Shown here in pieces: positions 1-64,000 of a stretch of 64,000 nt of DNA (the first letter of the stretch is position 1; every line of letters begins with the position of its first letter). Position numbers and translations under genes: made by a program. Source of the stretch: Sulfitobacter albidus (GTDB lineage Bacteria > Pseudomonadota > Alphaproteobacteria > Rhodobacterales > Rhodobacteraceae); the NCBI RefSeq assembly GCF_018200035.1, contig NZ_CP073581.1, positions 1,794,501-1,858,500 on the forward strand, given 5' to 3'. The notes beneath the pieces are model-generated. The model searched no databases, was not told the origin of the DNA, and saw nothing but the letters and a program-made list of their open reading frames with translations.

Positions 1-342
1 TATCAGCGCGCCGAAACGCTTCCGTCGCTTGAGCGCGCGGGGCTGGCCTCATCGACGACAGAATGGCGTAACGTGTTGATTTTCCGGCGTCCGCGCGAAG
101 GCGACGCCGCCGAATTCCAGCCAGAACTGCTGCCCGCACCGTCGGAGATGACGGATGCGGAGGCGTTGCAGATGCCCGCCGAAGAGGACGCCGTCGTTGG
201 TGGAACACCCGTGCCCGACAACGGTGTGGAGGACACGCAAAGCACGTCCGGCATCGGATCGTCACTCAGTATCCTCGCCCACGCCCGCAGCCTCGCCCGC
301 GGCAAGGACACCGACCCGCCGGTGAAGAAATCCGACGATTAA
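1..342 (+). CDS. C-terminal fragment of an unidentified protein
   Basis: The frame is open from the first base of the window to a TAA at 340-342, so about 113 residues of the C-terminus are present and the start lies outside. A basic patch (WRNVLIFRRPREGD) is followed by an acidic, proline-rich, low-complexity tail ending PPVKKSDD. I recognise no domain and assign no function. It ends just before the convergent bolA gene. Codon use (G/C at third positions) matches its neighbours, which supports real coding. Confidence 0.5.
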   Translation, partial: YQRAETLPSLERAGLASSTTEWRNVLIFRRPREGDAAEFQPELLPAPSEMTDAEALQMPAEEDAVVGGTPVPDNGVEDTQSTSGIGSSLSILAHARSLARGKDTDPPVKKSDD

Positions 343-349
343 CGCGATC

Positions 350-607
350 TTAGGGTTTGAGGTCTAAAGACAGCGCGTGGATGCGCCCGATCAGCTCGGG
401 CCCCAGCGCCGCGTGCACCGCGCGGTGCTTTGCAATGCGCGTCTTGCCCGCCAGCTCCGGCGCGGTGAGCGCCACGTCAAAATGGCTCTCCCCGCCTTCC
501 TGAAATCCGGCGTGGCCCCGGTGGGCTTCGCTGACGTCGTTGACCTGCAACGATTCTACCGTAAAGGCCGCGCGCAGGGCGGCTTCGATCTGGGCGGTGA
601 CGGACAT
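350..607 (-). CDS. bolA: BolA family protein
   Basis: This 85-residue protein has the BolA fold signature: a conserved S-H-F segment (ESHFDVALTAPELAGKTRIA) and the following KHRAVHAAL helix with the invariant histidine. BolA proteins pair with monothiol glutaredoxins and take part in iron-sulfur/iron homeostasis in the cytoplasm. The frame extends further upstream, but that extension overlaps the opposite-strand J-domain gene. The ATG at 607 is preceded by a GGAG-like ribosome binding site and gives the normal family length. It is divergent from the J-domain gene, separated by about 136 bp. Confidence 0.9.
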   Translation of the reverse strand: MSVTAQIEAALRAAFTVESLQVNDVSEAHRGHAGFQEGGESHFDVALTAPELAGKTRIAKHRAVHAALGPELIGRIHALSLDLKP

Positions 608-743
608 GGCGGCGATCTCCGGCAGGGGCGCCCGTGGGGCGCGGTGGTTTGTCGCCGGAAAGGATTGGATTTTTCTCGAAATCCCCCTTCCCTCTGACAG
701 CGAGAGGTTTAGACTAAGCCCCCTGCGAACGAAAGGTGCCCCC

Positions 744-1370
744 ATGAATAAAGATGATCCCTTCGGCTTCGACATGTCCGTGTCCTCGGCCAAAAAGAAG
801 AACCCGCGCGGGCGCCGTGGCATGTCGGGGGCGTCCGAGACCTCCACGCGCGTATGCGACCACGACGGCTGTCAGGAGGCCGGAAAGTACCGCGCGCCCA
901 AGGCGCCCGATGTCCTGGATGACTACTTCTGGTTTTGCCAGCAGCACGTGCGCGAGTACAACAACAAATGGAACTTCTTTGACGGCACCACCGAGGCCGA
1001 GATGAACGCCAAGCTGAGCGAGGGCAAGGTGTGGGAACGCCCGACCAAACCGCTGGGCGACCCGGAGGCCCGCGCATGGGCGCGGCTGGGCATAGAGGAT
1101 CCCCATCAGGTGCTGGGCGCCAACGCCACGCGCAACCCCGGCAAGGGGCCGCAGGCAGGCCGCCGCCTGCCCCCGACCGAGCGCCGCTCGCTCGAAATTC
1201 TGGATGCCAAGGACAATATGACCAAGGCGGAAATCCGTAAGATTTACAAATCCTTGATCAAGGTTCTTCATCCAGACATGAACGGCGGTGACCGCAGCCA
1301 GGAAGAGCAGTTGCAACAGGTCGTCTGGGCCTGGGACCAGCTCAAGGCGAGCCGGAATTTCAAGGACTAG
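744..1370 (+). CDS. J-domain (DnaJ-class) protein
   Basis: This 208-residue protein carries a C-terminal J domain (about residues 150-208) with the HPD tripeptide at 176-178 that stimulates DnaK/Hsp70 ATPase. The N-terminal two thirds are not a classical DnaJ region. They hold Cys38, Cys43, Cys65 and His68, spaced like a small metal-binding site, followed by an aromatic stretch (YFWFCQQHVREYNNKWNFF). The start at 744 is chosen because the longer open frame runs across bolA on the other strand. It probably acts as a specialised co-chaperone. It lies upstream of cobS and bolA, a grouping I associate with Rhodobacteraceae. Its client is unknown. Confidence 0.85.
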   Translation: MNKDDPFGFDMSVSSAKKKNPRGRRGMSGASETSTRVCDHDGCQEAGKYRAPKAPDVLDDYFWFCQQHVREYNNKWNFFDGTTEAEMNAKLSEGKVWERPTKPLGDPEARAWARLGIEDPHQVLGANATRNPGKGPQAGRRLPPTERRSLEILDAKDNMTKAEIRKIYKSLIKVLHPDMNGGDRSQEEQLQQVVWAWDQLKASRNFKD

Positions 1371-1786
1371 GTGGCGGCATCGTGGCGCAGATCACGGGCG
1401 TAAAGGTGCAACCCGGTCATGCACAGCGCCCACACCGCCACGGCGGCGGGGCTGGTCGCCGCGTCGATGATCGCGAAGAGCCCGTACACGCCCGTCTCGA
1501 TTGTGCCGACGGTCAGGCCCAGCAGCGTCGCACCGGCGAACGCGCTCGCTATCGTCATCCAGACCGCCGTAAACCCCGCCATGAGCCAGCCGCGCCTGCG
1601 CGGTCGTCCGAACGCCCCCGCGCAGACGTAGCCCACACCACCCGCGCCAAAAATCGCGGCAAGGTGAAAGCCGATCCCTGGCAGATGGCGCGACATGGGC
1701 CCGCCCATGAACGCCATGGCAAACGATACGATGAGCCCAGTAAGGGCGGTCGCAGCGGCAAGGTGCAGGCGGGTGGAACGGGTCAT
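1367..1786 (-). CDS. Small integral membrane protein, unknown function
   Basis: This 139-residue hydrophobic protein has about four predicted membrane segments (roughly residues 7-27, 41-60, 67-92 and 97-125) separated by a short Arg-rich cytoplasmic loop (GRPRRRG). No enzymatic motif is visible and I do not recognise a family. The gene converges on the J-domain gene, and the two stop codons overlap by four bases (1367-1370). A GAGAGC-type ribosome binding site lies just upstream of the ATG at 1786. Confidence 0.7.
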   Translation of the reverse strand: MTRSTRLHLAAATALTGLIVSFAMAFMGGPMSRHLPGIGFHLAAIFGAGGVGYVCAGAFGRPRRRGWLMAGFTAVWMTIASAFAGATLLGLTVGTIETGVYGLFAIIDAATSPAAVAVWALCMTGLHLYARDLRHDAAT

Positions 1787-1996
1787 GGGGGCTCTCCTCT
1801 ATGAATATCTGTTTCCCGTTGTGACACTTGAATTGCGCAGAACTGCGCGGGCATTCGTGCAGAAGATGTGCAGCCCGGCAACTGGCCTTAAGGGGGAGCG
1901 GAAATTGCCCCTTTCCCTTGCACCCACCCGCGATATGTTGCATCCGCGTGAAGACACTGACGCGCCTCCCCCGAGGAGGCTCCCCAAAGAGGTAGG

Positions 1997-2992
1997 ATGA
2001 CTGGCATGGCTGACGGCGCATTGGATATCAACGCAACCCCGACCAAGGAAATCTCGGTGCGGGAGGTGTTCGGCATCGACACAGACATGACCGTCAAGGG
2101 CTTCGAGGAGGTGACCGAGCGCGTGCCGGAGTTCGATACGACCTACAAGTTCGACCCCGACACGACGCTGGCGATCCTTGCGGGCTTTTCCCACAACCGC
2201 CGCGTGATGATCCAAGGGTATCACGGCACGGGCAAATCCACCCACATCGAACAGGTCGCCGCGCGCCTGAACTGGCCCGCCGTGCGCGTCAACCTCGACA
2301 GCCACATCAGCCGGATCGACCTGATCGGCAAGGACGCGATCAAGCTGCGCGATGGCAAGCAGGTCACCGATTTTCAGGAGGGCATCCTGCCCTGGGCGCT
2401 GCGCAACCCCACTGCGATCGTCTTTGACGAATATGACGCGGGCCGCGCCGACGTGATGTTCGTGATCCAGCGCGTGCTGGAAAAGGACGGCAAGCTCACG
2501 CTGCTGGACCAGAACCAGGTGATCACGCCGCACCCGTTCTTCCGCATCTTTGCCACCGCCAACACCGTGGGTCTGGGCGACACGACGGGCCTCTATCACG
2601 GCACGCAGCAGATCAACCAGGGCCAGATGGACCGTTGGTCGCTTGTCTCGACGCTGAACTACCTCAGCATCGACGCCGAAGCGGCGATCGTGCTGGCCAA
2701 GAACCCGCATTACAACACCGCCGAGGGCCGCAAGACCGTCAAGCAGATGGTGACCGTCGCGGATCTGACGCGCACGGCCTTCATGAACGGGGATCTGTCC
2801 ACGGTGATGTCGCCGCGTACCGTCATCGCCTGGGCGCAAAACGCCGAGATCTTCAAGAATGTCGGCTACGCCTTCCGGCTGTCGTTCCTGAACAAATGCG
2901 ACGAGCTTGAGCGCCAGACGGTTGCCGAGTTCTACCAGCGCCTGTTCGACGAAGAACTGCCCGAAAGTGCGGCGTCGATCAGCCTCGGCTGA
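1997..2992 (+). CDS. cobS: Aerobic cobaltochelatase subunit CobS (AAA+ ATPase)
   Basis: CobS is one of the three subunits (CobN, CobS, CobT) that insert Co2+ into hydrogenobyrinate a,c-diamide, ATP-dependently, in oxygen-dependent cobalamin synthesis. The 331-residue length is normal. The N-terminus contains a CobS-type segment (about 17-60). The AAA+ core has Walker [10 protein letters not shown] (74-82), Walker B IVFDEYD (141-147) and a sensor ATANT (186-190). An in-frame ATG at 2006 is an alternative start; AGG motifs precede both. cobT lies 640 bp downstream, with a small opposite-strand gene between them. cobN is not in the window. Confidence 0.95.
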
Positions 2993-3011
2993 TCCCTTCC
3001 GCCCGTGGCAC

Positions 3012-3046
3012 AAAAAAAAACCCCGGAGCGGCTGCTCCGGGGTTTT
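3012..3046. terminator. Bidirectional Rho-independent terminator after cobS
   Basis: A perfect 9-bp stem CCCCGGAGC/GCTCCGGGG (3021-3029 and 3034-3042) with a GGCT loop is followed by TTTT and preceded by a run of A. It can therefore end transcription from cobS on the plus strand and from the small acidic-protein gene on the minus strand. Confidence 0.9.
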
Positions 3047-3065
3047 GTTTGGTATCAGGCCAATC

Positions 3066-3350
3066 TTAGCCGTCGCGCTTGGCGTCGTCCTCAATCAGCG
3101 AACCATCGACATCTTCTGCCAAGTCGGTGTCCTCATAGGCGTCTTCGCCCTGATCACTGCGGGCCGTGTCTTCCAGCGATTCACCGGCGTCGTCGGTCAG
3201 GGGACCATCGCTTTCGGCGTACTCATCTGGGTCGTTTGCAATCGACTGTGCGGGCGAGCCGGTCTCTACATCCGCGAATGCGGCCACGGGGGCTGCGCTC
3301 AGCAGGGCGATTACGGCGATACGTGCGGTTTTGTTCATCAGGTCAGTCAT
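3066..3350 (-). CDS. Small acidic secreted protein between cobS and cobT
   Basis: This 94-residue protein begins with a Sec signal peptide (MNKTARIAVIALLSAAPVAAFA, cleavage predicted after AFA). The mature part is short and strongly acidic (many D/E, little hydrophobic character). I know no family and propose no function. The ATG at 3350 is chosen because an AGGAG sits six bases upstream on the minus strand. It shares the bidirectional terminator with cobS. Low complexity and high charge suggest a soluble, perhaps disordered or cation-binding, periplasmic polypeptide; that is inference. Confidence 0.75.
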   Translation of the reverse strand: MTDLMNKTARIAVIALLSAAPVAAFADVETGSPAQSIANDPDEYAESDGPLTDDAGESLEDTARSDQGEDAYEDTDLAEDVDGSLIEDDAKRDG

Positions 3351-3634
3351 TACTAACTCCTTCAGTTTCAATGGCTTGGCTCTGCGTTATGCTGTGTCAA
3401 GCGCTGTTGCAGATACAACCCGACCCCCCCAATCCCGTTCCAAGATTTTCGCGATTATTGGCAATCTTTTTGCCAACCCCCTCGATTTACTGCAAAAATT
3501 TCCCCCGATTTTTTGACGGTTTTGGCGCCCGCTCTGGCCTGCGGCGGCACTTCCGCTACCTTTCAGGCAGGCTTTGACCCTTTTGGCAAAACCTGCGACA
3601 CAGCTTTCAGACATTTTCGCCCCGAGGTCCGCGC

Positions 3635-5512
3635 ATGAGCACCAATTCCGACAATCCCGCCGACGCGTTCAAAAAGGCGCTCGCCGAAGCGTCCAAGGTC
3701 ATGGCCAACGATCCCGATCTGACGGTCAGCTATTCGGTGGACCCCTCGGGGCTGACCGGCGACGCGATGCGCCTGCCGCAGGTGACCCGCCGGATGACGC
3801 GCGATGAGGTGATGCTGGCGCGCGGCACGGCGGATGCGCTGGCGCTCAACCGGCGCTACCACAACGGCCAGACCCACGCGCGCTATCAGCCGCAGGGCGA
3901 AATGGCGCGCGATCTGTATGAGGCGATGGAAACCGCGCGCTGCGAGGCGATGGGCGCGCGCGACATGCCCGGCACGGCCGGCAACATCGACGCCAAGATC
4001 AAACACGAGGCCCTGCGCCGGGGCTACGATCAGGTGACGCAGGCGGCGGATGTGCCGCTGGCCACGGCCGCCGGCTATCTGGTGCGCCATCTGGCGACGG
4101 GGCGCGAGATGCCCGCCGGGGCGGCCAACGTGATGGAGCTGTGGCGCGGCTATATCGAAGAGCAATGCGGCGGCACGCTCGAAGATCTGGGCGATGTGCT
4201 GGAGGATCAGTCGGCCTTTGCCAAATTCGCCCGCCAGATGATCACCGATCTGGGCTACGCCGATCAACTGGGCGACGATCCCGACGGCACTGACGAAGAG
4301 CAGGAAGATCAGGCCGAAGAAGGCGCCGAAGAGGAGCAGGATCCCGACAGCACTGGCGACGACGACCAGCAGGACGAGGACGCCGACGCCTCCCCCGAGC
4401 AATCCCAGGAGGACCAGCAGGACGCGAGCCAGGCGCAGGTCTCGATGGAGGATATGGCAGATCAGGAGCTGGGCGAGGAGGCCGAGATGCCCGAGGGCGA
4501 GGCCCCGATGGAGCCGCCGGCCCCTGCCCCGATCTCTGACGCCGATCCCAATTATACCGTCTACATGACCAAGCACGACGAGGTCGTGGGCGCCGAGGAG
4601 CTGGCCGAACCCGTGGAGCTGGAGCGCCTGCGCGCCTATCTCGACCAGCAGCTTGAGCCGCTCAAGGGCGCGGTCAGCCGTCTGGCCAACAAGCTGCAGC
4701 GTCGCTTGCAGGCGCAGCAGAACCGCAGCTGGGAGTTCGATCTGGAGGAAGGCACGCTGGACGCCGGGCGTCTCGCCCGCGTGGTGGCCAACCCCACCAC
4801 GCCGCTGAGCTTCAAGGTCGAGAAAGACACCGAATTCCGCGACACCGTGGTGACGCTGCTGCTGGATAACTCCGGCTCGATGCGCGGGCGCCCGATTTCC
4901 ATCGCCGCGATCTGCGCCGACGTTCTGGCCCGCACGTTGGAGCGGTGCAACGTCAAGGTCGAGATCCTGGGCTTTACCACCAAGGCGTGGAAGGGCGGTC
5001 AGGCGCGTGAGGCGTGGCTCAACGACGGGCGCCCCGCAGCCCCCGGACGGCTCAATGATCTGCGCCACATCATCTATAAATCCGCGGACGCGCCGTGGCG
5101 GCGCACGCGACCCAATCTGGGTCTGATGATGAAAGAGGGGCTGCTGAAGGAAAACATCGACGGCGAGGCGCTGGAATGGGCGCACCGGCGCATGATGGCG
5201 CGCCACGAGGCGCGCAAGATCCTGATGGTGATCTCGGACGGCGCGCCCGTGGACGACAGCACCCTGTCGGTGAACCCCGCGAACTACCTCGAAAAGCATC
5301 TGCGCGACGTGATCGCCATGGTCGAGAAAAAGCGGGCGGTAGAGCTGTTGGCGATCGGGATCGGCCACGATGTGACGCGCTACTACGACCGGGCGGTGAC
5401 GATCACGGATGTGGAGCAATTGGCCGGGGCGATGACCGAGCAGCTTGCGTCGCTGTTCGACAGCGATCCACGCGCGCGGGCGCGGGTCATGGGGATGAAG
5501 CGGGCGAGCTGA
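3635..5512 (+). CDS. cobT: Aerobic cobaltochelatase subunit CobT
   Basis: CobT partners CobS in the ATP-driven part of cobalt insertion during aerobic B12 synthesis. The 625-residue protein has the family layout: an N-terminal domain, a long central acidic hinge (about 213-299, rich in D, E and Q), and a C-terminal von Willebrand A-like domain with the metal-ion-dependent adhesion motif DNSGS at 411-415. Length is normal. The ATG at 3635 follows a GAGG-like site. About 280 bp upstream are free of genes, so cobT probably has its own promoter despite being near cobS. Confidence 0.95.
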
Positions 5513-5618
5513 CTTTGCTGGCCGCAGCGCGGGCTGTGCGGTGGTCCTTTAGGTATTTTTGAAAGGGTGCAGGGGCGTGTCGGGGAAAACCTGCACCGCA
5601 GCACCGGAGGAGAGCGGG

Positions 5619-7409
5619 ATGTTTCAATCCTTCGAGGTGACGGCGCGGCCCGAACAGGGACCGCCGCGGCTGGCAGCGTTGCGCGAGGTTCTGGCGGCGC
5701 GGGGGCTTGACGGATTTATTGTCCCGCGCGCGGATGCGCATCAGGGGGAGTATGTCGCGGCGCGCGACGCGCGGCTGGCCTGGTTGACCGGGTTTACCGG
5801 ATCGGCGGGCTTCTGTGTGGTGCTGCACGATATGGCCGGCGTGTTCATCGACGGGCGCTACCGCACGCAGGTAAAGGCGCAGGTTGCTGATGTCTTTACC
5901 CCCGTGGCCTGGCCCGAGACCTCGATGGCGGACTGGCTGCGTGTGCACGTGCCGCGCGGCGGGCGCGTGGGTTTTGATCCCTGGTTGCATACGGTGGATC
6001 AGATCGCGCAGGCCGAGCGCGCGCTGGCCGGGAGCGGTATCACGCTGGTGCAATGCGACAATCCGGTCGATGCGGTCTGGGAGGATCAGCCTGCCCCTCC
6101 GATGGCCCCCGCCAAGCCGCACCCCCCCGAGTTTGCGGGCGAGAGCCACATCGACAAGCGCGCGCGGCTGGCCGCCGCACTTAAGCAGGCCGGGGAGAGC
6201 GCCGCCGTGCTCACCCTGCCCGACAGTATTTGCTGGCTGCTCAACATCCGGGGCGCGGATATCGCGCGCAATCCGGTCGTGCACAGCTTTGCCCTCCTGC
6301 ACGTCGACGGGTCGGTCGATCTGTATGCGGCGCCCGCGAAATTCGATCGCCTGACGGACCATCTGGGGGCGGATGTGCGGCTGGCGGCGCCGGAGGGGTT
6401 TCTGGCGGCGCTGGACACGCTTGAGGGGCCCGTGCGGATTGACACCGGGTCGTGTCCACAGATCGTGGCCGACCGTTTGGGCGATCGCGCGCGTCCCGGC
6501 GCGGAGCCTTGTGCGCTGCCCAAGGCGCGCAAGAACGCCGCCGAAATCGCGGGCGCGGCCGAGGCGCATCTGCGCGACGGGGCGGCCATGGTCGAACTGT
6601 TGTGCTGGCTCGACGGGCACGCGCCCGGCACGCTGACCGAAATCGCCGTGGTCCGCCAGCTCGAGGCGTTTCGCCGCCGCGACAACGCGCTGCAGGACAT
6701 CAGTTTCGAGACGATTGCGGGCACCGGCCCGAACGGCGCCATCATGCACTACCGCGTGACCGAAGAGACCGACAGCACGCTTGAGGACGGCCATCTGATC
6801 GTGCTCGACAGCGGGGGGCAGTACCTTGATGGCACCACCGACATCACCCGCACGATCGCCATCGGCACCCCGCCGCGCGAGGCCTGTGCCGCCTTTACCC
6901 GCGTGCTGGCGGGCATGATCGCGATGAGCCGCCTGCGCTGGCCGCGCGGTCTGGCCGGCGCGCATATCGAGGCGATCGGGCGGGCGCCACTTTGGTTGGC
7001 GGGGCAGGATTTTGACCACGGTCTGGGCCACGGCGTGGGCGCCTACCTGAGCGTGCACGAGGGGCCGCAGCGCCTGAGCCGCATGAGCCAGGTGCCGCTG
7101 GAGCCGGGCATGATCCTGAGCAATGAGCCGGGATATTACCGTGAAGGGGCCTTTGGCATCCGCATCGAAAACCTGCTGGTCGTGCGGGAGGCACCCGATC
7201 TGCCCGGCGGCGACGCGCACCGCGCGATGCTCGACTGGCAAACCCTGGCCTTTGCGCCCATAGACCGGCGGCTGATCCTGGCCGACCTGCTGGAGCCCGC
7301 GGCGCGTGCATGGCTCAACGATTACCACGCGCAAACGCTCGAAAAGATCGGGCCACGGGTGTCGCCCGCGGCAAAAGCGTGGTTATCTGAGGCTTGCGCC
7401 CCAGTTTAG
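5619..7409 (+). CDS. pepP: Xaa-Pro aminopeptidase (M24 metallopeptidase)
   Basis: This 596-residue cytosolic peptidase removes N-terminal residues preceding proline. Two N-terminal creatinase-like domains (about 1-310) precede a C-terminal pita-bread M24 domain. The dinuclear-metal ligands are visible: D397 and D408 (spaced 11, as in AMPP, in DSGGQYLDGTTD), H471 in GLGHGVG, E503 in SNEPGYY and E517 in IRIEN. H480 is a second conserved histidine. The start at 5619 is supported by a GGAGG eight bases upstream; a longer frame from 5559 lacks one. The gene name is by family; the three-domain form is longer than E. coli AMPP. Confidence 0.92.
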   Translation: MFQSFEVTARPEQGPPRLAALREVLAARGLDGFIVPRADAHQGEYVAARDARLAWLTGFTGSAGFCVVLHDMAGVFIDGRYRTQVKAQVADVFTPVAWPETSMADWLRVHVPRGGRVGFDPWLHTVDQIAQAERALAGSGITLVQCDNPVDAVWEDQPAPPMAPAKPHPPEFAGESHIDKRARLAAALKQAGESAAVLTLPDSICWLLNIRGADIARNPVVHSFALLHVDGSVDLYAAPAKFDRLTDHLGADVRLAAPEGFLAALDTLEGPVRIDTGSCPQIVADRLGDRARPGAEPCALPKARKNAAEIAGAAEAHLRDGAAMVELLCWLDGHAPGTLTEIAVVRQLEAFRRRDNALQDISFETIAGTGPNGAIMHYRVTEETDSTLEDGHLIVLDSGGQYLDGTTDITRTIAIGTPPREACAAFTRVLAGMIAMSRLRWPRGLAGAHIEAIGRAPLWLAGQDFDHGLGHGVGAYLSVHEGPQRLSRMSQVPLEPGMILSNEPGYYREGAFGIRIENLLVVREAPDLPGGDAHRAMLDWQTLAFAPIDRRLILADLLEPAARAWLNDYHAQTLEKIGPRVSPAAKAWLSEACAPV

Positions 7410-7440
7410 GGGCATCGAGTATCCAGAGGGGGGACAGATC

Positions 7441-7785
7441 ATGGCAGCGAATATCACCATCACCAAGGCCGCAGGCCAGTGGAGCGTGCGGGCGGGCGGT
7501 GCGGTCATCGGCGAAAGCTCGGACGCGCTGGAGCTGACCGAGGGCGACTATCCCCCGGTGATCTATTTTCCGCGCGGCGACGTGGCGATGGCGTTTCTGG
7601 ATCCCACGGATCACACGACCGAGTGCCCGCACAAGGGAACGGCCAGCTATTTCTCTATCGTGACAAAAAGTACCACGTTGCAGAATGCCGTCTGGTCCTA
7701 CGAAGATCCCAAGCAAGACGTTGCACGCATCAAGGGATATCTGGCGTTCACGCCCAGCGACACTGTGTCGGTCGAAAAGATCTAG
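7441..7785 (+). CDS. DUF427 family protein
   Basis: This 114-residue protein matches the DUF427 family, a compact beta-rich fold. Typical features are the YPPVIYFPRGDV segment, the DHTTECPHKGTASYFS core and the W-x-Y-E-x-P motif near the C-terminus. The biochemical role of the family is not established. The ATG at 7441 has a GAGGGGGGA ribosome binding site just upstream. It follows pepP after 31 bp and may be co-transcribed with it. The stop overlaps the stop of the convergent ClC gene by four bases. Confidence 0.88.
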   Translation: MAANITITKAAGQWSVRAGGAVIGESSDALELTEGDYPPVIYFPRGDVAMAFLDPTDHTTECPHKGTASYFSIVTKSTTLQNAVWSYEDPKQDVARIKGYLAFTPSDTVSVEKI

Positions 7786-9470
7786 GAGTGTTCCTCGGCG
7801 GCGGTGGCGGCCAGCGCGCGGTTATAGGCGCGCAGGGCATCCACGTGGAACAGCGCGCCCAAGAGTTCCGGCGGCGCCGCTTCCCTTGACAGGGACACCA
7901 CCGGTAGGAACGGCTGCTGGGATTGCTCGAACATGGGCATCGCCTGCTCAAGCGTGGTGGCCCCGTCGATATACACCCCTTCGCCGATCATCTCCCAGCA
8001 GGTGTCGGGATCGGCGGCGCGGGCATGGTCTGGCGTGCGCATGGTCGAGGCGGCGGTGAACATCGCCAACAGATAGGCCTGCGGCCCGGCGGCAAGGTGG
8101 ATGCCGCGCCGCTCGATCTGGGTGAGGAAAAAGCTGTGATCGACCGCGCGCGAGGAAATTGCGGTGGAGATGCTGACGGCCACCATCACCGCCAACCCCG
8201 TCTGCCAGTCGCCCGTCAGCTCGAACACGATGAGCGTGGTAGAGATTGGCGCCCCCAGCACCGCCGCCGCGACCGCCCCCATCCCCGCAAGCGCATAGAG
8301 CGAGACGGAGCCTGAAACATCGGGAAAGATCCCCGTGGCGATCAGCCCGAACGCAAGCCCCACCAGCGCGCCCGTCATCAACGAGGGCGAAAAGATCCCG
8401 CCGCCCATGCGCCCTCCCAGCGTAATGGCCACCGCCACGACCTTGAGCACCGCAAAAACCATCGCCTCGTGCAGCATCAACTCGCCGGTCAGCGCCAGCG
8501 AGGTCGTCTCGTAGCCGACGCCGATGATGTGCGGAAACCACAGCGCGATAACGCCCAACGCCATCCCGGCCAGCATCGGGCGCAGCCACCTGGGCAGCGA
8601 CGTGCGCCGCTGTATTTCATTCCCCAGATCGTCGGCCCAGAACACCGCGCGCATCAGGATCACCGCCACCAGACCGCAGGTAAGGCCCAGCATCAGGAAG
8701 GCCGGAAGCTCGATGTAGAATTGCAGCTCACCCGTGGTTGGCAGTTTGAATTCCGTCACGCCGCCAAATTCCAGACGGTTGATGACCGTGCCCGCAACGG
8801 AGGCGATGACGATGGGCGCAAAGGCGTGGATCGCAAAATGCCTCAGCACCACCTCAAGCGCAAAGAGCGCGCCCGCGATCGGCGCGTTGAAGCTGGCCGA
8901 GACGGCGGCGGCAACGGCGCAGCCCAGCAGATCGCGCCCGGTGATGCCGTCGGCGTTGATGCGGTTGCTCACCCAGGTGGAGATCATGCCCGCGATATGC
9001 ACCACCGGCCCCTCGCGCCCCGAGGATCCGCCCGTGCCCAGCGTCACCAGCGACGCCGCTGCTGAGGCGAGCCCGGCCCGCGTCTCGACCCGCCCGTCGT
9101 GCAGCGCCGATCCCACGATCACATCCGCGACCGAGCGTGCCCGCGCATCCGGCGTGAAACGATCGAGAATGACACCCGTTACCAGACCGCCCAAGGTGGG
9201 GATGATCACGACCCAGTACCAATCGAGCCCCGAGATGAAGCTGTGCAGGTACTGCACATCCTCCGTACCGTAGAGCGTTTCCTGCAACAGGTTGATCCCC
9301 TTGCGGAAAAACAAGGCGGCAAAGCCTGCGCAAATCCCGATCACCAGCGCGATGAACCAGAATTGCACCTTGCCCGGCCCCTTGCGGCGCAGCACCGCCC
9401 AGCCCTCGCAGCAGCTGTCCCAGGCCTGGGACGCTTGCGCGGTCAGAAAGGAGCGGTCGGGCGCGGACAT
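7782..9470 (-). CDS. ClC-family chloride channel with C-terminal CBS-like region
   Basis: This 562-residue polytopic inner-membrane protein is of the ClC family. Signature segments are GTGGSSGREGP (145-155, with the gating glutamate E153), SFNAPIAGALFALE (193-206) and GGGIFSP (about 377-383). The first selectivity motif, GSGIP in E. coli ClC, reads GTGGS here, so the proline is absent. The residue aligning with the proton-path glutamate E203 of E. coli ClC appears to be V207, as in channel-type ClCs, suggesting passive chloride conduction. That is inferred by alignment by eye. The last 60-70 residues resemble a partial CBS domain. Confidence 0.9.
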   Translation of the reverse strand: MSAPDRSFLTAQASQAWDSCCEGWAVLRRKGPGKVQFWFIALVIGICAGFAALFFRKGINLLQETLYGTEDVQYLHSFISGLDWYWVVIIPTLGGLVTGVILDRFTPDARARSVADVIVGSALHDGRVETRAGLASAAASLVTLGTGGSSGREGPVVHIAGMISTWVSNRINADGITGRDLLGCAVAAAVSASFNAPIAGALFALEVVLRHFAIHAFAPIVIASVAGTVINRLEFGGVTEFKLPTTGELQFYIELPAFLMLGLTCGLVAVILMRAVFWADDLGNEIQRRTSLPRWLRPMLAGMALGVIALWFPHIIGVGYETTSLALTGELMLHEAMVFAVLKVVAVAITLGGRMGGGIFSPSLMTGALVGLAFGLIATGIFPDVSGSVSLYALAGMGAVAAAVLGAPISTTLIVFELTGDWQTGLAVMVAVSISTAISSRAVDHSFFLTQIERRGIHLAAGPQAYLLAMFTAASTMRTPDHARAADPDTCWEMIGEGVYIDGATTLEQAMPMFEQSQQPFLPVVSLSREAAPPELLGALFHVDALRAYNRALAATAAEEHS

Positions 9471-9582
9471 CGGTGGCCTTTGACGCAGTGAGGCGGATGC
9501 CTCTCGAAACCATACCCTTGCGGCGGTTTCAAGGCGCGCGGTCTCACGTGAGGGTGATTTGGCCCCGGAACGGGCGCAGTGC

Positions 9583-11225
9583 TCAGGCGCTCAGCAGTGC
9601 GCGGGCCGCCTCGCGGGCGGCATCGGTGATCTGGTCGCCCGCGACCATGCGCGCGACCTCGTCGATGCGCGCAGCAGCATCCAGCGGCACCACATCGGTG
9701 CGCGTCATCCCCTTTGTCACCGATTTCTCCACCCGCCAGTGATGCGCGCCAAGGGCAGCCACCTGCGGCGAGTGCGTGACGACCAACACCTGCCCCGCCT
9801 GCGCGATGGAGGCCAGCCGGCGCCCAACGGCATCCGCCGTCGCCCCGCCCACGCCACGATCAATTTCGTCGAATATCAGCGTGAGGCCGGTCTGGTGTTG
9901 CGTCAGGCACACCTTGAGCGCGAGCAGAAAGCGCGACAGCTCCCCGCCCGAGGCGATCTTGTTAAGTGGTCCGGCGGGGGCGCCGGGATTGGTGGCCACG
10001 GTAAAGGTCACCGCGTCGGCACCCTCCGGGCCGGGGCTCTCGGGGGTGATCTGGGTGGCGAAGACCGCGCGCTCCATCTTGAGCGGCGCCAGCTCCGCGC
10101 TTACCGCCTTGTCGAGCCGGGTCGCCGCCTTGCCCCGCGCAGCACTCAGAGCCTCGGCGGCGGCGGCATAGGCGTCCTCGGCCTGACGCACCTCCGCCTC
10201 AAGCCGCGCGAGCGCCGCGTCGCCCGCGTCCAGCGTGCCGAGCTTGTCGCGCAGCGTCCCGGCAAAGCCCGCCAGCGCGTCGGGCATGACATCATGCTTG
10301 CGCGCAAGCGCCCGGATCGCAAACAGCCGTTCCTCGGTGTCCTCCAGCTCCGCTGCGTCAAAGCTCATGGCCTCGATCGCGCGCACCACACCGTCCATCG
10401 CCGTGTCCAGTTCGATCATGGATCGGTTGAGCGCGGCCATGGGTTCTTCCAGCGCGCCCTCGGCCCGGCCGGCGGCCCCGTCGAGCCAGCGCAGCGCGTC
10501 CGCCAGCCGCGCCTCGGCGCCCTGCTGGCCCATCGCCTCATAGGCGTTCACGACATCTTCGCGGATCTTCTCGGCGGCCTGCATCTGGCGGCGGCGGGTG
10601 TCCAGCTGCGCCTCCTCGCCCTCCTGCGGGTCCAGCTTGTCGAGCTCGGCCACGGCGTAACGCAGGAATTCCTCCTCGGCGCGGATCTCTTCCTGTGCGG
10701 TCCGCGCGGCCTCCAGCGCCTTGCGCGCCGCCGCGCGGGCGGTCCACGCCTTGCGGGTGGGCCCCAGATCGATGCCACCGTAGGCATCGAGGATCGCGCG
10801 ATGCCCGCGCGGGTTCAGCAGACCGCGGTCGTCGTGCTGGCCGTGCAGCTCCACCAGGGTCTCCGACAGCTGTCGCAGCACCTCGCCCGAGCAGCGCCGG
10901 TCGTTGACCCACGCGGTCTTGCGCCCCTCGGCGGTGTTGATACGCCGCAGGATCAGCTCATCCCCGCCGGGCAGCCCGGCCTCTTCGAGCACCGCGTGGG
11001 CCGGGTGACCGTCGGGCAGATCGAACCACGCGGTCACCTCGCCCTGCGCGGCCCCTTGCCGGACCAGATCGGCGCGCCCCCGCCACCCCAGCACAAAGCC
11101 CAGCGAATCCAGCAGGATCGACTTCCCTGCCCCGTCTCACCTGTCAGCACGTTCAGACCCGGCTGGAACGCGAGTTCCAACCGCTCGATGATGAGCATGT
11201 CCGAGATGTCCAATCCGCGCAGCAT
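9583..11225 (-). CDS. recN: DNA repair protein RecN (frame broken by one missing base)
   Basis: RecN is an SMC-like ATPase used in double-strand-break repair. The N-terminal 30 residues (from MLRGLDISDMLIIERLEL at 11225) and the remaining ~500 residues lie in different frames. The shift falls in the run of four C at 11130-11133: one more base restores the P-loop GETGAGKS and a 547-residue protein. Other features are the long coiled coil, the signature-like SGGELSRFLLALK, and the Walker B LIFDEIDRGVGG. It is the last gene of the minus-strand cluster after bamD. As sequenced the protein would be inactive; a homopolymer sequencing error is the likeliest cause. Confidence 0.9.
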
Positions 11226-11252
11226 CGGCCTATCCTGTGGGGGGCTGCGGGG

Positions 11253-12125
11253 TTACAGCCATTCGCCCTTGATCGTCTGGCGGTAAATGGCCGACAGCCA
11301 GTTGTTGCCAAGGCTCTTGAGCTCCAGCCCCCGACCGGTCAGCAGCTTGTAGCTGTCCTCGTACCACTCGGTCGACTGGTAGTTATAGCCCAGGATCGCG
11401 CCGGCCGTCTGTGCCTCTTCGGTGAGGCCAAGGCTCAGATATGCCTCAACCAGCCGATGCAGCGCCTCTGCGGTGTGGGTCGTGGTCTGGAATTCCTCGA
11501 CCACGACGCGGAAACGGTTGATCGCGGCGGTATAGTGATCGCGGCGCAGGTAGTAGCGCCCGATCTCCATCTCCTTGCCCGCAAGATGGTCGAACGCGAG
11601 ATCGAATTTCAGGATCGACGAGCGCGCGTATTCGCTCTCGGGATAGCGCTCAATCACCTGACGCAAGGATTGCAACGCCTGAAAGGTCAGCCCCTGATCG
11701 CGGCCCACATCGTCGATCTGATCGTAATAGCTGAGCGCCAGCAGGTAGGACGCATAGGCCGCATCGTCATCGTCTGGGTAGAAATCGATGAAGCGTTGCG
11801 CGGCTGAGCGGCTGTTGGGATAATCTGCATCCTGATGATAGGCAAACGCCTGCATGATCAACGCGCGCTTGGCCCATTCGGAATAGGGGTACAGCCGCTC
11901 GATCTCCGCGAAATAGAACGCACCTTCGGCGGGGCGTCTGCGGTTCAGCTCGAATTCGCCGCGTTCGAAAATCTGTTCGGGCGAATATGTCTCAAGCGGG
12001 ATTTCCTGCGGGTTGAACAGGTTATTGGTCACAAGACCGGCGTTGCGGTTCCCGCCGCACGCGGCCAGCGTGCCGACCAGAACCAGCGTCATGGACAGAC
12101 GTGTTGCCCTTCCCCCAAAACCCAT
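11253..12125 (-). CDS. bamD: Outer-membrane assembly lipoprotein BamD
   Basis: This 290-residue lipoprotein is part of the BAM complex that folds beta-barrel proteins into the outer membrane. A signal peptide ends in the lipobox GTLAAC (Cys about residue 23), followed by tetratricopeptide-type helices with the BamD hallmark AEIERLYPYSEWAKRAL and repeated Y-P segments. It lies 27 bp upstream of recN and downstream of lpxC in the same orientation, the usual alphaproteobacterial order at the end of the dcw cluster. Confidence 0.95.
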   Translation of the reverse strand: MGFGGRATRLSMTLVLVGTLAACGGNRNAGLVTNNLFNPQEIPLETYSPEQIFERGEFELNRRRPAEGAFYFAEIERLYPYSEWAKRALIMQAFAYHQDADYPNSRSAAQRFIDFYPDDDDAAYASYLLALSYYDQIDDVGRDQGLTFQALQSLRQVIERYPESEYARSSILKFDLAFDHLAGKEMEIGRYYLRRDHYTAAINRFRVVVEEFQTTTHTAEALHRLVEAYLSLGLTEEAQTAGAILGYNYQSTEWYEDSYKLLTGRGLELKSLGNNWLSAIYRQTIKGEWL

Positions 12126-12236
12126 TTCCGGTATCCCCTGTTCACATCCCGCTTTGACCGTCTTAGGGTCTCATGGCCCCGTTGACCATGGTGTTACCAC
12201 AATAAAGCGGGTTGCCAAATGCCGATTTGGTGTGCG

Positions 12237-13190
12237 TCAGGCGACGGCGGGGATCTCACCCCAGTGCAGGCCGTGACCGGGCAGCCGGGCGGCCATGTCG
12301 CCGGTGCATTCCACAAGGCGAACCGCGCCTTCTTGCGCAAAAAGCGCGCGCAGCAGCGTGTTGGTCAGCGAGTGGCCCGCACGCACGCCGGTGTAGTGGC
12401 CCAGCAGCGGCGCACCGGCCAGCGCCAGATCGCCCAGGGCGTCCAGCATCTTGTGGCGCACGGGCTCGTCGCCGTGGCGCAGGCCACCCGGGCTCAGCAC
12501 CGCGTCACCGTCGAACACGACCGCGTTTTCGCCGGATTGCCCGCCAAGGGCCAGACCGTTGGCCTGCATTGCCTCCACATCCGCCTGGCGGCAGAAGGTG
12601 CGGCTGTCGCAAAGCTCCCGCGCGAAAGAGCCGTTGTTCATCACCAGCGATTTGGTCTGGCGACCGATTGCCGCATCGGCAAATTCGATTTCGAAATCAA
12701 TGCGCAGCGTGTTGCTGGGTTTAATCGTGGCCACGGCATCGCCATCGCGCACGGTCACTTCCTTGAGCACTTCGAAGGCCATTACGGGGGCGGCCTGCGG
12801 CTGCACACCCGTCGCCATGATACCCCGCACGAAAGGCGCGGAGGAGCCATCGAGGATCGGCACTTCAGGGCCATCGAGATCAATAACCGCGTTGTGTACC
12901 CCGCATCCCGCGAGGGCCGCCATCAGATGCTCAACGGTGGAGACTTCCAAACCGGTGTTGTTGCGCAGTTTTGTGCACAGCGGCGAGCGGTTGACCGCAT
13001 CCCACCGCGCGGGGATCATGCGCTGACCCACGGCCACGTCGGTACGTTTGAACCAGATGCCGCTGCCCACGGGGGCAGGACGAACTGTCGCCGTTGCGGG
13101 CTGGCCGGAATGCAGGCCAATCCCTGCAAAGCTGATCGCTGTTTTCACGGTTGTCTGCACGACGGTATCCTCGGGTTGATTCAAGTTCAC
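12237..13190 (-). CDS. lpxC: UDP-3-O-acyl-N-acetylglucosamine deacetylase
   Basis: LpxC catalyses the committed, zinc-dependent step of lipid A synthesis. The 317-residue protein shows the zinc ligands H88 (STVEHLMAAL), H246 and D250 (RHKMLDALGD), and the catalytic H273. The N-terminus TTVKTAISFAGIGLHSG is typical. It lies downstream of ftsZ behind a terminator, and about 130 bp of upstream sequence probably carries its own promoter. The next gene, bamD, starts 111 bp beyond its stop. Length is normal. Confidence 0.96.
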   Translation of the reverse strand: MNLNQPEDTVVQTTVKTAISFAGIGLHSGQPATATVRPAPVGSGIWFKRTDVAVGQRMIPARWDAVNRSPLCTKLRNNTGLEVSTVEHLMAALAGCGVHNAVIDLDGPEVPILDGSSAPFVRGIMATGVQPQAAPVMAFEVLKEVTVRDGDAVATIKPSNTLRIDFEIEFADAAIGRQTKSLVMNNGSFARELCDSRTFCRQADVEAMQANGLALGGQSGENAVVFDGDAVLSPGGLRHGDEPVRHKMLDALGDLALAGAPLLGHYTGVRAGHSLTNTLLRALFAQEGAVRLVECTGDMAARLPGHGLHWGEIPAVA

Positions 13191-13314
13191 GCTTGATTAA
13201 CCCTTAGATACGGGGGTGGTTGCCACCGGACAATTCAATCATTGCTACGGGCTGAAACATGTCTGTCACAAATGGGCGCATGCCTGCCATACCTATTGCA
13301 ACCCTTTGATATGA

Positions 13315-13342
13315 AACGGAAAGAGCCGCCCGAAGGCGGCTC
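13315..13342 (-). terminator. Terminator after ftsZ
   Basis: On the minus strand an 8-bp GC-rich stem GAGCCGCC/GGCGGCTC (13335-13342 and 13323-13330) with a TTCG tetraloop is followed by a short T-rich tail (TTTCCGTTT). It sits 24 bp after the ftsZ stop and separates ftsZ from lpxC. Confidence 0.8.
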
Positions 13343-13365
13343 TCAACATCACGTGATCGGTGTGA

Positions 13366-15045
13366 TTAATTTGCCTGGCGACGCAGGAACGCGGGGATTT
13401 CGATGCGTTCCTGATCGGGATCGGGCTCCTGGCGCGGCTGAGGGGCCGCTTGCTGCGTTGCCTGCATCGGCGGCTGCTGACGGGGCGGCTGCGGTACGGG
13501 GCGCGCCTGACCTTCGGCCTCCTGCGCACCGGTCATGCGGTTGATCAGCGAGTTGATGCCAAAGCGAGGGCGCTCACCCCCCTGCCCTGCCTGCGCGGCG
13601 GGTTGCTGGGGCTGCGGCTGGGCCGCACGCGGTGCGGGCGCAGGTGCTGCCGCAGGCGCGGGATTGGCCCGCTGTGCCGCAGCGCGCAGACGCGCCATCG
13701 CTTCGGGCGACGGGGTGCCTGGTGTGGGCGCACGGGGCGCGACAAAGGCCTCGGGCTGCGCTTCGATTTCTTCGACTTCGGGCGCTTCGGCCTCCTCGTG
13801 CGTGTAGGCCGGGGGCGGCAGATCGTCCGCCTGCTGCTCTGCGCGCGCCTCGCGACGCTCAAAGAACATGTCGCGCTGTTCTTCCGCGCGGGTCTGCTGG
13901 CGTGCGGGTGCTTCGTCAAAGAAGCTTGGCGTCGCTTCGGCCTCTTCCTCGTATTCGGTCTGCGCGGCAACCGGCGCAGGCGCTGGCGCCGGTGCCTCGA
14001 CGGGCGCTTCCTCGCGCGCTTCGTGCACCAGCGGAGCCGACATCGAACGACGCGGCAGCGGCACATCGCCGGTTTTCTCGAGCGCGTCGATGCCGGTGGC
14101 CACAACGCTGACGCGCATCATGCCACCCAGCGACGCGTCCATGGTGGAGCCGACGATGATATTCGCCTCGGGGTCGACTTCCTCGCGGATGCGGTTGGCC
14201 GCCTCGTCGAGTTCGAACAGGGTCAGATCGTCGCCGCCCGTGATGTTGATCAGCACGCCCTTGGCGCCGCGCAGCGAGATTTCGTCGAGAAGCGGGTTCG
14301 CGATGGCCTTCTCGGCGGCCTGAACCGCGCGATCCTCGCCCTCGGCCTCGCCGGTGCCCATCATCGCCTTGCCCATCTCGTCCATCACGGCGCGCACATC
14401 GGCAAAGTCGAGGTTGATGAGGCCCGGACGCACCATCAGGTCGGTCACGCCTTTGACCCCTTGATAAAGCACGTCATCGGCCAGGCTGAACGCCTCGGTG
14501 AATGTGGTTTTCTCTGTCGCGATGCGGAACAGGTTCTGGTTGGGAATGATGATCAGCGTATCGACGACCTTTTGCAGGGCTTCGACACCCTCTTCGGCCT
14601 GTTTCATGCGCTTGGCGCCCTCAAACTGGAAGGGCTTGGTCACGACGCCGACGGTCAGCACGCCCAACTCGCGCGCGGCCTGCGCGATGATCGGTGCGGC
14701 CCCGGTGCCGGTGCCTCCGCCCATACCGGCGGTGATGAAACACATGTGCGCGCCCGCCAGATGGTCGACGATCTGCTCAATGCTTTCCTCGGCGGCGGCG
14801 GCGCCGACGCTGGCGCGCGCGCCCGCGCCCAGACCTTCGGTGACCTTGATGCCCAGCTGCACGCGGTTGTCAGACTTCGCCTGCTGCAGTGCCTGAGCGT
14901 CCGTATTGGCGACGACAAACTCAACCCCGTCGAGTTCTTTCTCGATCATGTTGTTGACGGCATTGCCGCCCGCGCCGCCGACACCGAACACGGTGATACG
15001 TGGTTTAAGATCGTCCTGTCCCGGCATCGAAAGATTCAAGGTCAT
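13366..15045 (-). CDS. ftsZ: Cell division GTPase FtsZ
   Basis: FtsZ is the tubulin homologue that forms the division ring. The 559-residue protein has the GTPase domain at about 1-320, with the tubulin signature GGGTGTG inside [12 protein letters not shown], and the T7-type loop region. A very long Pro/Ala/Glu/Gln-rich linker (about 325-545) follows, then the conserved membrane-anchor binding tail [12 protein letters not shown]. The extended linker is characteristic of alphaproteobacteria. The ATG at 15045 (MTLNLSM) is preferred over an upstream in-frame codon at 15072. A 171-bp gap to ftsA probably contains a dedicated promoter. Confidence 0.97.
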
Positions 15046-15216
15046 CGCTATTCCGCCTGTGTTTGCCCGCACCGCGCGGGTCTATTTTCCCAATATTTCG
15101 TTAATTCTAGACGTCTGCGCGTCCATCGTCACGTGAAAAAGCCTCTTTCACCCCTAAATATGGGCAGTTTTTTGCCGGTTTCACCGGTATTTCGCCCCTC
15201 ACACCGCATCTTGCGT

Positions 15217-16543
15217 CTACCAGTTATCCCGAAACCATTTCACCGCCCGTTTGAGCGACCGCGCGGGATAGCGATCGGCGGGGATGTCAAAGTCCCACCA
15301 TTCGTCCTGCGGATTCGCTGCCAGCAGCGCCAGACCCACGGCCGAGGAAAAGCTGGGCCCCGTCGCCGCCTGTGGTAGACCGTGCACGCGCAGCGGCCGC
15401 CCCAGCCGCACCTGCTGGCCCAGGATCTTGCTCGCCAGCCCGTCAAGGCCCGGGATCTGGCTGGCACCTCCGGTCAGCACGATCTTCTGGCTGGGCAGAT
15501 GGTCGAAACCTGCGGCGTCCAGACGGGCGCGGACCTCTTCGAAAATTTCCTCGACGCGCGGGCGCATGATGCCGATCAGCTCCGCGCGCGAAGCGGTGCG
15601 GCGGTCGTGCTCGAAATCGCCGGTCTCGCCGCCGATCTCGATCATCTCGCGGTCGTCCATGCCCGTGGCCTGCACCCCGCCGTAGAAAGTCTTGATCCGT
15701 TCGGCGTTGGCCGTGGGCACCTGCAGCCCCATCGAAATATCGCCGGTGACGTGATCGCCGCCCATGCGGATGCTGTCGGCGTAGATCATGTGTTTCTTGA
15801 TAAAGATCGACACGCTGGTCGCCCCGCCGCCCAGATCGATGCAGGCGGCGCCAAGCTCCTGCTCGTCCTCGACAAGGCTCGACATGCCGGAGACGTAGGC
15901 GCTGCTGGCGATGCCCGCGAGTTCCAGATCGCAGCGTTTGATGCAATACGCCAGATGCTGCACGGCGGCGGCATCGACGGTCACCATGTGCAGATCAACG
16001 CTCAATTCATTGCCCAGCTGGCCGCGCGGGTCGATCAGCCCGGTGCGGTGGTCGAGCGAGAAATTCACCGGCTGCGCGTGCAGCACCTCGCGCCCCTCGC
16101 CGTATTCGGGCACATCGCAGGAGGCCAGCACGCGGGCCACATCATCCTCGCTGACGGTCTGATCTTCCAGCGTGACCGCCGCATCGAGCCCGTAGGAGCG
16201 CGGCTCCGCCCCCGCAAAACACGCGATCACGTGATCCACGCGGATGCCCGCCATCTTTTGCGCGGCCTGAAGGGCGGTGCGAATGGCGCGCTCCGTCTCT
16301 TGCATCGCGGCGATTTCGCCGAACCGCACCCCGCGAGAGCGTGTCGTGGCCGCCCCGATCACCCGAAAGCCCGACTGCCCTGCGAGCGATCCGATCTCCC
16401 CGTCCTCACCCAGCTTGCCCGAGCCGTCAAAGCGCAGCACCAGCGCCGCGATTTTCGAGCTGCCCACGTCGAGAATGGCAACCACCCCGCGCTGCATCGC
16501 CAATTTGCGCATCTGCCGCATGGTGCGCTGACTGTTGTAGAGA

Positions 16544-16551
<8 letters not shown>
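15217..16551 (-). CDS. ftsA: Cell division protein FtsA
   Basis: FtsA is the actin-like ATPase that tethers FtsZ to the membrane. The 444-residue protein contains the phosphate-1 motif ILDVGSSKIAALV, the 1C/SHS2 region, the DLGGGATSVSIF phosphate-2 motif and the LTGGASQIPGL adenosine motif. It ends in a basic, aromatic amphipathic helix (RAVKWFRDNW) that would insert into the inner membrane. The start at 16551 overlaps the ftsQ stop by 8 bp, so the two are translationally coupled. Confidence 0.96.
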
Positions 16552-18344
<1,793 letters not shown>

Positions 18345-18432
18345 ACCCTTGTGCCTTCAATGTCCCGGACCTTTTCGGCCCATTCTTGTTATTGGCGCCG
18401 CTTTTGCGCGGCTTTGCCCCGGCGTGAAACGA

Positions 18433-19349
18433 TTATTTTTGGCCCACGCGCATGATTTCCCACTCTAGCGTGATACCGCGGGAATCGTAAACCTTTTTTC
18501 GCACGTCCTCGCCCAGTCCTTCGAGGTCTGCTGCAGTGGCCCCGCCGGCGTTGATCAGGAAATTGGCGTGTTTGGGCGACATCTGCGCGCCACCGCGCAT
18601 GGCCCCCTTCATCCCCGCCTCTTCGATCAGCTTCCACGCCTTGAGATCGTGCACATCGTCCGCCCTGCCCGTCGAGCTGAAGCCCGCCGGATTGCGGAAC
18701 GTCGAGCCCGCGCTGCGGTCCTTTGTGGGTTGGGTCGCGTCGCGCTTGTCCAGTTGATCCTGCATCGCGGCGTGCAAATCCGCCGGGTCGCCCTCGGGCG
18801 GGGCGAACCACGCCTGCGTGATGACGGCGCCCTCGGGCAGATCGCTTTGCCGGTAGCGGAAATTCATCTGATCGCGGGTGAAACTGGCGCGCGATCCGTC
18901 CCGCAGCACGGCGTGCACTTCGATCAGATGATCCTCGGTATAGCGGCCGTAGCAGCCCGCGTTCATGCGTACCGCCCCGCCGATGCTGCCGGGGATGGTG
19001 CGCAGAAACGCCAGATCCAGCCCCGCATCGGCAGATTTGCGTGCCACATGCGCGTCGAGTGCCGCCGCCCCGGCCAGCACCTGGCCCTCCCTCACATCAA
19101 TCTGGTTGAACCCCCGGCCCAGCCGGATCACCACCGCGCGCACCCCGCCGTCGCGCACGATCAGGTTCGATCCGACGCCCATGGGAAACACGTCCACATC
19201 ACCGGGCAGATGCGCCAGGAAGTGTTGCAGATCAGCGATATCGGCGGGCTGGAACAGGTAATCCGCGGGGCCCCCACGCGCAGCCACGTCAGATCCGACA
19301 GATCGCGCTGCGGCGTCAGCTTGCCGCGCACCTGCGGCAGGTCGCTCAT
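18433..19349 (-). CDS. murB: UDP-N-acetylenolpyruvoylglucosamine reductase MurB (frame broken by one missing base)
   Basis: MurB is the FAD-dependent reductase that makes UDP-MurNAc. The true start is the ATG at 19349 ([11 protein letters not shown]), overlapping the stop of the preceding small membrane gene by four bases. Residues up to TWLRVG are in one frame; [15 protein letters not shown] onward is in another. The break is at the run of five C at 19271-19275, and one more base gives a 305-residue protein. FAD-binding [28 protein letters not shown] and the catalytic [11 protein letters not shown] segment are intact. Confidence 0.93.
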
Positions 19350-19618
19350 TCCACGCGGCTTTCGTGCAGCGCGCGCATCAGCCGCCCGATCAGGAAGCCC
19401 AGCGCCAGTGCGCTGAAGGCATAGCACACCGCCGCCGCATGGGCGAACATCGCCGCCCCCTCGAACGGGTGCGCCCCAAGACCCACCACCATCCACGCGG
19501 TATTGAGGGCCATACCCCCAAACGCCACAACCGCGAACAGCCCGAACCGCCGGGCGTATCCGGCGTAGGCGCAGCCGAACATCCAGACAAACAGAACAAT
19601 TGCGAGGCTTGTATACAT
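19346..19618 (-). CDS. Small membrane protein of the murC-murB interval
   Basis: This 90-residue protein has about three hydrophobic helices ([39 protein letters not shown] and an [20 protein letters not shown] stretch) and a basic C-terminus. The stop overlaps the murB start (ATGA), showing translational coupling. I do not recognise a named family. Its position with the two DUF2484 genes suggests a shared membrane function linked to peptidoglycan synthesis, but that is inference from context only. Confidence 0.72.
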
Positions 19619-19623
19619 CGTGC

Positions 19624-19884
19624 TTACTCCACCACCGAATTGCGGCCCCGCCGGCGCAGCCAGCGGCCCAGATAGATCACCGGCCAGCGCAGTACCGAAC
19701 AGCCCGCCGCCAGCACCAAAAGACCCACCCAGGGCCCGTGCTGCAACACGGTGTAGCCCAGGATCGGGATGCCCACCGCAATCAGGATATAGGCGTTGCG
19801 CCAGTGGTAGTCCTTGCTTGGTGTCATGGCGATGATATTGGCCGTGACGGCCCAGAGGCAGACCAGCGTCAGCGAAAGGGTCAT
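19624..19884 (-). CDS. DUF2484 family membrane protein (copy 1)
   Basis: This 86-residue protein resembles the DUF2484 proteins that I associate with Rhodobacterales dcw clusters. It has two to three membrane helices, a central [18 protein letters not shown] segment and an Arg-rich C-terminus ([12 protein letters not shown]). Its start overlaps the stop of the second copy by four bases (19881-19884). The two copies align by eye over their full length (conserved M-P near residue 20, Q-x-G-W-x-x-x-L, R-x-P, R-rich end), so they look like a tandem duplication. Confidence 0.75.
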
Positions 19885-20132
19885 TGCGGGATCTCCGGGT
19901 GCTCTCCGCGCAGCCGCGCCGCGATATAGCGCAGCGGGTTGCGGAACATTGAAACGAATGCGGCCAGCCCGAGGGCGGCATAGATCCAGCCCATCTGCAT
20001 CCCGATGGCGACAATCAGCACCGGGGCCGCGATCAGCAGCGCCACACCCGGCACGTATTGCCGCCGCATCGGCAGCATCGCCACGCCGGCCGAGGCGAAC
20101 ACCCAGCCGATGCAGAGCAACAAGAGCATCAT
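19881..20132 (-). CDS. DUF2484 family membrane protein (copy 2)
   Basis: This 83-residue hydrophobic protein (starting [20 protein letters not shown]) is similar in layout to its 86-residue neighbour: helix, basic turn MRRQY, two further helices, then FRNPLRYIAARLRGE. Both ends overlap neighbouring genes by four bases (20129-20132 and 19881-19884), an ATGA-type coupling. A second ATG directly follows the first. The function of DUF2484 is unknown; the location between murC and murB implies an envelope role. Confidence 0.75.
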   Translation of the reverse strand: MMLLLLCIGWVFASAGVAMLPMRRQYVPGVALLIAAPVLIVAIGMQMGWIYAALGLAAFVSMFRNPLRYIAARLRGEHPEIPQ

Positions 20133-20380
20133 GCGACGCGCTTGCGCAGATGGGTCACGCTCAGCGCCAGAAGCCAGCCCATCAGCACGCACAGCGGCAA
20201 CGCCACCATCAGGCCCGCAGCACTCATCCCGCCGGGGATCGTGCTGCCGGGCATCAACAGTTTCGGGCCAATGATGCCGCAGGTGACGGCCAGCCACCCC
20301 AGCAAGATCGGCTTGGCATAGAGGGCATTGACGGTGCCGGCCAACAGGCCAACCACAAAAGACAAGATCAAGGCGGTCAT
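20129..20380 (-). CDS. Small membrane protein following murC
   Basis: This 83-residue protein has about three predicted membrane helices ([52 protein letters not shown]) and ends LRKRVA. Its ATG overlaps the murC stop by four bases and its stop overlaps the next gene's start, so it is locked into the murC-murB translation chain. No family recognised. Confidence 0.72.
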
Positions 20381-21792
20381 GCCGCTTCTCCTTTCAGGGC
20401 GCGCAGGGCATCGGGCAAGCCGTTGGCCCAGGCGCTGATTGTACCGGCCCCGAGGCAGACGACCATATCGCCGGGCCGCGCCTGTTCGGCGACGAGCCGG
20501 GCCAGATCCTCCGCATCCGCGACACGACGGGCGTGGCGGTGGCCGTGCTGGATCAGCCCGGCAACCAGGGCATCGCGGTCCGCCCCGGGGATCGGATCCT
20601 CTCCGGCGCCGTAGACGGGGGCGATCCCCACCACATCACAATCATTGAAACACGCACAGAATTCGTCGAAATGATGGCTAAGGCGTGAATACCGGTGCGG
20701 CTGGTGCACCGCGATGACCCGCCCCTCGGTCGCGTGACGCGCGGCCTTGAGCACCGCGGCAATCTCGACGGGGTGGTGGCCGTAGTCGTCGATGATCGTC
20801 ACGCCGTCGACCTCGCCCACGCGGGTAAAGCGCCGGTTCACCCCGCCGAAAGAGGCCAGTGCCGCGCGAATTTCCTCGCCCTTCATGCCCAGATGCCGCG
20901 CCACGGCGACCGCCGACAGCGCGTTCGAGACGTTGTGATCGCCGGGCATCGGCAGCGTGCAGCCCTCGATCACGATCTCCTCGGCCTGCAGGTGAATGTC
21001 GAAATGCGCCACGCCGCCCTTGTAGTGCAGCCCCACCGCACGCACGTCCGCCTGCGCGTTGAACCCGTAGGTGATGACGCGGCGGTCGGTGATCTTGCCC
21101 ACGAGGCTTTGCACCTCGGCGTTGTCGGTGCAGCACACCGCGACGCCGTAGAACGGGATGTTGGAGGTGAATTCCAGAAAGCCCCGGCGCAGGTTCTCGA
21201 TCGTGCCCCAGTGATCCATATGCTCTGGGTCGATGTTGGTCACGATGGCGATGGTCGCGGGCAGACGGTTGAACGTGCCGTCGCTCTCATCGGCCTCGAC
21301 GACCATCCACTCGCCCTCGCCCTTGCGCGCGTTCGAGCCGTAGGCGTGGATGATCCCGCCGTTGATGACCGTGGGATCGAATTTGCCGCCGTCCAGCAGG
21401 GCCGCGACCATGGTGGTCGTGGTCGTCTTGCCGTGCGTCCCCGCCACGGCCACGTTGGATTTCAGGCGCATCAGCTCTGCCAGCATCTCGGCCCGGCGCA
21501 CCACCGGCAGACCCCGCTCGCGCGCGGCGTCCAGTTCGGGATTGCCCGGTTTGATCGCGGAGGAGATCACGACGACCTGCGCGTGCTCGATATTCTGCGC
21601 CGCCTGCCCCTCGAATATCGTGGCGCCCAGCTCCGCCAGCCGCTGCGTGATTGGCGTGGATTTCAGATCGGACCCCTGCACCTGATAGCCGTGGTTGAGC
21701 AGCACTTCGGCGATGCCCGACATGCCGATGCCGCCAATGCCAACAAAATGAATGGCGCCCACGTCGAGGGGCAGTTTGGTGGCGGCGTTCAT
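20377..21792 (-). CDS. murC: UDP-N-acetylmuramate--L-alanine ligase
   Basis: MurC adds L-alanine to UDP-MurNAc with ATP hydrolysis. The 471-residue protein has the N-terminal UDP-binding glycine-rich [16 protein letters not shown], the ATP loop [10 protein letters not shown] (about 117-126), the [10 protein letters not shown] motif and the C-terminal ligase domain containing YGHHPVE and HQPHRYSR. The start overlaps the murG stop by four bases. It is full length and intact. Confidence 0.97.
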
Positions 21793-22922
21793 GGCGTCTC
21801 TCCTTGGTCTTGCGGATCTTGCGGATCTTGCGGCAGGCCCAACCCCTCGACCAGATCGGCGAGGGTTTCGGCGGCTTCGGGTTTGCCCTGGCCAAGTGCG
21901 GCCAGCGACATCTGCGTGGCGGCCGCCGGGTTGGACAGGATCATGTGGATGTGTTCGGACAGCGTGTCGGGGTTGGCCGACGCTTCTGATATCAGGATGG
22001 CGGCCTCGGCCTCGACCAACCCGCGCGCGTTGGCGGTCTGATGGTCACCGGCGGCGGCGGCAAAGGGGATCAGGATCGACGGACGCCCGATCACCGTCAG
22101 ATCCGCAATCGTCGAGGCGCCCGAGCGCGAGATCACCAGCTGTGCCTCGGACATCCGGCGCGGCACATCGTCAAAGAACGGCTGCACATCCGCCGCGATC
22201 CCGTTTTCGGCATAGAATGTCGACACCCGCTCGGCGTCCTCGTCGCGGGCCTGATGGCTCACGCGGATGTTTTTGAGCATCTCCATCGGCAGATTGGCAA
22301 TCGCCGGCGGCACCACATCGCTGAGGATCCGCGCGCCCTGGCTGCCGCCCATCACCAACAGCTCCATCGGGTAATCGCCCGGCGCGATATAGCCCGCGCC
22401 CTGACGCTCCAGCACGGCGGCGCGCACGGGGTTGCCGACATGGCCCGCCTCGGTGCCCTCGGGCAGTTGCGTCGGCCAGATGCCGCAGGCCACCCCATCG
22501 ACGCGCGTAGCGAACAGCGTGTTCACCCGGCCCAGCACGCCGTTTTGTTCGTGGATCATGCGCGGCAGGCGCAACAGCACCGCCGCTCCCAGCGCCGGGA
22601 TCGACGGGTAGCCGCCAAACCCGATTACCGCGCGGGGCCGGTCCATCATCATCTGCATCGCGGCCTTGAGCGTCCCGCCCGCAATCCGAAACGGCACCAG
22701 CGCCTTTGCCAACACGCCACCGCGCGCAAAGGTGGCGCTCGGCACCTGCTCGATCTGCACGGCATCGGGAAAGTTGCCGGTGTAGCGCGCACCACGGGCG
22801 TCGGTCGAGAGCTTCACCCGCCAGCCGCGCGCCAGCATCACCTCGGCCAGCGCCTGCGCGGGGAACATGTGCCCACCCGTGCCGCCTGCGGCAATTACCA
22901 AAAGGGGCCGCGGATTGCTCAT
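21789..22922 (-). CDS. murG: Lipid II synthase (undecaprenyl-PP-MurNAc-pentapeptide GlcNAc transferase)
   Basis: This peripheral inner-membrane glycosyltransferase converts lipid I to lipid II. The 377-residue GT-B protein has the N-terminal [15 protein letters not shown] loop, [22 protein letters not shown] and the donor-site GGSQGARIL motif. The extreme C-terminus carries a short PQD repeat (QDPQDPQD) encoded by three near-identical 9-bp units at 21808-21834. The stop overlaps the murC start and the start overlaps the ftsW stop. Confidence 0.96.
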
Positions 22923-24085
22923 CCCCGTCCCCGCGACAGAAGGGCCGAAATCTCACCCTGCGGGCGCGTGCGCGTAAACGCCAGCAACATGCCCAGCGCG
23001 ATGCCGCTCGCGATCACCGAACTGCCGCCGTAGCTGACGAACGGCAGCGTCATGCCCTTGGCGGGCAGCAGCCGCACGGCCACGCCCATGTTGATCATCG
23101 CCTGCACCGCGAACATGCACGCCAGCCCCGTGCCCGCGAGGCGAATGAACGGATCGCGCTCGCGCATCAGCCGCATCAGCGAGCGCACGACAACCGTGGC
23201 GTAAAGCGCGATGATGCACAGCACCAGCACCAGCCCGTATTCTTCAGCGGCCACCGCGATGATGAAATCGGTGTGGGCATCGGGCAGTGACCATTTCACC
23301 TCGCCTTCGCCAACGCCCACGCCAAACAACCCGCCCTCGCGGATCGCGTTGGTGGCATAGCCCAGCTGCGTGGTGGGATCGACATCGGCGCTCAGAAACC
23401 CGTCGATGCGGCGGGCAAAGTGTTCGGAATTGGAATAGGCCACGGTGCCCGCGATCACGACCATGCAGGCCATGCCCACCAGCAGCACCATCGGCGCACC
23501 GGCCACGAAATACATCACGCCCCAGCCAAACAGCACCAGGCACGCCTGTCCGAAATCGGGCTGCAACGCCAGCATCAGCACGATCGTCAGGCACAGCCCG
23601 AACGACCACGCCTTGCCCGGCGGGCCGTTGATCTCAAGGTTCGCGGCCATCATCCAGGCGGCCACGACGACAAATCCGGGCTTGAGGAATTCAGACGGCT
23701 GTACCGAGGCAAAGCCAAGCGAATACCAGCGCGTCGCCCCCTTGCCGAAATCCGTGCCGAAGAACGGCAGGAACATCAGCGCGACAAAGGCTACAAGGAA
23801 CCCGACAACCGCCAGGCGCCGCACCACCGTGGGTGACATCATCGACGTGAGCATCATGGCGATCATCGCCAGACCGCCAAAAAACGCCTGTCGCTGTACA
23901 TAGTGAAACGGGGCAAACCCGTTCTTTTCCGCCAGCGGAGGCGAGGCCGCGAGCCCCAGCAACAGCCCAACGGCAAAGAGCATCAGAATGCACGACAACG
24001 CCCATTTATCGAGCGTGCGCCACCATTTGGGGAGGATCGGTTCGCCGTCCGCCACGGGAACCGCGCCATAGACCATTTCTGTCAT
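22919..24085 (-). CDS. ftsW: Septal peptidoglycan polymerase FtsW (SEDS family)
   Basis: FtsW polymerises lipid II at the septum together with FtsI. The 388-residue protein has about ten membrane helices. SEDS signatures are the [20 protein letters not shown] segment in the first half and [21 protein letters not shown] near the end. It is the first gene of a coupled ftsW-murG-murC run. A 115-bp gap separates it from the peroxiredoxin gene and contains a hairpin. Confidence 0.95.
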
Positions 24086-24156
24086 GGATCTGCCTTACAC
24101 TGCCTGTTCGCCCCCTTGGTCGGGGATCTGATCGCCAGTGTAGCGCGAAACGGCCC

Positions 24157-24186
24157 GCAGGGCTAGGGGTTTTGCCCCTGCCCTGC
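24157..24186 (-). terminator. Hairpin between the peroxiredoxin gene and ftsW
   Basis: A strong stem (GCAGGGC with a one-base bulge then AGGGG, pairing with CCCCT and GCCCTGC) encloses TTTTG at 24157-24186. It lies 14 bp after the peroxiredoxin stop and about 70 bp before the ftsW start. Only a short TTT follows on the minus strand, so termination strength is uncertain. Confidence 0.5.
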
Positions 24187-24200
24187 GCGCCGGTGTGCCC

Positions 24201-24725
24201 TCAGGCCGCGTGCATGCCCCGGATGGGGTAATCGTTGGCGCGCACGAATTTGATCCCGTTCGCGATCATCTCAAGATCGGGGCGCGCAAACGGCGCGTTC
24301 GAGATGTCGAGGATCTGGATCGCGCCCTCCGCATTGACCACAAACAGACCCGGCTCCGGGAAAGGCTGATCGGTCTCCTGCGGGCTGCGTGGATCGGAGA
24401 TATAAAGCCCCAGCTGCGCCATCTGATCGAGGCTCAGATCATAGCCGATGCGCAGGTTCAGCTCCTTCTCAGTGGCCATCGCCTGCGCCTTATCGCGCCC
24501 GTCGCCCGAAACGGCGATCACATCCACGCCGAGGTCGTTGAAGGTCGGCTCCATCTCCTGCAGTTTGCTCAGGTAATTCTTGCAGATCGGGCAGTGCAGC
24601 CCGCGATAGACCACGACTAGCTGCCAGTCATGCCCGCCTGCGGGCAAACCCAGCGTGACGGTATCGCCGCCCAGCGTGGGCACCTCGAGTTTCGGAAATT
24701 GGCTACCTGCGGCGAGTGTAGACAT
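24201..24725 (-). CDS. AhpC/TSA-type peroxiredoxin-like protein
   Basis: This 174-residue thioredoxin-fold protein has a C45-P-I-C48 motif inside VVYRGLHCPICKNYLSKL, the peroxidatic-cysteine position of redoxins. A GDGRDKAQAM segment and a typical C-terminal GLFVVNAEG strand follow. It likely reduces peroxides, or works as a thiol oxidoreductase in the cytoplasm; the CxxC arrangement leaves the exact type open. The ATG at 24725 has an AAGGAG upstream. The gene interrupts the usual murD-ftsW neighbourhood and is divergent from the FAD oxidoreductase gene. Confidence 0.85.
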   Translation of the reverse strand: MSTLAAGSQFPKLEVPTLGGDTVTLGLPAGGHDWQLVVVYRGLHCPICKNYLSKLQEMEPTFNDLGVDVIAVSGDGRDKAQAMATEKELNLRIGYDLSLDQMAQLGLYISDPRSPQETDQPFPEPGLFVVNAEGAIQILDISNAPFARPDLEMIANGIKFVRANDYPIRGMHAA

Positions 24726-24839
24726 GAGGGTCGTCTCCTTTTCATTGCTGTCTTCGGGGCAGATAGGTGCGCGGCGCGGTGTCGCAACTCTTTTCACAAT
24801 AGCTTGACCGCGCGCCACGCTTCGGGCACCGCAGCGGAC

Positions 24840-26003
24840 ATGGAGTTTGAGACGGTCATCATCGGTGCGGGTGCTGCGGGCATGATGTGCGCGGGCCATC
24901 TTGATGGCCGCACACTGGTGGTCGATCATGCCAAGGCGCCGGGCGAAAAAATCCGCATCTCGGGCGGTGGGCGCTGCAATTTCACGAATATGTACTGCGA
25001 TCCCGGCGCCTTTCTGTCGCAAAACCCGCATTTCGCCAAATCCGCGCTCGCGCGCTATACCCAGTGGGATTTCATCGCCCTCGTCGACGCCCACGGCATC
25101 CCCTGGCACGAAAAGACGCTGGGTCAGCTTTTCTGCGACACCTCCGCCAAGGATATCATCGCCATGCTGCGCGGATTGATGCAGGCGCGCGGGGTCGCGC
25201 TGTCGCTGCACACCCGCGTCGAGGATCTGCGTGCCGATACCGGCGGCTATGCGCTCACACTGTCCGACGGGCGGCGCCTGCGGGCAGGCCGCGTGGTGAT
25301 CGCCACGGGCGGCAAATCCATCCCCAAGATGGGCGCGACTGGCTACGCCTACGACATCGCGCGCCAGTTCGGCCTGCCGCTGACCGACACGCGCCCGGCG
25401 CTGGTCCCCTTCACCTTCCCCGATCGCCGCTTTGCCGAAATCTCCGGCGTCTCCGTGCCCGCGCGGGTCGCGGCGGGCGGCACCGCGTTCGAAGAGGCGC
25501 TGCTGTTCACCCATCGCGGCCTGTCGGGGCCCGCGGTACTGCAGGCCTCCTCCTACTGGGAGGAAGGCGCGCCCGTGACGCTCGACATTCTGCCTGCGGA
25601 TATGCTGGAGGCGCTGCGCGCGCAGCGCCAGACAGCGGGCCGGCGCAACATGACGACCGAGCTTGCACGCCATCTGCCCGCGCGTCTGGTCGATCACCTC
25701 GCGGGGCTGTTCGATCTGTCCGGCAATCTGGCCGATTGGTCCGACGCGCGGCTCACCGCGCTGGCCGACGGTCTGAGGCAATGGGAGCTGACCCCCGGCG
25801 GCACCGAAGGCTACCGCACGGCAGAGGTCACGCTGGGCGGCGTGGACACGGATGCGCTGTCCTCCCGCACGATGGCCGCGCGGGATATGCCGGGGCTTTA
25901 TTTCATTGGCGAGGCGGTGGATGTCACCGGCTGGCTGGGCGGCTACAACTTCCAGTGGGCGTGGTCATCTGCCATGGCGGCAGCGGCGGATCTGAACGGC
26001 TGA
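24840..26003 (+). CDS. HI0933-like flavoprotein (NAD(P)/FAD-dependent oxidoreductase)
   Basis: This 387-residue protein has the N-terminal Rossmann dinucleotide motif VIIGAGAAG (6-14) and the family hallmark KIRISGGGRCNFTN. RVVIATGGKSIPKMGATG lies in the middle, and a C-terminal GLYFIGEAVDVTGWLGGYNFQWAWSSA completes the FAD site. The physiological substrate of this family is not settled. It is the only plus-strand gene in the dcw block, lying between the peroxiredoxin gene (divergent, 114 bp) and murD (convergent, 15 bp). Confidence 0.9.
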   Translation: MEFETVIIGAGAAGMMCAGHLDGRTLVVDHAKAPGEKIRISGGGRCNFTNMYCDPGAFLSQNPHFAKSALARYTQWDFIALVDAHGIPWHEKTLGQLFCDTSAKDIIAMLRGLMQARGVALSLHTRVEDLRADTGGYALTLSDGRRLRAGRVVIATGGKSIPKMGATGYAYDIARQFGLPLTDTRPALVPFTFPDRRFAEISGVSVPARVAAGGTAFEEALLFTHRGLSGPAVLQASSYWEEGAPVTLDILPADMLEALRAQRQTAGRRNMTTELARHLPARLVDHLAGLFDLSGNLADWSDARLTALADGLRQWELTPGGTEGYRTAEVTLGGVDTDALSSRTMAARDMPGLYFIGEAVDVTGWLGGYNFQWAWSSAMAAAADLNG

Positions 26004-26018
26004 GGGCAGCGCGCCCTC

Positions 26019-27419
26019 CTATCGATCCAGATGCGCCCGCACGAGCCGCACAAAGTCGTCGCCCCGCGCCTCGAAGCTGTCGTATTGGTCAAAACTCGCC
26101 GCCGCAGGCGCCAGCAGCACCGTATCGCCCGGCTCCGCCTCGGCCACCGCGCGATCCACGGCGGCCTGCATTGTGGTGCAAACCTCCGCCTCAGGGCGCA
26201 GCTGCATTGCAAAACCCGCCGCCTCGCGCCCGATCACATAGGCCTTGCGCACCGAACCACTGGCCGCCGCCAGCCCGTCCAGACCGCCCTCCTTCTCCAA
26301 CCCGCCGCAAATCCAGCGGATATTGTCGAACGCGCTCAGCGCCTTGGCCGCCGCGTCCACATTCGTGGCCTTGCTGTCGTTGACGAACCGCACGCCGTCG
26401 CGCTCTCCGATCAGCTGGCTGCGGTGCGGCAAACCGCCAAAGCTGTGGAACGCCGCCTCGATCACACGCGGCGCAAGGCCAAGGCTGCGGCACGCCGCAT
26501 AGGCGCAACACGCGTTTTGATGGTTATGCGCGCCCGGCAGGCCCGCGACGCCGCGCAGATCAATCGACGCCGCCTGCTTGCCGCCGCGCGTCTCGCTCAG
26601 AAAGCCCTTGCGCGCCACGACGTTCCAGCCCGGCCCGCCGAGCTTGCCCGCGACGCTCACACGGATGACGCGATCATCGCCGCGCCCCTCGCTGAGTTGC
26701 CCGGCCAGAAACAGCCCCTCATCCTCGTCCACGCCAATCACCGCGCGATCCGGCCCGCCCTCGGCAAACAGCCGACGCTTGGCCGCGAAATAGCCGCCCA
26801 TGCCGGCGTGGCGGTCCAGATGATCGGGGCTGAGATTGGTGAACACCGCAATGTCCGGCGTCAGACTGCGCGCCAGTTCGGTCTGGTAGGACGACAGCTC
26901 CAGCACCACCACACCGCCCGACACGGGCGGATCGATATCCAGCACCCCGCGCCCGATATTGCCCGCCAGCTGCGCATCGCGGCCCGCGTGTTCAAGAATG
27001 TGGTGGATCAGCGCCGAGGTCGTCGATTTCCCGTTGCTGCCGGTGACGGCAATGACCCGTGGTGCTGTGTCGAACATCGCCCAGTCGGGCGTGGCGAAGG
27101 ATTGAAAGAACAGCCCGATGTCATTGTCTACCGGCACCCCCGCGCGCAGGGCTGCGGCGATCACCGGATTGGGCCGGGGGTAGAGATGCGGGATGCCGGG
27201 GCTGACCACCAGCCGCGCGATATCATCGAACGCACCGACCCGCAGCAGCGCGCGCGTGGCAAATCCTTCGTCTTCGGCCCGCGCTCGTGCCTCCGGGTTG
27301 TCGTCCCACACCAACGCCTGCGCCCCGCCCGCGCGCAACGCCCGCGCGGCCGCCAGACCCGAGCGGCCCAGCCCCAGAACCGCCACCCGCGCGCCCGTCA
27401 GCCCCTGCACCGGGATCAT
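26019..27419 (-). CDS. murD: UDP-N-acetylmuramoylalanine--D-glutamate ligase
   Basis: MurD adds D-glutamate to UDP-MurNAc-L-Ala. The 466-residue protein contains [17 protein letters not shown] for UDP binding, the ATP loop [20 protein letters not shown] and the Mur-ligase FVNDSKATN motif. The start at 27419 is chosen because orthologues begin just before the GLG motif. The longer frame to 27506 runs through an inverted-repeat region and is not credible as protein. Confidence 0.95.
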
Positions 27420-27450
27420 GGGGCGCGCTCCGTCACAACCCGCGCGCTCG

Positions 27451-27496
27451 CAAATCTTCGACGAAGATTTGGGCCCAAAGTTTGCGGGCAAACTTT
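27451..27496. repeat. Two consecutive inverted repeats between mraY and murD
   Basis: A near-perfect palindrome CAAATCTTCG-A-CGAAGATTTG (27451-27471) is followed by CAAAGTTTGC...GCAAACTTTG (27476-27496). Both would form hairpins in RNA of either strand, in a 94-bp gap inside an otherwise tightly packed cluster. They may attenuate or process the mraY-murD transcript, or be a dispersed genomic repeat. No second copy was noticed in this window. Confidence 0.75.
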
Positions 27497-27513
27497 GCCG
27501 CGCCACGCCGCCA

Positions 27514-28595
<1,082 letters not shown>

Positions 28596-28673
28596 ACATC
28601 GTCCTTCATACCGCCCCCGCGCCCAGATACGAGATGTTGGGGGTCATCCTGCTCGCCTCCCCTCTATCGGGGG

Positions 28674-30101
28674 TCACGCGTCCGTTACCGGATGGCCCAT
28701 TTTGCGGATCGCGTCAACGATCAGACCCAGTTTCATGCTCAAAGATCCCTTGGCGAGCACGCAATCTCCCGCATCGAGATCACGGCGCAGGGTGTCAATC
28801 AACTCAAAGGAGGTCTCGGCCCAGTGCCCGCGCTGGTGCTCGGGCAGCAGATCGTGCAGCGATTTCATCAAGGGGCCCACGCAATGGATCACGTCGAGGC
28901 GCTGCGTTGCTGGCAGATGCGCCAGCCCCGCGTGCAGGGCGACCGCATCGGGCCCTAGCTCCTTCATGTCGCCCAGATAGGCGATGCGCCGCCCCTTCCC
29001 GCGCCGCCCCACACCGTCGACCACCTGCGCCCCCGCCAACACCTCAAGCGAGGCCGCCATCGACGTAGGGTTCGCGTTATAGCTGTCGTCAATCAGCGAG
29101 AGCGCCAGCCCCGGCTCGGACGGGTCAAGCTGGATCACCTCGCGCACACCGCGCCCCTTGAACGGCGTCCAATTCCCCAGCGTCGTGACAGCCTGCGCCA
29201 GATCCGCGCCGATCGCATCGACAATCGCCAATGCGCCCAGCGCGTTCATCGCGAAATGCCGCCCCGGCGTGGCGAGTTTGAACAAAAGCGGCGCGCCCTG
29301 CGCCTGCGCCTGCACCACGGTGGTATCGCCCTGAATATCCACGGATGTCAGCCGGTATTCATAGCCGTTCTCGCCAAAGGCCAACCCGTTGAGCCGCTTG
29401 TCCACCGTCTTGGCCGCGAGGATCGCCGAGGTTTCCACATCCGCGTTGTAGACGGCGGGCGCGCCGATGGGCAGCGCGTCAAAAATACTCGCCTTCTCCA
29501 GCGCGATGCCGGTGATGTCGTCGAAGGCCTCCAGATGGGCGGCGGCGACGGTGGTGATCATCGCGGCGTGCGGTTGCGTCAGCGTGGTCAGTGGCAGGAT
29601 CTCGCCGGGATGGTTCATCCCCATCTCGATCACGGCGTATTCCGTGTCCACGGGCATGCGCGCCAGCGTCAGCGGCACGCCCCAGTGATTGTTGTAGCTG
29701 GCGACGGAGGCATGCGTGCGGCCCTGCGCGCTCAGCACATCGCGCAGCATCTCCTTGGTCGAGGTCTTGCCGACCGATCCGGTGATGCCGATCACGGTGG
29801 CCTGCGTGCGCGCGCGGCCCGCCGCCCCCAACGCTTCCAAACCAGCCAGAACATCATCGACGATCAGCAGCGGCGCATCGGCGCTCACGCCTTCGGGCAC
29901 GCGCGAGACCATCGCCGCACCCGCCCCCTTTTCCAACGCCTGGGCGACGAATTCATGCCCGTCGCGCACGTCCTTTAGGGCGACAAACAGATCGCCCGCC
30001 TGCAGCGTGCGCGTGTCGATCGATACCCCGTTGCAGGCCCACTCCCCCACCGCGCGCCCGCCGGTGGCCTGTGCCGCCTCGGCGGCTGTCCACAAACTCA
30101 T
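28674..30101 (-). CDS. murF: UDP-MurNAc-tripeptide--D-alanyl-D-alanine ligase
   Basis: MurF attaches the D-Ala-D-Ala dipeptide made by Ddl. The 475-residue protein has the N-terminal substrate domain (GVSIDTRTLQAGDLFVALK), the ATP loop ITGSVGKTSTKEML, EMGMNHPGEI and the DDSYNANPTSM motif typical of MurF. Its start overlaps the murE stop by four bases. Full length. Confidence 0.96.
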   Translation of the reverse strand: MSLWTAAEAAQATGGRAVGEWACNGVSIDTRTLQAGDLFVALKDVRDGHEFVAQALEKGAGAAMVSRVPEGVSADAPLLIVDDVLAGLEALGAAGRARTQATVIGITGSVGKTSTKEMLRDVLSAQGRTHASVASYNNHWGVPLTLARMPVDTEYAVIEMGMNHPGEILPLTTLTQPHAAMITTVAAAHLEAFDDITGIALEKASIFDALPIGAPAVYNADVETSAILAAKTVDKRLNGLAFGENGYEYRLTSVDIQGDTTVVQAQAQGAPLLFKLATPGRHFAMNALGALAIVDAIGADLAQAVTTLGNWTPFKGRGVREVIQLDPSEPGLALSLIDDSYNANPTSMAASLEVLAGAQVVDGVGRRGKGRRIAYLGDMKELGPDAVALHAGLAHLPATQRLDVIHCVGPLMKSLHDLLPEHQRGHWAETSFELIDTLRRDLDAGDCVLAKGSLSMKLGLIVDAIRKMGHPVTDA

Positions 30102-31581
30102 GCCAATCTCCCGTCAAGGGCGGCCACCGCCACGCTCGCCTGTTCCACATCGTCAAAGGGCAGCGTGTCGTCGCCGACGATCTGCCCTGTCTCGTGCCCC
30201 TTGCCCGCAATAAGCAGCGCATCACCGGGGCCGAGCATATCCGCCCCGCGCAGGATCGCTTCGGCCCGGTCGCCCACTTCCACAGCACCCGGCGCGCCGG
30301 CCATGACAGCGGCGCGAATGGCGCCCGGCTCTTCCGAACGGGGGTTGTCGTCGGTCACGATCACATGATCGGCAAATTCCGCCGCCGCCTGCCCCATCAA
30401 GGGCCGCTTGCCCGCGTCGCGATCGCCGCCGGCACCCACGATGGCCACCAGATTGCCCATCACATGGGGCCGCATCGCCTTGAGCGCCGTGGCCACCGCG
30501 TCGGGCGTATGGGCGTAGTCAACAAACACCGCCGCACCATTGTCACGGGTCGCGGCCAGCTGCATACGGCCCCGTACCGTGCTCAGATGCGGGATCGTGT
30601 CGAACACATCCGCCGGATCACCGCCGCAGGCGATGACCAGCCCGCAGGCCAGCAGCACATTGTCGGCCTGAAACCCACCGATCAGCTCAAGCCGTTTCTG
30701 ATAGGTCTTGCCGCGCCAATCGATGCGCAGATCCTGCCCCGTCGCGTCAAAGCGCTGCGCGCTCAGGTGCAGATCGCCGCCGTCGCGCCCCACGGTGATC
30801 ACCTCGCACCCGCGCGCGCCGGCAATCGCGGCCATATCCACGCCCTTGGGATCGTCGATGTTGATGACCGCCACGCCGTCCTCGGGCAGCACGCGGGCGA
30901 ATAGCCCGGCCTTGGCGTCAAAATACGCCTCGAAGGTCTCGTGGTAATCCAGATGGTCCTGCGTGAAATTCGTGAACCCCGCCGCCGTCAGCGTCACACC
31001 GTCCAACCTGCGCTGATCGAGCCCGTGGGAGGATGCCTCCATCGCCGCGTGGGTAATGCCGTGCCGTGCGGCCTTGGCCAGCGTGCGGTGCAGCGTGATC
31101 GGCTCCGGCGTGGTATGCGCCAATGGCGCCGTCCACGCGCCCTCGACACCCGTCGTGCCGAGATTGACGGCGGCCAGCCCCATCTCGATCCAGATTTGCC
31201 GCACGAAGGTCGACACGGAGGTCTTGCCGTTCGTGCCCGTCACCGCCGTCATGGTGCGGGGCTGGCCCGCGTACATCAGCGCCGCCGTGCGCGCCAGCGC
31301 CTCGCGCGGGTTGTCGGCCACCACCAACGCGGCACCGGCGGCGCGGATCTCATCGCCCGCGAGCTTGGCGCCCTCGCTATCGGTCAAAACCGCTACCGCG
31401 CCCAGCTCCAGCGCGCGGGCCACAAAACTGGCGCCATGCACCCGGCTGCCCGGCATCGCAGCAAAAAGACAGCCCGCGCGTACCCGACGGCTGTCGACCT
31501 CAAGACCCGACAGATGCGGATTCTCTCCCCCGCGGCCATCAACCCCAGAGAATTCAACGGGATGTCTGCGGGGGTCACCAT
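30098..31581 (-). CDS. murE: UDP-MurNAc-dipeptide--meso-diaminopimelate ligase MurE (frame broken by one missing base)
   Basis: MurE adds the third stem-peptide residue. The ATP loop VTGTNGKTSVST and the meso-diaminopimelate specificity motif DNPRSEEP are present. The first ~20 residues (MVTPADIPLNSLGLMAAG, from 31581) and the remainder are in different frames. The break is the run of five C at 31527-31531; six restores GGENPHLSGLEVDSRRV and a 494-residue protein, almost exactly E. coli length. A shorter ATG-start protein from 31456 would lack the N-terminal UDP-binding strand, so the frameshift correction is preferred. Confidence 0.93.
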
Positions 31582-31598
31582 GCGCGCGCCTTTTTGGC

Positions 31599-33391
31599 TT
31601 AGTTACTGCTGGTCAGCGTTATACCGTCTGCCTTGGGCGTTTCAATGGCCGGACGCATGCCCAGCAGGGGTGCCACCCGGCGGATCATCTCGGCGGCGAT
31701 GGGCACCGCCGTCCAGCCCGCCGTGCGGCGCGGTTTGTCCGAGGATGTCTCGACCGGTTCATCCAGCGTCACCACCAGCACGTATTTGGGATCATGCGCG
31801 GGAAACATCGACGCAAATGTCGTGATCGTCTTGTCCTTGTAATAGCCTCCGCGTGGGCGCGGCTTGTCGGCTGTGCCGGTCTTGCCCGCCACGTGATAGC
31901 CGGGGACTTCGGCAAAACTCGCCGTACCATTCTTGCCAACCACCACGTCGCGCAGCATCTTGCGTGCATCCGCCGCCACCCGCTCGCGCATGACGCGCTT
32001 GCCCATGCGCGGGCCGTCCTGCTTGATCAGTGTAGGCTTGATCACCCGGCCCCCGTTGGCAATCGCGGCGTAGCCTGCGGCCAGATGCATCGCGGTGGTG
32101 GAAATCCCGTGGCCGTAGCTGATCGTGACCGCCGACAGATCGGTATAGCGGCTGGGCAGCAGGGGCTTGCCGCCCGATGCCTCGACAATCTCGAATGGCG
32201 TTCGCTCGAACAGGCCAAGCTCGCGCAGGAACTCCTGCTGCCGCTCCTTGCCGATCATCAGCGCCAGACGCCCGGTGCCCCGATTCGACGATTTCTCGAT
32301 GATCTGGCTCACCGACAGCGTGCCGTAATTCTTGTTCTGGAACTCACCAATCCGGTGGCCGCCCACCTTCATCGGGCCCTTTGTGTCGATCATGGTGTTG
32401 GCATTGACCAGCCCCAGCTCCATCGCCTGTGCCGCGGCAAAGATCTTGAAGGTCGAGCCCAGCTCATACACCCCCTGCACCGAGCGGTTGAACAGCGGGC
32501 TGTCGGACGCATCCCCCTCCACCGCCGGGCGGGGCCGGTCGTTGGGATCGAAACTGGGCAGCGAGGCCACGCTGATGATCTCGCCCGTCTTGACGTCCAT
32601 CAGGATCGAGGTCGCCCCCTTGGCGTTCATCAGCTTCATGCCGCCCTCAAGCACCCGCTCAGAGGCCGCCTGAACGCTCAGATCAAGGCTCAGCTGCAAG
32701 GGCTTGCCCGCATTGGCCGGATCGCGCAACGCCTCGTCAAAGTATTTCTCGACGCCCGCCACGCCGATCACCTCCGCCGCGCGCACCCCCTCGCGGCCAA
32801 AACTCGCCCCCCCATCACATGCGCGGCCAGCCGCCCGTTGGGATAAAGCCGCATGTCGCGCGGCGCAAACAAGAGCCCGGGATCACCGATATCGTGCACG
32901 GCCTGCATCTGCTCGGGGCTGATTTTCTTTTTTACCCACAGGAACTTGCGCTTGCCGGTGAAATCCTTGACCAGCCGCTCGATCTTGAGATCGGGAAAGA
33001 TCTGCACCAGCTTTTGCGCCGATCCCATCGGATCGATCAACGAGGGCGGTTGCGCATACAGCGCGTGCGTGTCGAGGTTGGTTGCCAGGATCGCGCCGTT
33101 GCGGTCCACGATGTCCGCGCGGGTGTTCGAGATGATGGAGCCCGGCGCCTGCGCGCGCGGCTCTGCGGGCTCGGACACCGCCAAAAGCCCCATGCGCGCG
33201 CCCACCACGGCAAAGGCGCAAAAGAAAAACACCCCGAGGATCAGCAAACGCCCCTCGGCGCGCATCCGGTCGGCGTCGCGCATGTGCTCGTGGCGGATGC
33301 GGCGGTTTTCCATCTCGATGGCGTCGGGGTTCTCGCCCTTTGCGCGGGCCTGAAGGATGCGCGCCAGCGGGCGCAGCGGCGTGCGGATCAT
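31599..33391 (-). CDS. ftsI: Septal transpeptidase FtsI/PBP3 (frame broken by one missing base)
   Basis: FtsI crosslinks septal peptidoglycan. It has a cytoplasmic N-terminus, one membrane helix (LLILGVFFFCAFAVVGARMGL), a pedestal domain and a transpeptidase domain. The catalytic motifs are STFK (GSTFKIF), SSN (KSSNRG) and KTG (AGKTGTADK). The reading frame changes at a run of seven C at 32807-32813; eight restores VMGGASFGREGVRAAEVIG and a 597-residue protein. Its start overlaps ftsL by four bases. A homopolymer error is the likely explanation. Confidence 0.94.
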
Positions 33392-33738
33392 AGCGGATCC
33401 TCCGCGTTCATGGTGGAAACATCGACGCCGTTCTCGAATGTCAGTGGGGGCGGCGCGGGGAATTCGACCTCATCGACATAGCCGAATTGATCGGGATGCA
33501 GCGGCAACAGCTGGAGCCGCTCGAAATTGATCTGCGCCAGATCGCGCAGCCGCTCGGGGCGGTTCTGGAACGCCCATTCGGCGCGCAACACCGCCAGCCG
33601 CGCGTGCGCCGCGCGGATTTCGCGGTGCAGATCGTCCGTCTCCGACAGCGCCGCCTGGGTCGCGTAATTCTCGCGGTAGGCCCAGAAGGCCAGCCCGATG
33701 ACACCCAGCGCCGTGAGCACGTAGAGGAATGATTTCAT
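33388..33738 (-). CDS. ftsL: Cell division protein FtsL
   Basis: This 116-residue bitopic protein has a single N-terminal membrane helix ([18 protein letters not shown]) and a periplasmic coiled-coil (about 28-60, [22 protein letters not shown]), the architecture of FtsL. Sequence conservation in this family is low, and position between rsmH and ftsI is the strongest argument. Both junctions overlap by four bases (33735-33738, 33388-33391). It would recruit FtsB/FtsQ and activate FtsWI. Confidence 0.85.
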
Positions 33739-34718
33739 GTGCGATCTCCCTTGAGAACCGGCATGCCGATGGATTTTGCGTCGATCTCGCCCGCGGGCGC
33801 ATCCGTGCGCGTGGCCACCCGCAGCTTGGCCGAGCGGGACCGTGGATTGACCGCCAGCTCGTCCGTGTCCGGCCCGATGGCCTTGCGTTTGTCGAGGGTG
33901 AATTGCGGCGGCGCGACGTCGGGTTGCGGGGCAAATCGGTTGGCATTGCCCCCCGCCCCCGCCCGCGCAGTCAGGAACCGTTTGACCATCCGGTCCTCGA
34001 CCGAATGAAACGTCACCACCGCCAGCTGCCCGCCGGGCGCCAGCGCCCGCTCTGCCGCCATGAGGCCCGCAAAAAGCTCGCCGTATTCGTCGTTCACGGC
34101 GATGCGCAGCGCCTGAAAGGTACGTGTGGCCGGATGGCTCTGCCCCGGTTTGGCGCGCGGCAAACAGCCCTCGACCAGCTTGGCCAGCTCCAGCGTGCGG
34201 GTGATCGGCGCCTCGGCGCGCGCGCGCACGATGGCCTTGGCGATACGGCGGCTCGCGCGTTCCTCCCCGTAAAGATAAATGATGTCGGCCAGCGCCGCCT
34301 CGTCGAGATCGTTGACCAGATCGGCCGCCGACGGCCCCTCCTGGCTCATCCGCATGTCGAGCGGCCCGTCGCGCATGAAGGAAAACCCGCGCTCCGCCAG
34401 ATCCAGCTGCATCGACGACACGCCAAGGTCCAACACCACCCCGTCGAGATCCTGCGCGTAGTCATCCATGCGCGAAAATACCCCGCGCTGCGGAATGATG
34501 CGGCCTGCGTAGTCGTCCAGCCACGCCTGCGCCATCTCGAACGCTAGCGGATCGCGGTCAACGGCGGTCACCCGTTCCGCACCCGCCTCGATCAGCCCAC
34601 GGGTATAGCCCCCCGCGCCGAATGTGCCATCCAGCCAGTGCCCGCGCACGGGGGCGACGGCCTCCAGCAAGGGGCGTAGAAGAACGGGAATGTGGGGGTC
34701 GGATCCGGTGGCAGCCAT
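33735..34718 (-). CDS. rsmH: 16S rRNA m4C1402 methyltransferase RsmH (MraW)
   Basis: This SAM-dependent enzyme methylates N4 of C1402 in 16S rRNA. The 327-residue protein has the N-terminal [13 protein letters not shown], the SAM loop [23 protein letters not shown] and the C-terminal [16 protein letters not shown] motif, all family hallmarks. It follows mraZ by six bases and overlaps ftsL. Confidence 0.96.
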
Positions 34719-34724
34719 ATCCGT

Positions 34725-35228
34725 TTACCGCCCCGGCTGACTGTCGAGGAAGGCGAGCGGGTCAAAATCGTCGGGCAACTCGTCGAGCCACTCCTCCTCG
34801 CGCGCCTTCTCCTCGGTCTCGTAGGTCTCGGGCTTCCAGATCTGGAACGTGTCACCGGCAGCTATGAAAAACGCCTCGCCCGACAGGTCGATCTTCTGGC
34901 GCAGCTTGGCGGGCAGCACCAGCCGGCCGGTTTCATCGACAGTCGTGGGAAACGACTGGCCATGAAACAGGCGTTGCAGCATCTTGCGCTCCATCGAGCC
35001 GCGCGGCAGCGCGTCGATCTTGTCATCGACCTCGTCGATCGCGGCCATGGTATAGCATTCAAGGTAGTTGCGGCGGTGATCGCCGTAGACAATCACCAAC
35101 TCGGGCGTGCCGCCGTTTTGATAGTTCGGGTCATTGGCTTCCAGCACACGCCGAAAAGAGGCCGGGATAGACACCCGCCCCTTCGTATCGACCTTGTGCT
35201 GGCTTTCGCCTCTGAACCTGCGGCTCAC
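34725..35228 (-). CDS. mraZ: Transcriptional regulator MraZ
   Basis: MraZ is the DNA-binding autoregulator of the dcw cluster. The 167-residue protein has two AbrB/SpoVT-like repeats marked by DTKGRVSIPASFR (14-26) and DETGRLVLPAKLR (98-110). Translation most likely starts at the GTG at 35228, just before SRRFRGES. A GGGA ribosome binding site lies a few bases upstream, and homologues start here; the open frame to 35300 crosses the leader terminator. Putative MraZ operator repeats lie 440-640 bp upstream. Confidence 0.94.
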   Translation of the reverse strand: MSRRFRGESQHKVDTKGRVSIPASFRRVLEANDPNYQNGGTPELVIVYGDHRRNYLECYTMAAIDEVDDKIDALPRGSMERKMLQRLFHGQSFPTTVDETGRLVLPAKLRQKIDLSGEAFFIAAGDTFQIWKPETYETEEKAREEEWLDELPDDFDPLAFLDSQPGR

Positions 35229-35274
35229 GTATCTGTCCCTTTTCTCACCCGCCCTGTGCCGGGCGTTGGATGTG

Positions 35275-35313
35275 AAAACGGCGGGTTGATCTGCTGCCAC
35301 TGATCAACCCGCC
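35275..35313 (-). terminator. Terminator within the mraZ leader
   Basis: On the minus strand a perfect 12-bp stem GGCGGGTTGATC/GATCAACCCGCC (35302-35313 and 35280-35291) with a 10-nt loop is followed by G then TTTT (35275-35278). It sits only about 47 bp before the mraZ start, so it can end leader transcripts before the gene. A second small hairpin CCCGC-TTGA-GCGGG lies at 35320-35333. Confidence 0.85.
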
Positions 35314-35660
35314 GCTTAGCCCGCTTGAGCGGGAAGTCCGACTGCGCGCGCCACCTGGGGGATGTCTGCTCGCCCGCGCGCCGGATCTCGTTGTCTGATG
35401 AAATCGAGGTGCCTGTATGAAACCTGCTAGAGTTTATTGTTGCGTGGGGTCGTTTGGTGCCCCGTTGTCCCGTTCTCATCCGATGCACTAGGGATGCCAT
35501 GGGAATTTGTGGGCGTCTACAATTTTTTTCAATTCTCTTGGGAGAACATGGGCCAAAGCGCAGCCCAAAGACCCTTTATCGACAAATCAGCAACAATCAA
35601 GAATCAGCAAATAGTGGCTTAAAAGGAATTGAAAACGACATCTTGTGCCTAAACCGCGCG
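35275..35660 (-). ncRNA. Candidate UpsM-like small RNA from the mraZ 5' leader
   Basis: Between the inner MraZ boxes (35671-35685) and the leader terminator lies a non-coding, locally AT-rich stretch on the mraZ strand. In Rhodobacter sphaeroides the dcw cluster is preceded by a long leader that yields the abundant sRNA UpsM by termination and RNase E processing. The layout here (long leader, strong terminator just before mraZ) is the same. The 5' end is not determined; no convincing -35/-10 pair was found, so the upper boundary is a guess. Confidence 0.5.
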
Positions 35661-35661
35661 C

Positions 35662-35685
35662 CACGATATTTCCCACGATTTCCCA
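35662..35685 (-). promoter_or_regulatory. Inner MraZ-box cluster
   Basis: On the minus strand TGGGA occurs at 35685-35681 and 35675-35671, ten bases apart (TGGGAAATCGTGGGAAATAT), followed by a degenerate GTGG. MraZ is known to bind repeats of TGGGN separated by short spacers at the mraZ promoter. This cluster lies about 440 bp from the mraZ start. Confidence 0.65.
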
Positions 35686-35820
35686 GAAAATCTACGCTGA
35701 TAAAATCATCACACACGATATTCCTACTTTGTTCTCACCGCCACGGCAGAAAGACCCCCGAATCCCGCCCGCACACCTCCGGAAACAGCGCGCGCGCTCT
35801 GCATGATTCCTCCCACCGCC

Positions 35821-35861
35821 CCCTTTCCCACGCTTGTCCCACGAATTCCCACCCCGCCTGC
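35821..35861 (-). promoter_or_regulatory. Outer MraZ-box cluster (four TGGGA repeats)
   Basis: Four copies of GTGGGA read on the minus strand, with their TGGGA cores at 35861-35857, 35851-35847, 35840-35836 and 35825-35821. Spacing is 10, 11 and 15 bases, close to one DNA turn. This is the arrangement expected for an MraZ operator. It lies about 600 bp upstream of mraZ and about 100 bp upstream of the divergent membrane-protein gene at 35965, which it could also control. Confidence 0.75.
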
Positions 35862-35964
35862 GCCGGGGCAGAACAGCCACAGTCCTGCGCGCTCCCGGCG
35901 CAATCTCCTTGAACGTCACTGGGTTTCTCGACAAAACTGGCGCACTGGCTGAAAGGTCGAGATA

Positions 35965-36735
35965 TTGTCCAGCGCACTCAAACTGATCAGACATGCCCTC
36001 GGATTGCTCACGCAGCATCCGTTGCAGACGGTGCGGGTCGTGGCGCCCGGCCTCTTGCTGATGGTGGGCGTCGCGATCCTCGCGCTTGTCTTCGCGCCGG
36101 GGCTGCTGACACTGGACGCCGACAATCCCGACGTCAGCGCCCTGCCCGGCGGCGCGCTGGTGCTGATCGCGGCTTTTGTGCTGAGCTATGCGCTGATGGC
36201 CGTGCTTTGGCACCGCCATACCCTCCGCGCCAACCGCGCCCCCAAACCGATGAGCACGATGCTGATCGCGGGGTATCTGTGGCGCGTCAGCCTGCTGGCG
36301 GTGGTACAACTGCTCACCAGTCTCGCGCTGGTGCTGCCGCTCTCGGTCGCGGCGGCGAGCAATGCGGGCGGGGCCGCACCGCCGACGCTCCCCTCGATCC
36401 TGATCACGACCTTCGTGCTGCAACTCGTGGTGCTCTGGGTCTCGCTGCGGCTCAGCCTGATCCTGCCGGCCGCAGCGCTCGGCTACCCGATCCGCATGGT
36501 GCAAAGCTGGTATCTGACAGCGCGGCTGACCCGCACGCTCTGGGGCGTTTCGGCGGTGCTGGCGCTGATAAATACGCTGGCCACGGCAAGCCTCAACAGC
36601 TTTTGGGCGCCCACGGCCGGGCGCACGCTGGTTGTCGGGCTGCCGATCTACATCCTCGAAGGGCTGCTGATCTTCTCGATCCTCACCACCCTCTATGCAC
36701 AGCTGATCCAGAAAAAGCGGCTCGCCGGGCTTTAG
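35965..36735 (+). CDS. Multi-pass membrane protein, unknown function
   Basis: This 256-residue hydrophobic protein has about six predicted membrane helices (around 24-46, 67-88, 106-130, 146-170, 190-210 and 225-250) and a basic, aromatic loop HRHTLRANRAPKPM. No catalytic motif is visible and the family is not recognised. The only in-frame start giving the full N-terminus is a TTG at 35965 with an AAGG upstream; this is uncertain. It is divergent from mraZ and converges on mrp with a four-base overlap. Confidence 0.75.
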   Translation: MSSALKLIRHALGLLTQHPLQTVRVVAPGLLLMVGVAILALVFAPGLLTLDADNPDVSALPGGALVLIAAFVLSYALMAVLWHRHTLRANRAPKPMSTMLIAGYLWRVSLLAVVQLLTSLALVLPLSVAAASNAGGAAPPTLPSILITTFVLQLVVLWVSLRLSLILPAAALGYPIRMVQSWYLTARLTRTLWGVSAVLALINTLATASLNSFWAPTAGRTLVVGLPIYILEGLLIFSILTTLYAQLIQKKRLAGL

Positions 36736-37805
36736 GCCATCCCGCCCTTGATCAACCCTTCGGCCATGCGCGCATAGGCCTGCGCCATCGGCCCGTCCCC
36801 GGCGGCCACGGGTGTGCCGCCATCGCCCGCCAGCCGCGTTTCCAGATCGATCGGCAGATGCCCCAGCAGCGGCACGCCCATGCGCTCCGCCTCCGCCGCG
36901 ACGCCGCCCTGGCCAAAGATCTCGTGCTGGGCCCCGCAATCGGGGCAGACAAACATCGACATATTCTCGATCAGCCCCAGCACGGGTGTCTTGAGCGTGG
37001 CGAACATATCGAGCGCCTTGCGCGCATCGATCAGCGCCACGTCCTGCGGGGTCGAGACGACGATGGCGCCGGTCAGCTCCGATTTGGTGCACAGCGTCAG
37101 CTGCACGTCGCCGGTGCCGGGGGGCAGATCAACAAGCAGCACGTCCAGCTCGCCCCATTCCACCTGCCCCAGCATCTGTTGCAGCGCGCCCATCAGCATC
37201 GGCCCACGCCAGACAACGGCCTTGCCCTCTTCCATCATGAAACCGATCGACATCAGCGTGACGCCATGCGCCTTGAGCGGAATGATCGTCTTCCCGTCCG
37301 GGGAGCCGGGGCGCTTGTTGATCCCCATCATGCGCGGCTGGCTCGGCCCGTAGATGTCGGCATCCAGCAGACCGACCTTGCGCCCCTGCTTGGCCAAGGC
37401 GACGGCAAGGTTTGACGACACGGTGGATTTGCCCACGCCGCCCTTGCCCGACCCGATGGCGATGATGCGCTGCACCCCGCTGGGTTTGGTCGGGCCCGCC
37501 TGCGGCTTGGGGTGCCCGCCAATCTTCAGCGACGGCGGGGCGGCGGGTTTGGCCGCAGGGCCGTGCGCCGTCAGCGCCACATGCGCCTTTGCCACGCCGG
37601 GCAGCTCGGTGACGATACGCTCGGCGGCATCGCGGATCGCGCCCATTTGCGCGGCGACCTCCGCCGACGGCGCCTCGATCACGAACCGCACCACATCGCC
37701 CTCGACGGTGATCGCGCTGACCATGTCATGATCGATCAGGCTGCGCCCGTCTGGCAGCGCAATGCGTGACAAGGCGTCTGTGATATCGGATTTGCTCGGC
37801 GGCAT
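36732..37805 (-). CDS. mrp: Mrp/ApbC family iron-sulfur cluster carrier ATPase
   Basis: This 357-residue cytosolic P-loop protein carries or transfers Fe-S clusters. It has an N-terminal MIP18-like domain (1-80), a Pro/Ala linker, the deviant Walker A GSGKGGVGKST (118-128), and switch motifs DADIYGPSQP and DLPPGTGD. The CPDC cysteine pair that binds a bridging cluster in the dimer lies near residue 280. Length and motifs are normal. It is apparently monocistronic. Confidence 0.94.
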   Translation of the reverse strand: MPPSKSDITDALSRIALPDGRSLIDHDMVSAITVEGDVVRFVIEAPSAEVAAQMGAIRDAAERIVTELPGVAKAHVALTAHGPAAKPAAPPSLKIGGHPKPQAGPTKPSGVQRIIAIGSGKGGVGKSTVSSNLAVALAKQGRKVGLLDADIYGPSQPRMMGINKRPGSPDGKTIIPLKAHGVTLMSIGFMMEEGKAVVWRGPMLMGALQQMLGQVEWGELDVLLVDLPPGTGDVQLTLCTKSELTGAIVVSTPQDVALIDARKALDMFATLKTPVLGLIENMSMFVCPDCGAQHEIFGQGGVAAEAERMGVPLLGHLPIDLETRLAGDGGTPVAAGDGPMAQAYARMAEGLIKGGMA

Positions 37806-37959
37806 AGAAGTCTCCTGTCTGTTATGCCTTCACATCGCAGATTAACCGCGATGCGCAAGCCCGTGCGCCAAAATGCCCGGTCGGAAATAGGTCTCCGCGA
37901 CGACAGGTCAACAATACAACCCATGCGTTTGCTGCATGGCAGCATTGCAGACAAATTGA

Positions 37960-37989
37960 TTGTGCGCCCGCAGAAACATTGGCTATAGT
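37960..37989 (+). promoter_or_regulatory. Candidate promoter of the first CCUCCUCCC small RNA
   Basis: TTGTGC (37960-37965) and TATAGT (37984-37989) are separated by 18 bases. They sit directly before the hairpin-rich, non-coding stretch that ends in a terminator at 38117. It looks like a housekeeping-type promoter. In R. sphaeroides related sRNAs use heat-shock-type sigma factors, so the sigma factor here is open. Confidence 0.45.
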
Positions 37990-37995
37990 CTGTGT

Positions 37996-38117
37996 ATGGA
38001 AACGATCCTCCCGAGAGTTTTCTTAAAATAGTCAGAACCCCTCACCTCCTCCCGAGGGCGACTGAACGCTAGGGCGACAACATCTTCCTCCTCCCTGATG
38101 TTGTCGCCCATTTTTTT
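37996..38117 (+). ncRNA. CCUCCUCCC-loop small RNA (cuckoo RNA type), upstream unit
   Basis: Two hairpins each present the exact loop motif CCTCCTCCC. The first has stem CCCTC/GAGGG (38039-38043, 38054-38058) with the motif at 38045-38053. The second has a perfect 13-bp stem GGGCGACAACATC/GATGTTGTCGCCC (38072-38084, 38097-38109), with the motif at 38087-38095, followed by ATTTTTTT. The latter is also the terminator. Anti-Shine-Dalgarno CCUCCUCCC loops define the CcsR/cuckoo RNAs of Rhodobacter and relatives, found beside DUF1127 genes as here. No protein is encoded. The 5' end is inferred from the promoter-like sequence. Confidence 0.8.
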
Positions 38118-38298
38118 ACTCCACCCCCTTTCACCCCGGCACGCACCGAAAAATAAGTGACGTAAAGTCATGTAGTTATGCCATCCTCCCCTATGCAATC
38201 GGCGCATACCGGGGTTGTGCATTCGCAGGTTGTGGGCGCCCCCCGAACCCCTATTTCTAGTCCCAAGAGACAGACACACCGATCGAAAGAGAGAGCAA

Positions 38299-38514
38299 AT
38301 GACCTACTACACTGACACCGCCGTTCGCACCGCCGCCCCTAGCCGCATCGCAGCATTCTGGGACGCCATCACACTGAAACTGCGCCAGCGCCGCGCCTAC
38401 CGCCGCACCTTTAACGAGCTGTCGATGATGACAGCCCGCGATCTGGCCGATCTGGGCATGAGCCGCGCGGACTTCCGCCGCATCGCCCGCGAAGCGGCAG
38501 AAATGACAACCTAA
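38299..38514 (+). CDS. DUF1127 small protein (CcaF1-like)
   Basis: This 71-residue basic protein has the C-terminal DUF1127 helix-turn region (RTFNELSMMTARDLADLGMSRADFRRIAREAA). In R. sphaeroides a DUF1127 protein encoded just upstream of the CcsR1-4 sRNAs (CcaF1) binds RNA and affects their maturation. The arrangement here, with four CUUCCUCCC-type hairpins directly downstream, is the same. The ATG at 38299 follows a purine-rich GAGAG sequence. Likely co-transcribed with the downstream RNA array; stress induction is inferred from the relatives. Confidence 0.9.
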   Translation: MTYYTDTAVRTAAPSRIAAFWDAITLKLRQRRAYRRTFNELSMMTARDLADLGMSRADFRRIAREAAEMTT

Positions 38515-38522
38515 TTCGAGAT

Positions 38523-38697
38523 ACTGACGGGCCTTTCCCTCCCGATGGGTCCGTCAGTCACGGTGCAGGCCGCGTCCCGCCTCCCCGGAGACCCCTGCGC
38601 CGCATGGATGCCCATCCCCCTCTTCCTCCCGATGTGGGGGATGGCGCAGCCAGATAGAACGGCGGTCCCTTCCTCCCAAGGGGCCGCCGTTTCGTTA
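38523..38697 (+). ncRNA. Four-hairpin CcsR-like small RNA array downstream of DUF1127
   Basis: Four successive stem-loops follow the DUF1127 stop. The first is an 11-bp stem 38523-38533/38548-38558 with loop containing TTCCCTCCC. The second is a 9-bp stem 38561-38569/38594-38602 with CGCCTCCCC in a large loop. The third is a 9-bp stem 38612-38620/38636-38644 with CTTCCTCCC. The fourth is a 12-bp stem 38658-38669/38680-38691 with TTCCTCCC and a T-rich tail that serves as terminator. C-rich anti-Shine-Dalgarno loops repeated four times match the CcsR1-4 organisation. Confidence 0.8.
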
Positions 38698-38895
38698 TTC
38701 CGCCTCCAGCAGATCGCCGGGTTGGCATTCCAGCACCTCGCAGATCCGCGCAAGCGTCTCGAACCGCACGCCCTTGACCTTGCCGGATTTCAACAGGCTG
38801 ATGTTCTGTTCGGTGATGCCCACGGCCTCCGCCAGATCCCTTGATTTCATCTTGCGCTGCGCCAGCATCACGTCGAGCCTGACCACGATCTGCAT
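38695..38895 (-). CDS. XRE-family small transcriptional regulator
   Basis: This 66-residue helix-turn-helix protein is of the YozG-like Cro/C1 type (MKSRDLAEAVGITEQNISLLKSGKVKGVRFETLARICEVL, ending CQPGDLLE). Such proteins commonly pair with DUF2975 membrane proteins. Its ATG overlaps the DUF2975 stop (TGATG). The 3' end abuts the terminator of the DUF1127 sRNA array on the opposite strand, so the two transcripts converge. Confidence 0.9.
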   Translation of the reverse strand: MQIVVRLDVMLAQRKMKSRDLAEAVGITEQNISLLKSGKVKGVRFETLARICEVLECQPGDLLEAE

Positions 38896-39425
38896 CAGAC
38901 GAATTCCTCGTTCTCGCGGGCGATGCGGATCGCGTGCTGCATCACCAGCCCGAAAAAGAGGAACGCCAACCCGCTGAACCCCAGCGCAAGCTTGTCCACA
39001 TCCATCCAAAGGCGCAGGGGCAAGGGGCCGTCGGCGTTGTGCCACGACCGGATCATCGGGCTCAGCGACCCGGCGACCAGCATCAGCACCGCCGACGCGA
39101 TCGTCCCCCACCCCATCCATTGCAGCCGCCGCGCGATGCGTTCGTCAAAGACGATGCCCCGCCACAACAGCGTCAGCACCGAAAACGCGGCCAGATAGGC
39201 CAGCCATCCGATCAGGATCGGCAGCATCCAGACGACAAAAAAGGCGATCCGGGTGCCCATGGCGATCTGCGCGGTCGGATCCACCCAAGCATCGTCGCGT
39301 GTCCATGCAAAGGGATCGAGGAACGAGAGCTCCAGTAGCCACCCGAACTCCCGGATCGGGTAGTAGATCAGCATCGGCACCAAAACCACCATACCAACCA
39401 GCGACATGCGTTTGATCGCGCCCAT
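38895..39425 (-). CDS. DUF2975 family membrane protein
   Basis: This 176-residue protein has about four predicted membrane helices (LVGMVVLVPMLIYYP, IAFFVVWMLPILIGWLAYLA, GTIASAVLMLVAGSL, LGFSGLAFLFFGLVMQHAI) and ends in ARENEEFV, a typical DUF2975 C-terminus. The ATG at 39425 is preferred because AAGGG lies nine bases upstream; an ATG nine bases earlier has it too close. It forms a TGATG-coupled operon with the XRE regulator, which probably regulates it. The function of the pair is unknown. Confidence 0.85.
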   Translation of the reverse strand: MGAIKRMSLVGMVVLVPMLIYYPIREFGWLLELSFLDPFAWTRDDAWVDPTAQIAMGTRIAFFVVWMLPILIGWLAYLAAFSVLTLLWRGIVFDERIARRLQWMGWGTIASAVLMLVAGSLSPMIRSWHNADGPLPLRLWMDVDKLALGFSGLAFLFFGLVMQHAIRIARENEEFV

Positions 39426-39530
39426 GTGATTCATCCCTTCGGAATACAAATTTACTGTTCTACGATAAATTTTTCTTGCGCCAAGTCAATCTCGGTGGCT
39501 AACTAAAGACACCCTCGAAAGGATATCACC

Positions 39531-40172
39531 ATGCGTTCCCTGCTCCTCTCCTCGCTTCTTGCCTGTTTGATCGCGCCGCTTCCCGTACTGGCCCAACCCA
39601 CCGATTTTGGTCAGGGCACGCAGGTCGGGCGCGTTGAGGGTATCGGCCCGCTTACCCCGGAAATGGCCCGCGTCTACCGCAGCTTTCGCCGCGAGGCTCG
39701 GTATTTTGCGGCCATGGCCGTCAACATGGATTCCGGCGTCGCGTTTTGGATTCAGAACTTCCACGATGCAGGGCGCGCCCGCGCGGGGGCGCTTGAGGGA
39801 TGTGATGTTATCTCCCTGCGCAAACCGGGCTGCGCGATCTACGCCGTCGCCATGCCCGAAAGCCTGCCCATCGCCCAATCACGTGCCACGGGCCTCAGCG
39901 AAGAGGCCGCCGACGCGCTGGCAACCGTCTACACCGAACGCCGCATCCCCGGCACCTATGCCGCCTTCGCGATCTCAGGCATCAGCCACTTCGGCTACGC
40001 CGACGCCGAGCTGACGGAGGCCGACGCCCGCGACACCGCCATCGCCTATTGCAACCGTGGCCTCGCCGCCGACATGGCCGAACTTGGCCCCGACGGGCGG
40101 CGGTTTGCCCGCGCGCGCGGCTGGGATAAATGCCGCGTCATCGACGTGCAATTCACCCCGCCCGCGAACTGA
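39531..40172 (+). CDS. Secreted protein, paralogue of the next gene
   Basis: This 213-residue protein has a clear signal peptide (MRSLLLSSLLACLIAPLPVLA). The mature part has several cysteines and a module AAFAISGISHFGYAD followed by TAIAYC. That pattern of small residues, aromatic-Gly and a downstream AxxYC resembles DUF4189-like secreted domains. The neighbouring protein at 40236 contains the equivalent AFAVSGNHAFGWAT...ALTYC, so the two are probably paralogues. Possible periplasmic disulfide-stabilised protein; function unknown. Confidence 0.75.
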   Translation: MRSLLLSSLLACLIAPLPVLAQPTDFGQGTQVGRVEGIGPLTPEMARVYRSFRREARYFAAMAVNMDSGVAFWIQNFHDAGRARAGALEGCDVISLRKPGCAIYAVAMPESLPIAQSRATGLSEEAADALATVYTERRIPGTYAAFAISGISHFGYADAELTEADARDTAIAYCNRGLAADMAELGPDGRRFARARGWDKCRVIDVQFTPPAN

Positions 40173-40235
40173 CACGCGGGCGGCGCAAAATTGCCACCGG
40201 CGTCGGGCTACCTGTGGGGAAACAGGAGCCCGACC

Positions 40236-40862
40236 ATGCGCTTTCCCGCCCTTGCGACACTCGCCCTGCTTGGCCTTGCCAGCACCGCCCTTGCCGATCC
40301 CACGGTTTACGGCACCGGGTCCGAGCCGTTTTATTTCGACACCTCCGGCGCCACGCCCGACCAGCGCGACGCGATCGAACGCAACAGCACGCAGAAATAC
40401 TTTGGCGCGGTCTACATCGAACCGGGCGGCACCGCCTGGGGGTCCTACACCGGCGCCAACACCCTGTACGATGCCGCCGCCCTCGCGCGGATGATCTGCC
40501 TCAGCCACGCGCAAAGCGATACCTGCGTGCCCGCCCTCTTCGTCGCGCCCCCCGAATTGGGCACAGGCTCCCCGCCCCGCGACAGCCTGGGGCACGGCGC
40601 GGCACAGAAATACCGCACATATCAGGGGCGCAACGACGGCTGGCGCGCGTTTGCCGTATCGGGCAATCACGCGTTTGGCTGGGCCACACGCAAGGAAACG
40701 GCCGCGCAGGCCGTCGAATCCGCCCTGACCTATTGCCACCAAAGCAGTCTGAAATCCCTGCTCGACCTGCCGCAACGGGTGCGCGAGGAGGCGCGCCTGT
40801 CAGGTCACTACGATTGCCGCATCGCGGATCTGGATCCGCCAGCCGCCCTCGATCCGTCCTAG
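40236..40862 (+). CDS. Secreted protein, paralogue of the preceding gene
   Basis: This 208-residue protein has a signal peptide (MRFPALATLALLGLASTALA). Two DUF4189-like modules are visible: FGAVYIEPGGTAWGSYTGA with a later CLSHAQSDTC, and AFAVSGNHAFGWATRKE with ALTYC. An AGGAG ribosome binding site precedes the ATG at 40236. It follows its paralogue after 63 bp in the same direction and ends four bases inside the convergent helicase gene. Function unknown. Confidence 0.75.
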   Translation: MRFPALATLALLGLASTALADPTVYGTGSEPFYFDTSGATPDQRDAIERNSTQKYFGAVYIEPGGTAWGSYTGANTLYDAAALARMICLSHAQSDTCVPALFVAPPELGTGSPPRDSLGHGAAQKYRTYQGRNDGWRAFAVSGNHAFGWATRKETAAQAVESALTYCHQSSLKSLLDLPQRVREEARLSGHYDCRIADLDPPAALDPS

Positions 40863-43201
40863 AACGGCACGTCATCCGCCGCCGACAGGAATTTCGCCAC
40901 GACCTTCTTGTCACCGGCCTTTTCGAACGCGACCTCCAGCTTGTCGCCCTCGATCCCCTGGATCGTGCCATAGCCAAATTTCTGGTGAAACACCCGCTCC
41001 CCCATGGTGAAGCTGCTGCTGGCCGTCATGTCGATGGTCATGTTCTTGGCCTCGGCGGGCTGGCTCATCCCGCGCTGCCCGCTGCGCGCCTGCAGGCGCC
41101 GCCAGCCGGGCGAGTTGTAGACATTGGCGTTCGCCGCCTCCTCGTGCAGCGTGCTGGTGGGCATCGCCGCCCCAAATCCGCCACCATAGAGCCCCGGCGG
41201 CGTCAGTACGTCCACGTGATCCTCGGGCAGCTCGTCGATGAACCGCGACGGCATCGCCGATTGCCACTGCCCGAATATCCGCCGATTGGCGACAAAACTG
41301 ATGGTACAAATCTCTTCCGCGCGCGTGATCCCCACGTAGGCCAGCCGCCGCTCTTCCTCCAGCCCCGCCTGCCCGCTTTCATCCATCGAGCGTTGCGAGG
41401 GAAACAGCCCATCCTCCCAGCCCGGCAGGAACACGGCCGGAAACTCCAGCCCCTTGGCGGCGTGCAGCGTCATGATGCTGACCTTCTCGCCGCCCTCTTC
41501 GGTCTCGTTGTCCATGATCAGGCTCACGTGTTCGAGGAAGCCTTGCAGGTTCTCGAATTGCTCCAGCGCCTTGACCAGTTCCTTGAGGTTTTCCAACCGG
41601 CCGGGCGCCTCGGGCGTCTTGTCGTTCTGCCAATGCCCGGTATAGCCGCTCTCGTCGAGGATGATCTCCGCCAGCTCCACGTGGCTCACGTCCGCGTCGC
41701 CCACCATGCGCGACCAGCGGTCGATCCCGTCAATGAGCAGCCGCAGCTGCGCGCCGCCCTTGCCGCCAATCCCCTGATGCGCCAGCAAAATCCGCGCGCC
41801 TTCCACCAGGTTGGTGCCATGTTCGCGCGCCGTGCGCTGGATCTTTTGCTGCGCCACATCGCCCAAACCCCGCTTGGGCGTGTTCACGATCCGCTCGAAC
41901 GCCAGATCGTCGTCGGGGCTGGTGACGACGCGGAAATACGCCATCGCATCGCGGATCTCCAACCGCTCGTAGAATCGCGGCCCGCCGATTACCCGGTAGG
42001 GCAGACCGATCGTCAAAAACCGATCCTCAAAGCTACGCATCTGGTGGCTCGCGCGCACCAATATGGCCATGCTGTCGAGCCCGAAGGCCCGCAGCCCGCG
42101 GGTGCCACGCTGCATCGCCTCGATCTCCTCGCCGACCCAGCGCGCCTCCTCATCCCCGTCCCAATGCCCGATCAGGCGGACCTTTTCCCCCTGCTCGGCC
42201 TCGGTCCAAAGCGTCTTGCCCAGACGCCCCTTGTTGCCCGCGATCACGCCAGAGGCGGCGGCCAGGATATGCGGGGTCGAGCGGTAGTTCTGCTCCAACC
42301 GCACCACATGCGCGCCGGGAAAATCCTTTTCAAACCGCAGGATATTGCCCACCTCGGCCCCGCGCCAGCCATAGATCGACTGATCGTCGTCGCCCACGCA
42401 ACAGATATTCTTGTGCCCGCCCGCCAACAGCCGCAGCCACAGGTACTGCGCGACGTTGGTATCCTGATACTCGTCCACCAGAATATAGCGGAACCAGCGC
42501 TGGTACTGCGCCAGCACGTCCTCGTGGGTCTGGAATATCGTGACCATATGCAACAGCAGATCGCCAAAATCGCAGGCGTTCAGATCCTTCAGCCGCTGCT
42601 GATACTGCGCGTAGATCTCCACGCCCTTGTGGTTATACGCCCCTGCATCGGCGGCAGGCACCTTGTCGGGCAACAAAGCGCGGTTCTTCCAATCATCGAT
42701 GATCCCCGACAGCATCCGCGCGGGCCAACGTTTGTCGTCAATGCCCTCGGCGGCCACCAGCTGTTTCAAGAGCCGCAGCTGATCGTCGGTATCCAGTATG
42801 GTGAAGTTCGACTTCAACCCCACCAGCTCCGCGTGCCGCCTCAAAAGCTTCACACAGATCGCGTGGAACGTACCCAGCCAGGGCATCCCCTCGATCTGCT
42901 GGCCCAACATGCTGCCCACACGGTTCTTCATCTCCCGCGCGGCTTTGTTGGTGAACGTCACCGCCAATATCTCATTGGGCCGCGCGCGCCCCTGCTGCAT
43001 CAGATGCACGATCCGCGCGGTCAGCGCGCGGGTCTTGCCCGTGCCCGCCCCCGCAAGCATCAACACAGGGCCCTCCAACTGCTCCACCGCCGCGCGCTGC
43101 GCGGGGTTAAGCCCGTCAAGGTAGGGCTGCGGCCGCGCAGCCATGGCCCGCGCGCTCAGCGATGCGCTTTCAAAAGCGTCGGATTCGTCGAAACTGCTCA
43201 T
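40859..43201 (-). CDS. uvrD: UvrD/PcrA-type ATP-dependent DNA helicase
   Basis: This 780-residue superfamily 1A helicase unwinds DNA 3'-5' in nucleotide-excision and mismatch repair. Its motifs are Q (LNPAQRAAVE), I AGAGTGKT (50-57), Ia VTFTNKAAREM, II VDEYQDTN, III GDDDQSIYGWRGA, IV LEQNYRST, V MTLHAAKGLEF and VI VGITRAEE. The C-terminus (EKFGYGTIQGIEGDKLEV-like Tudor fold) is the RNA-polymerase-binding region of UvrD/PcrA. The start at 43201 (MSSFDES) is preferred to the longer frame. Whether to call it uvrD or pcrA cannot be settled here. Confidence 0.94.
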   Translation of the reverse strand: MSSFDESDAFESASLSARAMAARPQPYLDGLNPAQRAAVEQLEGPVLMLAGAGTGKTRALTARIVHLMQQGRARPNEILAVTFTNKAAREMKNRVGSMLGQQIEGMPWLGTFHAICVKLLRRHAELVGLKSNFTILDTDDQLRLLKQLVAAEGIDDKRWPARMLSGIIDDWKNRALLPDKVPAADAGAYNHKGVEIYAQYQQRLKDLNACDFGDLLLHMVTIFQTHEDVLAQYQRWFRYILVDEYQDTNVAQYLWLRLLAGGHKNICCVGDDDQSIYGWRGAEVGNILRFEKDFPGAHVVRLEQNYRSTPHILAAASGVIAGNKGRLGKTLWTEAEQGEKVRLIGHWDGDEEARWVGEEIEAMQRGTRGLRAFGLDSMAILVRASHQMRSFEDRFLTIGLPYRVIGGPRFYERLEIRDAMAYFRVVTSPDDDLAFERIVNTPKRGLGDVAQQKIQRTAREHGTNLVEGARILLAHQGIGGKGGAQLRLLIDGIDRWSRMVGDADVSHVELAEIILDESGYTGHWQNDKTPEAPGRLENLKELVKALEQFENLQGFLEHVSLIMDNETEEGGEKVSIMTLHAAKGLEFPAVFLPGWEDGLFPSQRSMDESGQAGLEEERRLAYVGITRAEEICTISFVANRRIFGQWQSAMPSRFIDELPEDHVDVLTPPGLYGGGFGAAMPTSTLHEEAANANVYNSPGWRRLQARSGQRGMSQPAEAKNMTIDMTASSSFTMGERVFHQKFGYGTIQGIEGDKLEVAFEKAGDKKVVAKFLSAADDVPF

Positions 43202-43382
43202 GGCGCAAAAGCTAGCGCCCCCGGCAGCAAAAGAAAAGCGCGTTCGCCAATTGTTCTCCACCTGCACCGCCGCCCGCAAATGGGCCGTGCCCCCGCCTCA
43301 TTGTGCCAAAAATACGCACATCCCGCCCCCGCCACACAGAGCAACCCTAGACAGCGCCGCACGCCTGCCCCCAAATGCGCCT

Positions 43383-44528
43383 ATGGACCTGCACGCAAAA
43401 TACCCCGCCATCGCCGATCTGCGCGCCCGCGCGCGCCGCCGGATCCCGCCGTTCGTGTGGGAATACCTCGACAGCGGCACGGGGGCCGAAGCCACCAAGG
43501 CGCGCAACCGCTCGGCCCTTGACCGTATCGGCATGATGCCCTCGGTGCTGCACGGCGAATTCACCCCCGATCTCTCGACCACCCTGATGGGCCGCGACTA
43601 TCCCCTCCCCTTCGGCATCGCGCCCATCGGCATGTCGGGTCTGATGTGGCCCGATGCCGAAGGGCATCTGTCCCGCGCCGCCCGCGCCGCAGCACTCCCT
43701 TACGCCATCTCCACCGTCGCCACGCAAAGCCCCGAGGACATCGCCCCGCATCTGCCCGACACCGCGTGGTTCCAGATGTATCCGCCGCGCGACGAGGCGA
43801 TCCGCCGCGACATGCTGGACCGCGCGCGCGCCGCAGGGTTCAGCGCGCTCATCCTCACCGTCGATGTGCCCGTCGCGAGCCGCCGTGAACGGCAGGTCCG
43901 CTCGGGGCTGACCAATCCCCCGCGCCTCACCCCGCGGCTGCTGGCGCAGGTCGCCACCCGGCCCGCCTGGGCCGCGGGCATGGCGAAACGCGGGATGCCG
44001 CATATGCGTGGCCTCGATAAATACGCCAATGCGGCGACGCAGGGGCTCTCGCCCACGGCGCATGTGGGGTATCTTTTGCGCACCGCGCCCGATTGGTCCT
44101 ATGTCGATGCGCTGCGCGCCGAATGGGAGGGCGATTTCATCGTCAAGGGCGTGCTGCGCGGCGAGGACGCGAGCCGGTTGACCGATCAGGGCGTCGATGC
44201 GATCTGGGTGTCGAACCACGCAGGCCGCCAGTTCGACGGCGCCCCCGCCAGTATCGAGGCGCTGCCGGAGGTGCGCGCCGCTACCGATCTGCCGCTGATC
44301 TTCGACAGCGGGATCGAAGGCGGGCTCGACATCCTGCGCGCGCTGGCGCTGGGAGCGGATTTTGTCATGCTGGGGCGCGCGTTCCATTACGCGCTCGGCG
44401 CCTTGGGCGCCGGCGGCCCCGCGCATCTGATCGACATTCTGCGCAAGGATCTGGTGGCCAACATGGGCCAGCTCGGCGCGCGCACCCTCTCGGATCTGCC
44501 GCCGACGCTCCCGCTCAGCGCTTACTGA
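43383..44528 (+). CDS. FMN-dependent alpha-hydroxy-acid dehydrogenase (LldD family)
   Basis: This 381-residue TIM-barrel flavoenzyme oxidises an L-2-hydroxy acid such as L-lactate to the keto acid. Typical segments are PPFVWEYLDSGTG, PFGIAPIGMSGLMWPDAE, the catalytic base H279 in VSNHAGRQFDGAPAS, and DSGIEGGLDILRALALGADFVMLGR for FMN phosphate. Length matches L-lactate dehydrogenase LldD, but glycolate or mandelate specificity cannot be excluded. No permease or regulator is adjacent. It overlaps the convergent lipoprotein gene by seven bases. Confidence 0.9.
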   Translation: MDLHAKYPAIADLRARARRRIPPFVWEYLDSGTGAEATKARNRSALDRIGMMPSVLHGEFTPDLSTTLMGRDYPLPFGIAPIGMSGLMWPDAEGHLSRAARAAALPYAISTVATQSPEDIAPHLPDTAWFQMYPPRDEAIRRDMLDRARAAGFSALILTVDVPVASRRERQVRSGLTNPPRLTPRLLAQVATRPAWAAGMAKRGMPHMRGLDKYANAATQGLSPTAHVGYLLRTAPDWSYVDALRAEWEGDFIVKGVLRGEDASRLTDQGVDAIWVSNHAGRQFDGAPASIEALPEVRAATDLPLIFDSGIEGGLDILRALALGADFVMLGRAFHYALGALGAGGPAHLIDILRKDLVANMGQLGARTLSDLPPTLPLSAY

Positions 44529-45073
44529 GCACGCACGCTCACCTCCCCGTCGACAAAACGCAGACTGCTGTCGCCGGGCGGGAACGGACGGCCATCGGCG
44601 CCCAGAGAGCTGATGACGTAATCCTCGCCATCCTCGAAATAGAACGCACAGACCTTGCCGCCGAATTGCTCGATCAACAGGTTCGTCGCCTCGCGCAGGA
44701 AGTCCCCCATGCCATCGCTGTCCGACGCCGTCAGATCGCCGGGGGTGATGCAGGTGCCGCCGTTCTCGATCCGGCCCCGGCTCGTCAGGGTCACCCGTTC
44801 GATCTCGCCCGAAAGGCCCCGCACGGCGCCGGTCTCGACCGCGACCACGCGGTTGCCCGACACCCGCGCCTTGATCAGCGAGGCGCAGCTGTTGTCGGAG
44901 GCACGGTAGTCCACGCAGCCCGTCTTGCCCCCGTGCACCGCCAGCAGGCTGCGCACGTCCACCTGCGCGCCCTTCTCCAGTTCCTTGATCGCAAAGGGAT
45001 CGGTGGGGGCACAGGCGGCGATCAGCAGCGCGGCGCCCAGACTTGCGGCAATCGTCAGGGGGCGGTGAAACAT
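44522..45073 (-). CDS. Putative lipoprotein, unknown function
   Basis: This 183-residue protein has a signal peptide ending in the lipobox LIAAC (Cys at about 21), so it should be lipid-anchored. The mature domain has three or four further cysteines (GKTGCVDYRASDNSCASL, GGTCITPGDL, VCAFYF) that may form disulfides. No family recognised. The ATG at 45073 has an AAGGAG seven bases upstream; the longer open frame is not supported. Confidence 0.78.
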   Translation of the reverse strand: MFHRPLTIAASLGAALLIAACAPTDPFAIKELEKGAQVDVRSLLAVHGGKTGCVDYRASDNSCASLIKARVSGNRVVAVETGAVRGLSGEIERVTLTSRGRIENGGTCITPGDLTASDSDGMGDFLREATNLLIEQFGGKVCAFYFEDGEDYVISSLGADGRPFPPGDSSLRFVDGEVSVRAQ

Positions 45074-45257
45074 TGGGCACTCCTTGGAAAATCCTGCCGC
45101 AGCGTAGCCCTGGCGCCCCCCGACAATCAAGCACGCAGGCGTTGGGGGATGGACACCACCGCGCGGGCCACTACGCTTCTACCCAGTCCCCCGGATTGCG
45201 GCGCCCGCGCCTTTGCGCGTAAAGATGCCGCAGAACTCACAGCAGATAGGCCCCGAC

Positions 45258-48200
45258 ATGCCCGAATTTCGCAAGATCCTCATCGCCAACCGCGGCGAGA
45301 TCGCAATCCGTATCATGCGCGCCGCCAACGAGATGGGAAAGAAAACGGTCGCCGTCTTTGCCGAAGAGGACAAGCTGGGCCTGCACCGTTTCAAAGCCGA
45401 TGAAGCCTACCGCATCGGCAAGGGTCTGGGGCCCGTCGCCGCCTACCTGAGCATTGACGAGATGATCCGCGTGGCCAAGGCGTCGGGCGCCGACGCGATC
45501 CACCCCGGCTACGGCCTGCTGTCCGAAAACCCCGATTTCGTGGACGCCTGTGCGCAAAACGGCATCACCTTCATCGGCCCCAAGGCCGAAACCATGCGCG
45601 CGCTTGGCGACAAGGCATCGGCGCGGCGCGTCGCGATCGAGGCCGGTGTGCCGGTGATCCCGGCGACCGAGGTGCTGGGCGACGACATGAAAGCCATCCG
45701 CAAAGAGGCGACCGAGGTCGGCTACCCCCTGATGCTCAAGGCCAGCTGGGGCGGCGGCGGGCGCGGTATGCGCCCGATCAATTCCGAGGACGAGCTCGAA
45801 GAGAAAGTGCTCGAAGGGCGCCGCGAGGCCGAGGCCGCCTTTGGCAACGGCGAGGGCTATCTGGAAAAGATGATCCTGCGCGCCCGCCACGTCGAGGTGC
45901 AGATCCTTGGCGACACCCACGGCGAAATCTACCATCTTTACGAGCGGGACTGCTCCGTGCAGCGCCGCAACCAAAAGGTGGTTGAGCGCGCCCCCGCCCC
46001 CTACCTGACCGAGGCGCAGCGCGCCCACGTCTGCGAGCTGGGCCGCAAGATCTGCGCCCACGTGAACTATGAATGCGCGGGCACCGTCGAATTCCTCATG
46101 GATATGGAGACGGAGGAGTTCTACTTCATCGAGGTGAACCCCCGCGTGCAGGTCGAACACACCGTCACCGAAGAGGTCACCGGCATCGACATCGTGCGCG
46201 CCCAGATCCTGATTGCCGAAGGCAAGAGCATCGCCGACGCGACCGGCAAGGCCTCCCAGGACGACGTGCAGCTGTCGGGCCACGCTCTGCAAACGCGCAT
46301 CACCACCGAGGATCCGCTCAACAACTTCATCCCCGACTACGGCCGCATCACCGCCTTCCGCGAAGCAACCGGCATGGGCATCCGCCTTGACGGCGGCACG
46401 GCGTATTCGGGCGGGGTCATCACGCGCTACTACGACAGCCTGCTGGTCAAGGTCACCGCCAAGGCGCAAACCCCCGAACAGGCCATCGCCCGCATGGATA
46501 GAGCCTTACGCGAATTCCGCATCCGGGGCGTTTCGACCAACATCGCCTTTGTCGAGAACCTGCTCAAGCATCCCACGTTCCTCGACAACACCTACCACAC
46601 CAAATTCATCGACCAGACGCCCGAGCTTTTCACCTTCGAGGCGCGGCGCGACCGGGGCACCAAGGTGCTGACCTACATCGCGGACATCTCCGTCAACGGC
46701 CACCCGGAGACCAAGGACAAACCGATCCCCGCCCGCGCCGCCCGCCTGCCCCAACCGCCCGAGCTGCGCGCGGAGCCGCAGATGGGCACGCGCAACCTTC
46801 TGGAGCAGAAGGGCCCGCAGGCCGTGGCCGACTGGATGGGCCAGCAGCGCCAACTGCTCATCACCGACACCACCATGCGCGACGGCCATCAATCGCTTCT
46901 GGCGACTCGGATGCGCAGCCACGACATGATCAAGGTCGCACCGGCCTACGCCGCCAACCTGCCCACGCTCTTTTCGATGGAGTGCTGGGGCGGGGCGACC
47001 TTCGACGTGGCTTACCGGTTCCTGCAGGAATGCCCGTGGCAGCGCCTGCGCGATCTGCGCGAGGCGATGCCGAACATTATGACGCAAATGCTGCTGCGGG
47101 CCTCCAACGGCGTGGGCTATACCAACTACCCCGACAACGTCGTGCAGCATTTCGTCGCCACCGCCGCCGACACCGGCGTGGACGTGTTCCGCGTCTTCGA
47201 CAGCCTCAACTGGGTGGAAAACATGCGCGTCGCCATGGACGCCGTGCAAGAGGCGGGCAAGGTCTGCGAAGGCACGATCTGCTATACCGGCGACATCTTT
47301 GATCCCGACCGCGCGAAATATGATCTCAAATACTACGTCCAGATGGGCAAGGATCTGAAGGCCGCAGGCGCGCACGTGCTGGGCCTCAAGGATATGGCGG
47401 GCCTTTTGAAACCGGCACAGGCGCGCAAGCTGGTCACCGCGCTCAAATCCGAGGTCGGCCTGCCCATCCACTTCCACACCCACGATACCGCCGGCATCGC
47501 CTGCGCCACGATCCTCGCGGCCAGTGAGGCCGGCGTCGACGCCGTCGATTGCGCGATGGACGCGTTTTCGGGCAACACCTCACAGGCCACACTCGGCTCG
47601 GTGGTCGAGGCCTTGCGCCACACCGACCGCGACACCGGGCTCGACATGACCGCCGTGCGCGAAATCTCGGACTACTGGGAAGAGGTCCGCCACCAATACG
47701 CGGCGTTCGAGACCGGGATGCAGGCGCCCTCGTCCGAAGTCTATCTGCACGAGATGCCCGGTGGGCAATTCACCAACCTCAAGGCACAAGCCTCCTCTCT
47801 CGGCCTCGATGAACGCTGGCCCGAGGTCGCGCGCACCTACCACGACGTGAACCTGATGTTCGGCGACATCGTCAAAGTCACGCCAAGCTCCAAGGTCGTG
47901 GGCGACATGGCCCTGATGATGGTGTCGCAGGGTCTCACCCGCGCGCAGGTCGAAGACCCCAAGACCGATGTCAGCTTCCCGGAGTCGGTGATCGACATGA
48001 TGCGCGGCAATCTCGGCCAGCCGCCCGGCGGCTTCCCAGACGCCATCGTGAAAAAGATCCTCAAGGGCGAGGCGCCCAACACCGACCGCCCCGGCGCCCA
48101 TTTGCCGCCCGTCGATTTCGACGCCCTGCGCGCGGAGCTGCGCGACAAGACCGGACAGGCCGAGATCGACGACGAGGATCTGGCAGGCTACCTGATGTAC

Positions 48201-48698
48201 CCCAAGGTCTATCTGGATTACACCGACCGCCACGCGCTCTACGGTCCCGTGCGTACCCTGCCCACGCCCACGTTCTTTTACGGGATGGAGCCGGGCGACG
48301 AGATCACCGCCGAAATCGACCCCGGCAAGACGCTGGAAATCCGCCTGCAAGCCATCGGCGACACCAATGAGGACGGCGAGGTCAAGGTGTTCTTTGAACT
48401 CAACGGTCAGCCCCGCGTGATCCGCGTACCCAACCGTCTGGTCAAAGCCACCACCGCGCAGCGCCCCAAGGCCGAGCTGGGCAACGATGCCCACATCGGC
48501 GCCCCGATGCCCGGCGTCGTTGCCACCATCGCCGTGGCGGCGGGCCAGCAGGTCAAACAGGGCGATCTGCTGCTCACCATCGAGGCGATGAAGATGGAAA
48601 CCGGCCTGCACGCCGAACGCGACGCCACCGTCAAAGCCGTGCACGTCACCACCGGCGGCCAGATCGACGCCAAGGATCTGCTGGTCGAACTGGAATAA
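45258..48698 (+). CDS. pyc: Pyruvate carboxylase
   Basis: This biotin enzyme carboxylates pyruvate to oxaloacetate with ATP and bicarbonate, replenishing the TCA cycle. The 1,146-residue protein has a biotin carboxylase ATP-grasp domain at about 1-450 (KILIANRGEIAIRIMRAA, KASWGGGGRGM). The carboxyltransferase TIM barrel follows at about 530-830 (DTTMRDGHQSLLATRMR, the carbamylated lysine region VLGLKDMAGLL, HFHTHDTAG). An allosteric/PYC-OADA region and a C-terminal biotinyl domain with K1112 in EAMKMET complete it. Length is that of the alpha4-type enzyme. Monocistronic. Confidence 0.97.
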   Translation: MPEFRKILIANRGEIAIRIMRAANEMGKKTVAVFAEEDKLGLHRFKADEAYRIGKGLGPVAAYLSIDEMIRVAKASGADAIHPGYGLLSENPDFVDACAQNGITFIGPKAETMRALGDKASARRVAIEAGVPVIPATEVLGDDMKAIRKEATEVGYPLMLKASWGGGGRGMRPINSEDELEEKVLEGRREAEAAFGNGEGYLEKMILRARHVEVQILGDTHGEIYHLYERDCSVQRRNQKVVERAPAPYLTEAQRAHVCELGRKICAHVNYECAGTVEFLMDMETEEFYFIEVNPRVQVEHTVTEEVTGIDIVRAQILIAEGKSIADATGKASQDDVQLSGHALQTRITTEDPLNNFIPDYGRITAFREATGMGIRLDGGTAYSGGVITRYYDSLLVKVTAKAQTPEQAIARMDRALREFRIRGVSTNIAFVENLLKHPTFLDNTYHTKFIDQTPELFTFEARRDRGTKVLTYIADISVNGHPETKDKPIPARAARLPQPPELRAEPQMGTRNLLEQKGPQAVADWMGQQRQLLITDTTMRDGHQSLLATRMRSHDMIKVAPAYAANLPTLFSMECWGGATFDVAYRFLQECPWQRLRDLREAMPNIMTQMLLRASNGVGYTNYPDNVVQHFVATAADTGVDVFRVFDSLNWVENMRVAMDAVQEAGKVCEGTICYTGDIFDPDRAKYDLKYYVQMGKDLKAAGAHVLGLKDMAGLLKPAQARKLVTALKSEVGLPIHFHTHDTAGIACATILAASEAGVDAVDCAMDAFSGNTSQATLGSVVEALRHTDRDTGLDMTAVREISDYWEEVRHQYAAFETGMQAPSSEVYLHEMPGGQFTNLKAQASSLGLDERWPEVARTYHDVNLMFGDIVKVTPSSKVVGDMALMMVSQGLTRAQVEDPKTDVSFPESVIDMMRGNLGQPPGGFPDAIVKKILKGEAPNTDRPGAHLPPVDFDALRAELRDKTGQAEIDDEDLAGYLMYPKVYLDYTDRHALYGPVRTLPTPTFFYGMEPGDEITAEIDPGKTLEIRLQAIGDTNEDGEVKVFFELNGQPRVIRVPNRLVKATTAQRPKAELGNDAHIGAPMPGVVATIAVAAGQQVKQGDLLLTIEAMKMETGLHAERDATVKAVHVTTGGQIDAKDLLVELE

Positions 48699-48704
48699 AC
48701 CGAC

Positions 48705-48736
48705 GGGCCGGGGGATAGCCCTCCGGCCCCCGGCCC
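48705..48736 (+). terminator. GC-rich hairpin after pyc
   Basis: A 10-bp perfect stem GGGCCGGGGG/CCCCCGGCCC (48705-48714, 48727-48736) starts six bases after the pyc stop. There is no T-run, so it is a probable but unproven terminator or 3' RNA stabiliser. Confidence 0.5.
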
Positions 48737-48875
48737 CTCCAAAACCACAAACCACGGCGCGGCGCCCGGCGGCGGCCCCGCGCATCGCCGGGCTCTAACG
48801 CGCGCGATTGGGGCTACCGGTGCGCCCGCCACCTGCTAGGCTGCGCGTACCCTCACCCCCCGGATCGGAGCCGCC

Positions 48876-49265
48876 ATGTCCCTCACCCTCACCGCCCTCT
48901 ACGCCGCGCTGCTGACGCTGCTGTATCTGTCGCTCGTGGTGCGGGTGATCCGCTACCGGCGGGCGCATCTGATCTCGCTCGGCGATACCGGCGACAAGGC
49001 GCTGTTGAAACGCATCCGCGTGCAGGCGAATGCCGCCGAATACATCCCCCTCGGCATCGTGCTGATTGCGCTGGCCGAAGCACAGGGCGCGCCGGGTTTT
49101 GTGGTGCACGCGATGGGTGTCTCGCTGCTCGCCGGGCGCGCGATGCACGCCTTTGGCATGTCGCAAACCCCGCAGGTGATGAAGTGGCGGGTGGGCGGCA
49201 TGGCGCTGACGCTGCTGATGCTGGGTCTCTCGGCGCTGGGTCTGCTGGGTCACGCGCTCATCTGA
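48876..49265 (+). CDS. MAPEG superfamily membrane protein
   Basis: This 129-residue protein has four predicted membrane helices and the MAPEG pattern (SLVVRVIRYRR, then RIRVQANAAEYIPLGIVLI with the conserved N-x-x-E-Y/F-P, then GRAMHAFGM). Bacterial members related to YecN have uncertain function; eukaryotic members are glutathione transferases or leukotriene synthases. The ATG at 48876 has a CGGAG upstream. It lies just before tRNA-Gly on the same strand. Confidence 0.88.
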   Translation: MSLTLTALYAALLTLLYLSLVVRVIRYRRAHLISLGDTGDKALLKRIRVQANAAEYIPLGIVLIALAEAQGAPGFVVHAMGVSLLAGRAMHAFGMSQTPQVMKWRVGGMALTLLMLGLSALGLLGHALI

Positions 49266-49417
49266 CCGGCGGTGCACGCGCGGTGCACGCTCTGTGCACA
49301 CTGTGTGACTCGCCCATTTTGCCTCTCGATCCCCTGCCCCGGAAAAAATCGCGCATGGCGCGGAATTTCCTCTTGCGGCGCCCGGACGGGGCGGCTAAAT
49401 CACCCCCACTAACGGAT

Positions 49418-49492
49418 GCGGGCGTAGCTCAGGGGTAGAGCATAACCTTGCCAAGGTTAGGGTCGGGCGTTCGAATCGCCTCGCCCGCTCCA
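49418..49492 (+). tRNA. tRNA-Gly (GCC anticodon)
   Basis: A complete cloverleaf: acceptor stem GCGGGCG/CGCCCGC (49418-49424, 49482-49488), D arm with AGCTCAGGGGTAGAGC, anticodon stem TAACC/GGTTA around loop TTGCCAA (anticodon GCC), T loop TTCGAAT, discriminator T and encoded CCA. A restriction-modification pair lies directly downstream. Confidence 0.97.
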
Positions 49493-49521
49493 AATAAACC
49501 GAACCCCACGGTTTTGCTGAC

Positions 49522-49546
49522 AAGGTCGCCTTCGGGCGGCCTTTTC
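49522..49546 (+). terminator. Terminator of tRNA-Gly
   Basis: Stem AAGGTCGCC/GGCGGCCTT (49522-49530, 49535-49543) with a stable TTCG tetraloop is followed by a short T tail, 30 bases after the tRNA 3' end. Confidence 0.8.
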
Positions 49547-49674
49547 GCGTTTTGGGGCCTTGCCCGACGCGCCGCCGCCGCCTAGAACGAACGACGAACG
49601 CACCCCCTGCAGCACAGACGCCATTGCGCTTGGTCGCCACAAGGGGTTGTATGGGGAAAACGGGGGCACACGAC

Positions 49675-50634
49675 ATGCTGACATCGGTAGAGCTTTGCGC
49701 GGGTGCGGGCGGTCAGGCGCTGGGGCTTGAGGCCGCCGGATTTCATCACCGCGCCCTGGTCGAGATCGACAAACATTGCTGCGCCACCCTGCGTCACAAC
49801 CGCCCCGCGTGGCATGTGCTGGAACAGGACGTGCGCGATTTCAAGGAAACCGCAGGCGATTATACCGGCATGGATCTGCTGGCCGGTGGTCTGCCCTGCC
49901 CGCCTTTTTCCGTTGCGGGCAAACAACTTGGCGAGCAGGATGAGCGCAACCTTTTCAACGATGCAATCGACATCATCGACGCCGCCCGCCCCCGCGCGGT
50001 GATGATCGAGAACGTGCGCGGCTTTCTCGACGCGGTCTTCCACGATTACCGCGAGCGGTTGAAGACCCAGCTGGGCAAACTGGGGTATACGACCGACTGG
50101 CGCCTGCTGAACGCCTCGGACTACGGCGTGCCGCAACTGCGCCCGCGCGTGGTGATCGTGGCCGTGGAAAACGCCCGTGCCGCGCATTTCGACTGGCCCG
50201 AACCCAACCCCCACAACCCGCCAACGGTGGGCGACACCCTGCGCGATCTGATGGCCGCGCGCGGCTGGCGCGGGGCCGATGACTGGGCCGACAAGGCGGA
50301 TGAGATCGCGCCCACCATCGTCGGCGGATCCAAGAAACACGGCGGCCCCGATCTGGGCCCCACCCGCGCACGCAAGGCCTGGGCCACGCTGGGTGTCGAG
50401 GGGCGCACCATCGCGCCCGAAGCACCCGATCCGGGCCACAACGGCATGCCGCGCCTGACCGTGCCCATGGTCGCCCGGATCCAGGGCTTTCCGGACGATT
50501 GGCATTTTACCGGTGCCAAAACAAATGCTTACCGTCAGGTCGGCAATGCCTTCCCACCCCCCGTCGCCTGCGCCGTGGGCACCCAGATCGCCCGCACCCT
50601 GCGCAAGCGCGTGCTGCATCCCGTTCGCGCCTGA
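49675..50634 (+). CDS. DNA (cytosine-5) methyltransferase, partner of the NaeI-like endonuclease
   Basis: This 319-residue C5-cytosine methyltransferase has motif I ELCAGAGGQALGLE (6-19), motif IV GGLPCPPFS with catalytic Cys75, motif VI ENV (112-114), motif VIII QLRPRVVIVAV and motif X YRQVGNAFPPPVA. The short variable region lies between VIII and IX. It would protect host DNA from the endonuclease encoded 14 bp downstream. Recognition of GCCGGC is inferred from the partner's family. The start at 49675 is preferred; an ATG at 49651 with AAGGGG upstream is possible. Confidence 0.92.
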   Translation: MLTSVELCAGAGGQALGLEAAGFHHRALVEIDKHCCATLRHNRPAWHVLEQDVRDFKETAGDYTGMDLLAGGLPCPPFSVAGKQLGEQDERNLFNDAIDIIDAARPRAVMIENVRGFLDAVFHDYRERLKTQLGKLGYTTDWRLLNASDYGVPQLRPRVVIVAVENARAAHFDWPEPNPHNPPTVGDTLRDLMAARGWRGADDWADKADEIAPTIVGGSKKHGGPDLGPTRARKAWATLGVEGRTIAPEAPDPGHNGMPRLTVPMVARIQGFPDDWHFTGAKTNAYRQVGNAFPPPVACAVGTQIARTLRKRVLHPVRA

Positions 50635-50648
50635 CGCGGGCCGCGCCG

Positions 50649-51536
50649 ATGAAGCGCACCCTGCCCGACAGCCGCATCACCCCCGGCCATCCCGACCACG
50701 ACCGTCTGAGCGCGATCGCCGCCGAGATCACCGCCCGCGCGGGCGGCCCCGACAGGCTCGCCGCCGACTTTCCCGCGATGCTGCGCGGCTGCATCGACGA
50801 TGTGATCATGACGGCCAAGACCGGGCGCCGCGCCTACGAAGAGCTTGAGAAGACGGAGAAAACCTATATCGGGACGCGGGTCGAGATCGAGCTGCGCGCG
50901 CTGCTGAACCTGCCCCGCTCCACGCTTGATACGGCGATCCTGGGTCAGGACGTCGACATCAAGAACACGATGGGCAGCAATTGGATGATCCCGACGGAGG
51001 CCGTGGATCACCCCTGTATCCTCGTGGCGGCGGATGAAGCGCGCGCCCTGTGCTATCTGGGGCTAATCGTGGCGCGGCCCGAATACCTGACCGCCGGGCA
51101 AAACAAGGACGCCAAGAAATCCGTTTCCGCCGAAGGGTTTGCCCACATCCTCTGGCTGCTCTGCGCGCATCCCTATCCGCCGAATTTCTGGCGCACTGTC
51201 GATCCGGCGGCGGTGCTGCGCATCTTCGAGGGTCGATCCGGCAATGCCCGCATGGCCGCGCTTTTTCGCGAGGTTCAGGGGCGTCCCATCGGGCGCGACG
51301 TCGTGCAGGCGGTGGCGCAACAGCATGATTTCATGCGCCGCATCCGCTCTGACAAGGGGCGCGGCACCCGCGATATTCTGGCGCGCGAAGGCATCGCGTT
51401 GCTGTCGGGCCAATACGACGCGCCGCTGATCTCGGCGCTGGGGCTTGCGCCGTGCACCGGCAGCGAATTCATCGCGCACACCCCAATGACACCGCAGGCG
51501 CGCGCGCGGGTCTGGCCCGACGGGCCGCTCAGTTGA
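50649..51536 (+). CDS. NaeI-like type II restriction endonuclease
   Basis: This 295-residue protein resembles NaeI (317 aa), a type IIE enzyme that must bind two GCCGGC sites. The N-terminal catalytic domain shows EKTYIGTRVEIELRALL (70-86). A PD-(D/E)xK-like set of E79, D94, D103 and K105 (VDIK) follows, then NWMIPTEAVDHPCILV; the D-9-D-2-K spacing matches NaeI D86/D95/K97. The C-terminal half would be the effector DNA-binding domain. Recognition is inferred, not shown. It ends eight bases inside the convergent gene. Confidence 0.85.
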   Translation: MKRTLPDSRITPGHPDHDRLSAIAAEITARAGGPDRLAADFPAMLRGCIDDVIMTAKTGRRAYEELEKTEKTYIGTRVEIELRALLNLPRSTLDTAILGQDVDIKNTMGSNWMIPTEAVDHPCILVAADEARALCYLGLIVARPEYLTAGQNKDAKKSVSAEGFAHILWLLCAHPYPPNFWRTVDPAAVLRIFEGRSGNARMAALFREVQGRPIGRDVVQAVAQQHDFMRRIRSDKGRGTRDILAREGIALLSGQYDAPLISALGLAPCTGSEFIAHTPMTPQARARVWPDGPLS

Positions 51537-51879
51537 TCGGAAAGCGCTTCAGGCAGCCCGGCGCGTTGCGCTGGTAATCGCTGAGCGTGTCATCCACGCT
51601 GCGCCGGTCGCGCATCACTTCCATCGCGCGTTTCTTGCTGACCCAGGGGCCAGAGACATGGCGTTCGAGGATGAGCACGCTGATCCCCAACAGCACGTCT
51701 TTTTCCGCATCCGCCATCAGCCCGGCGCGGTTGAGGGTTATGCCGGTGAAGGCCATCATATTGGCGCAGCGCAGGGCCGATGCCTCGCGCCCCTCGTAGG
51801 TGCGCGTGGCGACCTCCGCCTGCGCGATTGCGGGGCCAGAGAGAAGGAGCACAACAGCGCCCAGCGCCGCACGGCGCAT
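51529..51879 (-). CDS. Small secreted protein, unknown function
   Basis: This 116-residue protein has a signal peptide (MRRAALGAVVLLLSGPAIAQA). The mature part has two cysteines (ALRCANMMAF and APGCLKRF), conserved-looking RTYEGREAS, and a C-terminal RRSVDDTLSDYQRNAPGC. No family recognised. Its ATG overlaps the stop of the upstream ligand-binding gene (TGATG), so the two form an operon. The two-cysteine layout suggests one disulfide in the periplasm. Confidence 0.75.
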   Translation of the reverse strand: MRRAALGAVVLLLSGPAIAQAEVATRTYEGREASALRCANMMAFTGITLNRAGLMADAEKDVLLGISVLILERHVSGPWVSKKRAMEVMRDRRSVDDTLSDYQRNAPGCLKRFPIN

Positions 51880-52118
51880 CAGAACACCTTGAACGTCATG
51901 GTGGTCAGGGATCGCTCGATCCCCTCGATGTCGAGCAGATTGTCGTTGATATAGACGCCCACGTCCTGATCCGCGGGGATGTAGACCTTCATCAGCAGAT
52001 CGAAATCGCCGGAGGTCGAATACAGCTCTGAATGAAATTCGCGCAGGGCAATCGCCTCGGCCACGCGGTAGGTTGTGCCGGGGCGACAACGGATCTGGAT
52101 AAAGACACAGGTGGACAT
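51879..52118 (-). CDS. Stand-alone Lrp/AsnC ligand-binding (RAM) domain protein
   Basis: This 79-residue protein is only the C-terminal ferredoxin-like RAM domain of Lrp/AsnC regulators (FIQIRCRPGTTYRVAEAIAL, FDLLMKVYIPADQDVGVYIND, and IEGIERSLTTMTFKVF). The DNA-binding helix-turn-helix is missing. Such proteins may sense amino acids or modulate full-length Lrp proteins by mixed oligomerisation. The conserved G-D-F-D-L-L-M-K turn is present. It starts 132 bp from the divergent hisB. Confidence 0.87.
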   Translation of the reverse strand: MSTCVFIQIRCRPGTTYRVAEAIALREFHSELYSTSGDFDLLMKVYIPADQDVGVYINDNLLDIEGIERSLTTMTFKVF

Positions 52119-52250
52119 GGGGCGGCTGGCTCCGATCAGAGGATGCGGTCAGGCTGGCACGTCCCCCGCAGCGGCGCAATCCCAAACCGCCCCTTGGCGC
52201 GCTGGGGCGGGCTGGTATAAGAGCGCCGAAACCAGTCAGGAGCCTGCCCC

Positions 52251-52838
52251 ATGCGCCGCGCCACGATCACCCGCAAAACCGCCGAGACCGATATCGAGGT
52301 CACCCTCGATCTGGATGGCACGGGCCGCTACGACAACCAGACCGGCGTGGGATTTTTCGATCACATGCTCGATCAGCTGTCGCGCCACGCGCTGATCGAC
52401 ATGACCGTCCGCTGCGAGGGCGATCTGCACATTGACGATCACCACACGGTCGAGGATGTGGGGATCGCACTGGGTCAGGCCCTGACGCAGGCAATGGGTG
52501 AAAAACGCGGCATAAATCGTTACGGCAGTTGCCTTTTGCCGATGGACGACGCGCTGGTGCGCGCCGCCCTTGATCTGTCGGGGCGGCCCTTTCTGGTGTG
52601 GAACGTCGATTTGCCCACGGCCAAGATCGGCACATTCGATACCGAACTGGTGCGCGAATTCTTTCAGGCGCTCAGCACCCACGGCGGCATCACGCTGCAC
52701 GTCGACCAGCTGCACGGGCTCAACAGCCACCACATCGCCGAGGCCGCGTTCAAGGCGGTGGCCCGTGCCCTTCGCGACGCGCTTGAGGCGGATCCGCGCA
52801 AGGGCGATGCGATCCCCTCGACCAAGGGCAGCCTTTGA
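52251..52838 (+). CDS. hisB: Imidazoleglycerol-phosphate dehydratase
   Basis: HisB dehydrates IGP to imidazoleacetol phosphate in histidine synthesis. The 195-residue monofunctional enzyme has the two metal-binding histidine clusters, [14 protein letters not shown] and [12 protein letters not shown], plus [12 protein letters not shown]. Length is normal for the dehydratase without the phosphatase domain. Its stop overlaps the hisH start by one base (TGATG). A promoter probably lies in the 132-bp divergent gap. Confidence 0.97.
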
Positions 52839-53476
52839 TGCTGACCGCGCTCATTGACTACGAAAGCGGCAATCTGCACAGCGCCCACAAGGCGTTCGAG
52901 CGGATGGCCCGAGAGGGGGACGCGGGCGAGGTGGTCGTGACCTCCGACGCCGATACCGTCGCCCGCGCCGACCGTGTGGTCCTGCCGGGCGATGGCGCCT
53001 TTCCGGCCTGCATGGCGGCACTCAAGGGCACCGGCGGGCTCTACGACGCGATGATCGAGGCGGTGGAGGCGCGCGGGCGTCCCTTCCTTGGCATCTGCGT
53101 CGGTATGCAGCTGATGGCAAGCTGGGGGCGCGAGTATGAGGATACGCGCGGTCTGGATTGGATCGGCGGTGAGGTGACGCGCATCGTGCCGTCAGACCCC
53201 ACGCTCAAGGTGCCGCATATGGGCTGGAACGATCTGATCCTCGACGCGCCGCACCCGGTATTCGACGGGATCAGCACCGGCGATCACACCTATTTTGTGC
53301 ACAGCTACCACATGGCAGTGACCGACCCCGCGCAGCGGCTGGCCCATGTGGATTACGCAAGCGACGTCACCGCCGTGATCGGGCGCGACAATATGCTGGG
53401 GATGCAGTTCCACCCCGAGAAAAGCCAGACCACCGGCCTGCGCCTGATCTCGAACTTCCTCGCCTGGCGACCCTGA
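52838..53476 (+). CDS. hisH: Imidazole glycerol phosphate synthase, glutaminase subunit HisH
   Basis: HisH hydrolyses glutamine and channels ammonia to HisF. The 212-residue class I amidotransferase has the nucleophile cysteine in LGICVGMQLM (about residue 87) and the His-Glu pair in MQFHPEKSQ. The ATG at 52838 in TGATG is preferred over the TTG three bases earlier. The partner hisF lies 1.3 kb downstream, with a DUF2147 gene and hisA between. Confidence 0.97.
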   Translation: MLTALIDYESGNLHSAHKAFERMAREGDAGEVVVTSDADTVARADRVVLPGDGAFPACMAALKGTGGLYDAMIEAVEARGRPFLGICVGMQLMASWGREYEDTRGLDWIGGEVTRIVPSDPTLKVPHMGWNDLILDAPHPVFDGISTGDHTYFVHSYHMAVTDPAQRLAHVDYASDVTAVIGRDNMLGMQFHPEKSQTTGLRLISNFLAWRP

Positions 53477-53500
53477 GGCAGAGGGCGCGCGCCCCCTGCC
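53477..53500. terminator. Hairpin between hisH and the DUF2147 gene
   Basis: A 24-base near-perfect palindrome (GGCAGAGGGCGC/GCGCCCCCTGCC) lies immediately after the hisH stop, between convergent genes. There is no clear T-run on either side. Confidence 0.5.
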
Positions 53501-53509
53501 CCGGTTGGC

Positions 53510-53893
53510 TCAGTTCACGCGGCTCCACGTCTGCTTTTTGCAGATCGGGCCGACGCAGCCGGACACTTTGAGCGTGTTGCCCGACAGCGCCATCTTTGAT
53601 TTGAAGGTCTTGCCGGTTGAAGGCTGCCAGATCTTGCCGCTTTTGTAGGAACCGCCGCCCGCCGGCTGCATGTCCCACACCAGCTGCTTGCCCTTGTTGG
53701 CCGAGTTGTACTCGCCGCCGCTGTTGAACGTGCGCGAGATCGTCCCGCACAGGGCCGCGCCGCATTTGCTCATCTTGACGTGCGCGTAGGCGCCATCGTC
53801 CACCTCGGTCTTCCAGGTGCCCAGTGCCGGATCGGCAAAACCCGCCCCGGCGGTGCCCAGCGCCACAATGGCCGCTGCAATGATCGTTTTCAT
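53510..53893 (-). CDS. DUF2147 family secreted protein
   Basis: This 127-residue protein has a signal peptide ([20 protein letters not shown]) and the DUF2147 lipocalin-like pattern: G-x-W near the mature N-terminus (ALGTWKTE), [13 protein letters not shown], and the late [15 protein letters not shown]. It should be periplasmic; the family's ligand is unknown. The ATG at 53893 has a GGGAGG upstream. It is inserted on the opposite strand between hisH and hisA. Confidence 0.88.
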
Positions 53894-54028
53894 GGTCAAT
53901 CCTCCCAAATTGCCAGCCAACCATTCCCGACACTCGGGCGTTCAGGCAAGGCTGACGTCGGGTCGCGTTGCACATCCGCGCCAATCGGTGCACAACGCGG
54001 CAAACGCACCACACGAAGGGCCGCCGCG

Positions 54029-54745
54029 ATGATCCTCTACCCCGCTATCGACCTCAAGGATGGGCAGGCCGTGCGTCTGGTACACGGCGACATGGCGCGC
54101 TCGACTGTGTTCAACGATGATCCTGCCGCCCAGGCGCGCGCGTTTGTCGACGCCGGTTGCCAGTGGCTGCATCTCGTGGATCTCAACGGCGCTTTTGCGG
54201 GCGCGCCGGTCAACGCCGCCCCGGTCGAGGCGATCCTCAAGGCCTGCCCGGTGCCCGCGCAGCTGGGCGGTGGTATCCGCGACATGGCCACCATCGAGCG
54301 TTGGTTGGAGCGCGGTCTGGCCCGCGTTATCCTCGGCACCGTAGCGGTCGAAAACCCCGATCTGGTGCGCGAAGCGGCCCGCGCCTTTCCCGGCAAGGTC
54401 GCCGTGGGCATCGACGCGCGCAACGGCCGTGTCGCGACCAAAGGCTGGGCTGAGGAGACGGACGTGATGGTCACCGACCTTGCCAAATCCTTCGAGGACG
54501 CGGGCGTGGCCGCCATCATCTACACCGACATCCTGCGCGACGGCGCCATGGGCGGCCCGAACGTGGACGCCACCGCCGATCTGGCACGCGCCGTCTCGAT
54601 CCCCGTGATCGCGAGCGGCGGCGTCTCCTCGCTGGCCGATCTGCAAGCGCTCAAGGCCACCGGCGTGATCGAGGGCGCGATTTCGGGTCGGGCGCTCTAT
54701 GACGGGGCGATTGATCTGGGGTCCGCGCTCACCGCGCTGGCCTGA
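54029..54745 (+). CDS. hisA: ProFAR isomerase HisA
   Basis: HisA isomerises ProFAR to PRFAR. The 238-residue beta/alpha-barrel starts [17 protein letters not shown] (catalytic Asp8) and has [24 protein letters not shown] (second catalytic Asp, about 127-130) and ASGGVSSL phosphate-binding loops. The ATG at 54029 gives standard length. It is read as hisA-hisF-hisE, after the convergent DUF2147 gene breaks the continuity with hisBH. Confidence 0.97.
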
Positions 54746-54787
54746 TCGCCTCTGGCCCCCTGCCCGCGAAACGGCTAAACCCGCCCC

Positions 54788-55549
54788 ATGTTGAAAACCC
54801 GCATCATCCCCTGTCTCGACGTGGCCGATGGCCGTGTGGTCAAAGGCGTGAATTTTGTCGGCCTGCGCGATGCGGGCGATCCGGTGGATGCCGCCATCGC
54901 CTACGATGCCGCCGGCGCGGACGAGCTGTGCTTTCTCGACATCCACGCCACCCATGAAAATCGCGGGACCATGTTCGATCTGGTGCGCCGCACGGCGGAG
55001 CATTGCTATATCCCGTTGACCGTGGGCGGGGGCGTGCGGTCCGCGCAGGACGTCCGCGCGCTGCTGCTTGCGGGCGCGGATAAGGTCAGCTTCAACTCCG
55101 CCGCCGTGGCCAACCCCGATGTGGTGGCTGAGGCCGCGGATCAATTCGGCAGCCAGTGTATCGTCGCCGCCATCGACGCCAAGACGGTCAGCCCCGGCCA
55201 ATGGGAGATTTTCACCCACGGGGGGCGCAAACCCACCGGTATCGATGCGGTGGCGTTCGCCCACACCATGGTCGCCAAGGGCGCCGGAGAGATCCTGCTG
55301 ACCTCCATGGACCGTGACGGCACGAAATCGGGCTTCAACCTGCCGCTTACCCGCGCAATTTCGGACGCGGTCGGCGTGCCGGTGATCGCCTCGGGTGGCG
55401 TCGGCACGCTCGATCACCTCGTCGAAGGCGTCACCGAAGGGGGCGCCAGCGCCGTTCTTGCCGCCTCGATCTTTCACTTCGGCACCTTCACCATCGCAGA
55501 GGCCAAACAGCACATGGCCGCCGCCGGGATCCCCATGAGGCTCGCATGA
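54788..55549 (+). CDS. hisF: Imidazole glycerol phosphate synthase, cyclase subunit HisF
   Basis: HisF uses ammonia from HisH to make IGP and AICAR from PRFAR. The 253-residue barrel has Asp11 in [27 protein letters not shown], the second catalytic Asp in [10 protein letters not shown] and [10 protein letters not shown]. It starts 42 bp after hisA and overlaps hisE by four bases. Confidence 0.97.
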
Positions 55550-55875
55550 CCCATCCGACTTCCGCGCGCGGACCGCTCGACGATCTCTACGCCACCATCC
55601 TCGCCCGCAAGGACGCCGATCCCGCCAGCAGCTGGACCGCGCAGCTGCTCGCCAAAGGACCCGAGAAATGCGCCGAGAAGTTCGGCGAGGAAGCCATCGA
55701 GGCGATTATCGAAGCGATCAAAGACGACAAGGCTGCGCTCACTTCAGAAGCCGCCGATGTGCTCTATCACCTGCTGGTGATGCTCGCCGCGCGCGACGTG
55801 ACGCTGACCGATGTGCTGGATGAGCTTACCCGCCGACAGTCCCAATCCGGCGTGGCGGAAAAGGCCAGCCGCTAG
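55546..55875 (+). CDS. hisE: Phosphoribosyl-ATP pyrophosphatase
   Basis: HisE cleaves pyrophosphate from PR-ATP. The 109-residue all-alpha protein has the MazG-like metal-binding helix ([34 protein letters not shown]) with conserved E-E-x-x-E and E-x-x-D. It overlaps hisF by four bases and ends the histidine run. Confidence 0.95.
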
Positions 55876-55975
55876 CCCCGTTGCGTCCGAGCGACCGTGC
55901 CCCGTCCGGCGGGTGCCGGTGCGGCGGGTGCCCCCCAAAAAAATAACTTCGCGGGCCGCGCCCGCGTCCGCGCGG

Positions 55976-56443
55976 TCACAGCTTGCTCGAAATTACGCCC
56001 GTCGCGAAACCGCCCATGCGCAGTTCCCCGAAAAGACGCTGGTATTCGATCTTGGGGCAGCGATCCTGGATTACATCGACGCCTGCCGCCTCGGCCCGCT
56101 CCGTCGCCTGCGCGTGCATCACCCCGATCTGCATCCAGATCGTGCGCAATCCCGGCAATGCCGCCAGCGCCTCCTCCACGATCTCCGGCACCGCCTCGGA
56201 CCGCCGAAAGATGTCGACCATATCTACCGGCCCCTCGATCTGCGACAACGCGCCTACGACCGTGCCACCGAACAGGCGCTCCCCGGCCAGCTTTGGGTTC
56301 ACCGGCACCACCTCGAACCCCTTGAGGCTCAGATAGCGCGCGACAAAGTAACTGGGCCGCACCGGATTGCCCGACACGCCGACAACCGCGATCCGCTTGG
56401 TGCGCCCAAGGATCTCTTTCAGATATGCGTCCGCGTAGTCCAT
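55976..56443 (-). CDS. CoA-binding domain protein (YccU-like)
   Basis: This 155-residue single-domain Rossmann protein has RIAVVGVSGNPVRPSYFVARYL, GFEVVPVNP and a late GVDVIQDRCPKIEYQRL. These match the CoA-binding domain of succinyl-CoA-synthetase-like proteins and the short YccU family. The specific function is unknown. It follows the zinc-ribbon gene by six bases and may be in an operon with it and rlmB. Confidence 0.9.
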   Translation of the reverse strand: MDYADAYLKEILGRTKRIAVVGVSGNPVRPSYFVARYLSLKGFEVVPVNPKLAGERLFGGTVVGALSQIEGPVDMVDIFRRSEAVPEIVEEALAALPGLRTIWMQIGVMHAQATERAEAAGVDVIQDRCPKIEYQRLFGELRMGGFATGVISSKL

Positions 56444-56449
56444 GGTTCC

Positions 56450-56755
56450 TCAGTCAAAGATATCTTCAACAAAATCGAACGCTTCCGAGGCGACTTTGCG
56501 CCAAAGGCTTTTGCGTTTCTTGACCTTGCGGGGTTTGGATTTCTTCACCGCCGCCGCCTTGGGCAGGCTGCGCAGTTTGGGCGCGGGCTGATGGCTGACG
56601 GCGGCGGTCGCGGGTTTTGCCAGCGGCATCGCCTTGAGATCGCGCAGCGGCGCGCCGCAGGTGCCACAGGTCAGCGTGTGGTGGCCCGCGTCCAGCCGCA
56701 GCATTGCGCGGGTGCCGCAGTGGCAACAGGTGGCAATCTTGGACGGGTGCGCCAT
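56450..56755 (-). CDS. Small zinc-ribbon protein
   Basis: This 101-residue protein has two CxxC knuckles (CCHCGT around 11-15 and LTCGTCGAPL around 29-35), likely binding one zinc. A strongly basic linker (KKSKPRKVKKRKSLWRK) and a short acidic tail (AFDFVEDIFD) follow. No named family recognised. The basic segment suggests nucleic-acid or ribosome contact, which is inference. It lies nine bases after rlmB. Confidence 0.78.
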   Translation of the reverse strand: MAHPSKIATCCHCGTRAMLRLDAGHHTLTCGTCGAPLRDLKAMPLAKPATAAVSHQPAPKLRSLPKAAAVKKSKPRKVKKRKSLWRKVASEAFDFVEDIFD

Positions 56756-56764
56756 GGGCTCTCT

Positions 56765-57541
56765 CTAGCTGTGCTCTCTGGACGCATATAGGGCGATGGC
56801 GGCGGCATTTGAGACGTTGAGCGAGCCAAATGCGCCGCCCGCGTCGATCCGTACCAGCGCATCCACCGTCTCGCGTGTTTTCTCGCGCAGCCCCGGCCCC
56901 TCGGCCCCCAGCACCAGCGCCACGGGGCGGTCGCGCTTGCCGTCCAGCGCGGCCTCGATGGTCTGCTCGGCCTCTCCGTCGAGGCCCAGCACCAGATAGC
57001 CCATGTTCTGTAACGTGCGGATCCCGTCGGCCAGATTGCGGATGCGCAGGTAGGGTTGCCGCTCCAGCGCGCCCGATGCCGTCTTGGCCAGCGCGCCGGT
57101 CTCGGGCGCGGAATGGTGGCGCGTGCCGATCACCGCACTTGCGCCCATCACCTCGGCCGAGCGCAGGATCGCGCCCACGTTATGTGGATCCGTCACCCGG
57201 TCGAGCATCATCACACGCGGCGCGGCATCCCCGATGCACACATCCTCCATCCGACCCCAATCAAGCGGTTTGACCTCCAGCACGGCCCCCTGGTGCACCG
57301 ATCCGGGATCGAGCGGCGGGCGGAACTTGCGCGGATCAACCACTTCGGGCGTGATCCCTGAGGCCGCGATCGCCTCCGTCAGCTTGGCCTCGGCGTTGGG
57401 GGTGACCATCAGCGTGATCTTTTCGCGCGCGGGGTTCATCAGCGCATCGCGCACCGCGTGCAGCCCGAAAAGCCACAGCGTCTCCCGCGCCTCGGCCTTT
57501 TTGCCCTGCTCTTTTGCAACGACCCACTTGGGTTTTTTCAT
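56765..57541 (-). CDS. rlmB: SPOUT 2'-O-ribose rRNA methyltransferase (RlmB/TrmH family)
   Basis: This 258-residue protein has an N-terminal L30e-like RNA-binding domain (about 25-100) and a SpoU knot domain. Motif 1 is DPHNVGAILRSAEVMGA, motif 2 ALVLGAEGPGLR and motif 3 SLNVSNAAAIALY. RlmB methylates G2251 in the 23S rRNA P-loop; TrmH/TrmL specificity cannot be ruled out. The start at 57541 (MKKPKWVV) is preferred over a codon 18 bases upstream. It is divergent from tRNA-Tyr. Confidence 0.92.
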   Translation of the reverse strand: MKKPKWVVAKEQGKKAEARETLWLFGLHAVRDALMNPAREKITLMVTPNAEAKLTEAIAASGITPEVVDPRKFRPPLDPGSVHQGAVLEVKPLDWGRMEDVCIGDAAPRVMMLDRVTDPHNVGAILRSAEVMGASAVIGTRHHSAPETGALAKTASGALERQPYLRIRNLADGIRTLQNMGYLVLGLDGEAEQTIEAALDGKRDRPVALVLGAEGPGLREKTRETVDALVRIDAGGAFGSLNVSNAAAIALYASREHS

Positions 57542-57698
57542 AGCCGTATCTCCGGGCACATGCGCCTGCTGCCACCTCTAGCCCGCAGCGCCCCCGATGC
57601 CAAGCAAAGCCCCCCGCGCACCCCATCCGATCTGCCCCGCAAAACGGCGGATTTTGGTATTGACGCCCCCAGACCTGCCGCGTATTCACGCCGCCAGT

Positions 57699-57782
57699 GG
57701 GCGACAGGCCGCAAGGTGTGGCAGGGGACTGTAACTCCCTCGCGGAGACGCACGCCTGGTTCGATTCCAGGGTCGCCCACCA
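57699..57782 (+). tRNA. tRNA-Tyr (GTA anticodon, long variable arm)
   Basis: Acceptor stem GGGCGAC/GTCGCCC (57699-57705, 57772-57778), discriminator A and encoded CCA. Anticodon arm is GGGGA-CTGTAAC-TCCCT with anticodon GTA. There is a long variable arm (CGCGGAGACGCACG) and T arm CCTGG-TTCGATT-CCAGG. Class II structure, G1-C72 and A73 fit bacterial tRNA-Tyr. The D arm is unusual: position 8 is A rather than T, and A14 and A21 are not obvious. Confidence 0.87.
57736..57782 (+). repeat. Direct repeat, copy 1 (3' part of tRNA-Tyr)
   Basis: These 47 bases run from the 3' side of the anticodon stem through the variable arm, T arm and CCA. They are repeated exactly at 57935-57981, 199 bp downstream in the same orientation. 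Confidence 0.95.
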
Positions 57783-58188
57783 CCGAACGCTTTCTTCCGA
57801 TACAATTATTGAAGACTTACGGCCTTTTCACAAAGCAAAGGGCCAATGCAACTCGTTGAACAATCACTTCTGCCAAACCAATCGATCCCCCGGATCGATT
57901 TTGCGTGCGTCACGGAAGGCAGCGCCCACTTCGTTCCCTCGCGGAGACGCACGCCTGGTTCGATTCCAGGGTCGCCCACCATTCACTTCCCTTCGAACGA
58001 AGATTTTTCAGCGATATGCGCGCTGACACCTCAGTGGCGCAGCGCATCTCCCTCAAGCAGCTATAGCGCCAACAAACCGGTCCCCCAGAAAACGAAGTCG
58101 AGAACGCGGCACTTCACGGCGAGACCGTCTTTGGCGCTCCTCATTGCAATTTGTCGCGCGCCCGGCCACCGCCGGGCGCACGACCAAG
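57783..58188. other. Non-coding interval containing the duplicated tRNA-Tyr end
   Basis: About 400 bp without a convincing gene. The part between the two repeat copies (57783-57934) is lower in GC than its surroundings and has no integrase or other frame. A short palindrome (AATCGATCCCCCGGATCGATTT) lies at about 57880-57901. Beyond the second copy (57982-58188) only unsupported short frames are seen. It may be the remains of an integrated element. Confidence 0.6.
57935..57981 (+). repeat. Direct repeat, copy 2 (isolated tRNA-Tyr 3' end)
   Basis: An exact 47-base copy of the 3' portion of tRNA-Tyr, including CCA, without any 5' half. This is the structure left by site-specific integration into a tRNA gene or by a local duplication. 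It cannot encode a functional tRNA by itself. Confidence 0.95.
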
Positions 58189-58479
58189 TCAGTTCCTGGT
58201 CCCGTTCACACCGCGCTGGCGCAGGGCAAGCCGATAGATCTCGCGGTAGGTGTCGATGGAGATCACGGGATCGCTCGCGAGATCGTAGGACGCCACGGAG
58301 ACGGCGCGGCGCGCCTGAATGGAGACTGCCGACAGATCGTCGCTGAACCTGACGCATTTGTTTTGCGCACAAAAGAAGCCCGGCTGCACGCGCACACTCC
58401 CATTTGATGCGGATTGCGCAGAAACTGCGGTGCCGCCCATCGCAAGCGCGGCAGTCGCCGCAAAAAGAAAATGTTTCAT
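58189..58479 (-). CDS. Small secreted protein, unknown function
   Basis: This 96-residue protein has a signal peptide (MKHFLFAATAALAMGGTAVSA). The mature domain has two nearby cysteines (GFFCAQNKCVRF) and a C-terminal helix (IDTYREIYRLALRQRGV). No family recognised. The ATG at 58479 gives a proper signal peptide; the longer open frame upstream adds Arg/Thr-rich sequence that looks non-coding. Confidence 0.72.
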   Translation of the reverse strand: MKHFLFAATAALAMGGTAVSAQSASNGSVRVQPGFFCAQNKCVRFSDDLSAVSIQARRAVSVASYDLASDPVISIDTYREIYRLALRQRGVNGTRN

Positions 58480-58614
58480 CGTATCAGATCCCCATTGATG
58501 CCTACTCTGGTGAAGTGGCCTGAATTCTGACACCGGCAAGGGGCCCGCCCTCACATGCGCGTGAGGCGCCCCGGCTCTGTGTGGCAGTGCGGTTTGTGAA
58601 GTATCATCGGCGTA

Positions 58615-58648
58615 GAAAAAAGCCCCCCGACCGGTGAGGTCGGAGGGC
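58615..58648 (-). terminator. Terminator of the 711-aa repeat-protein gene
   Basis: On the minus strand the stem GCCCTCCGACC/GGTCGGGGGGC (58638-58648, 58622-58632; one G-T pair) with a TCACC loop is followed by a T-run (58615-58621). It lies 24 bases after the stop of the upstream gene. Confidence 0.88.
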
Positions 58649-58672
58649 TTGAGCGTGTTGCGAAGGCTCGGA

Positions 58673-60808
58673 TCAGGCCGTGACGAAGTTGAAGACATCC
58701 TGATCGTCGGGGTCTTCATCCTTGGTCTGGTCATCCTCGACAGGTGCCAGGATCGGCAGCCCGGCGACGTATTCAACATCGTACTGGCCGCCCTTGGCAT
58801 CGTCATCGGCCGGCGGGATGAACGTCAGATCGTCCACAGCGCCCGACCCTACGAGGTTCACATCCATGATCGAGACGTTCTGCGCGTTGATGATCAACTC
58901 CTGCTGGCTGTTGTCGCCCGATGCGGGAATACCGAGCGTGTCGATCAGGTTGCCGTCCACGTCGAACAGATCAATGGTGCCGCCCTGCTCTTCCACGTCG
59001 AGGATGTTGATGCTCAGCACTTCGGAGGGCGCCTCGAAGTTGAAGGTCAGCGTGCCGCCGCCCGCGTTGTCGTCGGCGTCGGAGCCGTCGTTGTCCTCCG
59101 AGATGATGAGCGCGTTGCCCACCCCGTTGAACGCGAGGTCGTGATCGCCGCCTGTCGGGTTGTCGGTGTCAAAGATCATCGCGTCGTTGACGTTGTCGGT
59201 ATCGTGCTCACGCTGACCCGAGATGGTGACGCCGTCAAACTGGTCAGAGACCACATCGCCGGAGTTCAGCCCTTCGAAGTCGATCGTAACGGCGTCGCCG
59301 CCCGTGCCGGCACCTGCGGAGGTTTCGGTAATCTCGACGTTGTCGAACGTCACGATCTCGTCGCCCGCCGTGATCTTGGAGATAACGCGGAAGTGCACGT
59401 CGCCGGACAGATCGTCGAGCGCGCCACCGGAATAGGTCAGCGATGCGCCGTCCTCGGTGATCTCGTTACCGGTGTTGTTGCCGACGAGTGCTGTGCCTTC
59501 GTCGTTGACCACAAAGCGGTCGAGGGTTTGCCACGATCCGTCCTCGGTGCGGAATTGCAGCGTCAGGCTGTCGCGGTAGTCGCCGGTCGCCTCGAATTTG
59601 CTGGCGTCAGCCACGGTCGCGTCAAAGCTGAACGAGATGTCGCCGTTGGCCTCGACGGGCTGAAATTTCAGGATGCCATCGTTGTGGCCGTCCGTGCGCA
59701 GCTCGCCATTCACCACATCCCAACCGTCGTCGCGCCCGATGATGTCGGATTGCGAAGGATCGTGGATGGCGTTGAAATCCTCGGCAGCGAGCACCTTGGT
59801 CTGTGTCGCCTCGCCGGGCACCTCTTCGGACACGGTGACGGAGACGTTGTCGATCTTGAGCACTTCGTCGTTGGCTGTCACGTCCGAGATCACGCGGAAC
59901 TGCGCGGTCTCGCTGGCGGTATCGAGGATGCCGCCGCTGTAGCTGACGGTCGCGCCCGACGCGGTAAAGCTTTGGCCCGTCTCGGACCCGACAAGCGCCG
60001 TGCCGTGATCGTTCACGCGGTATTCGTCCAGCAGAACCCAATCGCCACCGTCAAGGCTGACCTCGACGCGCAGGGTATCGGCGTAGTGGCCGGAGTTCTC
60101 GAACACGTGGGTGTTATGGGTCGTCAGATCCATGGTCAGGGTGACGGGGCCATCGGTGGCCACTTCGCTGAAGGTCAACGTGCCCTCGTTGGAGGCGTTC
60201 GTGACCAGCTTGTCGTAGGCCGCGACCCAGCCATCGTTGCTGTCCACGATGTCGCTGTCAGTGGGGGTGTGGATGTCGTTGAAATTGTCGAACAGCGCTT
60301 CCTTGCTGATCTGGATCGGATCGGCGTCGGGGGTGTCACCCGTGGTCAGCACCTGACCGTTGCCGCCGTCGCTGTCGATCACGGCGGTAAAGCTGGAGAT
60401 GTCCAGATCATCGATGCTCAGCGGGCCGTTGTCGCCGAACAGGGTAAAGTTCGCCTGCGCGACTTCACCGCTTGTCGTGTCGTCGGAGGTGCCGAACTGG
60501 ATGCCGATGTCGAATTGATCGGCGACTTGCGCACCGTTGGCGAGCGTGTCGACGCCGTTGATCGCGGCCTGAATGCCGGTGACGGGCGAAAAGATCGACC
60601 CTTCGTTGGCGCTGGGAAAGAAGTTCAGCGCGTCGAGGCTGCTGCCGTCGGCAAGGTTGAAGAAGACACCGTCAAAATCAAGCGGCTTGCCGGCAGGATC
60701 GGCATTGGCGACGACGATGAACAGGGTCCCGGTGTCGGTTTCGGTGATGGTAACGCGCGCCTGCGGATCGCAGCCCAGCAGTACCTCGATAGAATTTTGT
60801 CCAGACAT
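58673..60808 (-). CDS. Large acidic repeat protein, probably surface or secreted
   Basis: This 711-residue, very Asp/Thr/Gly/Asn-rich protein has almost no Lys/Arg and lacks an N-terminal signal peptide. An N-terminal domain (about 1-160) is followed by two homologous ~155-residue repeats (about 171-326 and 341-494). Each repeat contains F-N-x-I-H-x-P-x-x-S-D-I, DDGW/NDGW, VND-x-GTALVG-x-x-TG and SYSGG/TYSGG, ending in DNV. A third, different domain (VTIDFEGLNSGDVVSDQFDG) and a very acidic tail follow. It looks like a calcium-dependent extracellular protein exported by type I secretion, but no RTX nonapeptides are seen. The ATG at 60808 has AAGGGA upstream. Confidence 0.8.
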   Translation of the reverse strand: MSGQNSIEVLLGCDPQARVTITETDTGTLFIVVANADPAGKPLDFDGVFFNLADGSSLDALNFFPSANEGSIFSPVTGIQAAINGVDTLANGAQVADQFDIGIQFGTSDDTTSGEVAQANFTLFGDNGPLSIDDLDISSFTAVIDSDGGNGQVLTTGDTPDADPIQISKEALFDNFNDIHTPTDSDIVDSNDGWVAAYDKLVTNASNEGTLTFSEVATDGPVTLTMDLTTHNTHVFENSGHYADTLRVEVSLDGGDWVLLDEYRVNDHGTALVGSETGQSFTASGATVSYSGGILDTASETAQFRVISDVTANDEVLKIDNVSVTVSEEVPGEATQTKVLAAEDFNAIHDPSQSDIIGRDDGWDVVNGELRTDGHNDGILKFQPVEANGDISFSFDATVADASKFEATGDYRDSLTLQFRTEDGSWQTLDRFVVNDEGTALVGNNTGNEITEDGASLTYSGGALDDLSGDVHFRVISKITAGDEIVTFDNVEITETSAGAGTGGDAVTIDFEGLNSGDVVSDQFDGVTISGQREHDTDNVNDAMIFDTDNPTGGDHDLAFNGVGNALIISEDNDGSDADDNAGGGTLTFNFEAPSEVLSINILDVEEQGGTIDLFDVDGNLIDTLGIPASGDNSQQELIINAQNVSIMDVNLVGSGAVDDLTFIPPADDDAKGGQYDVEYVAGLPILAPVEDDQTKDEDPDDQDVFNFVTA

Positions 60809-61032
60809 ACGATGTCCCTTCAATGGCAGTTGAATTACTGCCCTCACTAATCACAGCGGCCAATTTTCGCCGAGGGGAAAACACGTCTATGCCTCTCATT
60901 GGACACAATCTACCGGCCCCGGCAGGGATTGGCGCGGGTCTGGCGCCGACATTGAAAACAAACAAGAAACAATGCCTTCAAACGGAGAACACTGTTTCAG
61001 GGGCCGTTTTTGGTTAGCACATTTTTAACGAA

Positions 61033-61500
61033 TCACGGGATCAGCACCTCGGCCCGCGTGAAGCGGGCGGAGGCGACGCTCAGATCGTCGTACGTCAGTG
61101 TGACGGTGACGCTTTGCACACTGCCCCGCGGATGGGCACGGTAGGGCACGCCGTCGCTTTGAAGGATGGCGTTTGGCGTTGCGGTATCGGTGTGGCAGTC
61201 CGGCAGCGGCCAATCCTGGGGCGCGCCGTCATTGACCGCCACGGCCATCCCGACCAGCCCACAACGCCAGGCCCACAAATGGGTGACATAGATCAGATCC
61301 TGCCCGCCGTAGTCTCGTACCGCGATCCAGTTGGCCTTGGTGGCGCTCAGGATCGGCTTTACCTCGGTCGCGGTGGTGAATTTGCCGGTGGGCGTTTGCG
61401 GCTCTGCCACCAACGCCGGCGTAGTGGCTACGGAGGCCGCCGCCCCTGCGTCGTCCTGCGCCGCGGCAATGGCGAAAACCGCCAGAATAATATCCAACAT
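61033..61500 (-). CDS. Small exported protein, unknown function
   Basis: This 155-residue protein starts with a short hydrophobic signal-like segment (MLDIILAVFAIAAAQDD). It then has a T/V-rich region, two cysteines (WAWRCGLVGM and LPDCHTDT) and a C-terminal beta-type stretch (VTVTLTYDDLSVASARFTRAEVLIP). No family recognised. The ATG at 61500 has an AAGGGGG upstream and replaces a longer frame whose N-terminus lacks a signal peptide. Confidence 0.72.
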   Translation of the reverse strand: MLDIILAVFAIAAAQDDAGAAASVATTPALVAEPQTPTGKFTTATEVKPILSATKANWIAVRDYGGQDLIYVTHLWAWRCGLVGMAVAVNDGAPQDWPLPDCHTDTATPNAILQSDGVPYRAHPRGSVQSVTVTLTYDDLSVASARFTRAEVLIP

Positions 61501-61628
61501 GAAATCCCCCTTCAGGGTCTGTGGCCGGAAAATGGCTTCTTTCAAATCAGGCGGCGCCAACTATACTGCCCGCCAAAAGCGCCGCAAAATAACGCCCCGG
61601 TCGAGGGCACAGCGCCTTGAGGAAGAGT

Positions 61629-62633
61629 ATGCCACGCAAATCCGCCCCGATACAGCCTTTCAACGTCGTCGTCGTGGGCCAGCAGGGGCGGCTTGCCCAT
61701 GAGGCGGTAATTTTTGCCGCCAGCCTGCGCGCCATGAGCCCCGATTTCACCGGCCGCCTGATCGTGGCAGAGCCGCAGCCCGGCCCGCGCTGGTCCAAGG
61801 ATCCCAGCATCCGCAATGACGATCTGCGCGGATTGCTCGCCGATCTGGGCGCCGAGATCGTCCCCTTCGAGAACCGTCATTTCGGCGAGAGCTATCCTTT
61901 TGGCAACAAGATCGAGATGCTGGGCGCCCTGCCCAAGGGGGAGGCGTTTGTCTTTTTCGACACCGATACGCTCATCACCGGCGATCTGATGTCGGTGCCG
62001 TTCGATTTCGACCGCCCCACCGCCTCGCTGCGCCGCGAGGGGACGTGGCCGCAGCCGCAGCTGTACGGGCCGGATTATTCCGGTCTTTGGAAATCGCTCT
62101 ACGATAAATTCGGGCTGGATTTCGACAGCTCGCTCGATCTGACGCAGCCCGACGACTACTGGCGGCGCTATCTCTATTTCAACGCCGGGTTCTTTTTCTA
62201 CCGCTGCCCGCATGAATTCGGCGCGCGTTTCCTCGACTACGCCCGCGCGATCCGCGACACGCCGCCCGTCGAGCTGTGCGCGCAAAGCTTTGATCCCTGG
62301 CTCGACCAGATCGCGCTGCCGCTGGTGATCCATAGCCTTGGCGGCGGGCGCGACACGCTGCCCGAGGGGCTGATCGACGGAGAGGTGAGCTGTCACTACC
62401 GCCTGCTGCCCCTGCTCTACGCGCGCGAAAGCGATCGCGCGGTCGAGGTGCTGGAGGCCGTGACCGCACCCAACCGCATCAAGAAGGTCCTAAAAAATTA
62501 CGACCCGATCAAACGCATGATCTACCAGGGGCGCGGAGCGAAGGCGCGCGCGCTGTTCGACCGCGAAAACCTGCCGCGCAAGGAGCAGGCGATCCGCAAC
62601 CAGTTGAAGAAGAACGGCTACTGGATGCGGTGA
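61629..62633 (+). CDS. Glycosyltransferase-like protein
   Basis: This 334-residue soluble protein has the layout of a GT-A type transferase: an N-terminal VVVVGQQGRLAHEAVIFAASL strand-helix, and a central metal/sugar-binding DTD motif in AFVFFDTDTLITGDL. A long aromatic acceptor region (YFNAGFFFYRCPHEFGARF) follows. No signal peptide or membrane helix is seen. Sugar and acceptor are unknown. The ATG at 61629 has GAGGA upstream. Nothing else in the neighbourhood suggests a polysaccharide locus. Confidence 0.7.
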   Translation: MPRKSAPIQPFNVVVVGQQGRLAHEAVIFAASLRAMSPDFTGRLIVAEPQPGPRWSKDPSIRNDDLRGLLADLGAEIVPFENRHFGESYPFGNKIEMLGALPKGEAFVFFDTDTLITGDLMSVPFDFDRPTASLRREGTWPQPQLYGPDYSGLWKSLYDKFGLDFDSSLDLTQPDDYWRRYLYFNAGFFFYRCPHEFGARFLDYARAIRDTPPVELCAQSFDPWLDQIALPLVIHSLGGGRDTLPEGLIDGEVSCHYRLLPLLYARESDRAVEVLEAVTAPNRIKKVLKNYDPIKRMIYQGRGAKARALFDRENLPRKEQAIRNQLKKNGYWMR

Positions 62634-62735
62634 AGGGCCGGTTGGCGGGACGAAGCTGCCGTTTGACCTTCGCCTTGATATGTCTGCATTCATCTGGAAC
62701 CCTCGCATTGTCAATTTTCGAGAGGATGCGGTCCG

Positions 62736-63104
62736 GTGACTTTAACTTCAGAAGACAGGGCCGCTCTGTTGGCGCTGGAAGAAACGCTTTGGCGATCCGA
62801 AACACGCTTTGATCCGGTCCTCATGGATCAAACCTTTTCTTCAGACTTTTTGGAGTTCGGCAGGTCGGGGCGCAGATATGAGCGTGCGGAAATGCTATTT
62901 GATCCCGATCAAAAGGCTGAGATCAGAGCAGTTTTACCTCTGCCGGACTATTCGATAGCTATGGTCGCTGCGGATGTAGCCCTTGCGACTTACACGAGCG
63001 AGGTAAGATACGGCGATGAAGTCGAAGGCGGTCGCCGTTCGTCGCTATGGGTCAGAGTGGGCGATCGCTGGCAACTTCGGCTTCATCAAGGAACACCTTG
63101 CTAA
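62736..63104 (+). CDS. NTF2-like / DUF4440 family protein
   Basis: This 122-residue protein has the SnoaL/NTF2-like pattern (ALEETLWRSETRFDPVLMDQTFSSDFLEFGRSGRRYERAEML, then a C-terminal SLWVRVGDRWQLRLHQGTP). Members are small cone-shaped barrels with diverse or unknown functions. It uses a GTG start at 62736 with AGAGGA upstream. The gene and its flanks have visibly lower GC and less G/C third-position bias than neighbours, suggesting recent acquisition. Confidence 0.8.
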   Translation: MTLTSEDRAALLALEETLWRSETRFDPVLMDQTFSSDFLEFGRSGRRYERAEMLFDPDQKAEIRAVLPLPDYSIAMVAADVALATYTSEVRYGDEVEGGRRSSLWVRVGDRWQLRLHQGTPC

Positions 63105-63344
63105 CGGGTAGTCACCGCACATCGGCCTATCGTCACAGTAGTCATTCGCGCAAGTTGCAGCATCGGTCAGATTGGGCTCAAAGCTGCTAGTCGCCGCATA
63201 ACCGAAGAGAGTGAACTGGCCCCCGGCCCCTTCTCCGTCAGCCCGTTCGTATCCACCCATCCGTCATACCCACCCCAACAGCCCCGTTGTGAGCGCGCGC
63301 GCGATGGCTTAGACCGATGCCAACGCATCTTGAGGGAGAAACAC

Positions 63345-64000
63345 CATGACCGACGGCCCTACCTACGGCTTTGATACACTGCAAATCCACGCGGGCGCCC
63401 GCCCCGATCCGGCCACCGGCGCGCGCCAGACGCCGATCCACCAGACCACCGCCTATGTGTTCCGCGACGCCGATCACGCGGCGGCGCTGTTCAACCTGCA
63501 AGAGGTCGGGTTCATCTATTCGCGCCTGACCAACCCCACCGTCGCCGTGCTGCAGGAACGCATCGCGACGCTTGAGGGCGGCGTGGGGGCTGTGTGCTGC
63601 TCGTCGGGGCACGCGGCGCAGATCATGGCGCTGTTTCCGCTGATGACACCGGGCAAGAACATCGTCGCCTCCACGCGCCTTTACGGCGGCACAGTCACGC
63701 AGTTCAGCCACACGATCAAACGCTTCGGCTGGGAGTGTAAATTCGTCGATTTCGACGATCTCGATGCGGTGAAGGCCGCGATTGACGAAAACACCCGCGC
63801 CGTCTTTGGTGAGGCTATCGCCAACCCCGGCGGCTATATCATGGACGTGCGTGCCATTGCCGACATCGCGGACGCCGCCGAGGTGCCGCTGATCATCGAC
63901 AACACGACCGCCACGCCCTACCTCGTGCGCCCGATCGAACACGGCGCCACGCTGGTCGTGCATTCGACCACCAAATACCTCACCGGCAACGGCACCGTCA
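63345..64000 (+). CDS. metY: O-acetylhomoserine sulfhydrylase (PLP enzyme), 5' part only
   Basis: The frame opens at the ATG at 63345 (GAGGGAGA upstream) and runs off the end of the window; 218 residues are present. Cys/Met-metabolism PLP-enzyme features are GFDTLQIHAGARPDPATGAR, QTTAYVFRD, YSRLTNPTVAVLQERIA, SSGHAAQ, and the PLP-lysine region VHSTTKYLTGNGT. The aspartate of IIDNT pairs with the cofactor. It probably makes homocysteine from O-acetylhomoserine and sulfide, a methionine synthesis step. Confidence 0.93.

Follow-up and report, generated by a model that had tools for sequence, protein, structure and literature searches.

A cuckoo-type small RNA upstream of a DUF1127 gene in Sulfitobacter albidus, with candidate PhaR-type boxes in its presumed promoter

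The RNA unit and its neighbours

In the window, i.e. the whole 64 kb stretch of DNA analysed here (positions 1,794,501–1,858,500 of a 3.86 Mb genome), a compact RNA unit is flanked by mrp (36732–37805, minus strand; Pfam ParA/NUBPL) and a gene encoding a 71-aa, CcaF1-like DUF1127 protein (38299–38514, plus strand; PF06568, 39.1 bits, cut-off 23.3). Judging by its predicted fold and promoter elements, the plus strand between 37994 and 38118 would encode a compact small RNA (sRNA) of ~120 nt as a self-contained gene, with transcription starting at about 37996. The presumed −35 (TTGTGC, 37960–37965) and −10 (TATAGT, 37984–37989, 18 nt past TTGTGC) elements, both on the plus strand, were read from the sequence. 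A simple consensus promoter scan called nothing at the unit; the −35/−10 reading is backed by the presence of TTGTGC in 20/20 Sulfitobacter loci.

The original prediction described two hairpins with exact CCUCCUCCC loops, located between a promoter-like sequence and a strong terminator. Both main hairpins indeed display CCUCCUCCC: the two exact CCTCCTCCC copies (38045–38053 and 38087–38095, plus strand), the only ones in the window, are unpaired and lie in loops of the predicted fold. This count was rejected as a sign of significance by itself, since 0.67 copies were expected and 11/100 shuffles contained at least two. The fold of 38027–38118 (−35.7 kcal/mol) was far more stable than that of shuffled sequences (−17.1 ± 2.6 kcal/mol; z −7.15), none of 200 folding as well, and together with the stem covariation described below this rules out chance hairpins. 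Hairpin 2 (38032–38065, plus strand) presents the loop ACCUCCUCCC, and hairpin 3 (38072–38117, plus strand) presents UUCCUCCUCCCU before an A and seven U residues. The latter consists of a 13-bp stem and a 12-nt loop (38072–38109), folds at −24.7 kcal/mol (38063–38113) and reads as an intrinsic terminator, which a simple terminator scan missed because its loop limit was 8. A promoter element and a terminator are thus present as predicted, but the second hairpin is itself the terminator stem. The count of two main hairpins also stands, although a third, 5′ hairpin had been overlooked. This weaker hairpin 1 (37998–38022, plus strand) carries the loop motif UCCUCCC, folds by itself much like shuffled sequence (z −0.98, 29/200 as good) and shows CCUCCC in 7 of the 20 Sulfitobacter loci, the other 13 having a different, motif-free 5′ hairpin.

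An 11-codon open reading frame (ATG GAA ACG ... TAG; 37996–38031, plus strand) spans hairpin 1 from the presumed transcription start. It has no upstream Shine-Dalgarno (SD) sequence and is probably a chance frame, as its ATG occurs in just three of the seven loci with this type of hairpin 1; conceivably, it could encode a leaderless peptide. An antisense frame (37983–38279) runs across the conserved hairpins and was for that reason dismissed as spurious.

Downstream of the unit, the DUF1127 gene has a presumed promoter of its own, TTG-N18-CTATTT (38230–38256, plus strand), which was read from the sequence and is RpoH-like by resemblance; CTATTT also occurs in L005, L006 and L014. Past the gene lies an array of about four predicted hairpins with CUCCC or CCUCCC loops (38523–38696, plus strand), resembling CcsR1–4 and giving sub-threshold CcsR1 and ar14 matches at 38603–38695. 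Exact CCUCCUCCC is absent from this array, which holds CCUCCC cores only. These positions bear out the predicted placement of the unit, which precedes DUF1127 and is separate from the downstream array.

Conservation, layout and class of the RNA

Of 60 genomes searched at the DNA level (relatives plus the genome itself; 36 of the genus), 20 contained the unit, all of them Sulfitobacter. DUF1127 lay 3′ of it in every case (19 by pattern, L010 by reading the sequence). To assess covariation, hairpins 2 and 3 from these 20 loci were aligned with MAFFT by sequence alone, the structure tested having been read from the same sequences. Changes on both sides were found at 13 of 22 stem pairs and 91.3% of cells were paired, whilst slid structures paired only 30–58%. 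For four of five covariation measures, 0/500 shuffles scored as high; the fifth, further pair types, was ordinary (145/500 as good). Hairpin 2 contributed most of the double changes (9/10 model pairs; 81% of cells paired), compared with 4/12 pairs in hairpin 3, where 100% of cells paired across 19 distinct sequences. The loop of hairpin 2 was invariant in 20/20 loci, and that of hairpin 3 retained at least CTCCTCCC in 20/20. A later model alignment (A4) was excluded from these counts because it had been fitted to the structure. The original prediction had staked its case on conservation of the paired stems in related genomes, and that conservation is evident.

The 20 Sulfitobacter loci also served to build a covariance model, R1, which matches them by construction. 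The window unit scored 77.3 bits and the downstream array 28.9 bits (38603–38698). Elsewhere in the window, a partial match (18.4 bits, model positions 45–81) occurred on the minus strand at 4355–4391. Across the family to which GTDB assigns Sulfitobacter, R1 matched 243/295 genomes. Among the best 30 R1 loci in the family were stand-alone two-hairpin units whose locus lacked the DUF1127 pattern (L168, L170, L172, L177, L185, L190–L192 and L194). Plasmids gave just partial matches to the DUF1127 gene (two records).

We then compared 80 named DUF1127 loci, with flanks of at most 3 kb; these overlap the family genome set (e.g. L087 with G016) and include two identically scoring contigs from a single strain (L150 and L152). 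R1 matched both upstream and downstream of DUF1127 in 17/17 Sulfitobacter loci. An upstream unit was found in only 1/63 non-Sulfitobacter loci, the matches elsewhere lying downstream of DUF1127. The one case was Aliiruegeria lutimaris (L105), with four upstream R1 matches at 2280–2718 plus downstream ones. The predicted occurrence of such RNAs on both sides of DUF1127 therefore stands as a layout, with the reservation that the downstream array has no exact CCUCCUCCC. In four loci (L107, L108, L123 and L124), an extra, weaker R1 match (32–45 bits) at ~2602–2705 directly precedes the upstream unit, which suggests that in some Sulfitobacter the upstream hairpins of this type number more than two.

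The window RNA is an anti-SD RNA of the known cuckoo/ar14/CcsR kind. In accordance with a broad definition of cuckoo RNAs, it presents invariant CCUCCUCCC in the loops of hairpins whose stems vary in sequence yet remain paired. A covariance-model search for CcsR/cuckoo RNAs, as originally proposed, returned CcsR1 (RF02791; 38.7 bits, E 5.2e−7) and ar14 (RF02344; 37.2 bits, or 41.5 bits for a full-length match at 37987–38112 covering all three hairpins), but these scores lie under the Rfam gathering scores of 65.3 and 58.8, respectively, and membership in either family was rejected. Moreover, ar14 has three full CCUCCUCCC hairpins, whereas hairpin 1 here has CCUCCC only. Of 15 related loci scanned, two stand-alone units passed the ar14 cut-off (L192, 60.0 bits; L185, 59.1 bits). 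A weak third ar14 match in the same genome (L003, G000:C1:2630203–2630327; 22 bits) had neither CCTCCTCCC nor TTCCTCCC on the scanned strand and is probably due to chance.

As far as the partly available reports describe them, two systems come closest. In Sinorhizobium meliloti, the gene for ar14/NfeR1 stands alone behind a conserved promoter stretch and encodes three anti-SD-loop hairpins with variable stems. The window RNA shares the anti-SD loops, variable stems and own gene, but differs in its 5′ loop (CCUCCC only) and in its promoter, which carries PhaR-type boxes where the authors of ar14/NfeR1 tied that RNA to NtrBC. In Rhodobacter sphaeroides, CcsR1–4 are anti-SD hairpin RNAs beside the DUF1127 gene ccaF1 (likewise 71 aa, with an RpoHI/RpoHII promoter), a CIN1 locus being described too, and are processed out of the ccaF1 3′ UTR. 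The downstream array resembles that arrangement. In contrast, the window unit precedes DUF1127 and has a promoter element and a terminator to itself, which supports the original reading of an autonomous cuckoo-type RNA. The RNAs in the available part of a Ruegeria pomeroyi sRNA paper could not be mapped to the window RNA. Overall, the original interpretation is partly supported, and the kind of RNA (cuckoo, ar14/NfeR1, CcsR) is already known.

Paired PhaR-type boxes and their distribution

The promoter of the unit contains two palindromes of the type bound by PhaR, the polyhydroxybutyrate (PHB)-responsive repressor, which did not figure in the original prediction. Both CTGCATGGCAG (box 1; 37932–37942, plus strand, within an extended palindrome TGCTGCATGGCAGCA at 37930–37944) and TTGTGC-N4-GCAG (box 2; here TTGTGC-GCCC-GCAG, 37960–37973, plus strand) overlap the presumed −35 region, box 2 including the presumed −35 element itself. 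Box 1 is identical to the R. sphaeroides PhaR binding site CTGCNNNGCAG, as given in the available part of that study (PMC12542648), and the genome carries phaR (PF07879, 98.2 bits). Box 1 also resembles the boxes before the genome's own phaP (TGCTGCGGTGCAGAA and TGCTGCACTGCAGCA) and the one just 5′ of its phaR (GGCTGCGCTGCAGCA), the phaP boxes being spaced at 26 nt versus 28–29 nt at the sRNA. Box 2 resembles the PhaR-bound site of mmgR, TTGTGCACCGCAGCA, with a spacer one base longer (4 nt vs 3 nt in the published site), a difference that counts against PhaR. According to the accessible portions of the literature, MmgR (ar8) of S. meliloti is a 77-nt, Hfq-dependent sRNA with an anti-SD motif in a loop, which is repressed by PhaR/AniA and limits PHB accumulation. 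It belongs to a different RNA family and is compared here on promoter logic alone; no ar8 match appeared among the Rfam scan results, and Rfam may lack ar8.

A box matrix was derived from 24 boxes in 12 Sulfitobacter phaP promoters, two of the boxes coming from this genome. Twenty-one Sulfitobacter phasin loci were read for this; the 12 with a box pair (one phasin type) were used and the nine without (one cut short) were left out. Across 175,724 scanned positions, some overlapping, box 1 was the window's best match (17.7 bits; phaR promoter box, 16.0), and one other place outside the phaP boxes, TGCCGCGCCGCAGAA in L051–L053, scored 17.8 bits. A lone CTGCNNNGCAG says little (2.57 expected per window; another at 5591), as opposed to the spaced box pair, which never occurred in 100 Markov windows. 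With one mismatch allowed, a naive box-2 pattern gave as many control as real matches (46 vs 45), and the analysis was therefore restricted to the paired, spaced pattern. The first version of this pattern was loose, giving 9 matches vs 1 for the reversed control in this genome, with equal or higher control counts in several others. Seven of the nine (six places) lay in open frames of >150 codons and are presumed coding; the noncoding matches were the phaP and sRNA promoters only.

All 20 Sulfitobacter sRNA promoters contained TTGTGCN4GCAG. An exact CTGCN3GCAG occurred in 18/20 loci, 16 at the standard spacing, and the pair was 28–29 nt apart in 18/20 (16 with exact box 1, variants in L006 and L010), the pattern having taken an overlapping exact box-1 copy 20–21 nt away in L011 and L018. 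In 10 genus genomes lacking a DNA match to the unit, a double-box search located a pair of this type, by pattern alone, in nine; the exception (G004) was 64% complete. A second TTGTGCN3-4GCAG match in the window, at 38215, belongs to a remnant element before DUF1127 (TTGTGC-ATTC-GCAG, 38215–38228, plus strand) with a degenerate box 1. In L018–L023, an intact two-box element is found in the DUF1127 promoter itself, ~215–270 nt past the sRNA's copy in the four genomes for which both were listed, as though through a joint duplication of promoter and hairpins.

The occurrence of the element was not restricted to this genus. In 30 loci picked by the RNA model alone, box 2 was found in 28 and the pair in 23 using a permissive pattern. 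The box-2 misses were L186, whose element is visible in L253 (the same place), and L191, where box 2 is inverted. In the latter, the inverted box (CTGCATCTGCACAA) and a normal box 1 lie ~60–130 nt 5′ of a stand-alone RNA, which makes this locus a natural test of box orientation. Among the 80 named DUF1127 loci, box 1 occurred in 57, box 2 in 68 and neither in five. The pair was present in 45/80, 44 of them at 28–29 nt, compared with 0/394 stretches elsewhere in the same loci; the remaining pair (L128, 15 nt apart) is probably spurious. The pattern GCATTG-N8-16-TTGTGC-N4-GCAG was detected in 169/295 family genomes, mostly as one copy, with no reversed-pattern matches among the family rows listed. 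When 30 of these element loci were read, the element was followed by CCTCCTCCC motifs in 29 (23 with DUF1127 by pattern; the exception was L259), which points to a promoter that cuckoo/DUF1127 loci of the family commonly use rather than one private to the window.

Co-occurrence of the element with phaR says little, as phaR (PF07879) was found in 285/295 family genomes. Its presence across Sulfitobacter was likewise dropped as an uninformative test (34/36 sampled genus genomes, the two misses being 64% and 84% complete). The ten phaR-less family genomes were scrutinised instead. The strict pattern was absent from all six that were at least 89% complete and present in three of the four less complete, whose phaR may be unassembled. 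R1 matched six of the ten (G062, G156, G208, G224, G281 and G322), and the boxes were read in three of these. In two 100% complete genomes that had kept the locus (G062 and G208), neither box was intact, neighbouring CAT-GC and TTGTG letters remaining; in G281 (89% complete, phaR not found), both boxes were intact. Since genomes with phaR, such as G253, can likewise have GCGG in the right-hand half of box 1, more weight falls on the broken box 2, and these variants slightly lower our confidence in the explanation proposed below. Nonetheless, this apparent erosion in two phaR-less genomes favours PhaR. Three further nearly complete genomes (G148, G194 and G339) had neither phaR nor an R1 match; all are small (2.2–2.5 Mb), hence this joint absence may reflect genome reduction.

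The same autonomous anti-SD RNA could instead be controlled by another regulator that recognises these boxes, or mainly by an RpoH-type stress promoter, with PHB uninvolved. The almost exclusive association of the paired boxes with cuckoo/DUF1127 loci (29/30 read), the different phaP spacing (26 nt), the N4 rather than N3 spacer of box 2, the intact boxes of G281 and the RpoHI/RpoHII promoter described for ccaF1-CcsR1–4 all speak for this reading. Against it, box 1 is the published PhaR site and resembles the genome's own phaP and phaR boxes, and neither box is intact in the two complete phaR-less genomes. In addition, TTG and CTATAG, as read from the sequence, are 20 nt apart in the sRNA promoter, more than the 18-nt spacing at DUF1127, and the DNA of the sRNA unit does not suggest a stress promoter. 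We regard control without PHB as unlikely, though deserving of serious attention.

Candidate targets and a possible link to stored carbon

The strong SD sequence complementary to the loops, in the form GGGAGGAG-N4-11-ATG, occurred 18 times in the genome versus once for the reversed control. Several of these matches precede frames of just 2–8 codons, and one lies antisense to the sRNA itself. Ten of the 18 proteins were submitted to Pfam, the other eight being very short or doubtful frames or the sRNA antisense, and nine had matches. These included two DctP-type TRAP binding proteins, one Peripla_BP_6 protein, a carboxyl transferase, an AMP-binding (acyl-CoA-synthetase-like) enzyme and a GlpD-like oxidoreductase, as well as a short-chain dehydrogenase, a MerR regulator and a PhyH protein. 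Predicted loop–mRNA duplexes ranged from −16.9 to −23.3 kcal/mol, figures that stand without a control. The phaP mRNA itself has no GGGAGGAG. By a review's account, of which part was available, the anti-SD loops of NfeR1 silence mRNAs at the ribosome-binding site and act redundantly. By analogy, titration of ribosome-binding sites by the window RNA is plausible, and given the genes with SD matches, a brake on uptake under carbon surplus would be reasonable.

We therefore favour, as probable yet well short of assured, a PhaR-controlled sRNA that is released upon PHB accumulation and blocks the ribosome-binding sites of carbon-uptake mRNAs. PhaR, a repressor that leaves DNA when on PHB granules, would bind the two palindromic promoter sites. 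Under carbon excess, PHB would accumulate and titrate PhaR away, allowing the RNA to be made; its loops would then pair with GGGAGGAG, so that carbon-uptake and acyl-CoA genes would be translated less. The adjacent DUF1127 protein, together with a hairpin array of its own, would make up a second, related transcription unit. Binding by PhaR, repression as the direction of control, the targets and transcription itself are what we infer here.

Two other readings concern what the RNA does. The loops might act as protein bait, with the RNA sequestering the CcaF1-like DUF1127 protein or another RNA-binding protein. Repeated identical loops on variable stems would suit a sponge and CcaF1, in the accessible account, binds RNA, helps mature the CcsR RNAs and is encoded beside them; but the loops match the anti-SD sequence exactly, a review describes NfeR1, whose loops are the same, as silencing its targets through redundant loops, and stand-alone copies have no linked DUF1127, which makes a bait function quite improbable. 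A cis-acting leader or attenuator, with terminating hairpins and read-through into DUF1127, has a precedent in an S. meliloti DUF1127 gene whose control depends on a C-rich uORF leader together with premature termination (PMC12218461) and could draw on the terminator ~180 nt 5′ of the DUF1127 start and the 11-codon frame at the presumed transcription start, but was rejected as the main reading and is very unlikely, since the element is repeated before DUF1127 and intact there in several species, so that the gene appears to have its own promoter, the two-hairpin unit stands alone in the nine loci named above, and the 11-codon frame lacks an SD, with an ATG in 3/7 loci only.

Returning to control by PhaR, what appears to be new, as far as the literature was searched, is the PhaR-type operator together with the two-sided layout as a Sulfitobacter trait. 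No link between PhaR or PHB and cuckoo/CcsR RNAs or DUF1127 was found in that literature, which did not extend to the key cuckoo/CcsR papers. Extended to the whole family, the proposal would make cuckoo RNAs and DUF1127 genes part of a core PhaR regulon, in which PHB-titrated PhaR releases RNAs that lower uptake translation, and which Sulfitobacter has duplicated on both sides of DUF1127; we hold the case for and against this wider version to be evenly balanced.

Cuckoo/CcsR RNAs are widespread in Alphaproteobacteria and, to our knowledge, little is known about their control in this group beyond stress sigma factors. The PhaR-type element, given its occurrence in 169/295 genomes and at cuckoo/DUF1127 loci in 29 of the 30 cases read, offers a simple control signal, namely stored carbon. 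If true, a storage-sensing translational brake couples carbon reserves to uptake. PhaR control of MmgR in rhizobia and the anti-SD action of NfeR1 on transporters would thereby be brought together, and many marine bacteria would be governed by an RNA switch that senses PHB.
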